Made by a program: the position numbers and the translations under genes
Notes under the pieces: model-generated
Database searches by the model: none
Told to the model about the DNA's origin: nothing
The model's input: the letters and a program-made list of their open reading frames with translations, nothing else
In this document: positions 1-64,000 of the stretch, piece by piece
Layout of the letters: every line of letters begins with the position of its first letter
Numbering within the stretch: position 1 is the first letter of the stretch
Source of the DNA: Aminithiophilus ramosus
GTDB taxonomy: Bacteria; Synergistota; Synergistia; Synergistales; Aminithiophilaceae
Direction of reading: 5' to 3'
NCBI RefSeq assembly: GCF_018069705.1
Contig: NZ_CP072943.1
Location: 1 to 64,000 of the forward strand
Length of the DNA stretch: 64,000 nt

Positions 1-1332
1 GTGGATAAAGATCTCGACCTCATCTGGGAGCAGATACTGACCAAAGCTCGAGAGGAACTGCCTCCCGGTGCCGGCGATATCTGGCTCAAGACCTGCATGC
101 CCGTCTCACTTCGGGAGGGCACGCTTCTTCTCGACGTGCCCAACGTCTTCGTCAAGGAACAGATCCAGTCCCGCTTTCTCACTCCCCTCCAGAAGATGAT
201 CGAAGGGGCGGGCCTCGCCTCGCGCGTCGAGCTTCGCGTCGGCACCGAGGTCCGTTCGGGCGAACAGGATCGGGCCGAAAAGGCCGCCCAGCCTCCCCAA
301 CCCCCTCAGGCCACCCGGTCGGGACTCAATCCGGCCTATGTCTTCGGAAATTTCGTCGTGGGCAAGTCCAACCGGCTGGCCCACGCCGCGAGCCTGGCCT
401 CGGCCGAATCGCCCGGCGTCGCCTACAACCCTCTCTTCATCTGGGGAGGCGTCGGGCTGGGCAAGACCCATCTCATGCATGCCATCGGCCACTACGTCCT
501 CGAAAAGGGCCCGTCGGCCCGCATCGTCTATCTGAGTTCGGAAAAATTCACCAATGAGCTCATCTCCTCCATCCAGAACAAGAGGATGCAGGACTTCAAA
601 TCGAAATATAGAAACGTCGATGTTCTCCTCATCGACGATATCCAGTTTCTGGCCAACAAGGAAAGCACGCAGGAGGAATTTTTTCATACCTTCAACAGCC
701 TTCACGACGCGAAAAAACAGATCGTCATCAGCTCCGACCGCCCTCCCAAAGAGATCAAGATGGTCGAGGACCGGCTCGTGAGCCGCTTCGAGTGGGGACT
801 CGTCACCGACATTCAGCCTCCCGATCTGGAAACGCGCATCGCCATCCTCCAGAAGAAGGCCGAACTGAGAGGCTACCGCATCGAGGAGGAAATCATCTAT
901 TTCCTGGCCCAGAACATCCCCAGCAACATCCGGGAGCTCGAGGGCGCCCTCAACCGCGTCGTCGCCTGTTCGGAGCTGAATTCGGAGACGATCACCGTCG
1001 AGAGGGCCGCCGAGTGGCTGAAGGACCTGATCCGCCACGACAAGCGCGGGCCCGTCACGATCGAACGCATTCAGCAGCAGGTGGCCGAGGCCTTCAGCCT
1101 CGACGTGGCCGACCTGACGAGCACGAAACGGACGGCCGACTTCGCCCTGGCCCGCCAGGTCGCCATGTACCTCAGCCGTGAGCTGACCGATTCCAGCCTC
1201 CAGCAGATCGGCTACGCCTTCCACAAAAAGGATCACACCACCGTCCTTCACGCCTGTCGCAAGATCGCCGAGATGATCGACAACGACGCCCGCGTCCGCT
1301 CCGTTGTGGATAACATCCGGAATAAGGGGTGA
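1..1332 (+). CDS. dnaA: Chromosomal replication initiator DnaA
   Basis: A 443-residue protein with a GTG start at the first base of the window. It is the AAA+ ATPase that binds DnaA boxes and melts oriC. Visible are an N-terminal domain I (about residues 1-85), a short Gln/Pro-rich linker, Walker A GGVGLGKT at 149-156, Walker B LLIDDIQFL near 210, and a C-terminal domain IV helix-turn-helix ending in the DnaA signature KKDHTTVLHACRKI. The length is normal for the family. A DnaA box lies inside the last codons of the gene (1305-1313), which with the boxes downstream suggests autoregulation and an origin on this side. The promoter lies outside the window. Confidence 0.99.
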   Translation: MDKDLDLIWEQILTKAREELPPGAGDIWLKTCMPVSLREGTLLLDVPNVFVKEQIQSRFLTPLQKMIEGAGLASRVELRVGTEVRSGEQDRAEKAAQPPQPPQATRSGLNPAYVFGNFVVGKSNRLAHAASLASAESPGVAYNPLFIWGGVGLGKTHLMHAIGHYVLEKGPSARIVYLSSEKFTNELISSIQNKRMQDFKSKYRNVDVLLIDDIQFLANKESTQEEFFHTFNSLHDAKKQIVISSDRPPKEIKMVEDRLVSRFEWGLVTDIQPPDLETRIAILQKKAELRGYRIEEEIIYFLAQNIPSNIRELEGALNRVVACSELNSETITVERAAEWLKDLIRHDKRGPVTIERIQQQVAEAFSLDVADLTSTKRTADFALARQVAMYLSRELTDSSLQQIGYAFHKKDHTTVLHACRKIAEMIDNDARVRSVVDNIRNKG

Positions 1333-1510
1333 ATGAACGGTGGACGAGGGCGTGCATCGTCTGTGGATAAGATGATTTCAAAAAGTTTCCACAAAGAACC
1401 TGTGGAAACTGTGGATAACTTGCCTGTCCATCCACCGTGCCATCCACCGTGTCATCCACAGGCCCGAAGGGCACCGTCAGCGGTCCCGAGGCGGTTATCC
1501 ACACTATGCA
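1300..1510. other. Predicted oriC, DnaA-box cluster
   Basis: The stretch between dnaA and dnaN holds perfect or near-perfect DnaA boxes on both strands: TGTGGATAA at 1305-1313, 1362-1370 and 1410-1418, TTATCCACA at 1495-1503, and one-mismatch forms at 1385-1393 (GTTTCCACA), 1401-1409 (TGTGGAAAC) and 1452-1460 (TCATCCACA). A short direct repeat, ATCCACCGTG, lies between the boxes (about 1430-1451). The less G+C-rich stretch 1505-1560 could be the unwinding element (inference). The dnaA/dnaN setting and box density are classical for bacterial origins. Confidence 0.85.
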
Positions 1511-1582
1511 CCGCACCTATTACGACGACTACTGCCTTTATTCCATAAAGAGCAGGAATAACCGTAGAGAGGGGGACCCTCC

Positions 1583-2724
1583 TTGAAGTTACTGATCGAG
1601 AAAAACGGTTTCCTCAAAAGCTGGCAGATGGCGGAGCGGACGGCAGGGAGCAGGAGCACCGTCAGCATTCTCGCCGGCATCCGCTGTCTCGCCGACGAAA
1701 GGGGACTCCACCTGGAGGCCACCGACCTCAAGACATCGCTGAAGTGTCGGGCCGAGGGAACGGAAGTTCAGGAACCGGGCGAGACCGTGTTACCGACGAA
1801 GGCGATGGGCGAGCTCTTCAAGAAAGCCCCGGGGCCCTCCATCGCCCTCGAGATCGCCGAGGGACGGGCCACCCTGACGGCGGGGCGCAGCCGCTACACC
1901 CTGACGGTCCTCCCCGTCGACGAGTTCCCCCGCCTGCCGAGATCGGAAAACGCCCGATTCTTCTGCGACACGACGGTGGCGACGATGAGCCGCCTTCTCG
2001 AGGAGGGGACCTTCGCCGGCTCTCCCAACGAGGAGTTTCCCAAGTATCTCAGCGCCGCCCTCCTCCAGGTGGCCGACGGGAAGCTCAAGACCGTGGCCAC
2101 CGACGGACGGCGCCTCTCCCTCTCCCAGACTCCCCTCGACGTTCCTCCCGATCAGGGGCAGCTTCTCCTTCCCCTCAACGGCCTCAAGGAACTCCATCGC
2201 CTTCTGGGCTCCCTCGACGGCACGGCGCCCCTCCGCCTTCTCGAAGACGACAGTCAGGCCTACTTCCAGGTCGCGTCCATGGAGTTCTCCGTCCGTCGCG
2301 TCGATTCCAGCTTCCCTCCCTACGAGAAGATCCTCCTGCCCAACCGGACGACGTGGATGACGGTGGCGAGAGCCTCCCTGGAAGAGGCCCTGGAACGGGC
2401 CAACATCGTCGTCCGTGACTTCACGAAATCGATCGTCTTCCAGCTCACCCCCGGGGGTCCCTGCACGTGCGGGGAAAGGCCCCCGATATCGGAGAGGCTC
2501 GGGAGGAGCTGGCCGCCGACATCGACGGCGAACCGCTCCGCGTGGCCTTCAACATCTCCTTTCTCCTCGAGGGGATCAAGGCCCTCAGGGACGACGTGAT
2601 CGAGCTTTCCTTCAACGGGTCCCACGGGCAGATGCGCATGTCCCGTCCCGGCGAGGAGAGCTTTCTCTACGTGCTCATGCCCATAACCCTGTCGGAAGAG
2701 GAAAGCGACGCCATCGATCTCTGA
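1583..2724 (+). CDS. dnaN: DNA polymerase III beta clamp DnaN, with apparent one-base frameshift
   Basis: Sliding clamp that tethers DNA polymerase III. The TTG start at 1583 follows a good ribosome site (GAGAGGGGG, 1567-1575). The frame reads as DnaN for about 290 residues up to FQLTPGG, then leaves it at the G run 2453-2457. The correct C-terminal third (KAPDIGEAREELAADIDGEP to the end at 2724) continues in another frame. One extra G in the run would restore a continuous protein of about 380 residues, the normal family length. The gene is essential, so a sequencing or assembly error is the likeliest cause. A true mutation or recoding is less likely. The stop overlaps the recF start by one base. 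Confidence 0.9.
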
Positions 2725-3785
2725 TGCACTGTCTTTCGTCGGCCTGGGTCCATTTTCGAAATCTCGAGCCCCGGAGGACGGAGTGGTCCCTGGGGTTGAA
2801 TTTGTTGATCGGCGCCAACGGCTCGGGAAAGACCAATATCCTCGAGGCTCTTCACCTTCTGGGGGGGTGGGGTCCCTTTCAGGGCTCGCGGGCCCTGGCC
2901 GATCTCCTTTCCTGGCAGGCCTCGGAGAGGACGTCCCGCGTCGAGGGGCGCTTCGGCGGCGAGGAGACCCTTCGCGTCGAGGCCCAGATCCGGTCGAGGA
3001 TCGTCCTCCGCCTCGACGGCAGGGCGACGCGGGCCTCCGACGTGAGGGCGCGCCTGCCTCTGCTTGCCTTCCAGCCGGCCGATCTGGCCCTCGTCGAGGG
3101 CTCTCCCTCGACGAGGCGACTCTTCCTCGACCGTCTCTGCGCCCTGCTTTTCCCCCTTTATGCCCTGCGGCTTCACGAATACCGCCGGGCTTTGAGACAG
3201 AGGGTCTGTCTTCTCCGTCAGAGGCGGGACCCGTCGCTGACGACGAAGCTGCTCATTCCCCTGGGAGGGTGGCTCTGGTCGGCCCGCTCCAGCGCCGTCG
3301 AGCTGCTTCGCCTCGGCCTGGACCGGACAGGCGATCTGCTTCCCGATGCCCTCGACGTCACCTTTCATCGCGGAGGCAGCCAAGGAGTGGACGAACCCGA
3401 GCGCGACCTGGCCGAGGGGTTGCGCTTCACGGCCGATCGGGAGAGGTCGGCGGCCCGCGTCTTCGTCGGACCTCAGAGAGACGACATGGCCCTTCGTTCC
3501 CGAGGCCGAGAGGCCTCCGTCGTCTTCAGCCGGGGCCATCGTCGTCGCGTCGCCGTGGCTCTCATGCTGGGGGCCGCCTGGGCCGTCGAGCGGAGGCTCC
3601 GGCGCAAGCCCGTCCTTCTTCTCGACGAGGTGACGGCCGAGCTCGACGAGGAGGGGCGTGACAGGACCTTCGCCGTCCTTCAGGCCTCTTCCTGGCAGGT
3701 CTTCGCCGCCACGGCCGGCGGCGTGGCCTACGAGTGGCCCGGGGCGGTCTGGATGATTCGTCAAGGAGAGGTGACGGAACGATGA
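2724..3785 (+). CDS. recF: DNA replication and repair protein RecF
   Basis: A 353-residue ABC/SMC-like ATPase that loads RecA at single-strand gaps with RecO and RecR. Walker A GANGSGKT is at residues 30-37, and the C-terminal Walker B region reads VLLLDEVTAELD. The signature region is less canonical (SRGHRRRVAVAL). The ATG at 2724 overlaps the dnaN stop (ATGA), which implies translational coupling and fixes the start. It is somewhat shorter than many RecF proteins but carries the key motifs. It lies in the dnaA-dnaN-recF-mnmG cluster, on the same strand throughout. Confidence 0.95.
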   Translation: MHCLSSAWVHFRNLEPRRTEWSLGLNLLIGANGSGKTNILEALHLLGGWGPFQGSRALADLLSWQASERTSRVEGRFGGEETLRVEAQIRSRIVLRLDGRATRASDVRARLPLLAFQPADLALVEGSPSTRRLFLDRLCALLFPLYALRLHEYRRALRQRVCLLRQRRDPSLTTKLLIPLGGWLWSARSSAVELLRLGLDRTGDLLPDALDVTFHRGGSQGVDEPERDLAEGLRFTADRERSAARVFVGPQRDDMALRSRGREASVVFSRGHRRRVAVALMLGAAWAVERRLRRKPVLLLDEVTAELDEEGRDRTFAVLQASSWQVFAATAGGVAYEWPGAVWMIRQGEVTER

Positions 3786-5662
3786 CGGAATACGATGTGA
3801 TCGTCGTCGGAGGCGGCCACGGGGGCTGCGAGGCGGCTTTGGCCGCGGCCCGCCTCGGCGCTTCGACGCTGCTTCTGAATCTCTACGTCGACAACCTGGC
3901 CCTCATGGCCTGTAACCCCTCCATCGGGGGACCGGCCAAGGGGCACCTAGTGAGGGAGATCGACGCCTTGGGCGGCGAGCAGGCGAGGGCGACGGACGCC
4001 TCGACGCTCCACATCAGGCGCCTCAACACCTCCAAGGGGCCCGCCGTCCAGACTCTGAGGGCCCAGTGCGATCTCGACGACTACCACCGCCACTATCTCG
4101 AGAGGATCGAGGAGAGGGCCAACCTCCACCTCCACCAGGATATCGTGACGGAACTTCTCGTCGACGAGGGCACGATCAGGGGCGTCGTCACGCGGCTGGG
4201 AAGCGTCTACCGCGGGAGGACCGTCGTCCTCGCCACGGGAACCTACCTGGGGGGGAAGGTCTTCATCGGACGGACCCATTTCGCCTCGGGGCCCCTGGGA
4301 CAGGTGGCGGCCCTGGGACTGACGGAGTCGCTCCGCAAGATCGGCTTCGAGACGGGACGGCTCAAGACGGGGACGACGCCTCGCATCGGCAGGGACAGCG
4401 TCGACTGGGCCTCCCTCGAGAGCCAGGAGAGCGCCGACGAGCCCCTGGCCTTCAGCCACTGGAGCGAGGGGAAGATCCACGAGGGTTTCGCCTGTCACCT
4501 GACGCGGACGACGGAGGAGACCCACGAGATCATCAGGGGCGCCATGGACCGCTCGCCCCTTTTCAGAGGCGACATCGAGGGGCCGGGGCCCCGCTACTGC
4601 CCCTCCATCGAGGATCGGGTGAACCGCTTCCCCGATAGGGATTCCCACCCCATCTTCCTCGAGCCCGTCGGCCGCCGGAGCCGGGAGATCTACATGCAGA
4701 ACTTTTCGACGAGCCTCCCCTACGATGCCCAGGTCGAGATGGTCCGCTCCCTTCCGGGCTGCGAGAGGGCCCGGATCGTCCGTCCCGGCTACGCCATCGA
4801 GTACGACTACCTGCCTCCGACGCAGCTTCTTCCCTGGCTGGAGACGAAGCGGGTCCGGGGCCTTTTCTGCGCCGGTCAGATCAACGGCACGTCGGGCTAC
4901 GAGGAGGCCGCCGCCCAAGGGCTGATGGCGGGCATCAACGCCGCCCTCGTGGCCCGGGGTCGCGACCCCGTCACGCTCGGCCGCCACGAGGGGTACATCG
5001 CCGTCCTCATCGACGATCTCGTCACCAAGGGGACGCGCGAGCCCTACCGCATGTTCACCAGCCGCTGCGAACACCGCCTTCTCCTGCGCCACGACAACGC
5101 CGACAGGCGTTTGTCCCCTCTGGGGCGTCGTCTCGGCCTCGTCGACGACGCACGGTGGGATCACCTTCAGCGGCGATGGAGGCGCGTCGAGGAGATCCGG
5201 GAGGTTCTGCGGTCACGCCTGATCTATCCGGGAGAGGCGACGGCGGCCTTCCTGGCCGGCCTCGCCTCCTCGCCTCTTGCGGAGAGGGTGACGGCCCTCG
5301 ACCTGATGCGCCGTCCCGAGATCGATGCCTCCCGCCTCTGGTCCTTCCTGGGCTTGGGCGACCTTCCCGACGGGGAGATCCTCGCCTCGGTCCAGACGGA
5401 CGTCCGCTACGAGGGGTACATCGCCCGCCAGGAGCGCCAGGTGGAACGGATGGAACGGATGGAAAGGGTACCGTTGCCCGTCGATTTCGACTATGCTTCT
5501 GTGGGGGGACTTTCGGGAGAGAGCCGACAGAAACTGGAGAGTATCCGTCCCCTTTCCCTGGGCCAGGCCGGTCGCGTCTCGGGCGTCACGCCCGCCGACG
5601 TCCAGCTGCTCTGGGTGACCCTGGAGTCGAGAAGGCGCAGCCGTGAGAAAAACCCGGCCTAA
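3782..5662 (+). CDS. mnmG: tRNA uridine-5-carboxymethylaminomethyl modification enzyme MnmG
   Basis: A 626-residue FAD enzyme that, with MnmE, installs the carboxymethylaminomethyl group on wobble uridine 34 of certain tRNAs. The N-terminal dinucleotide motif VVGGGHGGCEAA begins near residue 8. The MnmG signatures GPRYCPSIEDRV and FCAGQINGTSGYEEAAAQG are present, as is the C-terminal GidA-associated domain. The ATG at 3782 overlaps the recF stop (ATGA), so the start is well fixed. Length is normal. The next gene overlaps its end by 20 bases. Confidence 0.97.
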   Translation: MTEYDVIVVGGGHGGCEAALAAARLGASTLLLNLYVDNLALMACNPSIGGPAKGHLVREIDALGGEQARATDASTLHIRRLNTSKGPAVQTLRAQCDLDDYHRHYLERIEERANLHLHQDIVTELLVDEGTIRGVVTRLGSVYRGRTVVLATGTYLGGKVFIGRTHFASGPLGQVAALGLTESLRKIGFETGRLKTGTTPRIGRDSVDWASLESQESADEPLAFSHWSEGKIHEGFACHLTRTTEETHEIIRGAMDRSPLFRGDIEGPGPRYCPSIEDRVNRFPDRDSHPIFLEPVGRRSREIYMQNFSTSLPYDAQVEMVRSLPGCERARIVRPGYAIEYDYLPPTQLLPWLETKRVRGLFCAGQINGTSGYEEAAAQGLMAGINAALVARGRDPVTLGRHEGYIAVLIDDLVTKGTREPYRMFTSRCEHRLLLRHDNADRRLSPLGRRLGLVDDARWDHLQRRWRRVEEIREVLRSRLIYPGEATAAFLAGLASSPLAERVTALDLMRRPEIDASRLWSFLGLGDLPDGEILASVQTDVRYEGYIARQERQVERMERMERVPLPVDFDYASVGGLSGESRQKLESIRPLSLGQAGRVSGVTPADVQLLWVTLESRRRSREKNPA

Positions 5663-6152
5663 GGGAACGGCCATTCCTCTGGGTGCCCTTCTCGAGGGAG
5701 CCCTCACGCCCGATCTCAAGCGAGGCCTCGCCCTGGCCGACCTCTCCCTCAAATGGGACGAGGTGGTCGGTCCCCTGGCCTCGCGGAGCCGTCCCCTGCG
5801 CATCGAGGGCGAGTCTCTCGTCGTCGTCGCCGACTCTCCTGCCCTGGCCCAACGCCTCAAGATCCAGGCCGGAGGGGTGGCTCGCAAGATTCGCGAGGGA
5901 TGGGGACTTTCCGTCTCGGGGCTGCACCTTCTCGTCGGCCCCGTGGCGACGAGGCGAAAGCCCGCCGACCCCGTCTCGCGGCCTCTGCCGGCCCTCGGGG
6001 GAGATGAATTGGCCCGGGCCGAACGCACTCTCTTCCCCTATGTGGAGGACGAAAAGGTGGCGTCGGCTCTGGCTCGGCTTATGGCCGTCTACAGACGGCG
6101 TTTCGGAGAGATTCCTCCCGCCGCCGAAGCCCTGCATCCAACGAAGGAATGA
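5643..6152 (+). CDS. DciA-like protein (DUF721), putative helicase operator
   Basis: A 169-residue protein with a GTG start inside the end of mnmG. The middle (about residues 30-105, including LKWDEVVGPLASRSRPLRI and ALAQRLKIQAGG) matches the DUF721/DciA fold: a KH-like domain that in several phyla helps load the replicative helicase DnaB when the DnaC/DnaI loader is absent. The function is taken from the family; only the domain is seen. A tail of about 60 residues is less conserved. Its place next to dnaA-dnaN-recF supports a replication role. Confidence 0.8.
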   Translation: MRKTRPKGTAIPLGALLEGALTPDLKRGLALADLSLKWDEVVGPLASRSRPLRIEGESLVVVADSPALAQRLKIQAGGVARKIREGWGLSVSGLHLLVGPVATRRKPADPVSRPLPALGGDELARAERTLFPYVEDEKVASALARLMAVYRRRFGEIPPAAEALHPTKE

Positions 6153-6167
6153 AGGAGTGTTGATGTC

Positions 6168-7274
6168 GTGAACAGAGAAACTGCCAAGCTGCCCCAGCTC
6201 CGCCTCGGCAGGCATACCCCCCGCTATCCCCTCGTTCAGGGGGGGATGGGCGTCAAAATATCGGGTCCCAGGCTGGCCGGAGCCGTGGCCAGGGCGGGAG
6301 GAGTGGGAACCATCGCCAGCGTCGGATTGGCCTGCGACTCTCCCCACTACAACGGGCGGAACTACTTCCAGGCCAACGTGAAGGCCCTCCGCGACGCCCT
6401 GACCGAGGCCAGGGCCGCCGCTCCCGAAGGCGTTCTCGCCGTCAACTGCATGGTGGCCCTCACCGACTACGACGATCACATCCGCACGGCCTGCGAGGGA
6501 GGAGCCGACGTCCTCATCTCCGGAGCCGGTCTGCCCCTCAAGCTGCCGGAGCTGACGAAGGACTTCCCCGACGTGGCCCTCGTCCCCATCGTGAGCTCCC
6601 TCAAGGCGGCCCAGCTCATCGTCAGGCGCTGGCAGAAGAGCTACGGCCGTCTTCCCGACGGTTTCGTCGTCGAGACGCCCCTTCACGCCGGAGGTCATCT
6701 GGGCGTCACCAAGGCCGAACAGGTGATCGATCCCGACTTTTCCCTCGAGACCGTCGTCCCCGAACTGGTCGCCTACCTCGCCGAGGAGGGACTGGGCGAG
6801 ACGCTTCCCGTCATCGCCGCCGGAGGCATCTGGACCCGCGACGACATGGACGCCCTCTTCGCCATGGGTGCCCGAGGCGTCCAGCTGGGGACGATCTTCG
6901 CCTGCACCGAGGAGTGCGACGCCAGCCCCCGCTTCAAACAGGCCTACGTCGAGGCCACCGAGGAGGACGTCGTCATCATCAAGAGCCCCGTCGGCATTCC
7001 GGGACGGGCCCTGAAGTCTCCCTTCGTCGCCCGCTACCTCGAGGGCAACGTCGAGAGCAGCCCCTGCATCGCCAACTGCCTCACCCACTGTTCCTACAGA
7101 AAGGATCGTCAGGCCTTCTGCATCGCCCAGGCTCTGATAGACGCCTTTAACGGAAATTGGGAAAGGGGCCTCTTTTTTTGCGGAGACAACGTCTCCCGTT
7201 GTGACAGAATTCGGACTGTCGACGATATTTTCGAAGAATTCTTTCAAAACGAAAAACTTAGTCCCGAAATTTAA
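6168..7274 (+). CDS. Nitronate monooxygenase-family flavoprotein
   Basis: A 368-residue TIM-barrel FMN protein of the nitronate monooxygenase / FabK-like family (COG2070). Visible are the N-terminal loop QGGMGVKISGPRLAGAVA, the active-site-like HAGGHLGV, the phosphate-binding PVIAAGGIW, and GARGVQLGTIF. Near the end is a Cys-rich stretch, CIANCLTHCSYRKDRQAFC, that could bind metal; it is unusual for biochemically characterised members (inference). The GTG start at 6168 follows GAAGGAG at 6148-6154. The substrate cannot be told from sequence: nitronate oxidation, enoyl-thioester reduction or another flavin reaction are all possible. Confidence 0.8.
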   Translation: MNRETAKLPQLRLGRHTPRYPLVQGGMGVKISGPRLAGAVARAGGVGTIASVGLACDSPHYNGRNYFQANVKALRDALTEARAAAPEGVLAVNCMVALTDYDDHIRTACEGGADVLISGAGLPLKLPELTKDFPDVALVPIVSSLKAAQLIVRRWQKSYGRLPDGFVVETPLHAGGHLGVTKAEQVIDPDFSLETVVPELVAYLAEEGLGETLPVIAAGGIWTRDDMDALFAMGARGVQLGTIFACTEECDASPRFKQAYVEATEEDVVIIKSPVGIPGRALKSPFVARYLEGNVESSPCIANCLTHCSYRKDRQAFCIAQALIDAFNGNWERGLFFCGDNVSRCDRIRTVDDIFEEFFQNEKLSPEI

Positions 7275-7369
7275 TAATCAAGGGGAGTTGAAATTAAATA
7301 GAATACTCTTAGTATGCTTTAAACAAGCTGTTAGGTCCGCTTTTTGACTTTTTTCGCAAATGGACCGAG

Positions 7370-7399
7370 TTGACAGCGGCACATTTAGTATTGTATTCT
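7370..7399 (+). promoter_or_regulatory. Predicted sigma-70 promoter of the TRAP operon
   Basis: The -35 TTGACA (7370-7375) and -10 TATTCT (7394-7399) are separated by 18 bases, in an A+T-rich gap before the solute-binding protein gene. The rest of the gap 7275-7449 shows no reading frame of note. Confidence 0.55.
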
Positions 7400-7449
7400 C
7401 AATAAGCCCGCTTGTGGGCGTCCATATCCGTCACAGAGGAGGGGTTCGA

Positions 7450-8403
7450 GTGTCACGCAAAAGTTGGTCTTATCTGTTGGGCGTTCTCTGTCTCGTCACC
7501 GTTTTCGCTACGGCCGCCTCGGCCACGACGTTCCTCAATATTGCAACGGGAAGCACCGGTGGGACCTATTATCCCGTCGGAGCCGGAATGGCCAAGATAT
7601 GGAACGATACCGTCGAGGGCATCCAGGCCAGCGCCCAGTCGACGGGCGGCACCGTCAACAACATCCAGCTCATGAGCGAGAAGGAATCGGAAATGGGCTT
7701 CATGGACGGCCTCTATTACTTCGCCTACACGGGCCAGGGCCGCTATGAGGGCAACGCCCAGAAGTACATCCGCGCCCTCGTTCCCCTCTACCCCGAGCCG
7801 ATTCAGCTCATGGTCGCCAAGGGAAGCGGCATCAAGTCCGTGGCCGACATGAAGGGCAAGCGCGTCTCCATCGGCGCCGTCGCCAGCGGCACCGAGGTCT
7901 CGGCCCGCCAGCTCCTCCACCTGGCCGGCCTCGACCCCGACAAGGACATCAAGGCCGAGAACCTCGGCGTCGGCGATACGGGCAGCGCCTTCGGCGACAA
8001 GCGCATCGACGCGGCCATCATGGTCGGCGCCCTCGGCATGGCCGGCGTCGTCGAGCCCTCCACCTTGGGCCTCGTCGAGTTCATCGACGTCTCCGACGAT
8101 CTCGTCGCCGCCGTCATGGCCGAGACGCCCTACTGGGTGCCCTTCACCATCCCCGCCGGCACCTACAACGGCCAGGACAAGGACGTCAAGACCTACGCCA
8201 GCTGGAACATCGTCGGCATCCGCGAGGAGATCGACGAGGAGACGGTCTATCAGATGACGAAGGCCCTCTTCGACAAGCATGACGATCTCGTCGCCGTCAA
8301 CTCCAAGATGGCCTCCATGGTCGCCGAGAACGTCAAGTACATCCTCATCCCCCTCCATCCCGGGGCGGAGCGCTACTACAAAGAGGTCGGCGCCATTCAG
8401 TAG
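7450..8403 (+). CDS. TRAP transporter solute-binding protein, TAXI family
   Basis: A 317-residue periplasmic binding protein. The GTG at 7450 is preferred because GAGGAGGGG lies just upstream and the product then begins with a clean signal peptide (MSRKSWSYLLG to the cut after TAASA). The mature protein starts LNIATGSTGGTYYPVGAGMA, diagnostic of the TAXI family, and contains SVADMKGKRVSIGAVASGTE, the dimerisation/ligand region typical of it. It feeds the fused permease encoded 131 bases downstream. TAXI ligands are often organic acids or amino acids such as glutamate; the ligand here is unknown. Confidence 0.92.
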   Translation: MSRKSWSYLLGVLCLVTVFATAASATTFLNIATGSTGGTYYPVGAGMAKIWNDTVEGIQASAQSTGGTVNNIQLMSEKESEMGFMDGLYYFAYTGQGRYEGNAQKYIRALVPLYPEPIQLMVAKGSGIKSVADMKGKRVSIGAVASGTEVSARQLLHLAGLDPDKDIKAENLGVGDTGSAFGDKRIDAAIMVGALGMAGVVEPSTLGLVEFIDVSDDLVAAVMAETPYWVPFTIPAGTYNGQDKDVKTYASWNIVGIREEIDEETVYQMTKALFDKHDDLVAVNSKMASMVAENVKYILIPLHPGAERYYKEVGAIQ

Positions 8404-8419
8404 GCCCGTCGACCCCCGA

Positions 8420-8442
8420 GGGGGCAGGATCTTCCTGCCCCC
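8420..8442 (+). promoter_or_regulatory. Hairpin between TRAP binding-protein and permease genes
   Basis: A perfect 10-bp stem (8420-8429 with 8433-8442) with a 3-base loop, 16 bases after the binding-protein stop and without a clean T run. Such hairpins commonly trim or partly terminate the transcript, so that more binding protein than permease is made (inference). The following 8455-8530 is very A+T-rich and could also hold a second promoter. Confidence 0.6.
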
Positions 8443-8534
8443 TTCTATGGGCCCAAGAACTTTAATATTGAATACTATAACTTTGTAGAATTTAATTATA
8501 AAAATAAAAAATTTTATTGAAGGGGTGTACGTAT

Positions 8535-10499
<1,965 letters not shown>

Positions 10500-10521
10500 G
10501 GGCTCCCGACGGACGGGACAA

Positions 10522-10556
10522 AAAGGCTCCGGCCCCTTGAGGGACCGGAGCCTTTT
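10522..10556 (+). terminator. Rho-independent terminator after TRAP operon
   Basis: Stem AAAGGCTCCGG...CCGGAGCCTTT followed by TTCTGT, just after the permease stop. Its A/T-symmetrical stem could also stop the convergent ECF gene. Confidence 0.8.
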
Positions 10557-10569
10557 CTGTCGGCGCGGC

Positions 10570-11094
10570 TCAGCCGTTGCCGGCGATGTGAAGGCTGGGG
10601 AAGCGTTTTCTCAGGGCGTCGAGGAGGAAGGCGTAGAAGGGGATGTTGATCGCCTCTCCGACGATCTTCGCCGGCACCGTCGCCGTCAGGGGGATGCCGA
10701 AGAGCTGCTTCAGGAAGAGGGGGACGAGAAGGACGGAGCTGACGAGCTGTCCTGCGGCGATGGCCAGAAGGAGGCGCCTCACCGTCAGAGGGCGTCCGCC
10801 CGAGAGGTGGACGACGAGTCCCGGAAGGGCCCCCGTCAGGGCCGCCGTGAGGGTAAAATGGGGCATGTAGGGGCCCATGGGGTTGATGAAGAAGCCGACG
10901 ATGTCGCCCAGCCCCCCTACGAGGGCTCCGGCGACGGGGCCGAAGGCAATTCCGGCGAAGAGGGCGGGGAAGGCCCCGAAGCCGAGGCGGATTCCCTCGA
11001 TGGGGCCGATGGCGATCCGGATGGCGGCCACCCGGGACAGGACGATCTGCAGGCTGATGAGAAGGGCCAGATTGGCCTTGGTTCTCGTGTCCAT
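10570..11094 (-). CDS. ECF transporter S component, folate (FolT)-like
   Basis: A 174-residue membrane protein with about five or six helices. The conserved block GPIEGIRLGFGAFPALFAGI, followed by GFFINPMGPYMPHFTLTAALTG, is characteristic of the folate-family substrate-binding (S) subunits of energy-coupling-factor vitamin transporters. The start at 11094 is supported by AAAGGTGA upstream. No EcfA or EcfT gene is nearby, so it would share an energising module encoded elsewhere (group II ECF). Substrate assignment rests on pattern similarity only; another vitamin is possible. Confidence 0.8.
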   Translation of the reverse strand: MDTRTKANLALLISLQIVLSRVAAIRIAIGPIEGIRLGFGAFPALFAGIAFGPVAGALVGGLGDIVGFFINPMGPYMPHFTLTAALTGALPGLVVHLSGGRPLTVRRLLLAIAAGQLVSSVLLVPLFLKQLFGIPLTATVPAKIVGEAINIPFYAFLLDALRKRFPSLHIAGNG

Positions 11095-11157
11095 GACGTC
11101 ACCTTTCTTTTCCGCTCTAATCTGTTCCACAGGCAGATATACCTTGACGGCGAGAAG

Positions 11158-11186
11158 ATTATACCGTAGGAGGGACGAAAACAGAA
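11158..11186 (-). promoter_or_regulatory. Possible promoter for the ECF S component
   Basis: On the minus strand a perfect -10 TATAAT (11158-11163) lies 17 bases from a weak -35 TTCTGT (11181-11186), overlapping the start codon of the divergent gene. The roughly 60-base leader has a small hairpin (ATCTG...CAGAT); no known riboswitch was recognised in it. Confidence 0.4.
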
Positions 11187-11920
11187 TGAGACGATGGGGA
11201 GTCCTGTTGCTTGTCGCGATGGCCCTGCTCGGCGTCGCGCCGGCCGCTCCCGCCGAAGTCGGGCGCTGGGAGGAGCTGGTCGCGGTCTACGGCGCAAGGG
11301 AGGAGGCGGGGCGCGACGCCACGTTCCTGAGGGAGCGCCTTCTGGCCGAGGCGCCCCGTGAGGAGCCTCGGCGGCTCTGGGAGGGGCTCGGCGCGGCGGA
11401 GGGGCGGGAGCGGGCCTCCCGTGCCCTGGCCCTCGTGGAGGCCCTTTTTCCCGGCGGCGATCCGGCCCGCTGGGAGGAGGTCGGGGGATTCTGGAACCCC
11501 CAGGAGATTCCCCTCTCCCTGGTCGCCCTCGACGCCGTCTACGAGGCGGTTCTGGCCCTCGGCGATCTGCCCGACGGGGGAGCTCCCTTCCTGGCCTCGA
11601 CGCTGCTGCGCCGTCTTCTTCAGTCTTCCGGGGCGAGGATCCACGCCTTCCTGACGGCGCCGGCCGAGTACGCCCGCCTCGTCGAGATCCTTCCGGCCTG
11701 GGGGCCGCCCTGGCCGAGGGGGCGAATCGAGGGGCGTCTTCCCTTCGCCCGTCCCGTCAGGGGCTCCATCGGCCAGGATCGGGCCCTGAGGGAGGGGTTC
11801 ACCTTTCTCGACGGTTACGGCCGCCCCTCGTCGGGGCTGGGAGCCTATGCCTGGGATCGCCGGGGAGGAAGGCTCTTCCGCGTCCGTGACGGGCGGCCCC
11901 GCTGGTGGCTGGACGACTAG
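11186..11920 (+). CDS. Secreted hypothetical protein
   Basis: A 244-residue protein with a signal peptide (hydrophobic run VLLLVAMALLGVAP, cut about residue 22 near APA-EV). The ATG at 11186 follows AGGAGGG at 11168-11174. The mature part is Glu/Arg/Leu-rich and helical, then ends in a segment with LPFARPVRGSIGQDRALREG and a YAWDRRGGRLFRVRDG tail that looks beta-rich. I recognise no family. It is convergent with the next gene, with only 9 bases between stops. Confidence 0.65.
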   Translation: MRRWGVLLLVAMALLGVAPAAPAEVGRWEELVAVYGAREEAGRDATFLRERLLAEAPREEPRRLWEGLGAAEGRERASRALALVEALFPGGDPARWEEVGGFWNPQEIPLSLVALDAVYEAVLALGDLPDGGAPFLASTLLRRLLQSSGARIHAFLTAPAEYARLVEILPAWGPPWPRGRIEGRLPFARPVRGSIGQDRALREGFTFLDGYGRPSSGLGAYAWDRRGGRLFRVRDGRPRWWLDD

Positions 11921-11929
11921 GGGCTCCGG

Positions 11930-12724
11930 TCACGGTGCCCGGTAGGAGTAGGTGATGCCCTCCAGTCGCGTCGGCAGGTGACGGCTTCTGAGGGTCACCT
12001 GTTCGTCGTCCTGGTCGATGGCCGCCAGACGCAGGGGGAAGACGAAGCGGTCGAGGTCGAGAATGGGCTGGAGCCTGGCGACGGCCCTTTTGGCCAGAGA
12101 TTCGGGGAGCTGTCGCCTGTTGACTTTGAGTGTGTAGTCGGAGAGCCAGACCTGGCGTCCCCGGACCAGGTCGAACTGGCCGTCGATTTCGATGAGGATG
12201 TCGAAGGTGAACAGGAGCCGGGCGCGGTAGACGCCTTCGGCGTGGACGCCCTCCTTGCGGAAGTCGACGCCGATGCGCTGCCAGTTCTCGTCGTCGTCGC
12301 CGATCTGTTTCTCCCGGAGACGGGCGTTGAGGTCCTCCTCGCGGATCGTCGCCTGAGAGTAGACGGCCAGCATGGCCTCGACGGCCAGGTCCTCCTCCCA
12401 CTGTTCCGGGTCGTTGAACCGGACGTCGAGGGCCTCGACGGCGATGTGGTCGAGCCTCATCCCGTCGACGCGGGCTCCACGGACGTCGAGGAAGAGGTGA
12501 CGGACCTTGCCGCTCGCGTCGGGCTGGCCGTCGACGACGAGGGTCATTTCCTCGGGGGAGAAGCGTCGCTGGAAGAAGCGGAAGAGCGTCCCCGCCCTCC
12601 CGTCGTCGCCTCCGGAGAGGGAGTAGGCCGGAAGATCGACATCGGAGGAGAGGGGGGCGGCCCGGAGAGGGGAGGGGCAGACGAGGGCTGTCAGGAGGGC
12701 GAGAAGGAGAAGGGATCGGTTCAT
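11930..12724 (-). CDS. Exported LmeA-like (DUF2993) protein, probable
   Basis: A 264-residue exported protein. A start at 12724 gives a clear signal peptide (NRSLLLLALLTALVC, cut near RAA) and a strong ribosome site, GGAGGT. The body, with HLFLDVRGARVDGMRLDHIA, repeated 'IREEDLNARLRE' style segments and YTLKVNRRQLPESLAKRA, resembles the DUF2993/LmeA group of lipid-binding envelope proteins, which have repeated beta-strand lipid grooves. The family call is by pattern only. A role in envelope lipid handling is inference. Confidence 0.6.
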   Translation of the reverse strand: MNRSLLLLALLTALVCPSPLRAAPLSSDVDLPAYSLSGGDDGRAGTLFRFFQRRFSPEEMTLVVDGQPDASGKVRHLFLDVRGARVDGMRLDHIAVEALDVRFNDPEQWEEDLAVEAMLAVYSQATIREEDLNARLREKQIGDDDENWQRIGVDFRKEGVHAEGVYRARLLFTFDILIEIDGQFDLVRGRQVWLSDYTLKVNRRQLPESLAKRAVARLQPILDLDRFVFPLRLAAIDQDDEQVTLRSRHLPTRLEGITYSYRAP

Positions 12725-12828
12725 GAAAGATACCTCCGTTTTGAGATGTAGGCGGTGCACGAGGGGGCCTTTCGAAGATTTTCCGCCATCATATCATGGG
12801 CCTTTCCCCGCGAGGAGGGGCGGGGACC

Positions 12829-12890
12829 TTGTAAGAAGGGGCGGAAAAGGGTAAAGTTAAAAAAAGGTACGGCCATCTCGGCCGTGCCCA
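12829..12890 (+). promoter_or_regulatory. Promoter and 5' leader hairpin of first SSB-like gene
   Basis: The -35 TTGTAA (12829-12834) and -10 TAAAGT (12852-12857) have a 17-base spacer. A 9-bp hairpin (12866-12874 with 12880-12888) then lies in the untranslated leader before the ribosome site at about 12902. Confidence 0.5.
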
Positions 12891-12916
12891 TCTCCTGCAG
12901 AGGGGAGAGGATCGGC

Positions 12917-13216
12917 ATGAACGTTCTGGAGAACGCGGTGGCCGTGGCCGGGAGGCTCCACCTGGTCCACGGCGAAACGATCGGAGAAAATCGGATGGGT
13001 CGCTACTTCCGGTTTTCCGTGAGGCAGGATACGCCCTGGAAAGACGGCAGCACGCGCCATGACTTCCTCCTCGCCCGGGCCTACAGGCCCGAAGTTCAGA
13101 ACCTCCTGAGGGAGCTCAAGGAGGGGACGTCGATTCGGGTTTCAGGGGAGATCCGCTCGTCCGTCGGGAGCGGAGAGATGTACATCTTGGCCGACGAGGT
13201 CGATATCCTCGTATAG
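12917..13216 (+). CDS. Small OB-fold, SSB-like protein (paralogue 1)
   Basis: A 99-residue protein read from the ATG at 12917 behind GGGGAGAGG. The pattern VAVAGRLHLVHGE...FSVRQDT...FLLARAY...EGTSIRVSGEIRSS...MYILADEVDIL is that of a single OB-fold domain like those of SSB and PriB, without the acidic SSB C-terminal tip. It is roughly half identical to the gene at 13948 by eye. It could bind single-stranded nucleic acid (inference). The two copies flank a superoxide reductase gene. Confidence 0.65.
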   Translation: MNVLENAVAVAGRLHLVHGETIGENRMGRYFRFSVRQDTPWKDGSTRHDFLLARAYRPEVQNLLRELKEGTSIRVSGEIRSSVGSGEMYILADEVDILV

Positions 13217-13299
13217 GAGAGGGACCGTGAGGTCGGCTCTCCTTGTTTTTTACCCCTCTTCGCCCGTTTTTTGTATGGTGTCAAAACAACTCAAGGGTC

Positions 13300-13328
13300 T
13301 TGAAAAATGACGCTCGTGAACGTATGCT
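13300..13328 (+). promoter_or_regulatory. Predicted promoter of the superoxide reductase gene
   Basis: The -35 TTGAAA (13300-13305), a 17-base spacer and the -10 TATGCT (13323-13328) lie about 100 bases before the start codon at 13426. Confidence 0.5.
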
Positions 13329-13425
13329 GTTGCCATCGGCGCGAAAGGCAGAGTCCGCCGATCCTTCTTCCGGCAGGCGTTGCGGGAGGAGGGAGTCCCA
13401 TTTTCCGAGAGGAGGAAGACGGCCG

Positions 13426-13821
13426 ATGAAGTTCGAACACCTGATTCAGTCCGGTGATTTCCGGGGGGAAAAGCACGTTCCCGTCATCGAGGCTCCCGAG
13501 ACGGTCAAGGCGGGAGAGACCTTCACCGTCCAGGTCAGCGTCGGCAAGGAGATCGCCCATCCCAACACGACGGAGCACCATATCCGCTGGATCAAGCTCT
13601 ATTTCAAGCCCGCCGAGGGGAAGTTCCCCTACGAAGTCTTCAACGTCGAGTTCAACGTTCACGGCGAATCCGTCGCCGGCCCCAACCAGGGCCCGGCCTA
13701 CGCCGAGCCCGTCGCCTCCGCCGCCGTGCGCATCGACAGGCCGGGAACCCTGGTGGCTGCCTCTTACTGCAACATTCACGGCCTCTGGGAGAGCTTCAGG
13801 GAGATCGGCCTCGAGGCCTGA
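13426..13821 (+). CDS. Superoxide reductase, class II (neelaredoxin type)
   Basis: A 131-residue protein that reduces superoxide to hydrogen peroxide without making oxygen, as in many anaerobes. The mononuclear iron centre ligands are visible: His17 (in EKHVP), His45 and His51 (HPNTTEHH), and Cys115 with His118 (SYCNIHG). Glu15 and Lys16, the residues next to the site, are kept. No N-terminal rubredoxin-like Cys4 domain is present, so it is class II rather than desulfoferrodoxin. The ATG follows GAGAGGAGG. A terminator follows. Confidence 0.93.
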   Translation: MKFEHLIQSGDFRGEKHVPVIEAPETVKAGETFTVQVSVGKEIAHPNTTEHHIRWIKLYFKPAEGKFPYEVFNVEFNVHGESVAGPNQGPAYAEPVASAAVRIDRPGTLVAASYCNIHGLWESFREIGLEA

Positions 13822-13839
13822 TCTGCCGAAGGGCTTTCC

Positions 13840-13875
13840 GGGGCGCCTCCAGGGGGGCGCCCCTTTTCGCTTTTT
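13840..13875 (+). terminator. Terminator after superoxide reductase gene
   Basis: Stem GGGGCGCC (13840-13847) with GGCGCCCC (13856-13863), then TTTTCGCTTTTT. Confidence 0.8.
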
Positions 13876-13881
13876 GGCCCC

Positions 13882-13910
13882 TTGTCTCCCGGCCCGATTT
13901 GGGGTAGAAA
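13882..13910 (+). promoter_or_regulatory. Predicted promoter of second SSB-like gene
   Basis: The -35 TTGTCT (13882-13887), a 17-base spacer and the -10 TAGAAA (13905-13910) lie directly after the superoxide reductase terminator. Confidence 0.45.
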
Positions 13911-13947
13911 GGGCGGGTTCTTCTGTCGCGAAGGAGGTGTCACGGTG

Positions 13948-14250
13948 ATGGATTTAGGGGAAAACAGCGCCCGCGTCAGCGGCTCTTTGCATCATGTCCG
14001 GGGCGAGGCCGTCAGGGACAGCCGGATGGGCGAGTACACGAGCTTTTCCGTCCGCCAGGAGCGAAGCCTCGAGGGAGGGACGATCCGGCGGGATTTCATC
14101 ATGGCCCGCGTCTTCGACGGCGCCCTTCAGGAGAAGGTCCGATCCCTCCTGGAGGGGACGACGGTCCGCGTCGAGGGGGAGATCCGTTCCTCCCTGGGGA
14201 GCGGCGAGATCTACCTGCTGGCCCAAAGGATCGAAGAGGTGACCGAGTAG
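13948..14250 (+). CDS. Small OB-fold, SSB-like protein (paralogue 2)
   Basis: A 100-residue single OB-fold protein read from the ATG at 13948; a GTG one codon earlier is equally well placed behind AAGGAGGTG. It shares with the gene at 12917 the framework RMG.Y..FSVRQ, DF..AR, EGT..RV.GEIRSS.GSGE.Y.LA, so the two are clearly paralogues. No acidic interaction tail is seen. A nucleic-acid-binding role is inferred from the fold. Its own promoter suggests expression separate from the superoxide reductase gene. Confidence 0.65.
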   Translation: MDLGENSARVSGSLHHVRGEAVRDSRMGEYTSFSVRQERSLEGGTIRRDFIMARVFDGALQEKVRSLLEGTTVRVEGEIRSSLGSGEIYLLAQRIEEVTE

Positions 14251-14263
14251 GCGACGTCGGCCC

Positions 14264-15223
14264 TCAACCTTTCTCCTTCCATCTCTCGGCTCCGGCCCGG
14301 GCGGCGCCCCAGAGGCCGGCGTCGTCGTCGGCGAGAAGGCCTACGGGGATGGAGGCCAGAACGGTTCCCATCGTGTCCGACCGGAGAAAGGCCTCCCGGA
14401 AGGTCTCCTGATCGACGAGAAAGGGGGAGCGGGCCAGGACGCCTCCTGTGAGGGTGAGTCCTCCCAGGGACAGGACGTCGAGGGCCGTGTCGCGGCAGAC
14501 TCTTCCCAGAAAGCGTCCCATCCACTGGACGGTCAGGGGCGATCGCCCCAGGGCGTCGACGACCTCCCGTTCGTCGAGGTTTTCCCCGTAGAGGAAGGCC
14601 TGAAGATGGGCCAGCCCCCGACCGGAGACGACGAAATCGAGTTCCTTGCCCCTGGGGCCCACGCGGTCGCAGATGAAGCGGAGGAAGTCCAGTTCGTCGC
14701 CGTTTTCGACGGCGAAGGTGCCGTGGCCTCCCTCGGAAGGGAGAACGAGAAGGCCTCCGCGCCCGTCGGGGACGATGAAGGCCTTGCCCAGGCCCGTTCC
14801 GGAGGCGACGACGGCCTCGACGCCCTCTCTGGGTTCTCCCCGGAGGAGGATCGTGGTCTTGCCCGCCAGAGGGGACCTCGTCGCCCAGGCCTGAGCGACG
14901 AGGTCGTTGAGGACGACAAAGGTGCCGCCCAGAGAGGACTCGAGGGCGGCACCGTCTATTGTCCAGCCCCGGGCCGTGATCCTTACCCTTCGGTCCCTGT
15001 CGACGAAGCCCGCCGCGGCGAGGACGACGACGTCGGCCTCGCCCGGAGAGAGATCGAAGCCCGAGGCGGTCAGGGCCTCGAAAAGCTCCCCGCCCCCTCC
15101 GTAGTCGCCCGTGGCCAGGCGGCACGTCGACAGGAGGGTCAGCCCTCTTTCGTCGTGGAGAAAGTGGCCGAAACGACTCCCCGTTCCGCCGATGTCGGCG
15201 GCCAGGATGCGGCGCGCCCTCAC
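14264..15223 (-). CDS. glk: Glucokinase (Glk family)
   Basis: A 319-residue ATP-dependent glucokinase of the Pfam Glucokinase type rather than ROK. Motifs are ADIGGTGSRFG near the start (phosphate binding), VVLNDLVAQAWA (sugar binding), VASGTGLGKAFIV, LPSEGGHGTFA, and LTLTGGVLARSPF (adenosine pocket). The GTG at 15223 overlaps the stop of the upstream gene (GTGA), fixing the start and suggesting coupling. It converges with the SSB-like gene, with 13 bases between stops. Confidence 0.88.
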   Translation of the reverse strand: MRARRILAADIGGTGSRFGHFLHDERGLTLLSTCRLATGDYGGGGELFEALTASGFDLSPGEADVVVLAAAGFVDRDRRVRITARGWTIDGAALESSLGGTFVVLNDLVAQAWATRSPLAGKTTILLRGEPREGVEAVVASGTGLGKAFIVPDGRGGLLVLPSEGGHGTFAVENGDELDFLRFICDRVGPRGKELDFVVSGRGLAHLQAFLYGENLDEREVVDALGRSPLTVQWMGRFLGRVCRDTALDVLSLGGLTLTGGVLARSPFLVDQETFREAFLRSDTMGTVLASIPVGLLADDDAGLWGAARAGAERWKEKG

Positions 15224-15741
15224 TTGGCCTTCCTCTGGAAATGGCCGCCCTGGACCCCCTTGAGGTCGGAGACGAAGACGAAGGCGCTGCACCCCTTCGT
15301 CGCCGCCAGAACCCTGTGGCGGTCGTTGCGGTCGCAGACGACCTTGAGGACCAGGCGGGGGCCGTTGCGCCCTTCTCCGGTGATGACCGTCGTTCCGAAG
15401 CCGGCCTCGCGTAGGGTGTTGGCCATGCAGGCGCCTCCGGCCACGTCGTGGGCGATGATCTCGACGAGGACGTGGCCGGAGAGGAGTTTCTCCTCCAGCA
15501 GGGAGCCCATGAAGTTGCCCGTGGCGTAGCCTCCGGCGTAGGCGATGAAGTTGAGAGGGCTCGACAGGCCGGCCTTGAGGACGTACTGGAGGGAGAGGAG
15601 GTAGAGGGAAACTTCGAAAAAGCCCACGAAGGCGGCGATTCCCCGCCTCCCTTTGACCAGAAGCAGCATCCGCACCGTCGCCATGGAGACGTCGGCGACG
15701 CGGGCGAGGAAGATAAGGGCGGCGGCGAAGAGGATTTCCAT
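15220..15741 (-). CDS. UPF0316 / DUF2179 membrane protein
   Basis: A 173-residue protein with three N-terminal membrane helices (starting ILFAAALIFLARVADVSMAT) and a soluble C-terminal DUF2179-type domain containing GFGTTVITGEGRNGPR. This is the UPF0316 family (YebE-like in Bacillus), whose function is not established. The ATG follows AAAGGAGG. It forms a two-gene operon with glucokinase. Confidence 0.8.
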   Translation of the reverse strand: MEILFAAALIFLARVADVSMATVRMLLLVKGRRGIAAFVGFFEVSLYLLSLQYVLKAGLSSPLNFIAYAGGYATGNFMGSLLEEKLLSGHVLVEIIAHDVAGGACMANTLREAGFGTTVITGEGRNGPRLVLKVVCDRNDRHRVLAATKGCSAFVFVSDLKGVQGGHFQRKAK

Positions 15742-15801
15742 CGTTGTGCCTCCTTTCCCATGCGTCCTGTGGGGATCTTCGGGAACGTTCCAAGGCCCGA
15801 C

Positions 15802-15822
15802 GGCCGAGGAATCGGCCTTTTT
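15802..15822 (+). terminator. Orphan intrinsic terminator
   Basis: Stem GGCCGA with TCGGCC around GGAA, followed by TTTTT, read on the plus strand. No plus-strand gene precedes it closely, since the neighbours are divergent. It may insulate the gene at 15979 or end a short untranslated transcript. Confidence 0.55.
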
Positions 15823-15825
15823 ACC

Positions 15826-15855
15826 TTGGTCTTTTCCCGCCTTTGGGGCTACACT
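15826..15855 (+). promoter_or_regulatory. Possible promoter of the transglycosylase-like gene
   Basis: The -35 TTGGTC (15826-15831), an 18-base spacer and the -10 TACACT (15850-15855) lie 123 bases before the ATG at 15979. Confidence 0.4.
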
Positions 15856-15978
15856 CGGGCCGAAGGGGCCCTTTCAGGGGCATCCTATCAGAAGCGGGTC
15901 GAAGAGACGAGGCCCCCTTTCCCTTTCGCTCCTCTTCAGGGGGAGCGCTTTCGGGTTCACCTATCGGGAGGAAGAGCG

Positions 15979-16584
15979 ATGAAAAAGACGACAGCCCTTG
16001 TGACTCTCCTTGTGCTTCTTCTGTCGGCGGCCGCGTCGGGAGCGGAGGAGATCCTTTCCCTCGACCGCTCCCGTCTGGCCGCCTTCGCCCGCCGCTATCC
16101 GGGAGATGATTGGGCCTCGACGCGCCGCCAGGTCATGGCCGACTATTTCTCCATCGTCAACCGAGACCTTTCGGAACAGCGGCGCATGAACTACGCCGTG
16201 TACGTCGATCGCTCGGCGGCCCAGTACGGCCTCGACCCCTTCGTCGTCGCCGCCGTCATGATCCACCGTTCGGGCCTGGACTGGCTCTCCAAGGGAGAGG
16301 GGGAGTACGGTCTGATGAGGGTGGACTGGACGGCGAACAAGGCCTGGATCGTCAAGGAGGATTCCCGCATCGACGAGCCCCGCATCCTGATGAAGCCCGT
16401 CCTGAACGTCCGCATGGGCTGCGCCCTCATGGCCGACAGGCTGACTCTCTCGGGTCGCAGCTACGACGAGATGGTCGCGCGCTTCTACGGCCGGGGCGGC
16501 CTCTCGGCCTCGTCGGAGATCGAGCGCCACTACCGCAACATGGCCCAGTCCTTCCGGGAGAGCGTCGAGGCCAGGCGCCCCTAG
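15979..16584 (+). CDS. Exported lytic-transglycosylase-like protein, catalytic Glu not conserved
   Basis: A 201-residue exported protein with a signal peptide (TTALVTLLVLLLSAAASGA). The layout after it matches the SLT (lysozyme-like) fold: YGLDPFVVAAVMIHRSGLDW aligns with the segment that in active enzymes carries the catalytic Glu in 'ESG'. Here that position is Arg (HRSG). The downstream EYGLMRVD matches the usual GLMQ motif, and YDEMVARFYGRGG matches the AYNAG region. Either it is inactive and binds peptidoglycan, or another acid acts. GGGAGGAAG precedes the ATG. Confidence 0.7.
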   Translation: MKKTTALVTLLVLLLSAAASGAEEILSLDRSRLAAFARRYPGDDWASTRRQVMADYFSIVNRDLSEQRRMNYAVYVDRSAAQYGLDPFVVAAVMIHRSGLDWLSKGEGEYGLMRVDWTANKAWIVKEDSRIDEPRILMKPVLNVRMGCALMADRLTLSGRSYDEMVARFYGRGGLSASSEIERHYRNMAQSFRESVEARRP

Positions 16585-16585
16585 A

Positions 16586-16723
16586 AGTCTGTCGGGCTTG
16601 GCCTGACGGTCGTTGAGCGATGCCCCTTGTGTTGCCTGAAGGGAATGCTTGGTTCTCGAAAGCGGACGCTTCATCTCATGGGTCAGGCCCGATCACCCTC
16701 TTCCCGGAGAAGTCCGACAGACT
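16586..16723. repeat. Intergenic element with nested inverted repeats
   Basis: Outer arms AGTCTGTCGG (16586-16595) and CCGACAGACT (16714-16723) are perfect complements. Inside them GGCCTGAC (about 16600-16607) pairs with GTCAGGCC (about 16682-16689). The element fills the whole 138-base gap between two convergent genes and has no coding signal. It may be a MITE-like remnant or a bidirectional RNA structure. Confidence 0.6.
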
Positions 16724-16724
16724 C

Positions 16725-17954
16725 CTAGTCGGAGAGGCGGGGGAAAAAAAGCGTCCCTCCGGCGATGAGGAGCGTCGTCACGCCGAAGGCCAGAAGAAAG
16801 CCCGTCGGCGCGTAATGGCCCGGAGTGCTTTCGAAAAGGCCGATGAGGCTTCCCGTTCCCCATTGGAAGGCGATGACGCCGACGTAGATGAAGAGGTTGG
16901 CCATCCCCAGGACGGCCCCTCTCCTGGAGGGTTCGGTCAGTTCGTTGACGGCCGAGGCGCCCTGGACGACGAAGACCCCCGAGGCGAGTCCCACGAGAAA
17001 GCCCGTCGATCCCACGAGAATGATGGAGTCCGTCAGTGCGGCGAGGGCGAGAAGAAGGATCCAGAGGATTCCCGCCAGGGCGTAGCCGCGCCGGAGGATC
17101 GTCGCCCTCGAACCCTTCAGGCGCCCTCCCGCCAGGGTCCCGGCGATGACGCCGATGCCGACGAGGGTGGCCCAGTTGCGCGCCGAGGCCGTCGTCACGT
17201 CGAAGGCCGCCCTGTACCAGGCCACGGCCCAGAGGCCCTGAAAGGCCAGAAGGGCGCTGATGAGAAGGCCCCAGAGAAGGGTGACGGTCCGCAGGGGAGG
17301 CGAGAGGGCGATGGTCCTCGCCGCCTCCCCCATCCTTTTGGCCAGCTCCATTTTTCCGCCTCCGGCGTTCCCCGGAGTCTTTCCGCCGAGGATCACGAGG
17401 GCGGCCGCCAGGGCGAAGCTGACGAGGGCCAGGAGGGAGAAGACGCTCGTCTTGCCCCACCTCTCGAGGGCGAAGCCCAGAGGGGCGACGGAGACGACGG
17501 CGCCCAGGTTGCCGACGGCGAGCGTCACCCCGGCGTAGAAGGGGTAGCGCTCCTGGGGAAAGGCCCGGGATTGGAAGAGGAGGGCGCCGGAGAACATGGG
17601 AGCCAGCCCCAGACCCGTCAGCAGCCTCCAGAGGCCGAGGGAGAGGGCCGTCGGGGAGAGGATGTAGAGGACCTCCCCCACCCCGGTGAGGGCCATGCCG
17701 AAGGCGACGACCCTCAGAGGGCCCAGGCGGTCGTGAAGGGCGCCGCAGAGGGGCTGAGTGACGGCGTAGGCGTAGTAGTAGAGACTTGAGATGAAGCCTG
17801 CCGTGGCCGCCGAAAGGCCCAGCCTCGAGGCCTCCTGGGGGAGGACGACGGAGGCGGAGACGCGGAAGAAGAAGGAGAAGAAGTAGGCCGTCACGAGAAG
17901 GACATAGAGAAGGAAGACGAAGGGGCCCTCCTTAGGGGGCCGTGGCGATGACAT
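16725..17954 (-). CDS. Major facilitator superfamily transporter
   Basis: A 409-residue protein with about twelve membrane helices. The loop after helix 2 reads GALHDRLGPLRVV, the MFS motif between helices 2 and 3, and the N-terminal half is like the nitrate/sugar-phosphate-type 'FFFRVSASVV' group. The substrate is unknown. The ATG at 17954 follows GGGAGG. A minus-strand -10 TATAAT lies at 17990-17995 without a convincing -35. It is transcribed away from the ilv operon. Confidence 0.85.
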   Translation of the reverse strand: MSSPRPPKEGPFVFLLYVLLVTAYFFSFFFRVSASVVLPQEASRLGLSAATAGFISSLYYYAYAVTQPLCGALHDRLGPLRVVAFGMALTGVGEVLYILSPTALSLGLWRLLTGLGLAPMFSGALLFQSRAFPQERYPFYAGVTLAVGNLGAVVSVAPLGFALERWGKTSVFSLLALVSFALAAALVILGGKTPGNAGGGKMELAKRMGEAARTIALSPPLRTVTLLWGLLISALLAFQGLWAVAWYRAAFDVTTASARNWATLVGIGVIAGTLAGGRLKGSRATILRRGYALAGILWILLLALAALTDSIILVGSTGFLVGLASGVFVVQGASAVNELTEPSRRGAVLGMANLFIYVGVIAFQWGTGSLIGLFESTPGHYAPTGFLLAFGVTTLLIAGGTLFFPRLSD

Positions 17955-18232
17955 GGCGAAAACCTCCCGTCGGGTTCAATGCTTTTCCCATTATAGGCCA
18001 TGACCGCCTCATTCACTCAGAGCTTCGTCCCTTCTGCCCGCGCCCGCTCCGGAGGGGCAGCGCCGTGTCCCGGCGCCGCCGCGGGGCGGGGTCCTCGGGA
18101 CCGAGAGGTATGACGGCGGGAAAGGTAGGACCTCCCGGGCCGACGACTTTCTTCGGCAGGAGCAGTGACGAGGGCCGCCGGGCGGACGAGAGGGATGAAA
18201 ATTCTGAATTCCATAGGAAAACGTTCTCCATG
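17955..18232. other. Intergenic gap before ilv promoter
   Basis: Holds the divergent MFS leader and a G+C-rich stretch with short palindromes (for example GTCCTCGGGACCGAG near 18090). I see no credible gene in it. Confidence 0.5.
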
Positions 18233-18261
18233 TTGACAGATAGGGCCCGGAGCCCTAAAAT
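18233..18261 (+). promoter_or_regulatory. Promoter of the ilv-leu operon
   Basis: A consensus -35 TTGACA (18233-18238), a 17-base spacer and the near-consensus -10 TAAAAT (18256-18261). The leader peptide begins about 40 bases after the expected start of transcription. Confidence 0.8.
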
Positions 18262-18307
18262 GTCCACCAATCTCGGGAGTCGAAATCGGCACAGGAGGTG
18301 GAGCGCA

Positions 18308-18397
18308 GTGAACCGGATGAAGGCCCTTTCCCTTACCAATCTCGTCCTCGTACTTATTAGCTGCGGGTCCCCTCCTGGAGCTTTCGTCGCCGTATAG
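18308..18397 (+). CDS. Branched-chain amino-acid leader peptide
   Basis: A 29-residue frame with a GTG start at 18308, 7 bases behind AGGAGGTG (18293-18300). Its core, LTNLVLVLIS, is a run of Leu, Val and Ile codons, followed by a Gly/Pro-rich tail and a TAG at 18395. It lies between the operon promoter and a strong terminator, just ahead of ilvN. This is the classical layout of ribosome-mediated attenuation: starvation for Leu, Val or Ile stalls the ribosome and prevents the terminator from forming. The identification is from composition and layout, since leader peptides are not conserved in sequence. Confidence 0.85.
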   Translation: MNRMKALSLTNLVLVLISCGSPPGAFVAV

Positions 18398-18415
18398 GCC
18401 GACGGAATCTTACAG

Positions 18416-18456
18416 GACCGGGGCCCCTTGCGTCAGGGGCCCCGGTCTTTCTTTTT
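18416..18456 (+). terminator. Attenuator terminator of the ilv-leu operon
   Basis: A 12-bp G+C-rich stem (18416-18427 with 18436-18447), an 8-base loop, then TTTCTTTTT. GGTCC at 18366-18370, inside the leader-peptide frame, is complementary to GGACC at 18415-18419 at the base of the stem, and may form part of the antiterminator (inference). Confidence 0.85.
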
Positions 18457-18498
18457 GCCAGGTCTTTCAGGGCTTCATCAGGACAGGGAGGGAAAAAG

Positions 18499-19020
18499 AT
18501 GACGATCCACACGATCAGCGTTTTGGCTCAGGACCAACCCGGTGTCCTTTCCCGCCTCGCCGGGCTGGTCTCGCGCCGGGGATACAACGTGACGAGTCTC
18601 AGCGTCGGCAAGACGCACAGGCCCGGTCTTTCCCGCTTCACCCTCGTCGTCAACGGCGACGAGACCGTCGTGGACCAGATCGTCCGCCAGCTCGACAAGC
18701 TCGTCGAGGTCGTCGACGTCCGCAATCTCAGCGAGAGCACCTTCGTCGAGCGCTGGATGACGCTGATCAAAGTCCGCGCCCCCCTCGACGTCCGTCCTCA
18801 CGTCCTCCAGACGGCCGAAGTCTTCCGCTGCCGCATCATCGACATCGGTGAAGACGCCATCGTCATCGAGGCGACGGGAGATCGGGGAAAAGTGGAAGCC
18901 TGTCTCGAAGCGGTGCGCCCCTTCGGCGTCCTCGAAGTCGCCAGCAGCGGGGCCGTCGCCCTGGGCCGGACGGGCTTCGGCGCCAGGAAGGAGTCGCCTG
19001 TCGAGGCGCTTCAAATCTAG
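18499..19020 (+). CDS. ilvN: Acetolactate synthase small (regulatory) subunit
   Basis: A 173-residue regulatory subunit that stimulates the catalytic subunit and confers valine feedback. The N-terminal ACT domain reads TISVLAQDQPGVLSRLAGLV and RRGYNVTSLSVG, followed by the C-terminal domain with the LIKV, EVFRCRIIDIG and EATGDRGKVEA blocks. The length is typical. Start at 18499 after a GGGAGGGAA site. It is unusually placed first in the operon, with its catalytic partner ilvB last. Confidence 0.95.
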   Translation: MTIHTISVLAQDQPGVLSRLAGLVSRRGYNVTSLSVGKTHRPGLSRFTLVVNGDETVVDQIVRQLDKLVEVVDVRNLSESTFVERWMTLIKVRAPLDVRPHVLQTAEVFRCRIIDIGEDAIVIEATGDRGKVEACLEAVRPFGVLEVASSGAVALGRTGFGARKESPVEALQI

Positions 19021-19083
19021 AGGTCCGGCTTCAGATCCACGGGAAAAAACTTCTGAAACACAATCGAAAGGGGTCTTTTGAAG

Positions 19084-20094
19084 ATGGCACAGGTCTACTA
19101 CGACAAGGACGCGAATCTCGAGCTTATCAAGGGCAGGAGGGTGGCCGTCCTCGGCTATGGCAGCCAGGGTCACGCTCATGCCCAAAACCTCCGCGACAGC
19201 GGCGTTTCCGTCGTCATCGGCCTTCACGAGACGAGCCGCAGCCGCGCCAAGGCCCAGGCCGACGGCTTCGAGGTCCTTTCCGTCCGGGAGGCCGTGGCCT
19301 CTGCCGACGTGGTCATGTTCCTCATGCCCGACCACGTCCAGGCCGACGTCTTCCGCAACGAAGTCGCCCCCTTCCTGAAGAAGGACGCGGCCCTGGCCTT
19401 CGCCCACGGCTTCTGCATCCACTACGGCCAGGTCCTCCCCCCCGCCGATCGGGACGTCTTCATGGTCGCCCCCAAGGGACCGGGTCACCTTGTCCGCCGC
19501 ATGTTCGCCGACGGCAAGGGCGTTCCCTGCCTCATCGCCGTCTACCAGAACGCCTCGGGACAGGCCAGGGAGATCGGTCTGGCCTACGCCTCGGCCATCG
19601 GCGGCGGCCGGGCCGGCGTCATCGAGACCACCTTCGCCGAGGAGACGGAGACGGACCTCTTCGGCGAGCAGGCCGTCCTCTGCGGCGGCGTGACGGAGCT
19701 GATCAAGGCCGGATTCGACACCCTCGTCGACGCCGGCTACCAGCCGGAGATCGCCTACTTCGAGTGTCTCAACGAGCTGAAGCTCATCGTCGACATGATC
19801 TACGAGGGCGGCTTCTCCTGGATGCGCTACTCCGTCAGCGACACGGCCAAGTACGGCGACCTCGTCGCCGGAAGGAAGGTCGTCGACGAGTACACCCGCG
19901 AGGCCATGGAAGAGCTCCTCAAGCGCGTCCAGGACGGTTCCTTCGCCCAGGACTGGATCGCCGAGAATCTCTGCGGCCGTCCCCGCATGAGGGCCTGGAT
20001 GCGCGCCGAGAAGAACCACCCCATCGAAGCCGTCGGCAAGTCGCTGAGAACGATGATGCCCTGGATGGAGGCCAAGGAGGCCCCCGAGAACTAG
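19084..20094 (+). CDS. ilvC: Ketol-acid reductoisomerase
   Basis: A 336-residue class I enzyme converting acetolactate or acetohydroxybutyrate to the dihydroxy acids, using NADPH and Mg. The Rossmann motif [20 protein letters not shown] is near the start, followed by [12 protein letters not shown]. The C-terminal knotted domain carries the metal ligands in [12 protein letters not shown] and [19 protein letters not shown]. The ATG at 19084 is preferred to a TTG at 19078, which would sit too close to the ribosome site. Confidence 0.97.
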
Positions 20095-20130
20095 AGAGCG
20101 AGGCCGGATCGGCCTCGAGAGGAGGAGACC

Positions 20131-21687
<1,557 letters not shown>

Positions 21688-21730
21688 GAGGTTCCCCTTG
21701 GAAAAAGAGAGTGAAAGGAGGCGGCCGATC

Positions 21731-23401
21731 ATGATGAACGGCGCTCAGATGGTCATGGAAGCCCTGGCCCGCGAGGGCGTCGACGTCCTCTTCGGCATCC
21801 CCGGAGGGACCGTCATCCCCCTTTTCGACGCCCTGATGAAGGCCCCTTTCCGTCAGGTGCTGACCCGTCACGAGCAGGCCGCCGTCCATGCCGCCGAGGG
21901 GTACGCCCGTCTGTCGGGAAAGGTCGGCGTCTGCCTCGTCACGTCGGGACCGGGGGCGACGAACACCCTCACCGGCCTGGCCGACGCCCACATGGACTCC
22001 GTCCCCGTCGTCGTCATCACAGGCCAGGTCAAGACCTCCCTCATCGGCACCGATGCCTTTCAGGAGGCCGACATCTTCGGCTGCAGCATGCCCCTCGTGA
22101 AGCACAGCTTCTTCGTTCAGAGCCTGGACCAGCTTCCCAAGGCCCTGGCCGGGGCCTTCTACATCGCCCGGACGGGCCGGCCCGGCCCGGTCCTGGTCGA
22201 CATCCCCGTCGACATCCAGAACGGCACGGGCGACTTCGTCTACCCGCCCGAGCTCGACTTCCCCGGCTACAGCGCCGAGACGGCCCAGGACCTGAGCCAG
22301 CTCGAAAGGGCCCGACGGCTCCTCGAGGGGGCCCGACGCCCCCTCCTCCTCGCAGGAGGCGGCGTCATCCTCTCCGGGGCCGACGGGGAGCTTCGCGACC
22401 TGGCCGAGGCCGGTTCCCTGCCTGTGGCGACGACGTTCATGGGCAAGGGAGCCTTCCCCGAGGACCATCGCCTCTCCCTCGGCACGGCGGGCATGCACGG
22501 CCGCCCCGCCGCCAACCTGGCCCTCTGCGAGGCCGACGTCGTCGTCGCCGTGGGAACGCGCTTCTCCGACAGGACGACGGGACGCCTCGACGGCTTCGCC
22601 CCCAAGGCCAAGGTGATCCAGATCGATCTCGACAGGGCCGAGGTGGGCAAAAACCTTCTCCCGGCGGCGGGTCTCGTCGGCGATGCCGCCGCCGTCCTTC
22701 CCCTGCTGAAGGACGCCTCGGCGGGCCGAGATCGGTCCGACTGGCTCCGGTCCATCGACGAATGGAAGGCCGCCTACCCGCTCGAACCCTCGGAGCCCTC
22801 CCTTTCGGTGCCCTCCGTCATCAGGGCCGTCCGCTCCCTCGTCGACGATGACGTGGCCCTCGTCACCGAAGTGGGCCAGCATCAGATGTGGGCGGGCCTC
22901 CACTGGGAGACGCGCCGTCCCCGGGGCTTCATCTCCTCGGGAGGCTTGGGGACGATGGGCTTCGGCCTCCCGGCGGCCCTCGGAGCGGCCCTCGCCTCGG
23001 GAAAGCCCGTCGTCTGTCTCGCCGGAGACGGCAGCCTCCTCATGAACGTCCAGGAGCTGGAGACCTGCTCGCGCTACAGTCTTCCCGTCAAGGTCATCGT
23101 CTTCAACAACGGCAGTCTGGGCATGGTCCGCCAGTGGCAGGAGCTCTTCTACGACGAGCGCTACGCCCAGACCATGGAGGCGCCCCGCTGCGACTTCGTC
23201 GCCCTCGCCGAGGCCTTCTCCATCCCCGGCTTCCGCATCGTCGAGGCCGCGGCCATGGAGGCCACGCTCAGGAAAGCCCTGGAAAGTCCCGGACCGGCCC
23301 TCGTCGAGTGCCTCATTCCCTGGCGGGACAAGGTCTTCCCCATGGTTCCCGCCGGAGCGGCCCTGGGCAGCTTCATGTGGCCCGGCGAGGGGGAAGTCTG
23401 A
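21731..23401 (+). CDS. ilvB: Acetolactate synthase large (catalytic) subunit
   Basis: A 556-residue TPP enzyme making acetolactate and acetohydroxybutyrate. Visible are the N-terminal FGIPGGTVIPLFDAL and catalytic Glu in TRHEQAAVHAAEGYAR, the central FAD-binding domain (TTFMGKGAFPEDH), and the TPP motif GDGSLLMNVQEL...NNGSLGMVRQWQ. The ATG at 21731 follows GAAAGGAGG (21714-21722). It is last in the operon and pairs with ilvN at its head. ilvD and leuBCD are not in the window. Confidence 0.96.
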   Translation: MMNGAQMVMEALAREGVDVLFGIPGGTVIPLFDALMKAPFRQVLTRHEQAAVHAAEGYARLSGKVGVCLVTSGPGATNTLTGLADAHMDSVPVVVITGQVKTSLIGTDAFQEADIFGCSMPLVKHSFFVQSLDQLPKALAGAFYIARTGRPGPVLVDIPVDIQNGTGDFVYPPELDFPGYSAETAQDLSQLERARRLLEGARRPLLLAGGGVILSGADGELRDLAEAGSLPVATTFMGKGAFPEDHRLSLGTAGMHGRPAANLALCEADVVVAVGTRFSDRTTGRLDGFAPKAKVIQIDLDRAEVGKNLLPAAGLVGDAAAVLPLLKDASAGRDRSDWLRSIDEWKAAYPLEPSEPSLSVPSVIRAVRSLVDDDVALVTEVGQHQMWAGLHWETRRPRGFISSGGLGTMGFGLPAALGAALASGKPVVCLAGDGSLLMNVQELETCSRYSLPVKVIVFNNGSLGMVRQWQELFYDERYAQTMEAPRCDFVALAEAFSIPGFRIVEAAAMEATLRKALESPGPALVECLIPWRDKVFPMVPAGAALGSFMWPGEGEV

Positions 23402-23441
23402 ACTCCCTCCGGCCCGATCGACGATCGAAGGAAGAACAGGT

Positions 23442-23482
23442 GCGAAAGGGAAGGCCGTTTCCGGTCTTCCCTTTCGCTTTCG
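23442..23482 (+). terminator. Terminator of the ilv-leu operon
   Basis: A 15-bp stem (23442-23456 with 23463-23477, one G-T pair) with a 6-base loop, then TTTCG. Confidence 0.7.
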
Positions 23483-23490
23483 CCGACAAA

Positions 23491-23507
23491 GCGAGTATAA
23501 TATTCGC
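23491..23507 (+). promoter_or_regulatory. Palindrome over a -10 box
   Basis: A near-perfect palindrome, GCGAGTATAATATTCGC, contains a consensus -10 TATAAT (23496-23501) ahead of the gene at 23581. It could be an operator placed on the promoter. The -35 is weak. Confidence 0.4.
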
Positions 23508-23580
23508 GTAACTGTGGAGACTTGTTGCAACCGTCGCATAAGACGGCCCCCTTTGGCGGCCTTTGAGAGGAGATGAGGGC

Positions 23581-25071
23581 ATGAACGAAGATAAACTCCG
23601 CAACGGACAGGACCCTGAAGACAGGGAAGAAGAACGGATCGAGACGGATTCCATCGGCACTCCCATCGACGGGGAGGACCCTCTTTTCACGGACGAGACC
23701 GACGTCGAGTCCCTTCAGGAATCGGACCGCCAGGAAGCCGCCTCCGACGGGGAGCCACGAACCGGAACGGAAGAGCTCTCCCAGGTCGAGGAGCAGGCCG
23801 TCCTCCTGGGCCGCTCCGACGACGCCGCGCCCTCTGCCCCCTCGGGGCCCGCCGCGCCCCGAGGGGGCCGTGGCGCGCTCTGGCGCTCCCTGGGGCTTTT
23901 CGTCGTCATCGTCCTCATCCTCAACGTGATGTGGACCCAGATGAACAAAAAAATTCTGGCTCAGGCCGAGAGCACCGCCTCTCTCCAGCTTCAGGTGGAG
24001 AAGATCGGCGAGGAGTACGCCGCGGCTCAGAAGAACATAGGCGATATGAAGGCCGTCCTGGAGACGCTCACGGGAGAGTTGGACCTCTTCCAGGGAGCCC
24101 TGGAGCGGGTCGAGGGGAGCGCCCAGCGCCACGAGACCTACCTCCGCAACGATCTGAACCGCCAGAAGGCGGCCTTGACCGAGATGGCCCGACTCGTCTC
24201 CGTCCAGGAAGCCCTCCTCGAGGGGGGTGCCGCCGAGATCGTCGAAGAGGAAGAGGCTGCCGCTTCCGTCGCCGCTCCCGACATCATGGAAGAGCAGCTG
24301 CGGATCAACGTCGAGACTCTCCGTCTCACCAAGGAATCGCTGGAGATGACCAAGGCCGCCCTGGTCGAGACGGAAGGGCGCCTGACTGCCGCCGAAGAAC
24401 GTGCCGCCTCCGCCGAGAAGGAACTGGAAACCGTCAAGGCCAATCGCGACGCCGAGCGGGCCGAGCTGGAAGAGGCCCTGGCGGCCATGACGGCCCGGGC
24501 CGAGAAGGCCGAGGCCGAGCTGGCTCAGGCCGTCGAGTCCGTCGAGTCCTCGAAGGGTGAGCTGGAGGCCAAGGCCCAGGCCGCCGCCGAGGCCCGCATC
24601 GCCGCCGAGGCCAAGGCGGCCGAACTGGAGGCGGCAGTCGCCTCCGAGCGCGATAGGGCCTCAAAGGCCGAAAACGCCCTGGCGGAGACGGAAGCCCTTC
24701 TGGAACGGGCCCGCTCCGAATCGGCGTCCGGAGCGAAGGACAGAGAGGGGCTCCAGGGAAAACTGAAGGCCCTTGGCGACAAGGTGGCCGCCATGGAGGA
24801 GAAACTCCAGGCCTCTCAGGCCAAGCTGACCTCCACGGAGGCCCTCCTCGAGGCCGCGCGGGAAGAGATGAAGGGCTTGAAAGAGCCCGCCGAGGCGTCG
24901 GCGCCTGCCGTGACGGAGACTTCCGAGGCCGTCGAGGCTCCCGCCGAGGCGAGCTCGCCCGACCGGGCCGAGACGGAAGTCCCTGTGACGGCCTCGCCCG
25001 ATCAGGTCGAGACGCCCGCCGAGACGGAAGTCCCCGTCGAGACGGCCTCGCCCGACCAGGCCGGAGCCTGA
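23581..25071 (+). CDS. Single-pass membrane protein with long coiled coil
   Basis: A 496-residue protein with no recognised family. An acidic cytoplasmic N-terminus of about 100 residues is followed by one membrane helix (LGLFVVIVLILNVMW, about residues 104-118). Then comes a long heptad-patterned coiled coil rich in Ala, Glu and Lys to about residue 445. The Pro/Glu tail has a short imperfect repeat, TEVPVxTASPDQ. The ATG at 23581 follows GAGAGGAGA. The layout (short inside, long rod outside) fits an envelope spacer or scaffold, but no function can be assigned. A terminator follows. Confidence 0.7.
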   Translation: MNEDKLRNGQDPEDREEERIETDSIGTPIDGEDPLFTDETDVESLQESDRQEAASDGEPRTGTEELSQVEEQAVLLGRSDDAAPSAPSGPAAPRGGRGALWRSLGLFVVIVLILNVMWTQMNKKILAQAESTASLQLQVEKIGEEYAAAQKNIGDMKAVLETLTGELDLFQGALERVEGSAQRHETYLRNDLNRQKAALTEMARLVSVQEALLEGGAAEIVEEEEAAASVAAPDIMEEQLRINVETLRLTKESLEMTKAALVETEGRLTAAEERAASAEKELETVKANRDAERAELEEALAAMTARAEKAEAELAQAVESVESSKGELEAKAQAAAEARIAAEAKAAELEAAVASERDRASKAENALAETEALLERARSESASGAKDREGLQGKLKALGDKVAAMEEKLQASQAKLTSTEALLEAAREEMKGLKEPAEASAPAVTETSEAVEAPAEASSPDRAETEVPVTASPDQVETPAETEVPVETASPDQAGA

Positions 25072-25110
25072 GGTCCATCCTTTTCGCCTGACTCGGATTC
25101 GGGCGACGCA

Positions 25111-25153
25111 GGAGAGAGGGCTCCGACGGCCGTCGGGGCCCTCTCTCCTTTTT
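25111..25153 (+). terminator. Terminator after coiled-coil gene
   Basis: The G+C-rich stem GGAGAGAGGGC...GCCCTCTCTCC ends in TTTTT. Confidence 0.85.
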
Positions 25154-25181
25154 GTATGGCTTTTCCTGTTATGATTCCCTC

Positions 25182-25210
25182 TTGCAGGCCTCACATGATT
25201 CTGCTAGACT
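25182..25210 (+). promoter_or_regulatory. Predicted promoter of the small membrane peptide
   Basis: The -35 TTGCAG (25182-25187), a 17-base spacer and the -10 TAGACT (25205-25210), directly after a terminator. Confidence 0.55.
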
Positions 25211-25279
25211 GGAGACAACAGAGGGACAACAACGAGCCTGAAATTAAAACCTTGAGGTCCGAGACGAGGAGGCAGAGAC

Positions 25280-25396
25280 ATGCACTATGTCACTACTTTG
25301 GGGGCGGGTGTTGCTTTAGGGCTCTTGATCGGTCACGTGCAGGCTTGTCGGAAGCGACACGCCCTGAAAAACCTCATCCGAGCCTACCAACAGTAA
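25280..25396 (+). CDS. Small membrane peptide, 38 residues
   Basis: An ATG frame 7 bases behind a strong ribosome site, GAGGAGG (25266-25272), and about 70 bases after a good promoter. It encodes a hydrophobic stretch, LGAGVALGLLIGHV, followed by a basic tail with CRKRH and a TAA stop. This looks like one N-terminal membrane segment with a cytoplasmic basic tail. No family is recognised. It stands alone between a terminator and a repeat-bearing gap. Confidence 0.55.
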   Translation: MHYVTTLGAGVALGLLIGHVQACRKRHALKNLIRAYQQ

Positions 25397-25453
25397 ACTG
25401 GAAGGAGACAAGGCGGCGGTCCTCGTCTCGTCCATCGGCAGGCAGACTTCGTC

Positions 25454-25580
25454 GGGCCCTGATTCGCGGTCCTCGAAGCACCTTGCCGGCGCACGCTCGA
25501 GTCGAATTGTTTCAGTCCTCCAGTCGCTTCCCGGCCGGGCCGATGGAGCTTTCCGCCCTTTTTGCCTGCGGATTCGGGAG
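25454..25580 (-). repeat. Dispersed structured repeat, copy D (divergent)
   Basis: Read on the minus strand, the ends match the other copies: it begins CCCGAATCCGCA and ends ...GAATCAGGGCCC. The middle differs. The ends are inverted repeats of each other. Confidence 0.5.
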
Positions 25581-25595
25581 TCTCGTTCGGTCCAT

Positions 25596-25649
25596 CGATG
25601 CCGCCGAGGCGGGGTTCCTCTTTAGAGAGACCCCTCCTCGGCGGCATCG
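25596..25649. terminator. Strong hairpin before chemoreceptor gene
   Basis: A 14-bp perfect stem (25596-25609 with 25636-25649) extended by GGGG/CCCC inside. No T run follows, so it is a terminator or processing hairpin of the 38-residue peptide transcript. Confidence 0.5.
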
Positions 25650-25771
25650 TCTGTCGTTCCTCTTCGGATCTTCTTGAATAAAAACCTGAATTTTATAATT
25701 TTATACTGGTTTTCGAAGTGGGTTTCGTGTACGATTTTAACGTCATCTCGAATCCCAGAGGAGGTCGTGCC

Positions 25772-27742
25772 ATGAAATCCCTTCGTGGAAGACTGATCGC
25801 AACGTTTCTCGCCGTTGCCCTGGCCGCCATGGCCGTCGTCGGTTTCCTGGCCCTCAGCCGAGCGGAAAAGGCCATCATCGCCGCGTCCCAGAAAGAGGGG
25901 GCCGCCCTCGTCGAGGCCCTTGTGATGCGCATCGAAGGGTATCTCAGGGAGAGGGCCTCCATCGTCGAGGCCCAGGCGGAGCGTTACGTCGTCCGCTCCA
26001 TGGATTGGGCACAGCAGGAGCCGGCCCTGGAGGGGCTCTATGACCGCTTCGATTTCTTCGACCTCTGGATCATCGACCTCAACGGCGACGCCCGCTTCGT
26101 GAAGAGGGATAAGACGGGCAACTACGCCGACAGGGACTACTTCACCCGCGCCGTCAGGGAGAAGAAGACGACCCTCACCGACCCCATCGTCTCCCGCACG
26201 ACGGGAGAGCAGATCTTCGTCATCTCCGCCCCGATCGTGGGCGACGGCGGAAAGGTCGTCGGCGTCCTGGCCGCCTCGATCAACCTCAAGTCCATCTCCA
26301 AGGAGATCGCCTCCGTCCGGTGGGGCCTCACGGGCTACGCCTACGCCATCGACGGCCGGGGCATCATCGTCGCCCATCCTCTGGCGGAGATCGTCGGGAA
26401 GCTGAACGCCTCCGAGGTGAGCGACATGGTGGCTCCCGAACTGGCTGCGGCTATGCGGCGGGGCCTGACCGGAGAGAGGGACGTCGTCCACTACGTCTTC
26501 AGAGGCGACGAGAAGTACGCCGCCTTCGCGCCCATCCCCTTCGTGGGCTGGGTGGCGGCCCTCACCTCGCCGGTCCGCGAGATTCTCGGGCCCGTCGTGG
26601 CCCTGCGGAATGTCATCCTCGTCGCGACGGCCCTGCTGACGCTCCTGATCGTCCTGATCTCCGTCCTTTTCGCCAACGGCATCGCCCGTCCCGTGGCGGT
26701 CATCGAGAAGCGCATGGAGGCTCTGGCCGAAGGCGACCTGGCCACCCCCCTCGAGGTGAGAAGCTCCATCGCCGAGATGCGCCGGCTCTCCGTCTCGCTG
26801 GAACGGGGCCTGACGAGCCTGTCGGCATCCTTCACCGTCGTCGCCGAGGGAAGCCGAGATCTCCTGGAAAAGGTCCAGGAGGTGAGCGCCGCCGGTGAGG
26901 AGTCGGCCGCCTCCATCGAAGAGGTGGCGGCCATGGTGGAGCGGACGCGGGGCAACGTCCGCGACACGGCCGCGGCCATCGAGGAGACGAACGCCGGCGT
27001 CGAGGAAGTCGCCGCCGGGGCCCGTGCCGGGGCCGCCATCGCCGCCGATATGAGCGAGCAGGCTCAGGAGATCAGCCGCGTCGCCGAGCGGGGGGGAGAG
27101 GCCGTCGTCGACATGGTCGGTCTCATCGACAGGACCTCGTCGGCGGGAGTGAAGGTGGGGGAGGCCGTCGAGGCCCTGGCCCAGTCGACGGAGGCCATCG
27201 CCGGATTCGTGGCGACGATCACCCGCATCGCCGATCAGACCAATCTCCTGGCCCTCAACGCCGCCATCGAGGCCGCCAGAGCCGGCGACGCCGGACGGGG
27301 GTTCGCCGTCGTCGCCGACGAGGTGCGCAAGCTGGCCGAGGAGTCGAACAGGGCGGCGGGAGAGGTGGGGCGCCTCATCGAGGAGGTCGCCCAGGCCGAG
27401 ACGACGCGGCAGGTCATCGGCAACGTCGTCTCCCGCATCGCCGCCGTCAGCGAGGGCATTCAGAACGTGGCCGCCACCATGGAGGAACAATCGGCCTCCA
27501 GCCAGGAGATGGCCGCCGGCATCGATCACGTGGCCCGCTCGAGCCAGGAGATCGAGGGGCAGATCATGGCCGTCTCCCGCTCCATGGAGGAACAGTCCAA
27601 GGCCGTCGAGTCCGTGGCCCAGACCGCGGAGACCCTCGTCTCCCTGGGCGGGAACCTCAACGAAGCGGTGTCGCGCTTCCGCCTCCGTTCCGGTCGGTCC
27701 CTCCCGTCGAAGGGACTGGCCCTCCCGGCCCGAAAGGGCTGA
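25772..27742 (+). CDS. Methyl-accepting chemotaxis protein (dCache type)
   Basis: A 656-residue chemoreceptor. The ATG at 25772 follows AGAGGAGGTC. Helix 1 ([19 protein letters not shown]) and helix 2 (about residues 285-307) bracket a periplasmic Cache domain with [11 protein letters not shown] and a second half starting [24 protein letters not shown] segment then leads to the signalling hairpin tip [21 protein letters not shown]. The return helix after the tip is about 22 residues shorter than in the chemoreceptor at 53688, which may reflect an internal deletion of about three heptads. It signals to CheA/CheW. The ligand is unknown; Cache domains often bind amino or organic acids. Confidence 0.93.
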
Positions 27743-27764
27743 GGCCTGAAGGGGGCCTGTTCCG

Positions 27765-28247
27765 TCAGGGCGGTTCCGCGGCCGAGAGGTCCGCGCCTTT
27801 TCCGGCGCGGACCTCTCGGCCGCATGACGCAGAGGGGCTCTTCCCTTCCAGGCCGAAGGCCGCAACGAGGGCCTCTTTTTTCGTTTTCGGCAGTCCCTTG
27901 AGACGGGCCTCGCCCCTCAGGGCCTCGCCCGGCGAGGCCCATCTCTCCCAGTAGACCAGGTTCAGGGGGAGACGGCCGCGGGTGTAGCGGGCCCCCCTGC
28001 CCCTGCGGTGGGCGTCGAGACGGCCGTCGAGATCGACGGTCCAGCCGCAGTAGAGGCTGCCGTCGCCGCAGCGCAGGAGGTAGACGAAACAGGCTCGGGA
28101 CGGATCGTGCCCGCTCGCGTCCGCCGCCGGCCCTTCCCGGGGGTCTTCGCCGTCGCGGCGGACGTTCGTCGGGACCTCCCCGGGGGAGGTCCCGACCTTG
28201 TTTTGTCTTCGAGCGTCGAGGAGGGGGGCGTGACGTCGACGGGGCAC
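27765..28247 (-). CDS. GIY-YIG domain protein (YhbQ/UPF0213-like), start uncertain
   Basis: The GIY-YIG nuclease-type domain runs from about 28094 downward: CFVYLLRCGDGSLYCGWT, the Arg-bearing helix DLDGRLDAHRRGRGARYTRG, then YWERW and EARLKGLPKTKKEALV. It fits the small UPF0213 group of putative DNA-repair or mobile nucleases. The only canonical in-frame start is a GTG at 28247, just after the permease stop. It would add 51 unrelated residues encoded across a perfect hairpin (28168-28196). The true start may be non-standard nearer 28100. The C-terminus runs through another 20-bp hairpin. Confidence 0.6.
   Translation of the reverse strand: MPRRRHAPLLDARRQNKVGTSPGEVPTNVRRDGEDPREGPAADASGHDPSRACFVYLLRCGDGSLYCGWTVDLDGRLDAHRRGRGARYTRGRLPLNLVYWERWASPGEALRGEARLKGLPKTKKEALVAAFGLEGKSPSASCGREVRAGKGADLSAAEPP
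27778..27823. terminator. 20-bp perfect hairpin between convergent genes
   Basis: Arms 27778-27797 and 27804-27823 are exact complements around a 6-base loop. It lies 35 bases after the chemoreceptor stop and inside the last codons of the GIY-YIG frame. No T run follows on either strand. Confidence 0.65.
28168..28205 (+). terminator. Palindromic hairpin with T-rich tail
   Basis: Fourteen-base arms (28168-28181 and 28183-28196) are exact complements. On the plus strand they are followed by CTTGTTTTG. It probably stops plus-strand transcription before it runs antisense into the permease gene. Confidence 0.65.
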
Positions 28248-28252
28248 GTGGC

Positions 28253-29509
28253 CTAGCCCTTCGCTCCCCGTCTCCAGACGAGGTAGCCTGCGGCGGTGAG
28301 ACCTGCCGGGAAGAGGACCCACCAGGAGAGGTCCGAGAGGAGCAGGGCCGACGTGAGGGTCGCCCCGCCGCTGACGAGCCACCGCTTCGCCCCTCGGGTG
28401 AGGCGCCAGTAGGCGACGATGGCGAAGGCGAAGAGGAAGACGAAGTTCTGACTCACGAGGATGACGAGCTGCCCCGTCGACAGCCCCGTCAGGGGGGCCA
28501 TGACGGTGACGGCCGAGAAGAGGGCCAGAAGGACGAAAAGGCTCAGGCGGGGAATGCCCCGGCCGTCGAGGCGGGCCAGGGGGGCGGGGAGGATGGCGTC
28601 GCGGGCGCCGGCGTAGAGCATGCGGCTGATGGAGAAGACCCAGACGTTCCCGTTGGCCAGGAGGACGAGGATCATGACGACGATGAGCCCCTTCTCGCCG
28701 AAGCTGCGGGGGAGAAGATCGGCCATCCCTGCGGCGCCGCCGACGGAATGGCCCGAGAGGGCCGCTCCCGTGCTCGTCAGGGCCAGGAGGAGGTAGAGGG
28801 CCGTGACGACGAAAAAGCTCCCCCAGAAGGCGACGGGAATGTTCCTCCGGGGGTTCTGGAACTCCTCGAGGCCGTAGGAGAGGTTCTCCCATCCCAGAAA
28901 GGCCCAGAAGAGGAGGGCGCAGATGGAGGCCACGGAACGGAAGGCGAGGGGCTCTTCGCCTGAGGCGGTCTCTCCCAGGGCCGCCAGGCCCCGATCGATG
29001 AAGCCCATGTTGTGGGCGATGACGATGACGAGAAGGCCGGCAAGGGTCGAGAAGGCCAGGCCGTTGACGGCCGATGTGGCCCGGACGCCGAAGAAGTTGC
29101 TGGCCGTCATGGCCACGATGAAGAGGAGGGAGAAGGGGATGACGGCGCTCTCCGAGGCTCCGACGAGGCGGACGATGTAGGCGGCGGCGATGTTGGACAT
29201 GGCCGGCATGCCGAAGGCGACGCTGCCGATCATGAGGTAGACGACGGCGTTGTTGCCCCAGGGTCCCACGGCCTCCTCTGCGTAGCGGGAGAGGCCCGCC
29301 GCGGTGGTGAAGCGGACGCCCAGGTCGGAGAAGATGAAGATGAGGGGGATCATGGCCAGGGAGATGAGGACCCAGGCCGCCAGGGCCTCGTGAGGCGTTC
29401 CCATCTCGAGGGCCAGGCCGGGCAGGCCGAAGAGGCCCGATCCGAGAATCATCGTCACGGCCAGGACGACGCCGCGGGTCATGGTGATTTCCTTGCGCAG
29501 TTGGGCCAT
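28253..29509 (-). CDS. APC-family amino-acid permease
   Basis: A 418-residue transporter with about twelve helices. The N-terminal LAVTMILGSGLFGLPGLAL is the unwound helix 1 substrate site of the APC fold, and FWAFLGWENLSYGLEEFQNP matches the helix 6 region and following loop of the family. It resembles the YjeH/APA type. The substrate cannot be named. The start at 29509 follows AAGGAGAG. It is upstream of, and possibly co-transcribed with, the GIY-YIG frame. Confidence 0.85.
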   Translation of the reverse strand: MAQLRKEITMTRGVVLAVTMILGSGLFGLPGLALEMGTPHEALAAWVLISLAMIPLIFIFSDLGVRFTTAAGLSRYAEEAVGPWGNNAVVYLMIGSVAFGMPAMSNIAAAYIVRLVGASESAVIPFSLLFIVAMTASNFFGVRATSAVNGLAFSTLAGLLVIVIAHNMGFIDRGLAALGETASGEEPLAFRSVASICALLFWAFLGWENLSYGLEEFQNPRRNIPVAFWGSFFVVTALYLLLALTSTGAALSGHSVGGAAGMADLLPRSFGEKGLIVVMILVLLANGNVWVFSISRMLYAGARDAILPAPLARLDGRGIPRLSLFVLLALFSAVTVMAPLTGLSTGQLVILVSQNFVFLFAFAIVAYWRLTRGAKRWLVSGGATLTSALLLSDLSWWVLFPAGLTAAGYLVWRRGAKG

Positions 29510-29631
29510 GGGTTCTCTCCTTAAAGAGGGATTTGTTCATTGGGCGTCCAAAGGGGATTTTCCCTTCTGGCGCCGTCCTCGTCAAGGCGTCGGGCCCGGC
29601 CCGACGGCGGCGACGCTCTCCGTTCGTCGTC

Positions 29632-29964
29632 GGGAGTGGATGGAGCGAGGGCAGCCGCGCCCTGGCGCCGAGGTTTCTCGGGATCAGGGCCATTCTCGCC
29701 AAGAGTTTCGCCAGGATTCACCTCGCTAACCGGGTCAATTTCGGCATCGTGCCCCTCGTCTTCCGCGACGGGCGAGAGTACGAAAAAATCGCGCAAGGCG
29801 ATCGGCTGGTTCTGGAGACGGCCGACGTGACCGTTGCGACCGATTTCGATCTGTGGAACGAGACGTCGGGACGGGCCATCTCCGTCCTCTGTTCCCTTTC
29901 GGACGAAGAGCTGGCCATCGTGAGGGCCGGAGGCAGGCTCAGGGGCATCGGCACGTCGGCCTGA
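29632..29964 (+). pseudogene. Aconitase C-terminal remnant
   Basis: The frame from about 29632 reads ALAPRFLGIRAILAKSFARI, then NRVNFGIVPLVF and AGGRLRGIG. This is the C-terminal swivel domain of aconitase, covering only the last 110 residues of a protein that normally exceeds 600. The active-site motif SSREHAALAPR is degraded to WSEGSRALAPR. No plausible start or ribosome site serves it, and the upstream 120 bases show no further aconitase. It is best read as a decaying 3' fragment left by deletion. Confidence 0.75.
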
Positions 29965-30213
29965 ACGTCATCGTGTCCTTCCACGATCCACGGCCCTTCG
30001 CAGGTCGCTTCGGGTGTGTCGCGGCCTGTCCGTCCGCGAGCCGAACGGAGCCCGGCGCGTTATCGGCACCGGACCCTGGGGATGCGCTCGGTCCGGCTTT
30101 GCAGGACCGCCAACGCTTCCCGTCGGGCCTTTTCTGAACCTCCCGGCGCTTCATGGCTCCGACAGGGCGAGGCGATCTCGCCCTGTCGCCCGGCCTCTCC
30201 GCTCCGGTCGTCC
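29965..30213. other. Gap between aconitase remnant and lysR gene
   Basis: No gene is seen. On the minus strand, 29990-30020 weakly matches the 3' end of the dispersed repeat (GAAGCGACCTGCGAAGGGCC). This is too weak to call a copy. Confidence 0.35.
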
Positions 30214-31194
30214 TCAGGCCGCCCCGCGACGGTTTCCGTCGGGGGAGGAGGGCCTGCCCGGAGGCGCTCCGTCTCCCTCCCCTCCCTTTCCCGGAACATT
30301 CCCGTCCCACCGTAGCGCCCTCTCTCGGGCGAGGTCGATGAAGGCCCTGGCCGCCGCCGAGAGAGGGCGCTTCTTTCGCCAGGCGAGCTGGATCAGGAAG
30401 ACCTCCTCCAGGGGAGGCGCCTCCAGCTCGCGGAGCGTTCCCTCGCGGAGCTCCTCCTCGATGTAGAGGCGCGGCAGGAAGGAGAGGCCCATGTCGCTCT
30501 GGACGCAGCGCTTGATGGCCTCGACGCTGGAAAAGGCCATGACCCGGCCGGGAACGAGGCCCTGGCGGCGGAAGAGGCTCTCGACGGTGATGCGGTAGCT
30601 GCATCCCTGTTCGGTGAAGAGGAAGCCCTCTTCGAGGTTCCCCGTCGCGAGTCCCCTCAGGAGAGCGTCTCTCTCCGTCCGTGCCGAGCCCACGAAGACC
30701 ATGGCCTCCCGGCTCAGGATGGCCACCTCCAGGTCGGGGTGGCGGACGAGGGGCATGATGAGGGCCGCCAGGTCCGTCTCCCCCTTCAGGACGCCCTCGA
30801 CGATCTGGGCGCAGGAGGCGTTGGTCAGGCTGAGCGAGACGGAGGGAAAACTCTGCCGGTAGAGGGCCAGGACGTCGCCCAGGCGGGCGACGGTGACGCT
30901 TTCGGCCGCCCCGATGCGGAGGGCGCCCGAGGGTTCCCTCCCCCTCTCGCCCAGAGCCCCGATGCGCGCCTCCAGGGCCAGCATCTCCTCGGCGAGGGCC
31001 CGGAGGCGGGAGCCCTCTTCGGTGAGGCCTGGCCTGCGCCCCTTCCGATCGAAGAGGGGGGCGCCGACGGCCTCCTCGAGGGCCTGGATGTGGGCCGATA
31101 CGGTCGATTGGGAGTAGCCCAGCCGCCGGGCGGCCTCGGTGAAGCCCCCCCTTTCGACGATGGCGAGGAAGGTCGTCAGATGGCGGGTCTCCAT
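30214..31194 (-). CDS. LysR-family transcriptional regulator
   Basis: A 326-residue regulator. The winged helix-turn-helix at the N-terminus reads GGFTEAARRLGYSQSTVSAH, with ALEEAVGAPLFDR after it. The rest is a LysR effector-binding domain ending near LAWRKKRPLSAAARAFIDL, plus a 30-residue Pro/Gly tail. A start at 31194 puts a purine-rich ribosome site at the right distance. It is divergent from the APC permease at 31346 with an operator-like palindrome between, so it probably controls that permease. Confidence 0.9.
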   Translation of the reverse strand: METRHLTTFLAIVERGGFTEAARRLGYSQSTVSAHIQALEEAVGAPLFDRKGRRPGLTEEGSRLRALAEEMLALEARIGALGERGREPSGALRIGAAESVTVARLGDVLALYRQSFPSVSLSLTNASCAQIVEGVLKGETDLAALIMPLVRHPDLEVAILSREAMVFVGSARTERDALLRGLATGNLEEGFLFTEQGCSYRITVESLFRRQGLVPGRVMAFSSVEAIKRCVQSDMGLSFLPRLYIEEELREGTLRELEAPPLEEVFLIQLAWRKKRPLSAAARAFIDLARERALRWDGNVPGKGGEGDGAPPGRPSSPDGNRRGAA

Positions 31195-31252
31195 GCTCTT
31201 TCCCCCTTCCCTTTTCTCCGAGGCGCTCCGCCATGTCCCGGAGCGCCTCGGC

Positions 31253-31267
31253 ATCGGATAATCCGAT
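31253..31267. promoter_or_regulatory. LysR-type operator palindrome
   Basis: ATCGGATAATCCGAT, a perfect 7-bp inverted repeat around one base, fits the T-N11-A rule for LysR sites. It lies between the divergent regulator and permease genes. Confidence 0.65.
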
Positions 31268-31289
31268 CGGTGCCATTCGATCTTTCCAT

Positions 31290-31318
31290 TTTACCGATGG
31301 ACCGAAGTCCTTTATAGT
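31290..31318 (+). promoter_or_regulatory. Predicted promoter of the divergent APC permease
   Basis: The -35 TTTACC (31290-31295), a 17-base spacer and the -10 TATAGT (31313-31318), just downstream of the LysR-type palindrome. Confidence 0.6.
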
Positions 31319-31345
31319 CCTCCTCACAAAAAGGAGGCGAGTTCG

Positions 31346-32614
31346 TTGCGAAAGAAAATGAGCGTTCCGGCCCTGGCCGGTCTTCTCGTCGGGCCCGTTC
31401 TGGGCTCGGGAATCCTGCTCCTCCCCCCTCTGGTGCTTCAGGGGGCTCGTGCCCTCTCCTTCGAGGCCTGGGCCCTGACGGTTCTCCTCATGGGGCTCTT
31501 CGCCGCCGTCACGGCCGCCCTGAGCCTTCGCTTTCCCGGCGACGGGGGGCTGACGGAGGCCGTGGGACGGGCCTTCGGTCCCGCCTTCCGCGACGTCTGC
31601 GGCTGTCTTCTGGCCGGGGCGGTCTGCTTCGGCCCGGCGGCGGTTCTCCTGACGGCGGGACAGTATCTGGCCGGGGAGTCCCTTCTTTCGGGCCGGGCCC
31701 TGGCGGGAGCCCTCTTTCTGGCCCTTCCGGCTTTTTTCGTCATCAGGAGACGGGCCGCTTTCGTGGGACACCTGGCCCTCTGGGCCTCGTCCCTCATCGC
31801 CGTCGTCCTTCTGGCGGCGAGCCTTTACGTCCTCTTCCACCCGGCCGAACCCCTTCTTCTGGACAGGCCGTCGCCCCTCCAGTTCGGCAAGGTCGTCATG
31901 CTTCTTTTCTGGGCCGTCATCGGCTGGGAGATTCTGGGCAACTACAGCGCCGAGATCGAAACTCCGGAGCGGACCATCCCGAAGGCGGCGGGCCTGGCCT
32001 TCGCCGCCGTCGCCGCCGTCGATCTGGCCGTGGCCGCCGCCCTGCCCCGAAGCCCTGCGACGGAAGGGGCCCTGCCCTCCATGACCGATCTGCTCCGGCC
32101 CCTTTTCGGCCTGCTGGCGACGCCTCTGCTCCTTCTGCTGGGGACGCTGCTCTGCCTGTGCACCTACGTCATGATCGTCGGCGGCGTGGCCCGCCTCGTC
32201 GCCTCCCTGGCCGAGAGGGGCCGTCTCCCCCGCTTCCTGGCCGTCCGAAACGAAGGAGGCGTTCCCGCCAGGGCCGCCTCGGCACTGACGGCGATGCACG
32301 TCGTCCAGATCGGGGCCGTGGCCCTGGGCCTCGTCGACGTGGCCGATCTCATCGGCGTCGCCAACGGCCTCTTCCTGCTCAACGCCCTTCTCGTCGTCGC
32401 GGCCGGGGCGAGACTTTTCCCGAGTCCGGCGGCGCGCTGGGGATCGCTGGCTCTGGCTCCGGGCTTTCTGCTTCTTTTCGCCATGGCCGACCGGCTCTCC
32501 CTCCTGGCGGCCGTCGCCGCCCTCCTCGTCTCCCTGGCGGGGGGCGGAAAAGAGGGAAGCCCCCTCCTTGGAGGGGGCTGGGCCGAGGCGGAAGGCGTCA
32601 GAGGAGGGGACTGA
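31346..32614 (+). CDS. APC-superfamily amino-acid transporter
   Basis: A 422-residue transporter with about twelve helices. The TTG start at 31346 lies 8 bases after AAGGAGG. Helix 1, LAGLLVGPVLGSGILLLPPL, shows the GSG-type break of the APC fold, and FWAVIGWEILGNYSAEIETP matches the helix 6 region. It is similar in plan to the YjeH exporter group, so export is as likely as import. Its last 17 bases overlap the end of the convergent cls gene, and the coding end carries the cls terminator. Confidence 0.85.
   Translation: MRKKMSVPALAGLLVGPVLGSGILLLPPLVLQGARALSFEAWALTVLLMGLFAAVTAALSLRFPGDGGLTEAVGRAFGPAFRDVCGCLLAGAVCFGPAAVLLTAGQYLAGESLLSGRALAGALFLALPAFFVIRRRAAFVGHLALWASSLIAVVLLAASLYVLFHPAEPLLLDRPSPLQFGKVVMLLFWAVIGWEILGNYSAEIETPERTIPKAAGLAFAAVAAVDLAVAAALPRSPATEGALPSMTDLLRPLFGLLATPLLLLLGTLLCLCTYVMIVGGVARLVASLAERGRLPRFLAVRNEGGVPARAASALTAMHVVQIGAVALGLVDVADLIGVANGLFLLNALLVVAAGARLFPSPAARWGSLALAPGFLLLFAMADRLSLLAAVAALLVSLAGGGKEGSPLLGGGWAEAEGVRGGD
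32545..32579 (-). terminator. Terminator of cls, embedded in the permease coding end
   Basis: A 10-bp perfect stem (32558-32567 with 32570-32579). Read on the minus strand, it is followed by TTCCCTCTTTT. It lies within the reading frame of the convergent permease. Confidence 0.65.
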
Positions 32615-34028
32615 GGAGTTTGGCCACGCCCTCGACGGTCTTCTTCCAGAGGGGGCGTTCCCGCCAGGCGCCGGGGTCGAGGCGCCGCGACCGGGCCAGA
32701 TAGCCCTCCTGGGCCTCGACGATGAGGCCCGTCACCTCCCTGCCGTAGAGGACCATGTTGAGCTCGAAGTTGAGGGCGAAGGAGCGGATGTCGAAGTTGC
32801 TCGAGCCGAAGAAGGCCATCTGGCCGTCGACGGTCATCGTCTTGGCGTGGACGATGTCGGGGCCGAAGAGGTGGATGGCCACGCCGATCTCCATGAGGCG
32901 GCCGAAATAGGCCTCGGCGGCGCGGCCGACGAAAAACTGGTCGCCTCGGCGGGGAACGATGAGATCGACGGCGGCGCCGTTGAGGCAGGCCACCTCCAGG
33001 GCCTGGAGGAGCCCCTCGTCGGGGATGAGGTAGGGCGTGGTGATGACGACCCGTTCCCGGGCCTGGAAGAGGGCCAGGGCGACGAGGCGCTGGTAGTTCT
33101 CCGTCGAGTAGGCCGGGCCGCTGGGGACGGTCTGGAGGAAGGAGCCGCCGCAGCCCCTCTCCTCGGGAAGGGCGGCGGCGATGATCTCGTCCGTCTCGAC
33201 GTACCAGTCCTCGAGGAAGACGCCCTGGAGCTGGCCGACGATGGGGCCCGTCAGACGGAGCGTCAGGTCCTCCCACCTTCGCCCCTGGGCCTTGCCGCCG
33301 TAGGTGGCCTCGGTGATGTTGTGGGAGCCCATGAAGCCCACCGATCCGTCGATGACGGCCAGCTTGCGGTGGTTGCGCAGGTCGAAGCGGGCCGAGAGCC
33401 TGCCCCGTCGGAAGCGGGAGAGGGGGAGGGCGCGGGCGAGGCGGAGGGGCCCGTTCAGGGTCGCCCCCTCTCGCCTGAGGTATTTCTTGGAGCCCAGGTC
33501 GTCGAGAAGGAGCCGACAGGCGACGCCCCGCGCTGCGGCCCGTTCCAGGGCCTCGAGCAGAGGTGCCGTGACGGCGTCGCGCTCGAAGATGTAGTAGAGG
33601 AGATGGACCGACTCCCGGGCCCCGTCGATGTCCTCGACGAGGCGGTCGATGAGGGTCGTCTCGCCGTCGATGAGCTCCAGCGTCTCGGCCCGGCTGACGG
33701 GCCACTGGGCCAGCTTGGTCCCCAGGCGGCTCACGACGGAGGCTCCCTCGGAGAGAGGGGGATCGGGACAGCTTCGGCCGTGGCCGACGACGTCCCTCAG
33801 ACGCCTCAGGGCCCTTTCGTGGCGCTCGCGGCGGAGCTTGGGCAGTTTCGTCGACCCCAGGGCCAGGTAGAGAAGGCCGCCGGGGAGGGGCCAGAAGAGG
33901 ACGATCAGCAGCCAGGTCATGGCCACGGCCGGAGGGTGGCGCTGGGGGAGGACGCAGAGCGCGCCGAGGCGGACGGAGAAGAAGAAGAGGTTGTGGAGGA
34001 CGAGAAAAAGCGTGCTCCCGTCGCTCAT
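32598..34028 (-). CDS. cls: Cardiolipin synthase (phospholipase D type)
   Basis: A 476-residue enzyme that joins two phosphatidylglycerol molecules, or related lipids, into cardiolipin at the membrane. Two N-terminal membrane helices (LFLVLHNLFFFSVRLGAL and WLLIVLFWPLPGGLLYLAL) precede two HKD motifs: HRKLAVIDGSVGFMGSHN and HAKTMTVDGQMAFFGSSN. The ATG at 34028 overlaps the stop of the upstream phosphatase gene (ATGA), which fixes the start. Length is normal. Confidence 0.93.
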   Translation of the reverse strand: MSDGSTLFLVLHNLFFFSVRLGALCVLPQRHPPAVAMTWLLIVLFWPLPGGLLYLALGSTKLPKLRRERHERALRRLRDVVGHGRSCPDPPLSEGASVVSRLGTKLAQWPVSRAETLELIDGETTLIDRLVEDIDGARESVHLLYYIFERDAVTAPLLEALERAAARGVACRLLLDDLGSKKYLRREGATLNGPLRLARALPLSRFRRGRLSARFDLRNHRKLAVIDGSVGFMGSHNITEATYGGKAQGRRWEDLTLRLTGPIVGQLQGVFLEDWYVETDEIIAAALPEERGCGGSFLQTVPSGPAYSTENYQRLVALALFQARERVVITTPYLIPDEGLLQALEVACLNGAAVDLIVPRRGDQFFVGRAAEAYFGRLMEIGVAIHLFGPDIVHAKTMTVDGQMAFFGSSNFDIRSFALNFELNMVLYGREVTGLIVEAQEGYLARSRRLDPGAWRERPLWKKTVEGVAKLLSPLL

Positions 34029-34771
34029 CGCCGATCCCTCCCGGAGGCGATGTCGACGTCGCAGAGGAGGGGGAGGTGGTCCGAGAGGGTCACGTCGGGA
34101 AGGTCGAAGGTCCTGACGCGCACGTCGGGCGTCGTCAGAAGGCAGTCGAGGCGCCGCGTCGGCCTGCGGCTGGGGAAGGTGGGGCGGGCCGTCGCGTCGG
34201 CGTCGACGAGGCCCGTCGCCTCCAGGAGGGGCTTCAGCTCCTGCGAGCCCCGGAGGAGGTTGAAGTCGCCGCCGACGAGGAGCGGTCTGTCCAGGCTCCG
34301 GCAGCGCAGGGCCAGCTCTTCGAGCTGCGTCTTCCGGGCGCTCCGTCCCAGGGAGAGGTGGGCCAGGAGGACGGTGAAACCGGGAAATTCCACCTCCAGA
34401 AGGCTTCTTTTGACGCCCCGGGAGAAGAGGTTTTCCCTGGAGGCGACGATGGGAAGGCGGCTCAGGACGGCGTTGCCCTGAGTGGAGAGCAGGGGCAGTC
34501 GGCTCAGGGGTGACGTGCCGTATTTGGGGGAGAAGGCGTGGTTCCAGGACCGCGGGGCCAGGCTCCGGGCCTGATTTCGGCCGCCCTGGCGGTAGGAGCC
34601 GCCGTCGACCTCGCAGAGGCAGGCCACGTCCACGTCGAGGTCGTCGAGGAGGGCGCCGATGCGTTCCGTCCCGCCTCGGGCGGGCCGGAAAAAGCCGGCG
34701 AAGGGGAAGGGAAGGTGGTAGCTCCAGCCGCATCCCGTGCCGTAACGGATGTTATAGAAGAGAATCCTCAT
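34025..34771 (-). CDS. Endonuclease/exonuclease/phosphatase (EEP) family protein
   Basis: A 248-residue metal-dependent phosphoesterase. It starts MRILFYNIRYGTG, as EEP proteins do, with the metal Glu in CLCEVD, the HLSLG and VGGDFNLLRGS motifs, and the final SDHLPLLCDVD with the catalytic His. Such proteins cleave nucleic acids or lipid/inositol phosphates. Coupling to cls by a 4-base overlap hints at a lipid substrate, but that is inference. The start at 34771 follows AGGCAGGA. Confidence 0.82.
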   Translation of the reverse strand: MRILFYNIRYGTGCGWSYHLPFPFAGFFRPARGGTERIGALLDDLDVDVACLCEVDGGSYRQGGRNQARSLAPRSWNHAFSPKYGTSPLSRLPLLSTQGNAVLSRLPIVASRENLFSRGVKRSLLEVEFPGFTVLLAHLSLGRSARKTQLEELALRCRSLDRPLLVGGDFNLLRGSQELKPLLEATGLVDADATARPTFPSRRPTRRLDCLLTTPDVRVRTFDLPDVTLSDHLPLLCDVDIASGRDRR

Positions 34772-34871
34772 CGAAGGGTCCTGCCTTTCGCGTCTCCGTT
34801 CCGTATCCCTGCGGGAGGTCGGTCCCCGACCCACAGTCAAAGACAGAATGGACGTCCATCGGTCCGGCCAG

Positions 34872-34985
34872 GAGGTGCCTGGAGGGCGGAGAGGGTTGCC
34901 TCGAACCCGCACCTGCGAGGTGCTTTGAGCGGACCTCGGATCGGTCCGACGGAGTTTGTCTTGAAGAACCTGCCGATTCGGGTCC
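34872..34985 (+). repeat. Dispersed structured repeat, copy B
   Basis: Aligns over about 114 bases with copy A (39070-39184). Shared blocks include CCCGCACC.GCGAGGTG, GTCTTGAAGA.CCTGC and GATTCGGG. It contains a CACC...GGTG hairpin and a GGACC...GGTCC hairpin. Confidence 0.7.
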
Positions 34986-35000
34986 ACCTGTGGGGGGATT

Positions 35001-35066
35001 AAAGCGGGTCTCGCATCGGCGGACCCAGCGGAGTCCGTCCTGAAGGGCCTGTGGATTTTTGGGCCC
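35001..35066 (+). repeat. Dispersed structured repeat, copy C (3' half)
   Basis: Matches the second half of copy A: ATCGGCGGAcCC.GCGGaGTC, GTCcTGAAGgGCCTGtGGATT and the GGGCCC end. It follows copy B head to tail and lacks the left end. Confidence 0.65.
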
Positions 35067-35304
35067 CCGTCGCGATCCCGGGAGGAAGAGGCCTCTCGCG
35101 GCCTGGGCGGATTGCCCGGGGGAAATCGAGAGACCGCTCGCGCCGCCAAGCCGCCAACAGAGCCCGCGAGAGGCGGGCTGCATCGTCCTTTCCCGGAGGA
35201 CTCCGGTCCGGTCGTGTGGTTGCGGGTCTGTGATCGAGGCGGGCGATCGCTGCCCGTCGGCCTTCCATTCTAGCCCTTCCGGTCCCGGGAGAAAATGGCC
35301 CCGA

Positions 35305-35482
35305 CGACGAAAGGGACCCGCCTCAGGCGTGGTCCCTTTCGTGAAATCGGCTATCTCAGGCCGCAGGCTCCTGGAGGAGCCTCAGCGCGGGGGGATCATC
35401 CCCGCCGGGATGTTCGCTATAGGGTTGTCCTTACCGTGGTTTTTGCCGATCGGTCGACTCCCCCTTTCCGTTTCCCTGTGCA
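35305..35482 (-). ncRNA. Candidate small non-coding RNA
   Basis: A minus-strand transcript from the promoter at 35488-35516 would run about 180 bases to a perfect 12-bp hairpin (35307-35318 with 35331-35342, with a second CGCC/GGCG stem inside). On the way it has an AGGCTCC/GGAGCCT hairpin (35365-35382) and a GGC...GCC hairpin. The final GGTCCCTTTCGT could instead pair with ACGGAAAGGG near the 5' end, so two folds compete. There is no reading frame of note. I could not match it to SRP RNA, tmRNA, RNase P or a known riboswitch; 6S RNA is possible by size and shape only. Confidence 0.45.
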
Positions 35483-35487
35483 CCCCG

Positions 35488-35516
35488 ATTATAGAACAGT
35501 TCTGTCGGATCGGCAA
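35488..35516 (-). promoter_or_regulatory. Minus-strand promoter of candidate RNA
   Basis: On the minus strand, the -35 TTGCCG (35511-35516), a 17-base spacer and the consensus -10 TATAAT (35488-35493), immediately after the stop of the gene at 35521. Confidence 0.65.
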
Positions 35517-35520
35517 GGTC

Positions 35521-36513
35521 TCAGGGGCGGAAGCCCTGGGCCTCAATCAGTTGGGCCTCGAAGGCGTCGAGGCGGGCGAGGGTCTCGGGGAGAAGCTCCA
35601 GGCGCAGGGCCTGGCGGAGGCGGCGGCCCAGGGCGCTCCGGTCCTCCTTCCGGTCGGCCTGACCCTGCCAGCCGATCTTGACGCGCCCCTCGAAAAGGTC
35701 GAGGTCGACGAGGCGATTCCCTTCGGCATCGTATTCCAGCCCCAGCAGGAGGGCCTTGATCCGCTCGGGGGCGATGAAGGTGGCGAGGCGGAAGCGGTAG
35801 ACGGAGACGGCCATGAGGATTCTCGCGAAGTCCTTGCCCCACCCCTCGCCGAGGACCAGCCCCAGGTCGAGGTCCTCGAGGACGAGGCGCACCCTTCGGG
35901 CCTGGAGGTCGTAACGCTCCCAGACGTCGTAGACGCGGATCTCCAGGTTACGCCAGGCCTCGCCCCCGGCGGCCTCGTTGAAGTATTCCAGGGCCCGTCC
36001 CCTCAGGCGGTGGAAGAGCTTTTCGTAGGGGCTGTCGAAGTAAAGCACGTCGGGCTGAAGATCGGCCAGGGCCAGGGGACGGTTGAGATTCTTCTCGGTG
36101 AAGCAGAGGACGACGGGGTGGCGCCCCGACCAGCGGAGGAGCTGTTTGAGCTTGCCCGGCCGGGCGTCGAAGTCGCGGGCGATCTGTTCCATCGCCCTCT
36201 CCCTGTCCCCGCTGAGGCGGAAGAGGATGGCCCGAGGCAGAGGGCGGACGCGGAGCGGAGCCTCGAGGTCGGCGTTGATGAGATGGGCCAGGATGTCGAC
36301 GGGCGAGGCGTCGGCCAGAAAGGTCTCAAGCCGCCCCCTGTCGAGGTCGCGGCGGGAGAAGAGGAGAAGGGTCTGGTCCTCACGGGCCCGGTCCCAGAGG
36401 TCCCGCGGCGGCCGCGCCTCGAGGGGAAAGGCCTCCTGAAGGAGGCGACGGGCCGACGGCCCGCCGGTCTGAATGAAAAGGCCACGGGCGCTTCCACGAA
36501 GGAGCGAGAGCAT
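35521..36513 (-). CDS. Hypothetical protein, about 330 residues
   Basis: Soluble protein with no signal peptide or membrane segment and no family I recognise. The ATG at 36513 sits 8 bases after GGGAGG; a GTG at 36522 overlaps that site and is less likely. Notable segments are TLLLFSRRDLDRG, LRWSGRHPVVLCFTEKNL, and a Leu/Arg-rich C-terminal part with YDVWERYDLQARRVRLVLED. It is last of a minus-strand series after a phosphoesterase and an alcohol dehydrogenase, with an 88-base gap before it. Confidence 0.6.
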   Translation of the reverse strand: MLSLLRGSARGLFIQTGGPSARRLLQEAFPLEARPPRDLWDRAREDQTLLLFSRRDLDRGRLETFLADASPVDILAHLINADLEAPLRVRPLPRAILFRLSGDRERAMEQIARDFDARPGKLKQLLRWSGRHPVVLCFTEKNLNRPLALADLQPDVLYFDSPYEKLFHRLRGRALEYFNEAAGGEAWRNLEIRVYDVWERYDLQARRVRLVLEDLDLGLVLGEGWGKDFARILMAVSVYRFRLATFIAPERIKALLLGLEYDAEGNRLVDLDLFEGRVKIGWQGQADRKEDRSALGRRLRQALRLELLPETLARLDAFEAQLIEAQGFRP

Positions 36514-36601
36514 CGATGACACCTCCCGGACGGATGGGGATCTGGAGGGACCTGTCGCGGCAGGCTCCTCTCCTTGAATGAGGGATCGGCAAGGCCCTCT
36601 C

Positions 36602-37270
36602 CTAAAGGCCGATCTTCCGTTTGAGGCAGCGGTCGCCGTCGACGTAAGCCGGATAGGCCAGGCGGTGGACGGTGCCCCCTTCGATGGCGATGACGCTGAG
36701 GGCCTCGAGGCCGTTGAGGTAGCGGGCGTCGGCCCTTTGCCCTTCCGGAGGCGACGGCGCGTGGCCGAAGAGGTTGAAGGGGCACGGCGGTCGGGGCAGG
36801 TCGCGGAAGCGGTGAGCCAGGGCCAGGCTCTGGCCGCCGACGCGGATGGCGCCTCCTCCTTCGAAGAAGGTCGCCGCCGGAAGAAGTTCGGCGATGGCCT
36901 CGGGGCTGTCGTGGTTGCCGCAGGCGATGAAGAGGCCCTCCTCGAAAGGGGGCAAAAGGCGGCGGAAGGTCACCAGACGGCGACGGTAGCGGTCGATCTC
37001 GCGGGGGTTCCGTTCGAGCTTGACGTCGTCGGCCACGTCTCCCGTGTGGATCAGGGCCCTGGGACGGAGGAAGGCCACCAGCCGCCCCAGGTCGCCGTAG
37101 AAGGTCGAGGGCGTGTCGGAGACGTGGAGGAGGCAGCGCCCGCGCAGGGGCTCGAGCTCGAGGGGCCGGGCCATCTGGCCCGTCAGGCGCCGGGCCGCGT
37201 GCCCCATCCGCCCCAGGACCGATTCCCGATCCCGTTCGGAGCCGCTCCCGCCGCCTCCCGTCAGCGGCAC
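36602..37270 (-). CDS. Calcineurin-like metallophosphoesterase
   Basis: A 222-residue protein with the ordered metal motifs of the family: HVSDTP in place of the usual DxH, then HTGDVADD, CGNHDSPE, LAHRF and FGHAP. The GTG start at 37270 overlaps the end of the alcohol dehydrogenase gene; a later ATG (about 37207) is possible. The first Asp-x-His motif looks altered, with His and Asp swapped round as HVSD, as in the YfcE-like subgroup. The substrate is unknown. Confidence 0.75.
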   Translation of the reverse strand: MPLTGGGGSGSERDRESVLGRMGHAARRLTGQMARPLELEPLRGRCLLHVSDTPSTFYGDLGRLVAFLRPRALIHTGDVADDVKLERNPREIDRYRRRLVTFRRLLPPFEEGLFIACGNHDSPEAIAELLPAATFFEGGGAIRVGGQSLALAHRFRDLPRPPCPFNLFGHAPSPPEGQRADARYLNGLEALSVIAIEGGTVHRLAYPAYVDGDRCLKRKIGL

Positions 37271-38424
37271 CTTTCGAGAACGGCCCGGACGTCCTCCTCG
37301 CCGAGGGGGACGAAGGTCCCCACGGGGCCCTTCTCGACGGCCTTGCGGGCCATTTCGTCGAAGCGGTCGTCGCCGATGGACAGCTCCTTCAGGGTCGTCG
37401 CCAGGCCGCAGGAGCGCAGGAAGGCCCGGAAACGGGCGATCCCCTCCCGTGCCGTCCTCTCCATGTCGAAAAAGTCGGGTTCCACGTCCCAGACGCGATG
37501 GGCGAACTGGGCGAAGCGTCTCAGATCGTGGCCGACGACGTGGTCCATCCAGGCGGGAAAGACGACGGCCAGCCCCGCTCCGTGGGCCACGTCATAGAGG
37601 GCGCTCAGCTCGTGTTCGATCCTGTGGGAGGCCCAATCGCCCTCGCGGCCCGTGTCGAGGAGATCGTTGTGGGCGATCGTCGAGGCCCACATCAGCTCGG
37701 CCCGGGCGGCGTAGTCGTCGGGGCGGGCCAGGGCCCGGGGGAGGTTGGCGATGATGGTTTTCATCGTCGCCTCGCAGAGGCGGTCCGTGAGCTCCACGTC
37801 GGCCTCGTTGGTGAAATAGCGCTCCATGACGTGGGCCAGCATGTCGACGGCTCCGAAGCGGGTCTGGTCGGCGGGAAGGGAGAAGGTCAGCTCGGGGTTG
37901 AGGAGGGCGAAGCGGGGACGGAGGAGTCCGTTGCGGAAGCCCCGCTTGTAGAGTCCCTCTTCGTTGGTGATGACCGAGACGGGACTGGTCTCGCTCCCGG
38001 CGGCGGGAAGGGTCAGGACGACGCCGACGGGAAGGGCCCTCTCCGGTTTCGAAATTCCCTCGAAGAAATCCCAGACCCCGCACGAGGCGGGAATGCCCAG
38101 GGCGATGGCCTTGGCCGAGTCGATGACGCTTCCCCCTCCCACGGCGAGGACGAGGCCGATCCTCTCCCGGCGGCCCAGCTCGATGCCCCTTTCGACGAGG
38201 CTCAGTCGGGGATTGGGTTGGACGCCGCCCAGCTCGACGACGTCGACGGCCGCGTCGGCCAGGCTCGCGGCGATGCGATCGTAAAGGCCGCTTCGCTTGA
38301 CGCTCCCTCCCCCGTAATGGAGAAGGACCGTGGCGGCGAGAGGAGCCGTCTCGGCGCCGACGCGCTCCTCGGCGGCGCGGCCGAAGAGAATCTTCGTCCC
38401 GTTCTGAAAGGTGAAATCGCGCAT
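37261..38424 (-). CDS. Iron-containing alcohol dehydrogenase (BdhA/YqdH-like)
   Basis: A 387-residue type III alcohol dehydrogenase, probably NAD(P)H-linked and reducing short-chain aldehydes in fermentation. The start DFTFQNGTKILFG and the block YGGGSVKRSGLYD are those of the butanol dehydrogenase group. The nucleotide motif VLAVGGGSVIDSAKAIA, and the metal ligands in FGAVDMLAHVMERYF and ALYDVAHGAGLAVVFPAWM, are present. Strong ribosome site AAGGAGG. A terminator precedes it. Confidence 0.92.
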   Translation of the reverse strand: MRDFTFQNGTKILFGRAAEERVGAETAPLAATVLLHYGGGSVKRSGLYDRIAASLADAAVDVVELGGVQPNPRLSLVERGIELGRRERIGLVLAVGGGSVIDSAKAIALGIPASCGVWDFFEGISKPERALPVGVVLTLPAAGSETSPVSVITNEEGLYKRGFRNGLLRPRFALLNPELTFSLPADQTRFGAVDMLAHVMERYFTNEADVELTDRLCEATMKTIIANLPRALARPDDYAARAELMWASTIAHNDLLDTGREGDWASHRIEHELSALYDVAHGAGLAVVFPAWMDHVVGHDLRRFAQFAHRVWDVEPDFFDMERTAREGIARFRAFLRSCGLATTLKELSIGDDRFDEMARKAVEKGPVGTFVPLGEEDVRAVLERCR

Positions 38425-38445
38425 GGAAAAACCTCCTTCGTCAAG

Positions 38446-38478
38446 TCAAAAAAGGCCTCGCCCGGAAGGCGAAGCCGC
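38446..38478 (-). terminator. Terminator after gene 38503
   Basis: On the minus strand, a stem GGCTTCGCC/GGCGAGGCC (about 38454-38476) is followed by TTTTTT. It separates the hypothetical gene from the alcohol dehydrogenase gene. Confidence 0.75.
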
Positions 38479-38502
38479 GACAGGTCTCGGCGCTGCGGGG
38501 GG

Positions 38503-38916
38503 TCAGAGATCGTAGACGGCGGCCACGTCGAAGGGGAGATCCATCCCCTTCGTGCGTTCGATGCGGATGAAGCGCTTCTCCCCCTCCCGCCTCAGCCGCA
38601 GGGGGACGAGAGGACGTCCCGAGGCGTCGGTGCAGGCCAGAGGGGTGGGGCGGGAGTCGGTCTCGACGGGAAGGCCCCGACTCTCGGCCAGGTAGCGCTT
38701 CAGGATCTCCAGCTCGCCGGCGGTGAAAAACTCGTCGACGTAGCCCTTGACGTGGAAGCGGTCCTCTTGGGGCAACTTGTCGAAGTCCCGGACGAGACTG
38801 CCGTAGCCCGATAGGTGAGCCTCGCCGGAACGCAGGGGAATCCAGACGACGCGCACATTCTCCCGGCCCTGGAAGGACGTGAGAACCGAATAGGCTCGGT
38901 AAAGGAACAGTTCCAT
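38503..38916 (-). CDS. Hypothetical protein, 137 residues
   Basis: The start at 38916 lies behind AAAGGAGGAG. The protein reads MELFLYRAYSVLTSFQGREN, then a central FHVKGYVDEFFTAGEL and a basic C-terminal part with LRLRREGEKRFIRIERTKG. It is soluble and of mixed alpha/beta character. No family is recognised. It is a single-gene unit: a terminator follows and the upstream gap is non-coding. Confidence 0.6.
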   Translation of the reverse strand: MELFLYRAYSVLTSFQGRENVRVVWIPLRSGEAHLSGYGSLVRDFDKLPQEDRFHVKGYVDEFFTAGELEILKRYLAESRGLPVETDSRPTPLACTDASGRPLVPLRLRREGEKRFIRIERTKGMDLPFDVAAVYDL

Positions 38917-39247
38917 GGCCACTCCTCCTTTGCTCTTCCCATTATAACGCCGGCCGGTCGTGGCGGTCTTCCCCCGGACGAGCGAGGAGAACACGGAAAT
39001 CTTGTCGACTTCGCCGGCCCCTCCCCGATTCACGGGCAGAGCCGGATGGAAGCGCCTCTCGCCCGGCCGGCGTCTGGAAAACGGGGACGGTCGCCCCGAA
39101 TCCGCACCGACGAGGTGGCCGGAACGGGCCTTGAATCGGCGGATCCGGCGGCGTCTGTCTTGAAGAGCCTGCGGATTAGGGCCCCTCTCCTCTCGTAGGC
39201 AAAGCCATCACCGAGGTCTACAATGGCGGGACAAGGAGGTGTTGTCC
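38917..39247. other. Intergenic gap with repeat copy A
   Basis: The only structure I see is repeat copy A (39070-39184). The rest is the divergent leaders of the hypothetical and amidohydrolase genes. Confidence 0.5.
39070..39184 (+). repeat. Dispersed structured repeat, copy A
   Basis: The most complete copy. The core from 39094 begins CCCCGAATCCGCA and ends TGCGGATTAGGG, so the ends pair as a 12-13-bp stem with one mismatch. It matches copies B and C (same strand) and D (opposite strand). Confidence 0.7.
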
Positions 39248-40423
39248 GTGAAAACCTACTCTGCCCTGGCCCGACGTCTCGACGACCGCATCGAGACCGA
39301 GACCGAGGCCGCCGTCGCCCTCAGCGAGGACCTGGCGGCCCATCCCGAGCTCTCCGGCGAGGAATACGAGAGCAGCCGCAAGATCGTCGCCCTTCTCGAA
39401 AGGGCCCGGTTCGCCCTCACCTTTCCCTACGCCGATCTGCCCACGGCCTTCAGGGCCACCAGGGGGAGCGGCACCCCTCGCGTGGCCCTCCTCGTCGAGT
39501 ACGACGCCCTTCCCGAGCTGGGCCATGCCTGCGGCCACAACCTCCACGGCGCCATGTCCGTCCTCGCCGCCCTCGGCCTGGCCGAGATCGTCGACGACAT
39601 CGGCGGCACCCTCGACGTCATCGGCACGCCGGCCGAGGAGACGGACGGCGCCAAGTGCTCCATGGCCGACAAGGGCCTCTTCGACGGGTACGACCTGGCC
39701 CTCATGATCCACTCGGGATCGGGCGTCTCCATGGCCGCCTTCCGGTCGCTGGCCATGGATGGCTACCGTTTCACCTTCCGGGGCAGGACGGCCCACGCCG
39801 CGGCGGCCCCCTGGGAGGGGCGCAACGCCCTCAACGGCGTCCAGCTCTTCTTCCACGCCGTCGACATGCTGCGCCAGCACAGCCGTCCCGAGGCGAGGAT
39901 CCACGGCGTCATCGACAGGGGCGGCACGGCGCCCAACATCGTCCCCGAAGAGGCCGTCTGCCGCTTCGAATTCCGGGCGCCGGCGCGGACCTATCTCGAC
40001 GGCCTCAGGGAGCGCTGTTTCGACTGCGCCCGAGGGGCGGCCCTGGCGACGGGGACGGAGGTGACCTGGGAGAAATTCGAGTCGAGCTTCGACGAGATCG
40101 TCCCCAACGAGGCCGGCGAGGCCCTCGTCGAGGAGATCTTCGACGAGCTTTCCATCCCCTTCACGACGCCGGCCGATCCGGCGGGCTCGACGGACATGGG
40201 CAACGTGAGCCGCCGTTGCCCGGCCCTCCATCCCATCCTGGCCGTCACGCCTCACGACTACCCCCTCCACACGAGGGAATTCGCCCGAGCCGTCGTCGGT
40301 CCCGAGGCCCACAGGGCCCTTCTCGCCGGAGCCCGCGTCCTCGGCAGGGCCGTCCTGCGCACCTTCCTCGACGGAGATCTGAGGGAGGCCATGAGAAGGG
40401 ACCTGGAGAAGAACCGGCGGTGA
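39248..40423 (+). CDS. M20-family amidohydrolase
   Basis: A 391-residue metallo-amidohydrolase. The GTG at 39248 is chosen because AAGGAGGTG (39233-39241) would overlap the earlier starts. The metal-site motifs are YDALPELGHACGHNLHG, GTPAEETDGAK and DPAGSTDMGNVS, with the dimerisation domain from TFRGRTAHAAAAPWEGRNAL. This arrangement is that of the AbgB/aminoacylase group that removes acyl or aminobenzoyl groups from amino acids. The substrate is not determinable. Confidence 0.85.
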   Translation: MKTYSALARRLDDRIETETEAAVALSEDLAAHPELSGEEYESSRKIVALLERARFALTFPYADLPTAFRATRGSGTPRVALLVEYDALPELGHACGHNLHGAMSVLAALGLAEIVDDIGGTLDVIGTPAEETDGAKCSMADKGLFDGYDLALMIHSGSGVSMAAFRSLAMDGYRFTFRGRTAHAAAAPWEGRNALNGVQLFFHAVDMLRQHSRPEARIHGVIDRGGTAPNIVPEEAVCRFEFRAPARTYLDGLRERCFDCARGAALATGTEVTWEKFESSFDEIVPNEAGEALVEEIFDELSIPFTTPADPAGSTDMGNVSRRCPALHPILAVTPHDYPLHTREFARAVVGPEAHRALLAGARVLGRAVLRTFLDGDLREAMRRDLEKNRR

Positions 40424-40436
40424 CGGGGCGCTCCGC

Positions 40437-41291
40437 CTAAAAAAGAGTCTCCAGGGCCTTGCCCGTGTCGTCGAGGTTTTCCGAGGCCTTGCAGAGCCTG
40501 GCGATGAGCTCCTGGAGCTTGGCCGTGTGAACCTGCCGTTCCTGACCCATGCGGCCGATCTGCTGGAGTGGCTCGGCCATGGCCGGAAGGGTCTGGCCGA
40601 AGGAGGAGAGGACCGATCCGATGGTCCGGGCCGACTGGTCCGTGTCCTCGGCCAGCTCCTTCACCTCTCCGGCCACGACGGCGAACCCCCGTCCCGCCTC
40701 TCCGGCCCGGGCCGCCTCGATGGCGGCGTTGAGGCCCAGCATCTTCGTCTGACGGGCGATGCCCTGGATGGAGTGGACGATCTCGTCCATCTTGGCCGCC
40801 TTGGCGCTCAGCTCCTCCATCTGGGCCACGAGAGGCGTGAAGGTCGTCCGGACCTGCTCGTTTCCCTTCATGAGCGAGTCGGCCAGAGCCGTCAGCGGCT
40901 CGACGAGACCGTCGATCTCCTTGCGCAGGTTCCCCAGGCTGCGGATCTGCCCCTCGATGACCTGGCGGCATTGCTCCTCCCGGGCGATGATCTCGTAGAT
41001 GAAGCGGCAGTCGGCCGACGTCAGAAGGCCCACGTTGTCGGGCTTCCATCGGCGCAGTTTTTCCGTCACCTCGGCGACGCCCGTCACCTCCAGGAGAAGG
41101 TCCATAGGCTGCTGCAGAAGGCGGTCCATGTCCTGGGTGGTGAAGAGGCGGTGCTGCTTGGCCAGCAGGACGGCGGGCGCGTCGCTGTTCCTGTCCATGA
41201 CGCCGGTGATCTCCAGCCCGAGAGCGATGAAATGCCTCAGAAGCGTTGCGGCTCCTTTGCCCCCTCCGACGAAGGCGATCCGGAAAGCCAT
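40437..41291 (-). CDS. Soluble chemoreceptor-like protein with N-terminal Rossmann domain
   Basis: A 284-residue fusion. Residues 1-100 start [20 protein letters not shown] and contain ITGVMDRN and [11 protein letters not shown], the pattern of a dinucleotide-binding Rossmann domain as in aspartate or homoserine dehydrogenases. A short helix pair then leads to a chemoreceptor signalling tip, [20 protein letters not shown]. There is no membrane segment and no HAMP. It could report NAD(P) or a metabolite state to CheA/CheW (inference). Strong purine-rich ribosome site upstream. Confidence 0.75.
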
Positions 41292-41414
41292 CGAGAACCC
41301 CCCTTAAGGAATGGTGAACCTACCGGTTCGAGCTTGGAACGACTCAGAAGTAGTGTACGTTCTTTTTCCCTTTCGGCCAAGCCGCTCCCCACTTCCCGGC
41401 GATCGGGCCGATGC

Positions 41415-41431
41415 GGGGCGGGACCGCAAAC
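41415..41431 (+). repeat. Target-site duplication, left
   Basis: The 17-base GGGGCGGGACCGCAAAC recurs exactly at 42951-42967, on the other side of the insertion sequence. Confidence 0.8.
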
Positions 41432-42950
41432 TGTCAAGGGACACTAAAAATGTCATCTAAAAAGAGGGTCTGAGGGACAATGAAAGTGTCGCTTTCGAGG
41501 GGCTGAAATCGCCCCCGTCAACAGCCCGCCTTGGCTTTCCTCCGCGGCGGAGGTCCTTCTAGGGAGGGGAACCCGTCCCTTGCTCGGAGCCGACCGCCGC
41601 GGCAGGAGGAGCGGGATTCTGTCGCCAGGGATGGTCTGCCGCCGGCTTCCTCTGCTTCTTCGTTTTGCATGGAGTGCCTGTCTTCGTCTCGATGACAGGC
41701 GGGGGAGTCGCAGGGGGCTCTTTGTCGACGGCTGCGAGATCGTAGAGCCCGTCATGGACAAGAGCCAGGAGTTTCCCGTCGAGCTTCTCGATGACCTTGA
41801 CCGCCTGTCCTCTGGCAAGAAGCAGGGGGCGTCTGCGGGGGCCTATCAGGGCGTACTGTTTTCCGTCGAGGGAAATCGTCGAGTCTCCCGAGGCCTTCCG
41901 GTCGGTCTGGCGAGTCAGGAGGAGATCGAGAGCGGGGCCGTCCGGCGGAGGGAGAAAGGCAGATGCCCCCTCTGCGGGAGGACGAGCGAACCTCGGGTTA
42001 TGGACCTCTCCCGGGTAGGCGGCGAGCAGGACGTTGGCCTCTTCGATCGTTTTCACTCCGGCCCGTCGGAAGGCGACGACGAGACGATCCTGAAGAGTTC
42101 CCCAGAGCCTTTCGATCCGCCCCTTCGCCTGGGGAGACCCTGCAGGGACATAGCGAGTTCCGAGAGCCTCCAGAGCGCGGCCGAACTGGGTTACAGGCGC
42201 CGAGTCCTCCAGCTCCTCCTTGATCGTCAGTTTTTCCGACTTGGGAGAAAGGAAGATGGTGTGGCGGTCGGCGTAAAGCTCGCGAGGCACGCCGTGGCGA
42301 TCAAGCATCTGACGGAGCACGCGGAAGTAGCCGAAGAGGCACTCATTCCTGGCCATCCACAGACCGAGGACCTCTCCTGTGGCATCGTCAATCACGCCGT
42401 GGAGAGTGCAACGCTCACCGATCTCGAACCAATCGAAAGGAGAGGCGTCCATCTGGACCAGATCGCCTCGTCGGGACCGTCGGACCCTGCGGGAACGCCG
42501 CTTCGGGGCCCGGTGGCGATGAACGAGGGACAGGTTCTCCGCGCGAAGGAAACGGGCGATGCTCTTGGCGCTCAGCACGAGATCATGCTCTTCGGCAAGG
42601 AGTTCGGCCATGTGCTGACAGCTCGTATCCCTGTAAAGACCCTTGGCCAGACTGACGACGAAATCCCGTGTCTCCTGAGAGATTCTGCGCCGGGACGGTT
42701 TGCCTCGTCCCTTGTGCAGGAGCCCCTGCGCTCCTTCTTCCCGGTAGCGTCGTTTGAGCCGAAAGACCTGACGGCGGCTCAGACCGAGCCGATCGGCCAC
42801 CTCCTGAACCGTCAGGTTGCCCGCGACAGCCTCTTCCACCAACCCCAAGCGCCTTGCTTCTTTTGTCTTCATGAGTAGGTCTCTCCTGGTCGTCATAAGT
42901 GACATTTTCCCTGTCCTCTTCACGAGTGACAATACCATTGTCCGGCGACA
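41432..42950 (-). mobile_element. Insertion sequence, IS1202/ISNCY-like
   Basis: A 1,519-bp element bounded by imperfect inverted ends. The left reads TGTCAAGGGACACTAAAAAT; the right, on the other strand, reads TGTCGCCGGACAATGGTATT. Both share TGTC...GGACA...TGTCA. It is flanked by an exact 17-base duplication. One transposase gene fills it. Long duplications are known for the IS1202 group; the group name is inferred. Confidence 0.85.
41559..42872 (-). CDS. DDE transposase of the insertion sequence
   Basis: A 437-residue transposase. The N-terminal helix-turn-helix reads TVQEVADRLGLSRRQVFRLK, with a second helical DNA-binding part at SRRRISQETRDFV. The integrase-type core has DLVQMDASPFDW, ELYADRHTIF and AKGRIERLWGTLQ, which supply the D-D-E triad. 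The start at 42872 follows AGGAGAG; an ATG eight codons earlier (42896) is also possible. The frame is intact, so the element may be active. Confidence 0.9.
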   Translation of the reverse strand: MKTKEARRLGLVEEAVAGNLTVQEVADRLGLSRRQVFRLKRRYREEGAQGLLHKGRGKPSRRRISQETRDFVVSLAKGLYRDTSCQHMAELLAEEHDLVLSAKSIARFLRAENLSLVHRHRAPKRRSRRVRRSRRGDLVQMDASPFDWFEIGERCTLHGVIDDATGEVLGLWMARNECLFGYFRVLRQMLDRHGVPRELYADRHTIFLSPKSEKLTIKEELEDSAPVTQFGRALEALGTRYVPAGSPQAKGRIERLWGTLQDRLVVAFRRAGVKTIEEANVLLAAYPGEVHNPRFARPPAEGASAFLPPPDGPALDLLLTRQTDRKASGDSTISLDGKQYALIGPRRRPLLLARGQAVKVIEKLDGKLLALVHDGLYDLAAVDKEPPATPPPVIETKTGTPCKTKKQRKPAADHPWRQNPAPPAAAVGSEQGTGSPP

Positions 42951-42967
42951 GGGGCGGGACCGCAAAC
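42951..42967 (+). repeat. Target-site duplication, right
   Basis: Second copy of the 17-base duplication. It abuts the -35 box of the hydE promoter. Confidence 0.8.
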
Positions 42968-42995
42968 TTGACAAAAAAAGCACTAAATGTATCAT
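42968..42995 (+). promoter_or_regulatory. Predicted hydE promoter
   Basis: The -35 TTGACA (42968-42973), a 16-base spacer and the -10 TATCAT (42990-42995) begin at the first base after the right target duplication. Confidence 0.6.
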
Positions 42996-43083
42996 GTATG
43001 GGATTGGGCTCGTAGAGCCCCGCCGCTCCGGCGAAGGGCTTCCTGTGCGCTGTTTCGCGGGAGAGAAAGGGAGGGACCGAGCC

Positions 43084-44136
43084 TTGAAGACAGGATCTGC
43101 GGAGATCGCCCGCCTTCTGGCCCGTCCGCTCGAGGAGCTCGTCGCCGAGGCCGACAGCCTGCGTCGCCTCCGCCACGGCGACGGCGTCTGGATTCGGGGG
43201 CTGTTGGAGTTCACCAACCGCTGCACCTGCAACTGCCTCTACTGCGGCCTGCGTGCCGCCAACGGTCGTCTCGGCCGCTACAGCCTGACGGAGGAGGAGA
43301 TCCTTCTCTCCGTCAGGGCCGGTTTCGCCCGAGGTCTGGGCACCTTCGTCCTCCAGGGCGGGGAGGACCCCGACTGGACGACCGATCGCCTCTGCCGCCT
43401 CGTCGAGGCCGTCAAGGTCGAGACGGAGGGGAGGGCGGCCGTCACGCTCAGCTGCGGCATCAAAAGCCGCGGCGACTACCGTCGCCTCGCCGCCTGCGGC
43501 GCCGATCGCTACCTCCTGCGCTTCGAGACGGCCGATCCAATCCTTCACGAACGTCTCCGCGGCGGCATCAGTCTTCGTCGCCGCCTCCAGGCTCTCGACG
43601 ACCTCCGCGAAGAGGGGTTCGAGCTCGGATCGGGATTCATGGTCGGCCTTCCCGGCGAGACGGAGGCCGTTCGTGTCGCCAATCTCGAACTCTGCCGCGA
43701 TCTGGCCCTCGACATGGTCGGCATAGGACCCTTCATCGCCAATCCCGACACGCCTCTGGCCGGCGAGGCCTCGGGCACCCTGGAAGCGACGGTGCGGATG
43801 ACGGCGGCCCTGCGCCTCCTTCTGCCCGATGCCAACATCCCCGCCACGACGGCGGCCGGCTCCCTCTTCAGCCAGGGAAGAGAGGCCATGCTCGGAGCCG
43901 GGGCCAACGTCCTCATGCCCAACGTGACGCCCCTGGCCTATCGGGAACGCTATCTTCTCTATCCCGGCAAGGACACGATCACCCAGGATGGCATTCAGGA
44001 GCTGGAGGCCATCGCGGCCCACCTCGAGGAACTGGGCCGCCGCGCCGATCTCGGGAGGGGCGATTCGCCGTCGAGGACGCGCACTAATAAAAAACAAATG
44101 GATCAAAATTCAAAGAAAACAATCGAGAAAACATAA
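43084..44136 (+). CDS. hydE: [FeFe] hydrogenase maturase HydE
   Basis: A 350-residue radical-SAM enzyme that helps build the 2Fe subcluster of the H-cluster. The TTG at 43084 is chosen because AAAGGGAGGG lies 8 bases upstream. The cluster motif is CTCNCLYCGLRA (CxxxCxxC), followed by GFARGLGTFVLQGGEDP, LRFETADPILHERLRGG and GIGPFIANPDTPL, typical of HydE. The tail is A+T-rich. An insertion sequence lies directly upstream of its promoter. It is separated from hndA by 211 bases. Confidence 0.92.
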   Translation: MKTGSAEIARLLARPLEELVAEADSLRRLRHGDGVWIRGLLEFTNRCTCNCLYCGLRAANGRLGRYSLTEEEILLSVRAGFARGLGTFVLQGGEDPDWTTDRLCRLVEAVKVETEGRAAVTLSCGIKSRGDYRRLAACGADRYLLRFETADPILHERLRGGISLRRRLQALDDLREEGFELGSGFMVGLPGETEAVRVANLELCRDLALDMVGIGPFIANPDTPLAGEASGTLEATVRMTAALRLLLPDANIPATTAAGSLFSQGREAMLGAGANVLMPNVTPLAYRERYLLYPGKDTITQDGIQELEAIAAHLEELGRRADLGRGDSPSRTRTNKKQMDQNSKKTIEKT

Positions 44137-44284
44137 AAAACCAAAACAATCGCCTTCATGCATGCTCTTTACGTTGTTGGGCCTTCCTGTTACAAAAAGT
44201 TCAGGGCCGTTGTCTCGCTGCGAGAGCCCTCGGTTGTCGTGAGAAGAAAAACTGCCCGGAAGCGGTCCTTGGGGGGAAACTTTT

Positions 44285-44316
44285 TTGTGAAAGTGAATTC
44301 AAGTGTTTTATGGGAC
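44285..44316 (+). promoter_or_regulatory. Possible promoter region of the hnd operon
   Basis: An A+T-rich stretch before hndA contains TTGTGA (44285-44290) and, 17 bases on, TTATGG. TTGTGAAA resembles half of a Rex redox-repressor site, but the second half is not convincing. Confidence 0.3.
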
Positions 44317-44347
44317 TCTTTCCAAAAGGGGAAAAGGAGGCAAGGGA

Positions 44348-44830
44348 ATGACCACATGTTGCAAGACCCATCCGGGCTATGAGGAGCTGGCGGCCTTTAT
44401 CGAGGGGCTGCCCGACAAGAAGGGGGAACTCATAACGGTTCTCCACCGGGCCCAGGGGATTTTCGGCTGTCTGCCACGCGAGATTCAGGAGTACGTGGCG
44501 GAGAAGATGGAGCTCCCCCTGGCCAAGGTCTACGGCGTCGTCAAGTTCTACTCGTTCTTCCACATGCTGCCCAGGGGCAAGCATCCCATCTCGGTCTGCA
44601 TGGGAACGGCCTGTTACGTCCGCGGCGCCGAAGATGTCGTCGAGGAACTGGCCAAGCAGCTCAAGATCAAGGTGGGTGGCGTCACGGAGGATGGCAAGTT
44701 CTCCCTCGACACGCTCCGCTGCGTCGGGGCCTGCGGTCTCGCTCCCGTCGTCATCGTCGGCGAGAAGGTCTACGGCCGCGTCTCGCCCTCGCAGATCTCG
44801 GCCATCCTGGCCGAGTACGCCGAAGCCTAG
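44348..44830 (+). CDS. hndA: Hnd-type hydrogenase subunit A (NuoE-like)
   Basis: A 160-residue thioredoxin-like [2Fe-2S] protein of the NuoE family, the electron-transfer subunit (HydC/HndA) of the soluble NAD(P)-linked [FeFe] hydrogenase. The cluster cysteines are in CMGTACYVRGA and CVGACGLAP. The N-terminal helical part has IQEYVAEKMELPLAKVYGV. The ATG at 44348 follows AAGGAGG. First of the hndABCD run. A near copy serves the formate dehydrogenase at 56017. Confidence 0.93.
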   Translation: MTTCCKTHPGYEELAAFIEGLPDKKGELITVLHRAQGIFGCLPREIQEYVAEKMELPLAKVYGVVKFYSFFHMLPRGKHPISVCMGTACYVRGAEDVVEELAKQLKIKVGGVTEDGKFSLDTLRCVGACGLAPVVIVGEKVYGRVSPSQISAILAEYAEA

Positions 44831-44846
44831 GTCAGGAGGGGTCGTC

Positions 44847-45245
44847 ATGGCTAAGATCGGTTCTCTCGAAGAGCTGCGCAAGCTGAAGGAAAAGACGAAG
44901 AACGCCACGGAGCTTCGCGAGAAGGGACACGACATCGAGAAGCTCGTTCAGGTCAAAGTCAGCATGGCCACCTGCGGCATCGCCTCGGGCGCCCGGGAGA
45001 CTCTGGCCGATTTCATGAGGCTTTCCCGCGAGAAGGGCATCGAGAATATCGTCTTCACTCAGACGGGCTGCATGGGCTACTGCCACAGCGAGCCCACCGT
45101 CGAGGTGACCAAGCCCGGCGAGGATCCCATCGTCTTCGGCAACGTCAAGGGCGACAGGGTCCGGGAAATCGTCGAGAAGTACATCCTCAAGGGCGAGCTT
45201 GTGGCGGATATCATTCCCACCGCCTACAAGACCATCGACCAGTGA
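44847..45245 (+). CDS. hndB: Hnd-type hydrogenase subunit B ([2Fe-2S])
   Basis: A 132-residue thioredoxin-fold ferredoxin-like protein. It begins AKIGSLEELRKLKEKTK and carries four cluster cysteines in ATCGIASGA and TGCMGYCHSEP. It matches HndB of NADP-reducing hydrogenases. Only 16 bases separate it from hndA. Its counterpart in the formate dehydrogenase operon starts at 56620. Confidence 0.9.
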   Translation: MAKIGSLEELRKLKEKTKNATELREKGHDIEKLVQVKVSMATCGIASGARETLADFMRLSREKGIENIVFTQTGCMGYCHSEPTVEVTKPGEDPIVFGNVKGDRVREIVEKYILKGELVADIIPTAYKTIDQ

Positions 45246-45275
45246 CCGCTGTAGAAGGGGAAGGTGTCTTTCTCA

Positions 45276-47069
45276 ATGGCTGACGTCAAGATGCATATTC
45301 TCGTCTGCGGCGGGACGGGCTGTATTTCGGCCCAGAGCGACAAGATCGCCGAGAACCTCCGTCGCTGCCTGAAGGAGCAGGGCCTGGAAGAGGAAGTGAA
45401 GGTCCTCATGACGGGCTGCTTCGGCTTCTGCGAGCAGGGTCCCGTCGTCAAGGTCGCTCCCGACAATACCTTCTACGTCAAGGTCACGCCCGAAGACGCC
45501 GAGGAGATCGTCGCCGAGCACATCATCAAGGGGCGCAAGGTCGACAGGCTGCTTTTCGTCGATCCCGAGACGGCCGAGCACGTGGCCGACTCGAAGCACA
45601 TGGAGTTCTACAAGAAGCAGATGCGCATCGCCCTGCGCAACTGCGGCTTCATCGACCCCGAGAATCTGAGCGAATACGTGGCCCGCGACGGCTACCTGGC
45701 CCTGGGACAGATCCTGGAGTCCATGACGCCCCAGCAGGTCGTCGACGTCATGAAGAAGTCCGGCCTCCGCGGCCGGGGAGGCGGCGGCTTCCCGACGGGG
45801 CTCAAGTGGGAGTTCGCCTCCAAGTACCAGGACGACCAGAAGTACGTCATCTGCAACGCCGACGAGGGGGACCCCGGCGCCTTCATGGACCGCTCCATCC
45901 TCGAGGGCGACCCCCATTCCATCGTCGAGGCCATGGCCATCTGCGGCTACGCCATCGGCGCCAGCAAGGGCATGGTCTACATCCGCGCCGAATATCCCCT
46001 GGCCGTCAAGCGCCTCCGCAAGGCCATCGAGGACGCCCGCGAGGCCGGCCTCCTGGGATCGAACATCCTGGGCAGCGACTTCGCCTTCGACATCGAGATC
46101 CGCTACGGCGCCGGAGCCTTCGTCTGCGGCGAGGAGACGGGCCTCATCCACTCCATGGAGGGCGAGCGGGGCGAGCCGACGAGCAAGCCTCCCTTCCCGG
46201 CCGAGAAGGGCTTCTGGGGCAAGCCGTCGAACGTGAACAACGTCGAGACCTTCGCCAACGTCCCCGTCATCTTCCTCAAGGGCGCCGACTGGTTCGCCTC
46301 CATCGGCACGGAGAAGAGCAAGGGAACGAAGGTCTTCGCCCTGGCCGGCAAGGTCAACAACGTCGGCCTCGTCGAGGTCCCCATGGGAACGACGCTGCGC
46401 GAGGTCATCTTCGACATCGGCGGCGGCATCCGGGGCGGCAAGAAGTTCAAGGCCGTCCAGACCGGCGGTCCCTCCGGCGGCTGTCTCACCGCGAAGCATC
46501 TGGACACGCCCATCGACTTCGACAACCTCATCGCCGCCGGCTCCATGATGGGCTCGGGCGGGATGATCGTCATGGACGAGGACAACTGCATGGTCTCGGT
46601 GGCCAAGTTCTACCTGGAGTTCACCGTCGAGGAGTCCTGCGGCAAGTGCACCCCCTGCCGCGTGGGCAACAAGCGCATGCACGAGATCCTGGAGAAGATC
46701 ACCAGCGGCAAGGGAACCGAGGCCGACCTGAAGCTTCTCAAGGACCTGGCCCTGATCATCAAGGACACCTCCCTCTGCGGCCTGGGCCAGACGGCGCCCA
46801 ACCCCGTCCTCTCGACGCTGGACAACTTCCGCGACGAGTACGAGGCCCACGTGAGGGAGAAGCGCTGCCCCGCCGGGAGCTGCAAGAAGCTCATCTCCTT
46901 CGAGATCGTCGCCGACAAGTGCAAAGGCTGTACGCTCTGCGCCCGGGTCTGCCCCGCGGCGGCCATCAGCGGCAAGGTGCGGGAGCCCCACGTCATCGAC
47001 CAGGACAAGTGCGTCAAGTGCGGCGCCTGCATGACGGCCTGCAAGTTCGGCGCCATTATCAAGAAGTGA
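45276..47069 (+). CDS. hndC: Hnd-type hydrogenase subunit C (NuoF-like flavoprotein)
   Basis: A 597-residue FMN subunit that exchanges electrons with NAD(P)H and is the site of flavin-based bifurcation in related complexes. In order: a thioredoxin-like [2Fe-2S] domain (CGGTGC...GCFGFC, residues 1-120), the NuoF FMN/NAD site SGLRGRGGGGFPTGLKW and GAGAFVCGEETGL, a [4Fe-4S] motif ESCGKCTPCRVG, and a C-terminal pair of [4Fe-4S] motifs, CKGCTLCARVCP and CVKCGACMTACK. The ATG at 45276 fits the ribosome site GGGGAAGGTG. Confidence 0.95.
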   Translation: MADVKMHILVCGGTGCISAQSDKIAENLRRCLKEQGLEEEVKVLMTGCFGFCEQGPVVKVAPDNTFYVKVTPEDAEEIVAEHIIKGRKVDRLLFVDPETAEHVADSKHMEFYKKQMRIALRNCGFIDPENLSEYVARDGYLALGQILESMTPQQVVDVMKKSGLRGRGGGGFPTGLKWEFASKYQDDQKYVICNADEGDPGAFMDRSILEGDPHSIVEAMAICGYAIGASKGMVYIRAEYPLAVKRLRKAIEDAREAGLLGSNILGSDFAFDIEIRYGAGAFVCGEETGLIHSMEGERGEPTSKPPFPAEKGFWGKPSNVNNVETFANVPVIFLKGADWFASIGTEKSKGTKVFALAGKVNNVGLVEVPMGTTLREVIFDIGGGIRGGKKFKAVQTGGPSGGCLTAKHLDTPIDFDNLIAAGSMMGSGGMIVMDEDNCMVSVAKFYLEFTVEESCGKCTPCRVGNKRMHEILEKITSGKGTEADLKLLKDLALIIKDTSLCGLGQTAPNPVLSTLDNFRDEYEAHVREKRCPAGSCKKLISFEIVADKCKGCTLCARVCPAAAISGKVREPHVIDQDKCVKCGACMTACKFGAIIKK

Positions 47070-47088
47070 TTCGGGGAGGGCAGGCGAG

Positions 47089-48861
47089 ATGCAGCAGATG
47101 ATCAACCTCAACATCGACGGCAAGTACGTCAAGGTGCCCCAGGGCAGCACGATCCTCGATGCCGCCCGCAAGCTGGGCATCGATATCCCCACTCTCTGTC
47201 ACCTCAACCTCGAGGGGACTCCCATGGTGAACCAGGCCGCCTCGTGCCGCATCTGCGTCGTCGAGGTCAAGGGGCGGCGCAACCTGGCTCCGGCCTGCGC
47301 CACGCCCGTCGCCGAGGGGATGGAGGTCCACACCCACACGATCCGCGTCCTCCACGCCCGGCGGATGGTGCTGGAGCTGCTCCTCTCCGACCATCCCAAG
47401 GACTGCCTGGGCTGCGCCAAGGCGGGCAACTGCGAGCTTCAGGACCTGGCCGAGCGCTTCTGCTTCCGCGAGAACCGCTTCGAGGGGGCCGATTTCAGCC
47501 AGAGCCACTACGTCAAGGACATCTCTCCGGCTCTGATCCGCGACATGGACAAGTGCATCATGTGCCGCCGCTGCGAGACGATGTGCAACAAGGTCCAGAC
47601 CGTGGGCGCCCTCTCGGGAATCAACCGCGGCTTCAACGCCGTCGTCGCCCCCGCCTTCGAGATGCCCCTCGAGGAGTCGGTCTGCACCTTCTGCGGCCAG
47701 TGCGCCGCCGTCTGCCCCACGGGGGCCCTCGTGGAGCGCGACTACTCCTGGGACGTCATCGAGGCCCTGGCCGACCCCGACAAGGTCGTCGTCGTCCAGA
47801 CCGCCCCGGCCGTCCGGGCCGCCCTGGGCGAGGAGTTCGGCTACGAGCCGGGCACCCTCGTGACGGGCAAGATGGCCGCCGCCCTGCGGGTCCTGGGCTT
47901 CGACCACGTCTTCGACACCGACTTCGCCGCCGACCTGACCATCATGGAGGAGGCCAGCGAGTTCCTCGACAGGCTGACGCGCCACCTCCAGGGCGACACG
48001 TCGGTGCGCCTTCCCATCCTCACCTCCTGCTGCCCGGCCTGGGTCAAGTTCTTCGAGCACCAGTATCCCGACATGCTCGACGTCCCCTCGACGGCCAAGT
48101 CGCCCCAGCAGATGTTCGGCGCCATCGCCAAGAGTTACTTCGCCGAGCAGCTCGACATTCCCCGGGAGAAGATGGTCGTCGTCTCCGTCATGCCCTGCCT
48201 GGCCAAGAAGTACGAGGCCGGCCGGGATGAGTTCTCCGTCGACGGCAACCGCGACGTCGACATCTCCATCACGACCCGCGAGCTGGCCCACATGATCAGG
48301 AGGGCCAACATCGACTTCCGCGCCCTCCCCGACGAGGATTTCGACCGTCCTTTGGGCGAGTCGACGGGGGCGGCCGTCATCTTCGGCGCCACCGGCGGCG
48401 TCATCGAGGCCGCCGTCCGCTCCGCCGCCGAATGGGCCACGGGCAAGCCTCTTGAATCGGTCGACTTCACGGCTCTCCGCGGCCTCGAGGGCTGCCGTTC
48501 GGCCAAGGTCCCCGTCGGCGACCTGACCCTTCATATCGGCATCGCCCACGGCCTGGGCAACGCCCGCAAGCTCCTCGACTCGATCCGCTCCGGCGAGGTG
48601 GAGCCCTTCCACGCCATCGAGATCATGGCCTGCCCCGGCGGCTGCATCGGCGGCGGCGGCCAGCCCTACCACCACGGTCACATGGAGATCATCAAAAAGC
48701 GCATGGAGGCCATCTACCGCGAGGACGCCGGCAAGCCGATCCGCAAGTCCCACGAGAACCCCTACATCAAGAAGCTCTACGAGGAGTACCTCGGCAAGCC
48801 CTTGGGCGAGAAGTCCCATCACCTGCTCCACACCCACTACTTCAAGCGCCACAGGATCTGA
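47089..48861 (+). CDS. hndD: [FeFe] hydrogenase catalytic subunit
   Basis: A 590-residue hydrogenase. The N-terminus has a [2Fe-2S] ferredoxin fold, the His-Cys [4Fe-4S] segment HPKDCLGCAKAGNCELQ, and two ferredoxin clusters (CIMCRRCETMC and CTFCGQCAAVCP). The H-cluster signatures are complete: L1 TSCCPAWVKFFE, L2 MPCLAKKYEAGR, L3 EIMACPGGCIGGGGQP. With HndABC this predicts a group A3 bifurcating hydrogenase coupling H2 with NAD(P)H and reduced ferredoxin. A hairpin follows, then hydG. Confidence 0.97.
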   Translation: MQQMINLNIDGKYVKVPQGSTILDAARKLGIDIPTLCHLNLEGTPMVNQAASCRICVVEVKGRRNLAPACATPVAEGMEVHTHTIRVLHARRMVLELLLSDHPKDCLGCAKAGNCELQDLAERFCFRENRFEGADFSQSHYVKDISPALIRDMDKCIMCRRCETMCNKVQTVGALSGINRGFNAVVAPAFEMPLEESVCTFCGQCAAVCPTGALVERDYSWDVIEALADPDKVVVVQTAPAVRAALGEEFGYEPGTLVTGKMAAALRVLGFDHVFDTDFAADLTIMEEASEFLDRLTRHLQGDTSVRLPILTSCCPAWVKFFEHQYPDMLDVPSTAKSPQQMFGAIAKSYFAEQLDIPREKMVVVSVMPCLAKKYEAGRDEFSVDGNRDVDISITTRELAHMIRRANIDFRALPDEDFDRPLGESTGAAVIFGATGGVIEAAVRSAAEWATGKPLESVDFTALRGLEGCRSAKVPVGDLTLHIGIAHGLGNARKLLDSIRSGEVEPFHAIEIMACPGGCIGGGGQPYHHGHMEIIKKRMEAIYREDAGKPIRKSHENPYIKKLYEEYLGKPLGEKSHHLLHTHYFKRHRI

Positions 48862-48886
48862 TCCGACCGGGGTCGACTTCGCCCGA

Positions 48887-48919
48887 GTCCGGCCCCCCGC
48901 GAGGGGGGCCGGACCTTTA
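48887..48919 (+). terminator. Hairpin between hndD and hydG
   Basis: A perfect 12-bp G+C stem (48887-48898 with 48903-48914), loop GCGA, then CTTTAG. The T run is weak, so it is likely partial termination ahead of hydG. Confidence 0.6.
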
Positions 48920-48950
48920 GAGGCGACGGGATAAGGAAAGAGGCAGGGTC

Positions 48951-50444
48951 ATGACAGTCGCGACGGATATCCGGAGCTGGATCGCCAACCGCATCAAGCG
49001 GGACGAGATCACGCGCTACATGGACGGCGACCGCTGTTTCATCGACGATGGCGCCATCGAGGGGGCCCTGGAGCGGGGCAAGAACCCCGATCCCGGGCGG
49101 GTCCGGGAGATCCTGGCCAAATCCCTGGCCATCGAGACGCTGACCGTCGACGAGGCGGCCTGTCTCCTCCACGTGGAAGATCCCGACCTGTGGGAAGAGA
49201 TGAAGGCCGCCGCCGGCGAGGTCAAGCGCCGCGTCTACGACAACCGCATCGTCACCTTCGCCCCCCTCTACCTGGCCAACCTCTGCGTCAACGGCTGCGT
49301 CTACTGCGGCTTCCGCGCCGAAAACAGCGCCGAGAGGCGGCGCGTCCTCACCATGGAGGAGATCAAAGAGGAGACGCGCGTCCTGGCCGGCACGGTGGGC
49401 CACAAGCGCCTCATCGTCGTCTACGGCGAACACCCGGCCAGCGACTACGACTACATCGCCGACTCGATCCGGGCCATCTACGACGTGACGGTGCCGACGA
49501 AGAAGGGCTACGGCGCCATCCGCCGCGTCAACGTCAACGCCGCTCCCATGGAGATCGCCCATCTCAAGGTCCTTCACGACGTGGGGATCGGCACCTTCCA
49601 GGTCTTCCAGGAGACCTATCACCGCCCGACCTACGAGCGCCTCCATCCGGCGGGGACGATCAAGGGCGACTACCTCTGGCGCCTCTACGCCATGCACCGC
49701 TGTCTCGAGGCGGGCATCGACGACGTGGGCATCGGCGCCCTCTTCGGCCTTCACGACTGGCGCTACGAGGTTCTGGGGCTCCTCCAGCACGCCTGGGACC
49801 TGGAGGAGAAGTTCGGCATCGGCCCCCACACCGTCTCCTTCCCCCGCATCGAGCCGGCGACGAACACGCCCTACGCCGACAGCCCCGAGGCCGTCGTCGA
49901 CGACGACGCCTTCGCCCGCCTCGTCACGGTCCTGCGCCTGGCCATCCCCTACACGGGCATGATCCTCACGGCCCGCGAGAGAGGCGACCTGCGCCACGAG
50001 ATCCTTCCCCTGGGCTGCACCCAGGTCGACGCCTCGTCGCGCATCGGCATCGGCGCCTACGCCGACGTCGAGGAAAAGCAGAAAGGGGAGCGCCAGCAGT
50101 TCATCTTGGGCGACACGCGGAGTCTCGACGAGGTGGTGCGCCAGCTGGCCCTGGACGGCTACATCACCTCCTTCTGCACCGCCGGCTACCGCTGCGGCCG
50201 GACGGGGCAGAAGATCATGGATCTCCTTCGCAGCGGTCGCGAGGGCCATTTCTGCAAGCTCAACGCCGTCCTCACCTTCCGGGAGTGGCTCGACGACTTC
50301 GCCAGCGAAGAGACGCGCGTCGCCGGCGAGAAGGTCCTGGCCAAGGAGCTCGCCGAGATCGCCCTCCGCTTCCCCGACATGTACCCCCGTCTTCACGCCT
50401 CCTACGAAAAGGTGAGCCAAGGTGCCCGAGACGTCTATTTCTGA
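48951..50444 (+). CDS. hydG: [FeFe] hydrogenase maturase HydG (tyrosine lyase)
   Basis: A 497-residue radical-SAM enzyme that splits tyrosine to give the CO and CN ligands of the H-cluster. The radical-SAM motif is CVNGCVYCGFRAEN. The fold continues through RRVNVNAAPMEIAHLKVL and QVFQETYHRPTYERLHP. The C-terminal auxiliary cluster cysteines are in CTAGYRCGRTGQKIMD plus a later Cys. Length is slightly above usual. It overlaps the next small gene by 23 bases. Confidence 0.96.
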   Translation: MTVATDIRSWIANRIKRDEITRYMDGDRCFIDDGAIEGALERGKNPDPGRVREILAKSLAIETLTVDEAACLLHVEDPDLWEEMKAAAGEVKRRVYDNRIVTFAPLYLANLCVNGCVYCGFRAENSAERRRVLTMEEIKEETRVLAGTVGHKRLIVVYGEHPASDYDYIADSIRAIYDVTVPTKKGYGAIRRVNVNAAPMEIAHLKVLHDVGIGTFQVFQETYHRPTYERLHPAGTIKGDYLWRLYAMHRCLEAGIDDVGIGALFGLHDWRYEVLGLLQHAWDLEEKFGIGPHTVSFPRIEPATNTPYADSPEAVVDDDAFARLVTVLRLAIPYTGMILTARERGDLRHEILPLGCTQVDASSRIGIGAYADVEEKQKGERQQFILGDTRSLDEVVRQLALDGYITSFCTAGYRCGRTGQKIMDLLRSGREGHFCKLNAVLTFREWLDDFASEETRVAGEKVLAKELAEIALRFPDMYPRLHASYEKVSQGARDVYF

Positions 50445-50700
50445 GGAGGCCCGTGAGGCCTTCCGCCGATGGGCCGGTACGTACCTGCGCGACCGGGGCG
50501 TCGCCGTCGAGCTGACGGCCGTCGTCGGCAGGCGCTGGTCGGCCCTGGCCGGCCCCGACGGCGACTTCCCCCTGGCCCCGTCGGAGCGGCTCGTCCTGGG
50601 CGACGGCCTGGGGCTGGTCCTCTACGGAGGCGAGGCCCTCGACGCCGAGGAGCGGGAGGCTCTTCTGAGGCGCGTCGGCGAGATCGTGCGCTCCCGCTGA
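50422..50700 (+). CDS. Small unknown protein at the end of the hydrogenase operon
   Basis: A 92-residue protein with a GTG start inside the end of hydG, which implies coupling. It reads as a small alpha/beta domain with LTAVVGRRWSALAGPDGDFP, LGDGLGLVLYGG and an EREALLRRVGEIV helix. No cysteine is present, so it is not an iron-sulfur protein. No family is recognised. The position suggests a helper in H-cluster maturation or hydrogenase control (inference). A terminator follows. Confidence 0.6.
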   Translation: MPETSISEEAREAFRRWAGTYLRDRGVAVELTAVVGRRWSALAGPDGDFPLAPSERLVLGDGLGLVLYGGEALDAEEREALLRRVGEIVRSR

Positions 50701-50750
50701 CCCGCTTCCTCCCCGGCGGAAGAGACGGTTTTCCGCCCCTTCCGAGATCT

Positions 50751-50783
50751 CCGACGCCGCCGAGGGGGCGGCGTCGGCCCTTT
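50751..50783 (+). terminator. Terminator of the hydrogenase operon
   Basis: An 11-bp stem (50751-50761 with 50767-50777), then CCCTTTC. A short TTTTT occurs 15 bases later. Confidence 0.7.
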
Positions 50784-50811
50784 CGGCGGGCTTTTTGCGC
50801 AGATTCCGCGT

Positions 50812-50840
50812 GACAGCGTTCACGAAAAGGGGTACCCTTG
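50812..50840 (+). promoter_or_regulatory. Possible promoter of the ABC transporter operon
   Basis: GTGACA, a 17-base spacer, then TACCCT. The -35 lies in a short palindrome, CGTGACAGCGTTCACG, that could be a regulator site. Confidence 0.35.
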
Positions 50841-50894
50841 TGAGAGGGGTCAAACATCGCGTCTTCCGCGGTCCGCCGCGACGGAGGAGAGGCC

Positions 50895-51719
50895 ATGGTG
50901 GAAAAAAGGCAGAACTGGGTCGCCGTCGGCGACGAAGGAAGGGCTTCGGCTCCGGCCTCTTTGGGCCTGGCCGGAGGTCTCCTCTTTCCCTTCGCCGTCC
51001 TGGCCCTCTGGTGGGGCGGCAGTGCCCTGGGCCTCTGGAGCCCCGTTCTTCTCCCCGCACCTCTTGCCGTGGGCCGGGCCGCCCTCAGGCTGGCCCGCAG
51101 CGGCGACCTCCTGCGCCACATCGGCGCCAGCGGACTGCGCATCCTCTGGGGCTTCGGCCTCTCCTGCTTCATGGCCCTTCCCCTGGGCGTCCTTCTGGGC
51201 CTCCGTCCCGGCCTGGGGCGTTTCGTCAACGGCACCCTCGAGTTTCTGCGCCACGTTCCCCCTCTGGCCCTGCTGCCCATGCTCATCCTCTGGCTCGGCA
51301 TCGGCGAGGCCTCCAAATCGGCCGTCATCGTCCTGGCCACCTTTTTCCCCGTCTTTCTCAACACCGTCGACGGCGTCCGGCGCTGCGACAGAGGGCTCCT
51401 CGAGGTGGGGCTCAGCCTGGGCCTCTCCGAGGGAGAACGGTTCCGGCGCATCATCCTCCCCTGGGCTCTTCCCTCGATCCTGACGGGTCTCAGACTGGGG
51501 CTGGGTTACAGCTGGCGGGCCCTTATCGGCGCCGAACTCATCGCCGCCTCGTCGGGGCTGGGCTACCTCATCCACGACGCCCAGGCCCTCTCCCGGTCGG
51601 ACGTCATCGTCGTCGCCATCATCGCCATGGGGCTCCTCGGCGCCCTGACCGACGACCTCTTCTTCCGTCTGGCCCGGCGCCTCGTGCCCTGGAGAGGAGA
51701 GGGCCGTGGAGGGCATTAG
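50895..51719 (+). CDS. ABC transporter permease (SsuC/TauC-like)
   Basis: A 274-residue BPD-type permease with about six helices. It has the EAA-type loop LLEVGLSLGLSEGERFRRI...LPWALPSILTGLRLGLGYSW of the nitrate/sulfonate/taurine group. The ATG at 50895 follows GGAGGAGAGG. It overlaps the ATPase gene by 14 bases. The substrate is unknown; thiamine-precursor and aromatic sulfonate systems share this build. Confidence 0.88.
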   Translation: MVEKRQNWVAVGDEGRASAPASLGLAGGLLFPFAVLALWWGGSALGLWSPVLLPAPLAVGRAALRLARSGDLLRHIGASGLRILWGFGLSCFMALPLGVLLGLRPGLGRFVNGTLEFLRHVPPLALLPMLILWLGIGEASKSAVIVLATFFPVFLNTVDGVRRCDRGLLEVGLSLGLSEGERFRRIILPWALPSILTGLRLGLGYSWRALIGAELIAASSGLGYLIHDAQALSRSDVIVVAIIAMGLLGALTDDLFFRLARRLVPWRGEGRGGH

Positions 51720-52464
51720 GCTTCAGGGGTTGACCAAAAGCTACGCCCTGCCCGGCGGCACGCTGCGCGCCCTCGACGGTCTCTCCCTCTGCCTCCCCTC
51801 GGGGAGTTTCACCGTCGTCCTCGGCAGGAGCGGATCGGGCAAGACGACGCTTCTGCGCCTTCTGGCCGGCCTGGAGGCGCCGACGGAGGGGCGGATCCTC
51901 TTTCCCCCGGCCCTGGCCTCGCGAGGGCGCTCCGCCGTGGGTCTCGTCTTTCAGGAGCCCCGCCTCATGCCCTGGCTCACCGTGGAGGAGAACGTTGCCT
52001 TCGCCCTCAAAGGGCGTCTCGACGGGGAGGCCGTGGCCGAGAGGACGGATTCGACGCTGGCCCTCCTGGGCCTCGAGGCCTTCCGCTCGGCCTATCCCGA
52101 CCAGATCTCGGGGGGCATGGCCCAGCGCGTCGCCCTCGGGCGGACCCTCGTCTTCGACCCCGAAGTGATCCTCATGGACGAGCCCTTCGGCGCCCTGGAC
52201 TATTTCACCCGCCGCCGCCTGCAGGGCGAGATCGCCGAGCTTCACCGCAGGACGGCCAAGACCTTCATCCTCGTCACTCACGACGTCGAGGAGGCCCTGG
52301 CCCTTGGAGACACCGTCGTCGTCCTCGAGGCCGGTCGCGTCGTCGATCGTCTCGACATCCTCCTCCCGCGGCCGCGGGAGACGGGATGGCCCCAATTCCT
52401 GCCTCTGCGCCGTCGGGTGCTGGAGGCCATCGTCGGCGGGGACGATCTCGCCGGCGACCGCTGA
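51706..52464 (+). CDS. ABC transporter ATPase (SsuB/TauB-like)
   Basis: A 252-residue nucleotide-binding subunit. Walker A is GRSGSGKTT, the Q-loop is in VFQEPRLMPWLTV, the signature is ISGGMAQRVALGR, Walker B is VILMDEPFGALD, and the switch His is in LVTHDVEEAL. The GTG start at 51706 lies inside the permease gene. It powers the transporter encoded on either side. Confidence 0.93.
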   Translation: MEGIRLQGLTKSYALPGGTLRALDGLSLCLPSGSFTVVLGRSGSGKTTLLRLLAGLEAPTEGRILFPPALASRGRSAVGLVFQEPRLMPWLTVEENVAFALKGRLDGEAVAERTDSTLALLGLEAFRSAYPDQISGGMAQRVALGRTLVFDPEVILMDEPFGALDYFTRRRLQGEIAELHRRTAKTFILVTHDVEEALALGDTVVVLEAGRVVDRLDILLPRPRETGWPQFLPLRRRVLEAIVGGDDLAGDR

Positions 52465-52478
52465 AGGAGGTTTTCGTC

Positions 52479-53405
52479 ATGCGCAAGCTTCTCTCCCTTT
52501 CCCTGCTCCTCTGCCTCGTCTCGGTTCTCCCCGCCGGGGCGGCGGAGAAGATCGCCCTGACCTACGTCAAGGCCCCGCTCAACGTCCCCTCCATCGTCGA
52601 GAAAAAACTGGAACTCTTCGAGAAGGCCTTCGCTCCCGACGGCATCGACGTCGTCTACCCCGAGATAACGGCCGGTCCGGCCCAGACCCAGGCCATGGCC
52701 GCCGGGTCGATCCAGTTCGCCAACTGCCTGGGCGGCACGTCGGCCCTGCTGGCCGCCTCGGCGGGAGTGGACCTCAAGATCATCGCCGTCTACAGCCGGG
52801 CTCCCGAGGCCTTCGTCCTCCTCGCCAAGGATCCCTCCGTCACCTCCGTGGCCGATCTGAAGGGAAAGAAAGTGGCCGGCCCCAAGGGGACGGTCCTCCA
52901 CCAGCTTTTGGCCACGGCCCTGAAAGAAGCGTCGATGGGCGCCGACGACGTCCAGTTCCTCTCCATGGGCCTTCCCGAAGGCGTGGCAGCCCTCCTCTCG
53001 GGCAGCGTCGACGCCGCCCTCGCCGCCGGACCGGCGGCCTACAAGGCCCAGGAGGCCGGGGCCCGCGTCGTCGTCGACGGCCGGGGTCTCGTCGACGCCA
53101 CGACGGTCATCGCCGTCGCCGGTCCCTTCCTGCGGGAACATCCCGATCGGGTGCGGCGCTTCCTCGACGTCCACCGTCAGGCCCTGACCTTCATGAAAGA
53201 GGAGAGGGAGCAGGCCTTCTCCCTGACGGCCGAGGAGACGGGTCTCGACGTGTCGGCCGTCGAGGCCATGTTCCCCCTCTACGACTTCGATCCCGAGATC
53301 CGTCCCTCCGACGTGGAGGAGCTCAAGCGGACTCAGGACTTCCTCGTCGAAAACGGCCTGATGGAGAAGACCGTCGACGTCGACGCCCTCGTGACCCGTC
53401 TCTGA
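52479..53405 (+). CDS. ABC transporter solute-binding protein (SsuA/TauA-like)
   Basis: A 308-residue periplasmic binding protein with a signal peptide (LLSLSLLLCLVSVLPAGAA). The mature protein starts KIALTYVKAPLNVPSIVEKK, and has MAAGSIQFANCLGGTSALLA and VADLKGKKVAGPKGT, typical of the NMT1/sulfonate/nitrate-binding group. The ATG at 52479 is 8 bases after AAGGAGG. It completes a three-gene importer. The ligand is not predictable. Confidence 0.9.
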   Translation: MRKLLSLSLLLCLVSVLPAGAAEKIALTYVKAPLNVPSIVEKKLELFEKAFAPDGIDVVYPEITAGPAQTQAMAAGSIQFANCLGGTSALLAASAGVDLKIIAVYSRAPEAFVLLAKDPSVTSVADLKGKKVAGPKGTVLHQLLATALKEASMGADDVQFLSMGLPEGVAALLSGSVDAALAAGPAAYKAQEAGARVVVDGRGLVDATTVIAVAGPFLREHPDRVRRFLDVHRQALTFMKEEREQAFSLTAEETGLDVSAVEAMFPLYDFDPEIRPSDVEELKRTQDFLVENGLMEKTVDVDALVTRL

Positions 53406-53423
53406 CCGATCTTCCCGAATGAG

Positions 53424-53457
53424 GAGGGCCTCCCGTTCCTTCGGGAGGCCCTCTTCA
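53424..53457 (+). terminator. Terminator of the ABC operon
   Basis: A 12-bp stem (53424-53435 with 53442-53453), then TTCAT. Confidence 0.7.
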
Positions 53458-53687
53458 TATGCGAACCAAAACGATCTCATTCCGTTTTATCGGCAGGAGC
53501 ATTAGGTCATGAGAATTTTTATATCGGCGGACTGAAAGTAAAAAATAAAAATATCGCCTAAATCAAAAAAACTGCAAAATTGGAACAAAAATCACAATCA
53601 GGCTCTCGTTTTATAATTTGTTAATTTCAATAAAGGTCGGATGCTGTATGATCGCCTCCAAAAGGTGTGCACATAGGAGGCGTTACG
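53458..53687. other. A+T-rich leader of the second chemoreceptor
   Basis: No gene. It is markedly A+T-rich against its surroundings and contains TTTTATAATTT (53609-53619), also found ahead of the chemoreceptor at 25772. It is a likely promoter area, with no convincing -35. Confidence 0.4.
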
Positions 53688-55733
53688 ATGACGATCCGGA
53701 ACAAGCTCTTCGCCATGGCCCTGGCCCTGTTGGTCATGATCGCCGCGATGACCGTCGTGACCTACGGCCGAAGTCGCGCCATGCTCCTCGATCTGGTCTC
53801 CGAGGCGGGGACGGAGATCGTGGCCCGCGCCGCCGACGCCGTCGATGCCCGCTTCGACAAGATCGCCGCCATCGCCGTCACGGCGACGGAGCTCGTCCAG
53901 AGCGCCTGGAACGCCTTCGAGGTCCGCGACGAGGCCGACGTGGAGGCCCTCCTGGCCGACCTGCTCCAGCGCGTCCGCGGCGAGGGCGTTCAGGACGTCT
54001 ATTTCGGCTACGCGGCGACGGGCAAGGTCGCCGTGGGCAGCCGATGGGCCGAGCCCGACGACTACGACGCCCGGAGCCGCCCCTGGTACAAGGAGGCCGT
54101 CGCCGCCGGGCCGGGAGCCGTCATCTTCACCGATCCCTACTTCGACCCGGCCACGCAGGGCATGGTCCTTTCCGTGGCGACGCCCCTCTACGACGGCGGC
54201 GGCTCTCTCCTGGGCGTCATGGGGACGGACGTGAGCATCAAGGAGATGAGCGCCTACGTCGAGGCCCTGAGGATTTTCGGCAAGGGACGGGGGCTCATGC
54301 TCCTCGGAAGCGGCATCGTCGCCTCCGGCTTCGGCGAGGAGGCCGTTCTCAAGGCCGACCTGACGAAGGACGAGGCCTTTCCCGAGTCCCTTCGGGCCAT
54401 CGCCCGCCGCATGATCGCCGGAGAGAGAGGGAACGCCGTCTACCGCGACGGAGAGGGCGAGCAGCAGCTCTTTTTCGCCCCCACGGCGCGGGGCTATTTC
54501 CTGGGTATCGTCTTCCCCGTCTCGGAGATCACGGCCCTCGTCCGCGGCCTGACGACGATCCTCGTCGTCATCGCCGCCGTCGCCGTCGTCCTGGCCGGGG
54601 CCCTCCTCTTCGCCGTCGTCCGGGGGCTGACGACGGCCATCGGAGCCATGGAGGCCACGACGGCCAGGCTCGGCGCCGGGGACCTGTCGATCCGCTACGA
54701 CGATTCGGGGCGCGACGAAATCGCCCACATTTCGCGCAACCTCAACGCCATGGTGGGCTCCATCGGCGGCGTTCTGACGTCGATCCGTCAGGAGGCCGAC
54801 GTGACGGCTCAGCGGTCGGAGACGCTGAGCGCCCTCTGCGAGAGGACGCTGACGTCGATGGAGGGCGTCTCCCGCTCCGTCGACACCGTTCGGGGCCTTC
54901 TCGATCACAACGTCTCGGCCCTGGAGGAGACGAACGCCTCCATCGAGGAGATCGCCTCGGGAGCCCAGTCGGCGGCCCGCGCGGCGGCCTCGGGCGCCGA
55001 GGGGGCCGCTTCGGCCTCGGAGGCCTCGGCCGGTTCCCTGACGGAGGTCAAGACCGTCATCGGCGACATCGGCAAGGCCTCCGACGAGTCGCGCCGGGCC
55101 ATCGAGAAGATCAGGGCCCTGGGCCAGTCGGTGACGGCCATCTCGGGCTTCGTCGCCACCATCACCTCCATCGCCGACCAGACGAACCTTCTGGCCCTCA
55201 ACGCGGCCATCGAGGCGGCCCGGGCCGGAGAGGCGGGACGGGGCTTCGCCGTCGTCGCCGAAGAGGTGCGCAAACTGGCCGAAGAGTCGGCTCAGGCGGC
55301 CCGCGAGGTGAACAAGCTCATCGACGGCCTCCAGCGCCATTCGGGCGACTCCGTCAGGGCGACGGAAGAGACGGGACGGATCCTCGGAGAGACTCTGGGG
55401 AGGGCCGAAGAGGCCCAGACCGTTCTCGGAGGGGCCGTCGCCGCGCTGAACGTGATGGTCGAGGCCGTTCAGAGCGTCGCCGCCGTCGCTCAGGAGCAGG
55501 CGGCGGCCTCGGAGGAAGTCACCTCGGCCGTCCAGAGCGTGACGGGGGCCTCGGGCGAGATGGTCCGCTCCGTCGAAACCATCCACGACGCGACGGCGGA
55601 GACGACCCGGGCGGCCGAGGCCATCGCCGCCCAGGCCAGGGAAATGGCTTCGGCCTCGGAAAAGCTTCGCCACGAGCTGGACCGCTTCACCCTCGCCGAT
55701 CGTTCTTCGGCGAGCCTTCCGGCGCGACGCTGA
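53688..55733 (+). CDS. Methyl-accepting chemotaxis protein (dCache type)
   Basis: A 681-residue chemoreceptor. The ATG at 53688 follows TAGGAGG. Helix 1 is [17 protein letters not shown] and helix 2 lies at about residues 285-310 ([19 protein letters not shown]). Between them is a double Cache domain with [14 protein letters not shown] and a matching [15 protein letters not shown] segment, a layout common in amino- and carboxylic-acid sensors. HAMP and the signalling tip [20 protein letters not shown] follow. A terminator comes after. Confidence 0.93.
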
Positions 55734-55751
55734 AGGGGCGACGAACGCGCT

Positions 55752-55790
55752 GCCGGGCCCCCCGTCTCTTCCGGGGGGCCCGGCCTTTTA
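55752..55790 (+). terminator. Terminator after second chemoreceptor
   Basis: A 12-bp stem (55752-55763 with 55773-55784) followed by CTTTTAT. Confidence 0.85.
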
Positions 55791-56016
55791 TGGGCGACGA
55801 CAGGCGAGAGGGAAGGTGCTACGATAGAGAGAACTTTATTGCGCACACAAACGTGGCCGCCGCGCCGGGCGGCGGCGAAAAGGGGAGAGCGCTTGTTTTG
55901 CCAGGGGCACTGATGGTATCGTCACCCTGTCGGACGCGCTCGTCCTTCGCCTTTTGGTCCTGCGGGCACCGCGAGGGGAGGCTGCGCGAGCTTTCCGAAG
56001 CGACGGGAGGGAGACG

Positions 56017-56487
56017 ATGGCAGCGACGAAGGAAGAGATTCTTGCGACGGTGAGGGAGATCGTCGGGCCCTGGAGAGGCAGGAAGGGAGCCCTGATTCCC
56101 CTGCTGCAGGAGACGCAGAGGGTCTTCGGCTATCTGCCCTCGGAGGCGATGGAGGCCCTGTCGGAGGAGATTCGCCTTCCTCTGGCCGAGATCTACGGCG
56201 TGGCGACCTTCTACGCCCAGTTTCACCTCGAGCCCCGCGGGCGCCATGTCATCCGCGTCTGTCGCGGGACGGCCTGCCATGTCCGCGGAAGCCTCAAGCT
56301 TCTGGAGAGGCTCAAGGAGACGCTCGGCGTGGCCGAGGGGGGGACGACGGAGGACGGCCGTTTCACCCTGGAGCCCGTGGCCTGTCTGGGGGCCTGCGGC
56401 CTCGCCCCGGTCATGACGATCGGCGATCAGACCTTCGGCCGCGTCGCCGCGGAGAAGCTTCCGGAGATCCTCGCTCCCTTCCGGTAG
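56017..56487 (+). CDS. Formate dehydrogenase-associated NuoE-like subunit
   Basis: A 156-residue [2Fe-2S] thioredoxin-like protein, paralogous to HndA at 44348. The cluster cysteines are in CRGTACHVRGS and CLGACGLAP. The ATG at 56017 follows GGGAGGGAG. First gene of the second Hnd-like module, ahead of HndB-, HndC- and FdhA-type genes. A 283-base gap lies upstream, of which 55791-56016 shows no clear promoter. Confidence 0.9.
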   Translation: MAATKEEILATVREIVGPWRGRKGALIPLLQETQRVFGYLPSEAMEALSEEIRLPLAEIYGVATFYAQFHLEPRGRHVIRVCRGTACHVRGSLKLLERLKETLGVAEGGTTEDGRFTLEPVACLGACGLAPVMTIGDQTFGRVAAEKLPEILAPFR

Positions 56488-56619
56488 CTTCTTCGCGCCT
56501 GCGCCGTCGCTCGAGAGGATTTTTTCGGCATCACGGGGGGTTGGGGCATCGGGAACAGGGAAGCCGAGGGGAGGCCGGAGCCTTTCGTCGGCGGAAATCC
56601 GGAGTCGGAGGTGGAATCG
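56488..56619. other. Unusual gap inside the formate dehydrogenase operon
   Basis: 132 bases separate the NuoE-like and HndB-like genes; in the hydrogenase operon the same pair is 16 bases apart. A TTTTTT lies at 56520-56525 without a strong stem. No frame is seen. Confidence 0.4.
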
Positions 56620-56991
56620 GTGGCCAAGATCAGGACGCTTGACGATTTGAAGGAGATCAGAGAGAAGACGATGGATCTGACGGGCGCCCGCTCCCAGGGG
56701 AGGACGCGCGTCATCGTCGGCATGGGGACCTGCGGCATCGCCGCCGGGGCTCGGGCCGTCATGGAGGCCGTCATGGACGAGCTGGCCCGGCAGGGGATCA
56801 GGGACGTCTCCGTCGAGACGACGGGCTGCATCGGCATGTGCCAGCAGGAGCCCCTGCTGGACGTGATCCGCCAGGGGCAGCCGCGCATCACCTACGGAAA
56901 GGTCTCGCCCGAAGAGGCCCGCCGCATCGTCGCGGAACACGTCGTCCATGGCCGCCTCGTCGAGGACAAGGTCATCGGCCAGACGGACTGA
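56620..56991 (+). CDS. Formate dehydrogenase-associated HndB-like [2Fe-2S] subunit
   Basis: A 123-residue protein. The GTG at 56620 is chosen because GGAGGTGG (56606-56613) precedes it and the product then starts MAKIRTLDDLKEI, matching HndB at 44847. The cluster cysteines are in GTCGIAAGARA and TGCIGMCQQEP. Two bases separate it from the next gene. Confidence 0.88.
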   Translation: MAKIRTLDDLKEIREKTMDLTGARSQGRTRVIVGMGTCGIAAGARAVMEAVMDELARQGIRDVSVETTGCIGMCQQEPLLDVIRQGQPRITYGKVSPEEARRIVAEHVVHGRLVEDKVIGQTD

Positions 56992-56993
56992 CC

Positions 56994-58784
56994 ATGAGGT
57001 CCTATCGATCCCACGTCCTCCTCTGCGAGGGGACGGGATGTCTTTCGGGAGGGGCGGCGGCGCTTCGGGAGAGTCTCTGCCGCGAGCTGGCGGCGCGGGG
57101 CCTCGAGAGGGAGGTCCTCGTCGTCTCGACGGGCTGTCACGGCCTCTGCGAGATGGGCCCCGTCGTCGTCGTCTACCCCGAAGGGACCTTCTACTGCCGC
57201 GTCGGTCCCTCCGACGTGGCCGAGATCGTCGAGGAACATCTGTTCAAGGGGCGCCCCGTCGAGCGCCTCGTCTACCGGGACGAATCGAAGGTCTCCGTTC
57301 CCCGCTACAGCGAGATTCCCTTCTATCGCAAGCAGCGCCGCATCGCCCTGCGCAACTGCGGCTACATCAATCCCGACAACATCGACGAGTACATCGCCCG
57401 CGACGGCTACGTGGCCCTGATCCGGGCCCTGCGGGAAAGCACGCCCCGCCAGGTTCTGGAGGAGGTCACCGCCTCGGGGCTTCGGGGCCGGGGAGGAGGC
57501 GGCTTTCCGACGGGGCTCAAATGGGGCTTCTGCGCCGGCGCCGCAGGCGACAAGAAGTACGTCATCTGCAACGCCGACGAGGGGGACCCCGGGGCCTTCA
57601 TGGACCGCTCCATTCTCGAGGGCGATCCCCATTCCGTCGTCGAGGGGATGGCCCTGGGCGCCTACGCCATCGGCGCCGACGAGGGGTATATCTACTGCCG
57701 GGCCGAGTATCCCCTGGCGGTGCGACGTCTCGAGAGAACCATCGAGGCCGCCATGGAGTACGGCCTCCTGGGTCCCTCCGTCGCCGGGACGGATTTCGCC
57801 TTCCACCTCCACGTCAAGGAGGGGGCCGGCGCCTTCGTCTGCGGCGAGGAGACGGCCCTCATGGCCTCCATCGAGGGACGACGGGGCATGCCCCGTCCCC
57901 GTCCTCCCTTCCCGGCCAACAGGGGGCTCTGGGGATGCCCGACGAACATCAACAACGTCGAGACCTGGGCCAACGTCCCGGCCATCGTCCGCAACGGCGG
58001 CGCCTGGTACGCCGCCCTGGGGACGGAGAAGTCCAAGGGGACGAAGGTCTTCGCCCTGACGGGGAAGGTCAACCACACGGGGCTGGTCGAGGTGCCCATG
58101 GGGACGACGCTCCGCGAGATCGTCTTCGAGATCGGCGGCGGCATCCTGAACGGACGGAAGTTCAAGGCCGTCCAGATCGGAGGTCCCTCGGGGGGCTGTC
58201 TCACGGAGGAGCATCTCGACCTTCCCGTCAGCTACGAGTCCCTGGCCCAGGCGGGGGCCATCATGGGCTCGGGAGGTCTCGTCGTCATGGACGAGGAGAA
58301 CTGCATGGTCGACGTGGCCAAGTTCTTCCTCGAGTTCACCCAGGCCGAATCCTGCGGCAAATGCCCCCCCTGCCGGGAGGGGACGAAGAAGATGCTCGAC
58401 ATCCTGAACCGGATCTGTTCGGGCAGGGGGCGGCCGGAAGATCTGGACGCGCTGGAATACCTGGCCACCATGATCAAGGAGACCTCCCTCTGCGGCCTGG
58501 GCCAGACGGCGCCCAACCCGGTTCTGACGACGCTGCGCTATTTCCGTCACGAATACGAGGCCCACATCGACGAGAAGCGCTGTCCCGCCGGGGCCTGCGT
58601 CGCCCTGACCCGGTTCGTCATCGACGGCGGGAAGTGCATCGGCTGCGCCAAGTGCGCCCGGATCTGTCCCGCGTCGGCCATCTCGGGCGCCGTGAGGGAG
58701 CCCCACGCCATCGACGGCGAACGGTGCGTCAAGTGCGGCGCCTGTCTGGCCGCCTGTCCCGTCGGGGCCATCGCCCGCAAGTGA
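56994..58784 (+). CDS. Formate dehydrogenase-associated NuoF-like flavoprotein
   Basis: A 596-residue paralogue of HndC. In order: an N-terminal [2Fe-2S] domain (CEGTGC...GCHGLCEMGP), the FMN/NAD motifs SGLRGRGGGGFPTGLKW and GAGAFVCGEETAL, ESCGKCPPCREG, and the C-terminal [4Fe-4S] pair CIGCAKCARICP and CVKCGACLAACP. It would pass electrons between NAD(P)H and the formate dehydrogenase subunit. This layout is that of the HylB subunit of bifurcating formate dehydrogenases. Confidence 0.92.
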   Translation: MRSYRSHVLLCEGTGCLSGGAAALRESLCRELAARGLEREVLVVSTGCHGLCEMGPVVVVYPEGTFYCRVGPSDVAEIVEEHLFKGRPVERLVYRDESKVSVPRYSEIPFYRKQRRIALRNCGYINPDNIDEYIARDGYVALIRALRESTPRQVLEEVTASGLRGRGGGGFPTGLKWGFCAGAAGDKKYVICNADEGDPGAFMDRSILEGDPHSVVEGMALGAYAIGADEGYIYCRAEYPLAVRRLERTIEAAMEYGLLGPSVAGTDFAFHLHVKEGAGAFVCGEETALMASIEGRRGMPRPRPPFPANRGLWGCPTNINNVETWANVPAIVRNGGAWYAALGTEKSKGTKVFALTGKVNHTGLVEVPMGTTLREIVFEIGGGILNGRKFKAVQIGGPSGGCLTEEHLDLPVSYESLAQAGAIMGSGGLVVMDEENCMVDVAKFFLEFTQAESCGKCPPCREGTKKMLDILNRICSGRGRPEDLDALEYLATMIKETSLCGLGQTAPNPVLTTLRYFRHEYEAHIDEKRCPAGACVALTRFVIDGGKCIGCAKCARICPASAISGAVREPHAIDGERCVKCGACLAACPVGAIARK

Positions 58785-58795
58785 GGAGGAAGGCC

Positions 58796-61507
58796 GTGGA
58801 ATCCATCACCCTGACCATCGACGGGAAGACGATCGTCGCCGAAAGGGGCATGACGATTCTCCAGGCCGCCCGCCGAGGCGGCATTCACATCCCCACCCTC
58901 TGCGACCATCCGGCCCTTCCCGTCGCCGGGGCCTGCCGGATCTGTCTCGTCGAGGTGGAGAGGAGCCCCAAGCTCCTGACGGCCTGTTCCACTCCCGCCG
59001 AGGCGGGTATGGTCGTCCGCACGGCCGCGCCCCGCGTCCTGGCGGCCCGGCGGGCCGTCGTCGAGCTCCTCCTCATCCGCCATCCCCTGGACTGCTTCTC
59101 CTGCTCGAGCAACGGCAAGTGCGAGCTTCAGGACGTGGCCTACGAGCTGGGCATCAAGGCCTCTCCCTTCACCGAAGAGGGCGACACCTGCCGCTCCTAC
59201 GCCATCGAGGACGCCAACCCCTTCTACGTCCGGGACATGAACAAGTGCATCCTCTGCGGACGCTGCGTCCGCGCCTGCGACAGCCTGGCCCGCTGCCACG
59301 CCATCGACTTCCAGAACCGCGGCATCAGGACCATGGTTCAGCCTCCCGTCGGCAGGGATCTGGAACATTCGGACTGCACCTTCTGCGGCCAGTGCGTCCA
59401 GCTCTGCCCCGTGGGCGCCCTCTCCGAGAAGGCCTCGGCGGGGAAGGGGCGCCCCTGGGAGCTTCGATCGGTGAAGACGACCTGTTCCTACTGCGGCGTC
59501 GGCTGCGAGCTCGACATTCAGGTCAACACCAGAACAGGACGCATCGCCAACGTGACGACGGACTACGGAAGCCCCACGTCGCTCAACGGCGGGCGCTGCT
59601 GCGTCAAGGGGCGCTTCGCCTGGCAGTTCGTCCACAGCGAGGAGCGTCTCACCAGGCCCCTCATCAGGGAGAAGGGGCTTTTCCGCGAGGTCGACTGGCC
59701 CGAGGCCCTCGACGTCGTCGCCGCCAGGATGACGGCCCTCAGGGACGCCTCCGGTCCCGACGCCCTGGGCTTCTTCTCGTCGGCCCGCTGCACCAACGAG
59801 GAAAACTATCTCTTTCAGCGTCTGGCAAGGGAGGTGATGGGCACCAACAACGTCGACCACTGTGCCCATCTGTGACACGCTCCCACGGTGAAAGGTCTCG
59901 GCGAGACCTTCGGAAGCGGCGCCATGACCAACGACTACGACTCCCTCAAGGAGGCCGACGTGCTCCTTGTCATCGGTTCCAACACGACGGAGACCCACCC
60001 CGTCATCGGCTCCTGGATCAAGGAGCGCAAGGCCGGGGGGGCCAGGCTCATCGTCTGCGATCCCCGCAGGATCGAGCTGGCCCGGTATGCCGACGTCCAC
60101 ATCCGCCACAGGAGCGGGAGCGACGTGGCCCTCGTCAACGGTCTCATGCACGTCATCCTCCGCGACAGCCTCCACGACGGGGCCTTCGTCGAGGCCCGCG
60201 TCGAGAATGTCGAGGCCCTCGGGAAAGTCGTCAGGGAGTACACGCCGGAGAGGACGAGCGCGATCACGGGCGTTCCCGCCGATCTCATCGAAAAGGCGGC
60301 CAGAACCTACGCCGCGGGCCCCAGGTCGGCCATCTTCTACACCATGGGCATCACCCAGCACCGGTGCGGCACCGACAACGTCCGCTCCCTGGCCAACCTG
60401 GCCCTTCTCTGCGGCATGGTGGGCCGACCCGGCACGGGCGTCAATCCCCTGCGGGGTCAGAACAACGTCCAGGGCGCCTGCGACATGGGGGCCCTGCCCG
60501 ATGTCTTCACCGGTTACCAGAAGGTGGCCGACGGCGGCGTCCGGGCCAGGATGAAGGGCCTCTGGAAGTGCGGCGATCTTCCCGCCGCCCCGGGCATGAC
60601 CCTCGTTAAGATGGTGGAGGCCGCCGCCGCGGGCGATCTCAAGTGCCTCTACGTCATGGGAGAGAACCCCATGGTGAGCGATCCCGACACGAACCACGTC
60701 CGCCGGGCTCTGGAGAACCTGGAGTTCCTCGTCGTCCAGGACATCTTCCTCACCGAGACGGCCCAGATGGCCGACGTCGTCCTCCCCGCCGCCTGCTGGG
60801 CCGAGAAGGAGGGGACCTTCACCAACACGACCCGCACGGTCCAGCGCGTCCGCAGGGCCGTCGAGGCCCCGGGGGAGGCCCGGCCCGACTGGCAGATCCT
60901 CACCGATCTGGCCCGCCGCCTCGGCGCCGACTGGTCCTTCGGGAGCGCCTCCGAGGTCTTCGACGCCGTCGCCGCCTGCACGCCCAGCTACGGCGGCATG
61001 AGTCACGGGCGCCTCGACGGGGGACCGCTCTCCTGGCCCTGCCCCTCCGTCGATCATCCCGGGACGCCCAACCTCCACGTGGACAGGTTCGCCCGACCGG
61101 GCGGCAAGGCGATCTTCGTCCCCTGCGAGTGGAGGGCGCCCCACGAGTGGCCCGACGAGGCCTTCCCCTTCCTGGCCACGACGGGACGCATCCTGTACCA
61201 CTATCACACGGGCAGCATGAGCCGGCGGAGCGCCCCCGGCGAATTCGTCAAGGAACTCTTCATCGAGATCAACGCCCATGACGCCGAGGCCCTTCGCGCG
61301 GGAGAGGGCGCCATGCTGCGCGTCACCTCCCGGCGCGGCGCCCTCGAGGGGCGGGCCAAGATCACCGATCGCGTCCCGCCCGGAATGGTCTTTCTGCCCT
61401 TCCACTTCGCCGAGGCCGGAGCCAACCGCCTCACGGCATCCGTCGTCGATCCCGACTCGGAGACGCCGGCCTACAAGATCAGCGCCGTCACTATCGTCGC
61501 GCTCTGA
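58796..61507 (+). CDS. fdhA: Selenocysteine formate dehydrogenase, NuoG-like N-terminus
   Basis: One 903-residue protein read through an in-frame TGA at 59873-59875 (codon 360). The GTG start at 58796 follows GAGGAGGAAGG. In order: a [2Fe-2S] domain (C36, C47, C50), HPLDCFSCSSNGKCELQ, two ferredoxin clusters (CILCGRCVRACD, CTFCGQCVQLCP), then the molybdopterin domain with CSYCGVGCELDIQV. Around the TGA the protein reads HCAHL-Sec-HAPTVKGLGETFGSG, the canonical active site with selenocysteine next to His. The downstream part has GMVGRPGTGVNPLRGQNNVQ. It oxidises formate or reduces CO2 at Mo or W. Confidence 0.95.
59873..59910 (+). promoter_or_regulatory. Selenocysteine TGA with candidate SECIS hairpin
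   Basis: The in-frame TGA is at 59873-59875. Sixteen bases later an 8-bp perfect stem (59892-59899 with 59903-59910) closes a 3-base loop, at a spacing like bacterial SECIS elements that recruit SelB. The selA, selB and selC genes are not in the window. Confidence 0.75.
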
Positions 61508-61552
61508 GGGAGGAAGCCGTCCCGGCTTTCTCCCCTCTCAAGGAGGATTCCC

Positions 61553-62368
61553 ATGAACTTCAAAACGCCTGTCGAACTTGCCGAAGGCGCCTGTCTGGCC
61601 GCCGAGACGAAAAGCCGACGCACCGTCGCCCAGCTGCTTGTCCTGGGGACGCTGGCCGGGGCTTACATCGCCTTCGGCGGTTTCTTCATGCTCATCGTCA
61701 CCCAGGACCTGGCCGGCTTCGCCGGCGTCGGCGTGAGCCGTCTCATGGGCGGAGGGGCCTTCTCCCTGGGGCTCATGCTCGTCGTCGTCGCCGGCGGGGA
61801 GCTCTTCACGGGCAACTGCATGATGCCTCTGGGAACGTTGGCGGGGTGCGCTCCCCTCGGAAAGGTCCTGCGCAACTGGTTCTGGGTCTACGTCGCCAAC
61901 GCCCTGGGCTCCCTCGTCGTCCTCTTTCTGCTTCACCGCGCCGGCCTTCTCCGGGGGGCCGTCGCGGCCAACGCCCTGAAGATCGCCGTCGCCAAGACGA
62001 GCCTGACCGTCGGCGAGGCCTTCTGCCGTGGTATCCTCTGCAACTGGCTCGTCGTCCTGGCCGTATGGATGAGCATGGCCGCCACCGACATCGCCGGCAA
62101 GCTCCTGGCCATCCTTTTCCCCATCACGGCCTTCGTCGCCTCGGGCTTCGAGCACTGCGTGGCCAACTTCTTCCTCATCCCCGCCGGCCTCCTGGCGGCG
62201 GGGGAGGGGGCGGAGGCCCTCCTTTCTCCGGCCCGGCTCTCCCTGGGAGGCCTTTTCCGCAACCTCGTCCCCGTGACGGCGGGCAACATCGTCGGAGGCG
62301 TCCTCTTCGTCGCCGTCGCCTACTTCTTCGTCTTCCGCGACAGGCTCAGGAGGCCCGACGGGCCGTGA
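61553..62368 (+). CDS. Formate/nitrite transporter family channel (FocA-like)
   Basis: A 271-residue pentameric-channel family protein with six membrane helices. It starts NFKTPVELAEGACLAAETKS and has GELFTGNCMMPLG (the omega-loop region), CRGILCNWLVVLAVWMS and GFEHCVANFFLIPAG with the central His of the channel. Its place just after fdhA supports formate as the substrate. An AAGGAGG ribosome site precedes the ATG. It overlaps mobA by 4 bases. Confidence 0.93.
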   Translation: MNFKTPVELAEGACLAAETKSRRTVAQLLVLGTLAGAYIAFGGFFMLIVTQDLAGFAGVGVSRLMGGGAFSLGLMLVVVAGGELFTGNCMMPLGTLAGCAPLGKVLRNWFWVYVANALGSLVVLFLLHRAGLLRGAVAANALKIAVAKTSLTVGEAFCRGILCNWLVVLAVWMSMAATDIAGKLLAILFPITAFVASGFEHCVANFFLIPAGLLAAGEGAEALLSPARLSLGGLFRNLVPVTAGNIVGGVLFVAVAYFFVFRDRLRRPDGP

Positions 62369-63000
62369 CGCCCGCCGCGGGACCTCTGGAGGCCTCGGCC
62401 GTCGTTCTCGGCGGCGGCCGGGGACGGCGGATGGGGGGCAACAAGCTCTTCCTGGCCGTCGACGGCGTCCTTCTTCTGGAGCGGGTTCTGCGGCGTCTCG
62501 TCCCCCTCTTCCCCGAGATCGTCCTGGCCGTGGGCCCCGAAGACGAGGAGCCGCTGAGACGACGCCTCCCCTCCCTCTCATCGGCCCGGCCCGTCGCCGT
62601 CGCCGTCGACGCCGTCTCCGGCCTGGGGCCCCTGCAGGGGCTGACGTCGGCCCTGAAGGCTCTGAGGGGCGACTGGGCCTTCGTCGTCGGCTGCGACATG
62701 CCCTGGATCCAGGAGGCCGTCGTGCGGAGCCTGTGGCAGGCCCGGGAGGCGGGAAGCGACGTCCTCTGCGCCTCCGTCGACGGCTACCTCGAACCCCTCC
62801 ACGCCTTTTACCGCCGCACCTGTCTTCCCTTCGCCGAGGCGGCCCTCGCCTCGGGCGACCGACGCCTCAAAGCCTTTTACGGCGATGTCCGCGTCACCGT
62901 CGTCGCCGAGGCGGCCTTCCGATGTCTTCCCGGCTACCGCCGATCCTTCCAGGGCATCAACACCCCCTCCGAGCTGAACCGTCTCACCGATCTTCCCTGA
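62365..63000 (+). CDS. mobA: Molybdenum cofactor guanylyltransferase MobA
   Basis: A 211-residue nucleotidyltransferase attaching GMP to molybdopterin to form the guanine dinucleotide cofactor that formate dehydrogenases need. The N-terminal motif is VVLGGGRGRRMGGNKLFL, followed by GPLQGLTSALKAL and the metal-binding FVVGCDMPW. The GTG at 62365 overlaps the stop of the formate channel gene (GTGA). Its presence here ties cofactor supply to fdhA. Confidence 0.9.
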   Translation: MTPAAGPLEASAVVLGGGRGRRMGGNKLFLAVDGVLLLERVLRRLVPLFPEIVLAVGPEDEEPLRRRLPSLSSARPVAVAVDAVSGLGPLQGLTSALKALRGDWAFVVGCDMPWIQEAVVRSLWQAREAGSDVLCASVDGYLEPLHAFYRRTCLPFAEAALASGDRRLKAFYGDVRVTVVAEAAFRCLPGYRRSFQGINTPSELNRLTDLP

Positions 63001-63063
63001 GGGACTCTCTGCGGCAGAAGGATGCCGCTTGGCGTCGGTCCGCAGTGCATGCTCGATTAAACC

Positions 63064-63092
63064 TTGACTTCCTGTGGACGATCCCATATTGT
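63064..63092 (+). promoter_or_regulatory. Predicted promoter of the last gene
   Basis: The -35 TTGACT (63064-63069), a 17-base spacer and the -10 TATTGT (63087-63092), about 130 bases before the ATG at 63221. Confidence 0.6.
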
Positions 63093-63220
63093 TCTTACAA
63101 TCGGCATCAAAGCCCCATCGCCCGAGGGCGGGGGCCGAAGGGGGGTGTCGTCTCTCCCTTTCTTCATTGCCGCCTTTGAGAGAGTCCGCTACAGAAGAGA
63201 ATGAGGAGGCGTCTGAAGGA

Positions 63221-64000
63221 ATGGGCAAAAGCCTGGTCTCGCGAATCGTCTTTATCACCGTCGTCGGCGTCACGCTCCTTTCCGGTTCCCTGCTCTACTT
63301 CTCCGGACGAGGCCTTCAGGCGATGGGAGCCTCCATGGCCCGCTCGGCCGAGGCCCTTCTGGCAAGGGAGATCGAAGACAGGGACGGGGCCAACGACGAG
63401 GCGCTGGCCGCCTACGGCGAGACTCTGGCCCAGTATCTGGCCTGGATTTCGGCCAACCCCATCTGGAACTTCGACATGGATCTTCTCGGCGAATACACGA
63501 AGGGGATGGGGGAGCTGCCCAACCTGGCCTACGCCGTTGTCTACGACGACAAGGGGAACGTCGCCGCCGGCGCCAAGAGATCCGGCGCCTCGCTGCGGAC
63601 CTTCGGCAAGGACGTGGTCCTCGACGGCAAGGTCCTGGGCAGAGCCGAGGTGGCCATCGATGCCTCCTATCTGGAGGTCCTCCGCCGAGAGGGCGTCGCC
63701 GCCAAGGATGTCCTGACGAAGGTCTTCATCGACGAGGCGGGCCGCTCCGGGAAGGCCCTCTTCTGGAAGATCCTTTTCATCGCTCTCGCCGGAACGGCTG
63801 TCGTCATCGCCTCCACGGTGGCCATGCTTTTCCGCATCGTCGCCCCCCTCCGCAGGATGACGGGCATCGTCGAGGATCTGGGGCAGGGGGAGGGCGACCT
63901 CACCGTCCGGCTCCTTCTCCGTTCCGAGGATGAGGTGGGACGCCTGGCCACCTCCCTCGATCTCTTCCTGGACAAGCTCTCCCGTCTTGTGGGGGAGATC
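63221..64000 (+). CDS. Membrane sensory protein with HAMP domain, 3' end outside window
   Basis: The open frame starts at the ATG at 63221 (GAGGAGG 11 bases upstream, GAAGGA adjacent) and runs to the window end, 260 residues. Helix 1 is IVFITVVGVTLLSGSLLYF. An extracytoplasmic domain of about 140 residues includes LAWISANPIWNFDMDLLGEY, as in single-Cache-type sensors. Helix 2 is KILFIALAGTAVVIASTVAML, then a HAMP segment with IVAPLRRMTGIVEDLGQGEG. The output domain is missing. A chemoreceptor is likeliest, given the LDLFLDKLSRLVGEI style; a histidine kinase or cyclase is possible. Confidence 0.8.
   Translation, partial: MGKSLVSRIVFITVVGVTLLSGSLLYFSGRGLQAMGASMARSAEALLAREIEDRDGANDEALAAYGETLAQYLAWISANPIWNFDMDLLGEYTKGMGELPNLAYAVVYDDKGNVAAGAKRSGASLRTFGKDVVLDGKVLGRAEVAIDASYLEVLRREGVAAKDVLTKVFIDEAGRSGKALFWKILFIALAGTAVVIASTVAMLFRIVAPLRRMTGIVEDLGQGEGDLTVRLLLRSEDEVGRLATSLDLFLDKLSRLVGEI

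Follow-up and report, generated by a model that had tools for sequence, protein, structure and literature searches.

A candidate gene for a structured small RNA, with a predicted promoter of its own, in one genus of Synergistota

The locus and its neighbours

The stretch of DNA analysed here (the window) covers the first 64 kb of genome G000, which consists of one 3.11-Mb contig; among the named genomes in the collections, 'Synergistota bacterium strain L-13' (CP074691) is its closest relative. Between two protein-coding genes on the minus strand lies a segment predicted to give rise to a small RNA. Three further genomes of the genus were available for comparison: G066, which belongs to the same species and differs from the window by one base in the stretch of the RNA region compared, and G002 and G001, which represent other species of the genus. 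The features discussed below are as follows.

35521..36522, minus strand: upstream gene, 333 aa, no Pfam match; matches in 28/61 Synergistota genomes
35488..35516, minus strand: candidate RNA-gene promoter, TTGCCG-17-TATAAT (-35 at 35516-35511, -10 at 35493-35488)
35493-35503: palindrome AGAACTGTTCT in the promoter spacer, between -35 and -10
35307..35481, minus strand: small RNA, predicted transcript of ~175 nt, with its 5' end placed from the -10 and its 3' end from the hairpin
35421..35464, minus strand: P1 hairpin domain, 10 consensus pairs and two internal loops (GA/AA and GA/NAAG)
35387..35405, minus strand: P2 hairpin, 92.9% of cells paired
35365..35382, minus strand: P3 hairpin, 96.4% of cells paired
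35348..35363, minus strand: P4 hairpin, 4 bp, with a loop whose length differs by one base
35307..35342, minus strand: P5 end hairpin and candidate terminator, perfect 12 bp plus an inner 4 bp
35267..35295, minus strand: second promoter-like site, TTTTCT-17-TAGAAT (8/12), candidate promoter of the downstream operon
34819-34984 and 39074-39184, minus strand: interspersed repeat of ~160 bp
34025..34768, minus strand: downstream gene, Exo_endo_phos (Pfam PF03372, 3.1e-17)
L039 2480-2816 and L003 1-210, in G001: IS-like ends GGGACAGGGAAAATGTCA and inverse, with a 17-base stretch on both sides

The protein encoded upstream has a 36% identical paralogue in the same genome (1861026-1861991). On the other side, the Exo_endo_phos gene is the same in all three species and is followed by a gene for a PLD (cardiolipin-synthase-like) protein (PF13091, 4.8e-39). 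The distance from the RNA to this downstream gene is 83 bases in G002, 95 in G001, and ~535 in the window species, where ~440 extra bp containing the interspersed repeat separate the two. With 34790-35245 as query, the genome gave 34 further matches, of which 26 had E<=1e-5 and some covered part of the query only; the five best other copies of the repeat were 78-84% identical to the window copy, and the repeat had no Rfam match. G001 has the RNA and the 333-aa gene on separate contigs, each of which bears IS-like ends and, at the break, the same 17-base stretch; if these contigs are taken to be adjacent, the arrangement looks like the insertion of an element between gene and RNA. The unit of promoter, RNA, and end hairpin is intact both beside these IS-like ends and beside the ~440 extra bases of the window species.

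Conservation of the promoter and the RNA

An earlier note on this DNA had read a TATAAT and a TTGCCG spaced by 17 bases on the minus strand, and this pair was recovered at 35488..35516 as the only promoter-like site between 34500 and 36500 (shuffle mean, 0.1). Across the whole 64-kb window, 4 sites had at least 10 of 12 promoter matches, compared with a mean of 0.3 and a maximum of 1 in 20 shuffles, and among the 15 window sites with at least 9/12, the RNA-gene promoter alone carried a perfect -10. All six bases of this -10 are identical between species, as are 11-12 of 12 in the spacer, and judged from its sequence the promoter is of the sigma-70 type and conserved. Within the spacer palindrome, GAACTGTTC is invariant across the three species (the first A is G in G002), and AGAACTGTTCT could be an operator. 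No second exact copy of GAACTGTTCTATAAT was found in the genome, and when at most 2 mismatches were allowed, a search for the promoter motif of 15 bases returned three further places, none of them exact.

The RNA and its promoter are kept in 4/4 available genomes of the genus, so that conservation does extend beyond the strain, the absence of which the earlier note had named, together with the absence of a transcript, as grounds for discarding the RNA. Between species, the RNA is identical at 137/165, 126/166, and 139/166 positions (0.76-0.84), and the region of P1 (35468-35417) at 46/52, 46/52, and 50/52 (0.88-0.96). The corresponding values are 15/46 to 21/40 (0.33-0.53) for the upstream flank, 20/55 to 26/52 (0.36-0.50) for the downstream flank, 3/19 to 13/19 for the first 19 bases past the -10, and 0.56-0.74 for the four-fold sites of both neighbouring genes. 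This contrast in identity indicates selection on the promoter core and on the RNA from 35468 onwards, but not on the flanks or on the first ~13 transcribed bases. The earlier note had seen no reading frame here, which was essentially right: short frames overlap the RNA segment but are disrupted by an indel of 1 base between species. Its proposal of a small RNA gene with its own promoter, the RNA itself being a prediction, is well supported by the conservation of both parts throughout the genus.

The RNA segment has a predicted minimum free energy (MFE) of -89.3 kcal/mol, whereas shuffles averaged -67.2 (z = -4.8), and none of 200 shuffles equalled it; its counterparts in G002 and G001 gave z values of -4.5 and -5.0, with 0/200 shuffles as good in each. 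A consensus of five hairpins in series (P1-P5) fits all four sequences, with 94.8% of cells paired. None of 500 shuffles matched either the paired fraction or the covariation score, and structures slid along the alignment paired 38-55%. Folded singly, the sequences do not all show the five hairpins in their MFE structures, and in G002 with flanks P1 is replaced; without flanks, P1 is present in all three species.

Covariation could be assessed on four sequences, two of them nearly identical, and changes on both sides of a pair occur at three pairs, all in P5. Thus, P5 is supported by covariation, and the other hairpins are supported only by folding and invariance. The stems of P1 and P4 never vary, so the pairing of P1 is untouched by the covariation test: all 10 of its pairs are invariant, a single internal-loop column varies, and most of the change falls in the apical loop. 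In P2, strain L-13 has an A-U pair where the window has an A-C mismatch. As the earlier note had described, the minus strand carries a perfect 12-bp end hairpin, P5, at 35342-35307, formed by ACGAAAGGGACC (35342-35331) and GGTCCCTTTCGT (35318-35307), with an inner CGCC/GGCG. In the upper part of P5, the window sequence is out of register in the alignment, which lowers the pair count there. A proper U-tract is absent after P5 (tail, UUUCGUCGUC), and a terminator scan made no call at this hairpin.

Three covariance models were used to look for relatives of the RNA: R1, in which helix P2 is one column out of register; R2, which has the right structure; and R3, which is without the end hairpin. 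R2 matched over its full length in G000, G066, G002, and G001 (195.2, 197.8, 196.8, and 187.8 bits); its other rows in the genus were on the opposite strand, and elsewhere among 185 Synergistota genomes it reached at most 23.2 bits. At E<=0.1, R1, R2, and R3 matched 11, 10, and 5 of these genomes, the genus accounting for 4 each time. None of the three models identified a relative in the other 181 genomes, in which matches did not exceed 24.3 bits. Since these searches scored 10-19 first-look candidates per genome under strict filters, weak relatives may have been missed. BLAST against 61 genomes (E<=0.01) matched five, comprising the window's own, one for each of the other two species in the genus, and a weakly matching pair (E 0.006 and 0.010). 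A pattern scan of 84,980 species genomes returned 66 places, of which 3 were real by the model and the other 63 scored at most 11.4 bits; scans of viral contigs, plasmids, and phages returned 0 each. Around orthologues of the upstream gene, none of 27 loci (two of them paralogue loci of the genus itself) had an R1 match above 5 bits. The RNA is thus without a relative outside the genus in these searches: it is young, fast-evolving, or was missed elsewhere.

A likely free-standing gene and its alternatives

We consider it reasonably likely that a structured regulatory small RNA, confined to a single genus of Synergistota, is encoded here by a free-standing gene. That a conserved small RNA gene of narrow distribution lies here and is transcribed is probable. 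What favours a free-standing gene over a leader is that the unit remains intact beside the IS-like ends of G001 and the extra bases of the window species and that the second promoter-like site separates it from the downstream operon.

A cis-acting leader of the nuclease/phosphatase-PLD operon, resembling an attenuator or riboswitch in which P1 would sense a signal and P5 would stop transcription unless prevented, is an unlikely but not far-fetched alternative. It draws on the position of the RNA, which lies directly upstream of the downstream gene on the same strand in three species, at a distance of under 100 bases in both G002 and G001, and on a layout in which an invariant 5' domain is succeeded by an end hairpin; the leader reading keeps some likelihood from the fact that every species has this gene downstream. 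In addition, ACGGAAAGGG at 35471-35462, at the 5' end of the RNA, contains a GAAAGGG that repeats the 5' arm of P5 and complements the CCCUUUC of its 3' arm (7 bp). The earlier note had pointed to this alternative pairing, which is real as letters but not energetically competitive: when forced, it is 16.4, 10.4, and 15.5 kcal/mol worse in the three species, with a probability of at most 1.5e-5. A switch built on it, as the earlier note had suggested, is therefore not borne out. Further against a leader, the second promoter-like site recurs in all three species after P5, 181-185 bases from the RNA start and with a score of 7-8/12, so that it lies between P5 and the gene, and the window species carries its extra bases in the same interval. 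Finally, in other families, 26 loci surrounding downstream-gene orthologues gave no R1 match above 5 bits.

Alternatively, the RNA could be only the conserved 3' end of the upstream operon, that is, a transcript end with stabilising hairpins, preceded by letters that resemble a promoter by chance. The RNA promoter does begin only 5 bases past the stop codon of the 333-aa gene, and other perfect hairpins of at least 10 bp, several with short T tails, occur elsewhere in the window. However, few bases of the locus are as well conserved as those of the -10 and spacer, and in G001 the intact unit of promoter and RNA is separated from the 333-aa gene by the IS-like ends; we regard this explanation as improbable.

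Possible function and known RNAs

Under the favoured reading of a free-standing gene, the RNA would be transcribed constitutively or under the control of a regulator binding the AGAACTGTTCT palindrome, and the transcript would end at P5. It may then act in trans and independently of Hfq, with P1 and the unpaired linker next to it, AUAGNGANCANCC, either pairing with an mRNA or binding a protein. P1 and the linker are probably the working part because the strongest constraint falls on the P1 stems, nearly all of the internal-loop bases, and the linker. A bolder proposal, which we hold to be distinctly unlikely, is that P1, whose two internal loops are rich in purines, constitutes a new element that binds a protein or ligand, that the promoter carries its own operator, and that the RNA founds a new class. 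Complements of the linker with at most 1 mismatch were found at 3, 3, 1, and 6 places in G000, G066, G002, and G001 (the RNA gene included), compared with 3, 5, 4, and 3 for the backward control. Since these counts are not above the control, they provide no evidence for a target.

The genome encodes CsrA (83.2 bits) and has no PF17209 match for Hfq, a combination that would suit a CsrA-titrating RNA of the CsrB/RsmY type, and five GGA motifs are kept in the three species. However, the motif counts of 7, 6, and 5 are near the shuffle means of 6.6, 5.7, and 6.7, and accessible GGA motifs (2, 1, and 1) are not in excess, as 110, 132, and 166 of 200 shuffles reached these numbers, making titration of CsrA very improbable. 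The suggestion of the earlier note that the RNA might be 6S, or here a second 6S, agrees with it in size only (~175 nt) and is scarcely credible, as no RF00013 match was found at the gathering score or at E<=10, hairpins in series take the place of the long rod with a large central bubble, and the genome has a true 6S scoring above the cut-off at another position (2062661-2062841, 48.5 bits), the only 6S place in it, in a search that at E<=1 matches 47/61 genomes.

Hfq-independent intergenic small RNAs with an end hairpin are a known kind. The RNA resembles them in its predicted promoter, its length of ~175 nt, its serial hairpins, its end hairpin, and its genus-level spread, and differs in having no match to an Rfam 15 family and a poor U-tract. 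The earlier note had recognised no known RNA at this place; consistent with this, 0 Rfam families reached the gathering score in the window, and nothing relevant appeared at E<=10. The best Rfam score on the RNA came from DUF3800-XI RNA (RF02975), a 29-base hairpin look-alike at 35419-35391 that we attribute to chance (15.0 bits, where the gathering score is 37.8; E = 1.3).

In PMC6429828, the SLH motif is presented as a riboswitch candidate of Synergistaceae located upstream of S-layer-homology genes or genes of unknown function. Both it and the RNA are structured and occur in the same phylum, and they are set apart by the gene context described there for the SLH motif. A table in the review PMC9029176 counts one annotated small RNA in Synergistetes. 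A description of the RNA was not found in literature searches or in passages of PMC9029176, PMC6429828, and PMC8632094, which is no proof of absence. With Synergistota almost blank for small RNAs, a strongly conserved RNA gene gives a testable case in a genome where no Hfq was found, and the RNA would matter more if P1 binds a protein or a small molecule.

Several sequences outside the genus mimic parts of the RNA. Of the R1 look-alikes, four alignments are carried by the end hairpin, as judged by eye, and a fifth spans model positions 127-161, which correspond to the end hairpin. The extra match of R3 is a GC-rich double hairpin in G016, and one of the weak BLAST matches outside the genus falls, by eye, in apparent protein-coding sequence. 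Hairpins resembling P5 (GAAAGGGAC...GTCCCTTTC; L076 326-550) occur in other families of Synergistota as look-alikes of the models and are perhaps a common type of end hairpin.

Follow-up and report, generated by a model that had tools for sequence, protein, structure and literature searches.

A soluble short chemoreceptor of Synergistota with a predicted Rossmann-fold input domain shared with other bacterial signalling proteins

We describe here a membrane-free chemoreceptor, encoded in a 64,000-nucleotide stretch of Aminithiophilus ramosus DNA (the window), in which a predicted Rossmann-fold domain occupies the input position and is followed by a short signalling hairpin. This architecture, as read from the sequence and from structural models, we regard as firm. 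On balance, and with modest confidence, we favour the reading that the protein is a soluble, dimeric, short (about 24-heptad) chemoreceptor whose Rossmann sensor has an adenine dinucleotide as its ligand (most likely NAD(H)) and signals to CheW and CheA. The Rossmann domain is not peculiar to this receptor, and the unnamed input module that it represents is a more interesting part of the story than the fusion itself. The features to which we refer are as follows.

40437..41291, minus strand: complete receptor coding sequence (284 aa, ATG start, stop included).
41298..41305, minus strand: Shine-Dalgarno-like AAGGGGGG, 6 nt upstream of the receptor ATG, read directly in the sequence.
41019..41291, minus strand: Rossmann-fold input domain, residues 1-91, from AlphaFold2 and Foldseek PDB matches.
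41250..41267, minus strand: GGGKGA, residues 9-14, a predicted GxGxxA dinucleotide-binding loop, from conservation in 12 orthologues.
41193..41195, minus strand: D33 after strand 2, a predicted NAD-type ribose-binding acidic position, invariant in 12 orthologues.
41079..41090, minus strand: EVTG, residues 68-71, the loop that follows strand 4, predicted to lie close to the cofactor and invariant in 12 orthologues.
40440..41018, minus strand: helix running into the MCP signalling hairpin, residues 92-284, from Pfam MCPsignal and Foldseek.
40683..40760, minus strand: conserved kinase-control tip, residues 178-203, from orthologue conservation and alignment with the Tsr tip in 1qu7.
42817..50444, plus strand: hydrogenase operon (context), with HydE-like radical SAM, NuoE/HydC-like, NuoF/HydB-like, [FeFe]-hydrogenase HydA-like and HydG-like radical SAM/BATS genes.

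The receptor gene is real and lies on the minus strand, a point that the first-pass annotation of this DNA had left unstated. Its start and end are kept across the 12 distinct orthologue sequences in our alignment, which come from the fusion-bearing Synergistota genomes, and the same length and architecture persist among these sequences even where identity falls to about 40%. When the window gene is compared with those of two congeners, substitutions number 51/41/115 and 55/44/113 at codon positions 1/2/3, a preference for the third position that would be expected of a gene under selection. Together, the conserved architecture and the codon-position bias rule out a chance or mis-called open reading frame. 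The Shine-Dalgarno-like sequence upstream of the gene is a good ribosome-binding site.

The C-terminal part of the protein is readily recognized as a chemoreceptor hairpin. The Pfam MCPsignal family (PF00015) matches residues 147-275 with an E-value of 2.1e-29 and 103 bits, against a cut-off of 34.6, and a Foldseek search with the full model places the YfmS-CheW model and Tsr in the top ranks, with TM values of 0.48-0.60 against 1qu7. The tip pattern E..R..GE.GRGF is present between helical arms, is kept among the orthologues and aligns with the tip of Tsr. The AlphaFold2 model of the full receptor, made with the 12-sequence alignment, has a mean pLDDT of 90.3 and continues after the last strand as helix from residue 92 to 283; the details of the hairpin turn in this model are not to be trusted, because DSSP shows no break there. 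In Tsr numbering, the receptor tip keeps L380, N381, E385, R388 and the GRGF segment, and differs in having Arg at F373, Lys at N376 and Met at I377. The 86 residues that follow the tip glutamate correspond to 12.3 heptads, and a receptor of this length would fit the shortest described class, 24H. A weak methylation-like pair near residues 260-261 is the sole candidate site for CheR/CheB. A Kyte-Doolittle scan of the receptor gave no 19-residue window above 1.8 and so no transmembrane segment. The short hairpin, the conserved tip and the lack of a membrane part, which had all been proposed from the sequence letters, are thus upheld.

The host genome encodes 24 MCPs and seven CheW-domain proteins; a P1-P5 CheA and a CheA-REC protein are among the latter, and the canonical CheA is located at 2.108 Mb. 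Many of the membrane receptors of the host carry a QTNLLALN tip, from which the short receptors differ both in length and in tip sequence (QTK, LGLN). This distinction, together with the presence of two CheA types in the genome, would suit a receptor that feeds a second, CheA-REC pathway and not flagellar chemotaxis, whatever its ligand. However, none of the genomes examined has a che gene close to the receptor, and we consider a second pathway of this kind somewhat unlikely. We rejected the notion that the QTK/LGLN tip marks a dead receptor: the same change occurs in a PocR-MCP of the same genome (L095), and because it is common to the short receptors of the genome it is no sign of decay.

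L095, at around 2.986 Mb, is a second soluble short receptor, in which a PocR domain is followed by the same short hairpin with a QTKLLGLN tip. It shares the QTK and LGLN elements with the window receptor and is nearly equal to it in length after the tip. Like a further PocR-MCP found in a relative (L046), it joins a cytoplasmic sensor to this hairpin, but has the PocR domain where our receptor has the Rossmann domain. Two other open frames of the host are unusual. At about 1.608 Mb (L093, 415-2178) a Phosphonate-bd (periplasmic-binding-type) domain lies C-terminal to an MCP hairpin; no membrane segment was detected in this protein, and both the domain order and the location are unusual for Phosphonate-bd. 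At about 3.017 Mb (L096, 1688-2332) a 215 aa open frame contains little beyond the MCP tip and is possibly a minimal receptor.

The N-terminal domain had been described as dinucleotide-binding-like, with structure prediction proposed as a check, and the prediction bears the description out with a high-confidence Rossmann fold. For the domain alone, modelled with 22 relatives, AlphaFold2 gave a pLDDT of 94.1 and a pTM of 0.84. The predicted strands, at residues 4-8, 27-32, 65-68 and 88-90, alternate with helices, and the first residues of the receptor already form strand 1, so that there is no signal peptide. Foldseek matches of the domain in the PDB (E 7e-4 to 4e-3) comprise the NAD(P) dehydrogenases L-aspartate dehydrogenase (2dc1) and acetaldehyde dehydrogenase (1nvm), Gfo/Idh/MocA enzymes, pyrroline-carboxylate reductase and a Rex-family repressor with NAD+ (3wgi), and a sequence-only search with the wide-family profile reached acylating acetaldehyde dehydrogenases (E 4e-5). 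There is no dedicated Pfam family for this domain. The receptor N-terminus gives only sub-cut-off scores with NAD_binding_3 and GFO_IDH_MocA, reaching 16.5 bits against a cut-off of 24 for the Gfo/Idh/MocA oxidoreductase family PF01408, and relatives retrieved by the domain profile pass the GFO_IDH_MocA and CoA_binding cut-offs. We can rule out that the receptor is itself a true oxidoreductase, as it has the MCP hairpin in place of a catalytic domain and its Pfam scores lie below cut-off.

A survey of this architecture in other genomes, also suggested by the first-pass annotation, found the fusion in 13 of 188 Synergistota genomes, and a one-off fusion is thereby rejected; the weak further matches in this phylum are different proteins. 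The fusion spans four families, including three species of the window's genus, and most Synergistota lack it. The Synergistota receptors group as one clade (95/94) when a tree is built from the Rossmann domain, which makes a single origin within the phylum likely. One genome of another phylum (L077) contains a divergent Rossmann-MCP that is cut by the contig end and whose MCPsignal match (E 1e-7) falls just below the cut-off. A search of plasmids gave no match, and a degenerate-pattern scan of genome contigs gave matches confined to the window's genus.

The genes at 42817..50444 appear from their sequences to encode an NADH-type [FeFe]-hydrogenase and its maturation enzymes. In two congeners (L057 and L058) the receptor gene is divergent from the HydE-like gene, which is followed by the HydC-, HydB-, HydA- and HydG-like genes. 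In the window a transposase-like open reading frame, undetected in L057 or L058, lies between the receptor and the operon (41559-43232, minus strand; a helix-turn-helix N-terminus and a transposase-like core, Pfam HTH_29). Beyond the genus, the neighbours of the receptor are instead an ATP:corrinoid adenosyltransferase (CobO), FtsZ, or a BNR-repeat protein with a MetH-like enzyme. In the last arrangement (L064-L067, family f11) the receptor gene follows the BNR-repeat gene, with an overlap in L065, and the BNR-repeat gene is itself beside a MetH-like homocysteine methyltransferase. Since the hydrogenase neighbour is genus-specific, and a transposase-like frame now intervenes, we keep the operon as a functional partner, and with it the positional link to redox metabolism, only as a hint.

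The residues of the predicted cofactor site bear on what the receptor senses. G9, G10, G11 and A14 of the loop are unchanged throughout the 12 orthologues. Of 66 members of the wide family, all have the first glycine of the loop, 64 have the second and 61 have Gly or Ala at its last position; across the family the loop after strand 4 reads [NDE]x[TS]G. In the classical specificity pattern, an acidic residue after strand 2 denotes NAD and a neutral residue with an Arg denotes NADP. Of 68 family members, 51 have Asp or Glu at this position, and the combination of GxGxx[AG] with the acidic residue reads as an NAD-type signature; by its Asp33 the receptor looks NAD-type. The other 17 members all have a neutral residue followed by Arg and fall in one phylum and one branch of the tree (94/74), so that these variants represent at least one event and not 17. 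GAF-GGDEF relatives from one phylum, in which 17 of 24 genomes have the domain, are mostly of the NADP-type variant (L100-L117). Taking the signature together with the predicted fold, nucleotide sensing by the Rossmann domain of the receptor is likely, with NAD(H) as the foremost candidate ligand. The first-pass proposal that a cytoplasmic metabolite or NAD(P) state feeds into CheA/CheW has partial support.

The main alternative at the level of the ligand is that the domain senses something else (CoA or acyl-CoA, SAM, ADP/ATP or a small metabolite) and signals by the same route to CheA. The domain is a half-size Rossmann unit in which only the adenine-end part of the fold is clearly complete, a point against the NAD(H) reading; as it lacks both a sixth strand and a catalytic domain that could cover the nicotinamide, it may hold an ADP-, CoA- or SAM-type ligand. 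The CoA_binding Pfam cut-off is exceeded by one relative, and the neighbours of the receptor in other genera are B12-linked (CobO, MetH-like) and not redox-linked. This alternative is nevertheless unlikely in our judgement, given that both the GxGxxA loop and the acidic position following strand 2 are of NAD type, that the NADP-type alternative is found elsewhere in the family, and that the nearest folds and profiles are those of NAD(P) dehydrogenases. It is quite improbable that ligand binding has been lost and that the domain serves as a dimerization or docking part (for example for a dehydrogenase) relaying a protein-protein signal: some distant members (L083, L084) have lost parts of the motif and the fusion is sparse in Synergistota, but the cofactor-loop glycines, D33 and EVTG are invariant among the 12 orthologues even though overall identity in the domain falls to about 45%.

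If the receptor is indeed a dinucleotide sensor, a simple signalling route can be envisaged. The last helix of the Rossmann domain, from residue 92, runs unbroken into the signalling hairpin, and nucleotide occupancy or redox state would alter the packing of the two Rossmann domains atop the dimer. This change would then pass down the four-helix bundle to alter, via CheW, the activity of CheA at the conserved tip, such that the cell would steer, or set another output of CheA, by its internal reducing power and not by an outside chemical. We infer the identity of the nucleotide, the geometry of the dimer, the coupling, the output and the membership of receptor arrays.

The known redox and oxygen inputs to chemotaxis use, to our knowledge, flavin or haem (Aer, AerC, HemAT). 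The energy-taxis receptors Aer and AerC, the latter also soluble (PMC13401364), likewise report internal redox state to CheA, but hold a flavin in a PAS domain, whereas our receptor uses a Rossmann domain, which presumably holds an exchangeable dinucleotide. The NAD(H)-sensing regulator Rex has a Rossmann fold with a GxGxxG/A loop, as in the receptor, but its output is DNA binding. NAD(P)-dependent dehydrogenases (1nvm, 2dc1, Gfo/Idh/MocA) are alike in their Rossmann fold and have the catalytic domain that is absent from the receptor. On the output side the best Foldseek match is YfmS of Bacillus subtilis (PDB 9a72, the YfmS-CheW integrative model), a protein that has been termed a soluble chemoreceptor (PMC7542364). 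YfmS is membrane-free, has 286 aa, nearly the length of our receptor, and a short hairpin with an MCP tip, and matches our receptor structurally in the hairpin; the Rossmann domain is seen on the receptor's side only. Because soluble chemoreceptors with cytoplasmic sensors are established by YfmS and the PocR-MCPs, the fusion adds variation to a known type of receptor. If the proposal is correct, a Rossmann receptor that reads the free dinucleotide pool would tie swimming to fermentative redox balance in anaerobes.

The earlier description had missed that the Rossmann domain is, from the sequence comparisons, a general N-terminal input module with many outputs. A profile search of 392 genomes, many of them outside Synergistota, gave matches to the domain, some of them weak, in 12 genomes from other phyla, and follow-up within three of those phyla found matches in 17 of 24, 13 of 40 and 13 of 19 genomes; several of the phylum-wide searches covered few genomes. 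Proteins from at least six other phyla carry the same domain at the N-terminus, the position that it has in all of the signalling proteins seen. Its partners in 43 proteins, which are a sample and not a census, are GGDEF (18, mostly with GAF), sigma-54 AAA+ with a Fis-type HTH (12), histidine kinase (8), HD-type phosphodiesterase (3) and V4R (3). HD-GYP is among the joined outputs, and MCP occurs outside Synergistota once, in the divergent form. The last helix of the domain, A-[RK]-[LF]-x-[WY]-x-[LIM], leads directly into a linker or output. None of the relatives examined has a catalytic domain after the Rossmann half except L130, a true oxidoreductase that marks the border to the enzyme families; being joined to signalling outputs without a catalytic domain, the Rossmann domain is best understood as an input module. 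The literature searched, with most subscription journals lying outside it, describes neither a Rossmann-MCP nor a sensor role for this domain. We therefore put forward tentatively, and with somewhat less than even confidence, the broader proposal that the domain is an unrecognized, widespread NAD(P)-sensing module with at least six kinds of output and with NAD- and NADP-type versions; in our receptor it would serve as the sensor for direct NAD(H) taxis. The shared domain may thus be an overlooked bacterial means of reading internal NAD(P) state. As the same domain precedes many outputs and lacks a Pfam family of its own, the ligand of one representative would suggest the signal for a whole set of orphan regulators in at least seven phyla. 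The V4R-type partners come from the sample tally together with the sequences, and in these proteins (L137, L140 and L141) the Rossmann domain is joined to a V4R-type domain, with a PAS domain also present in L140.
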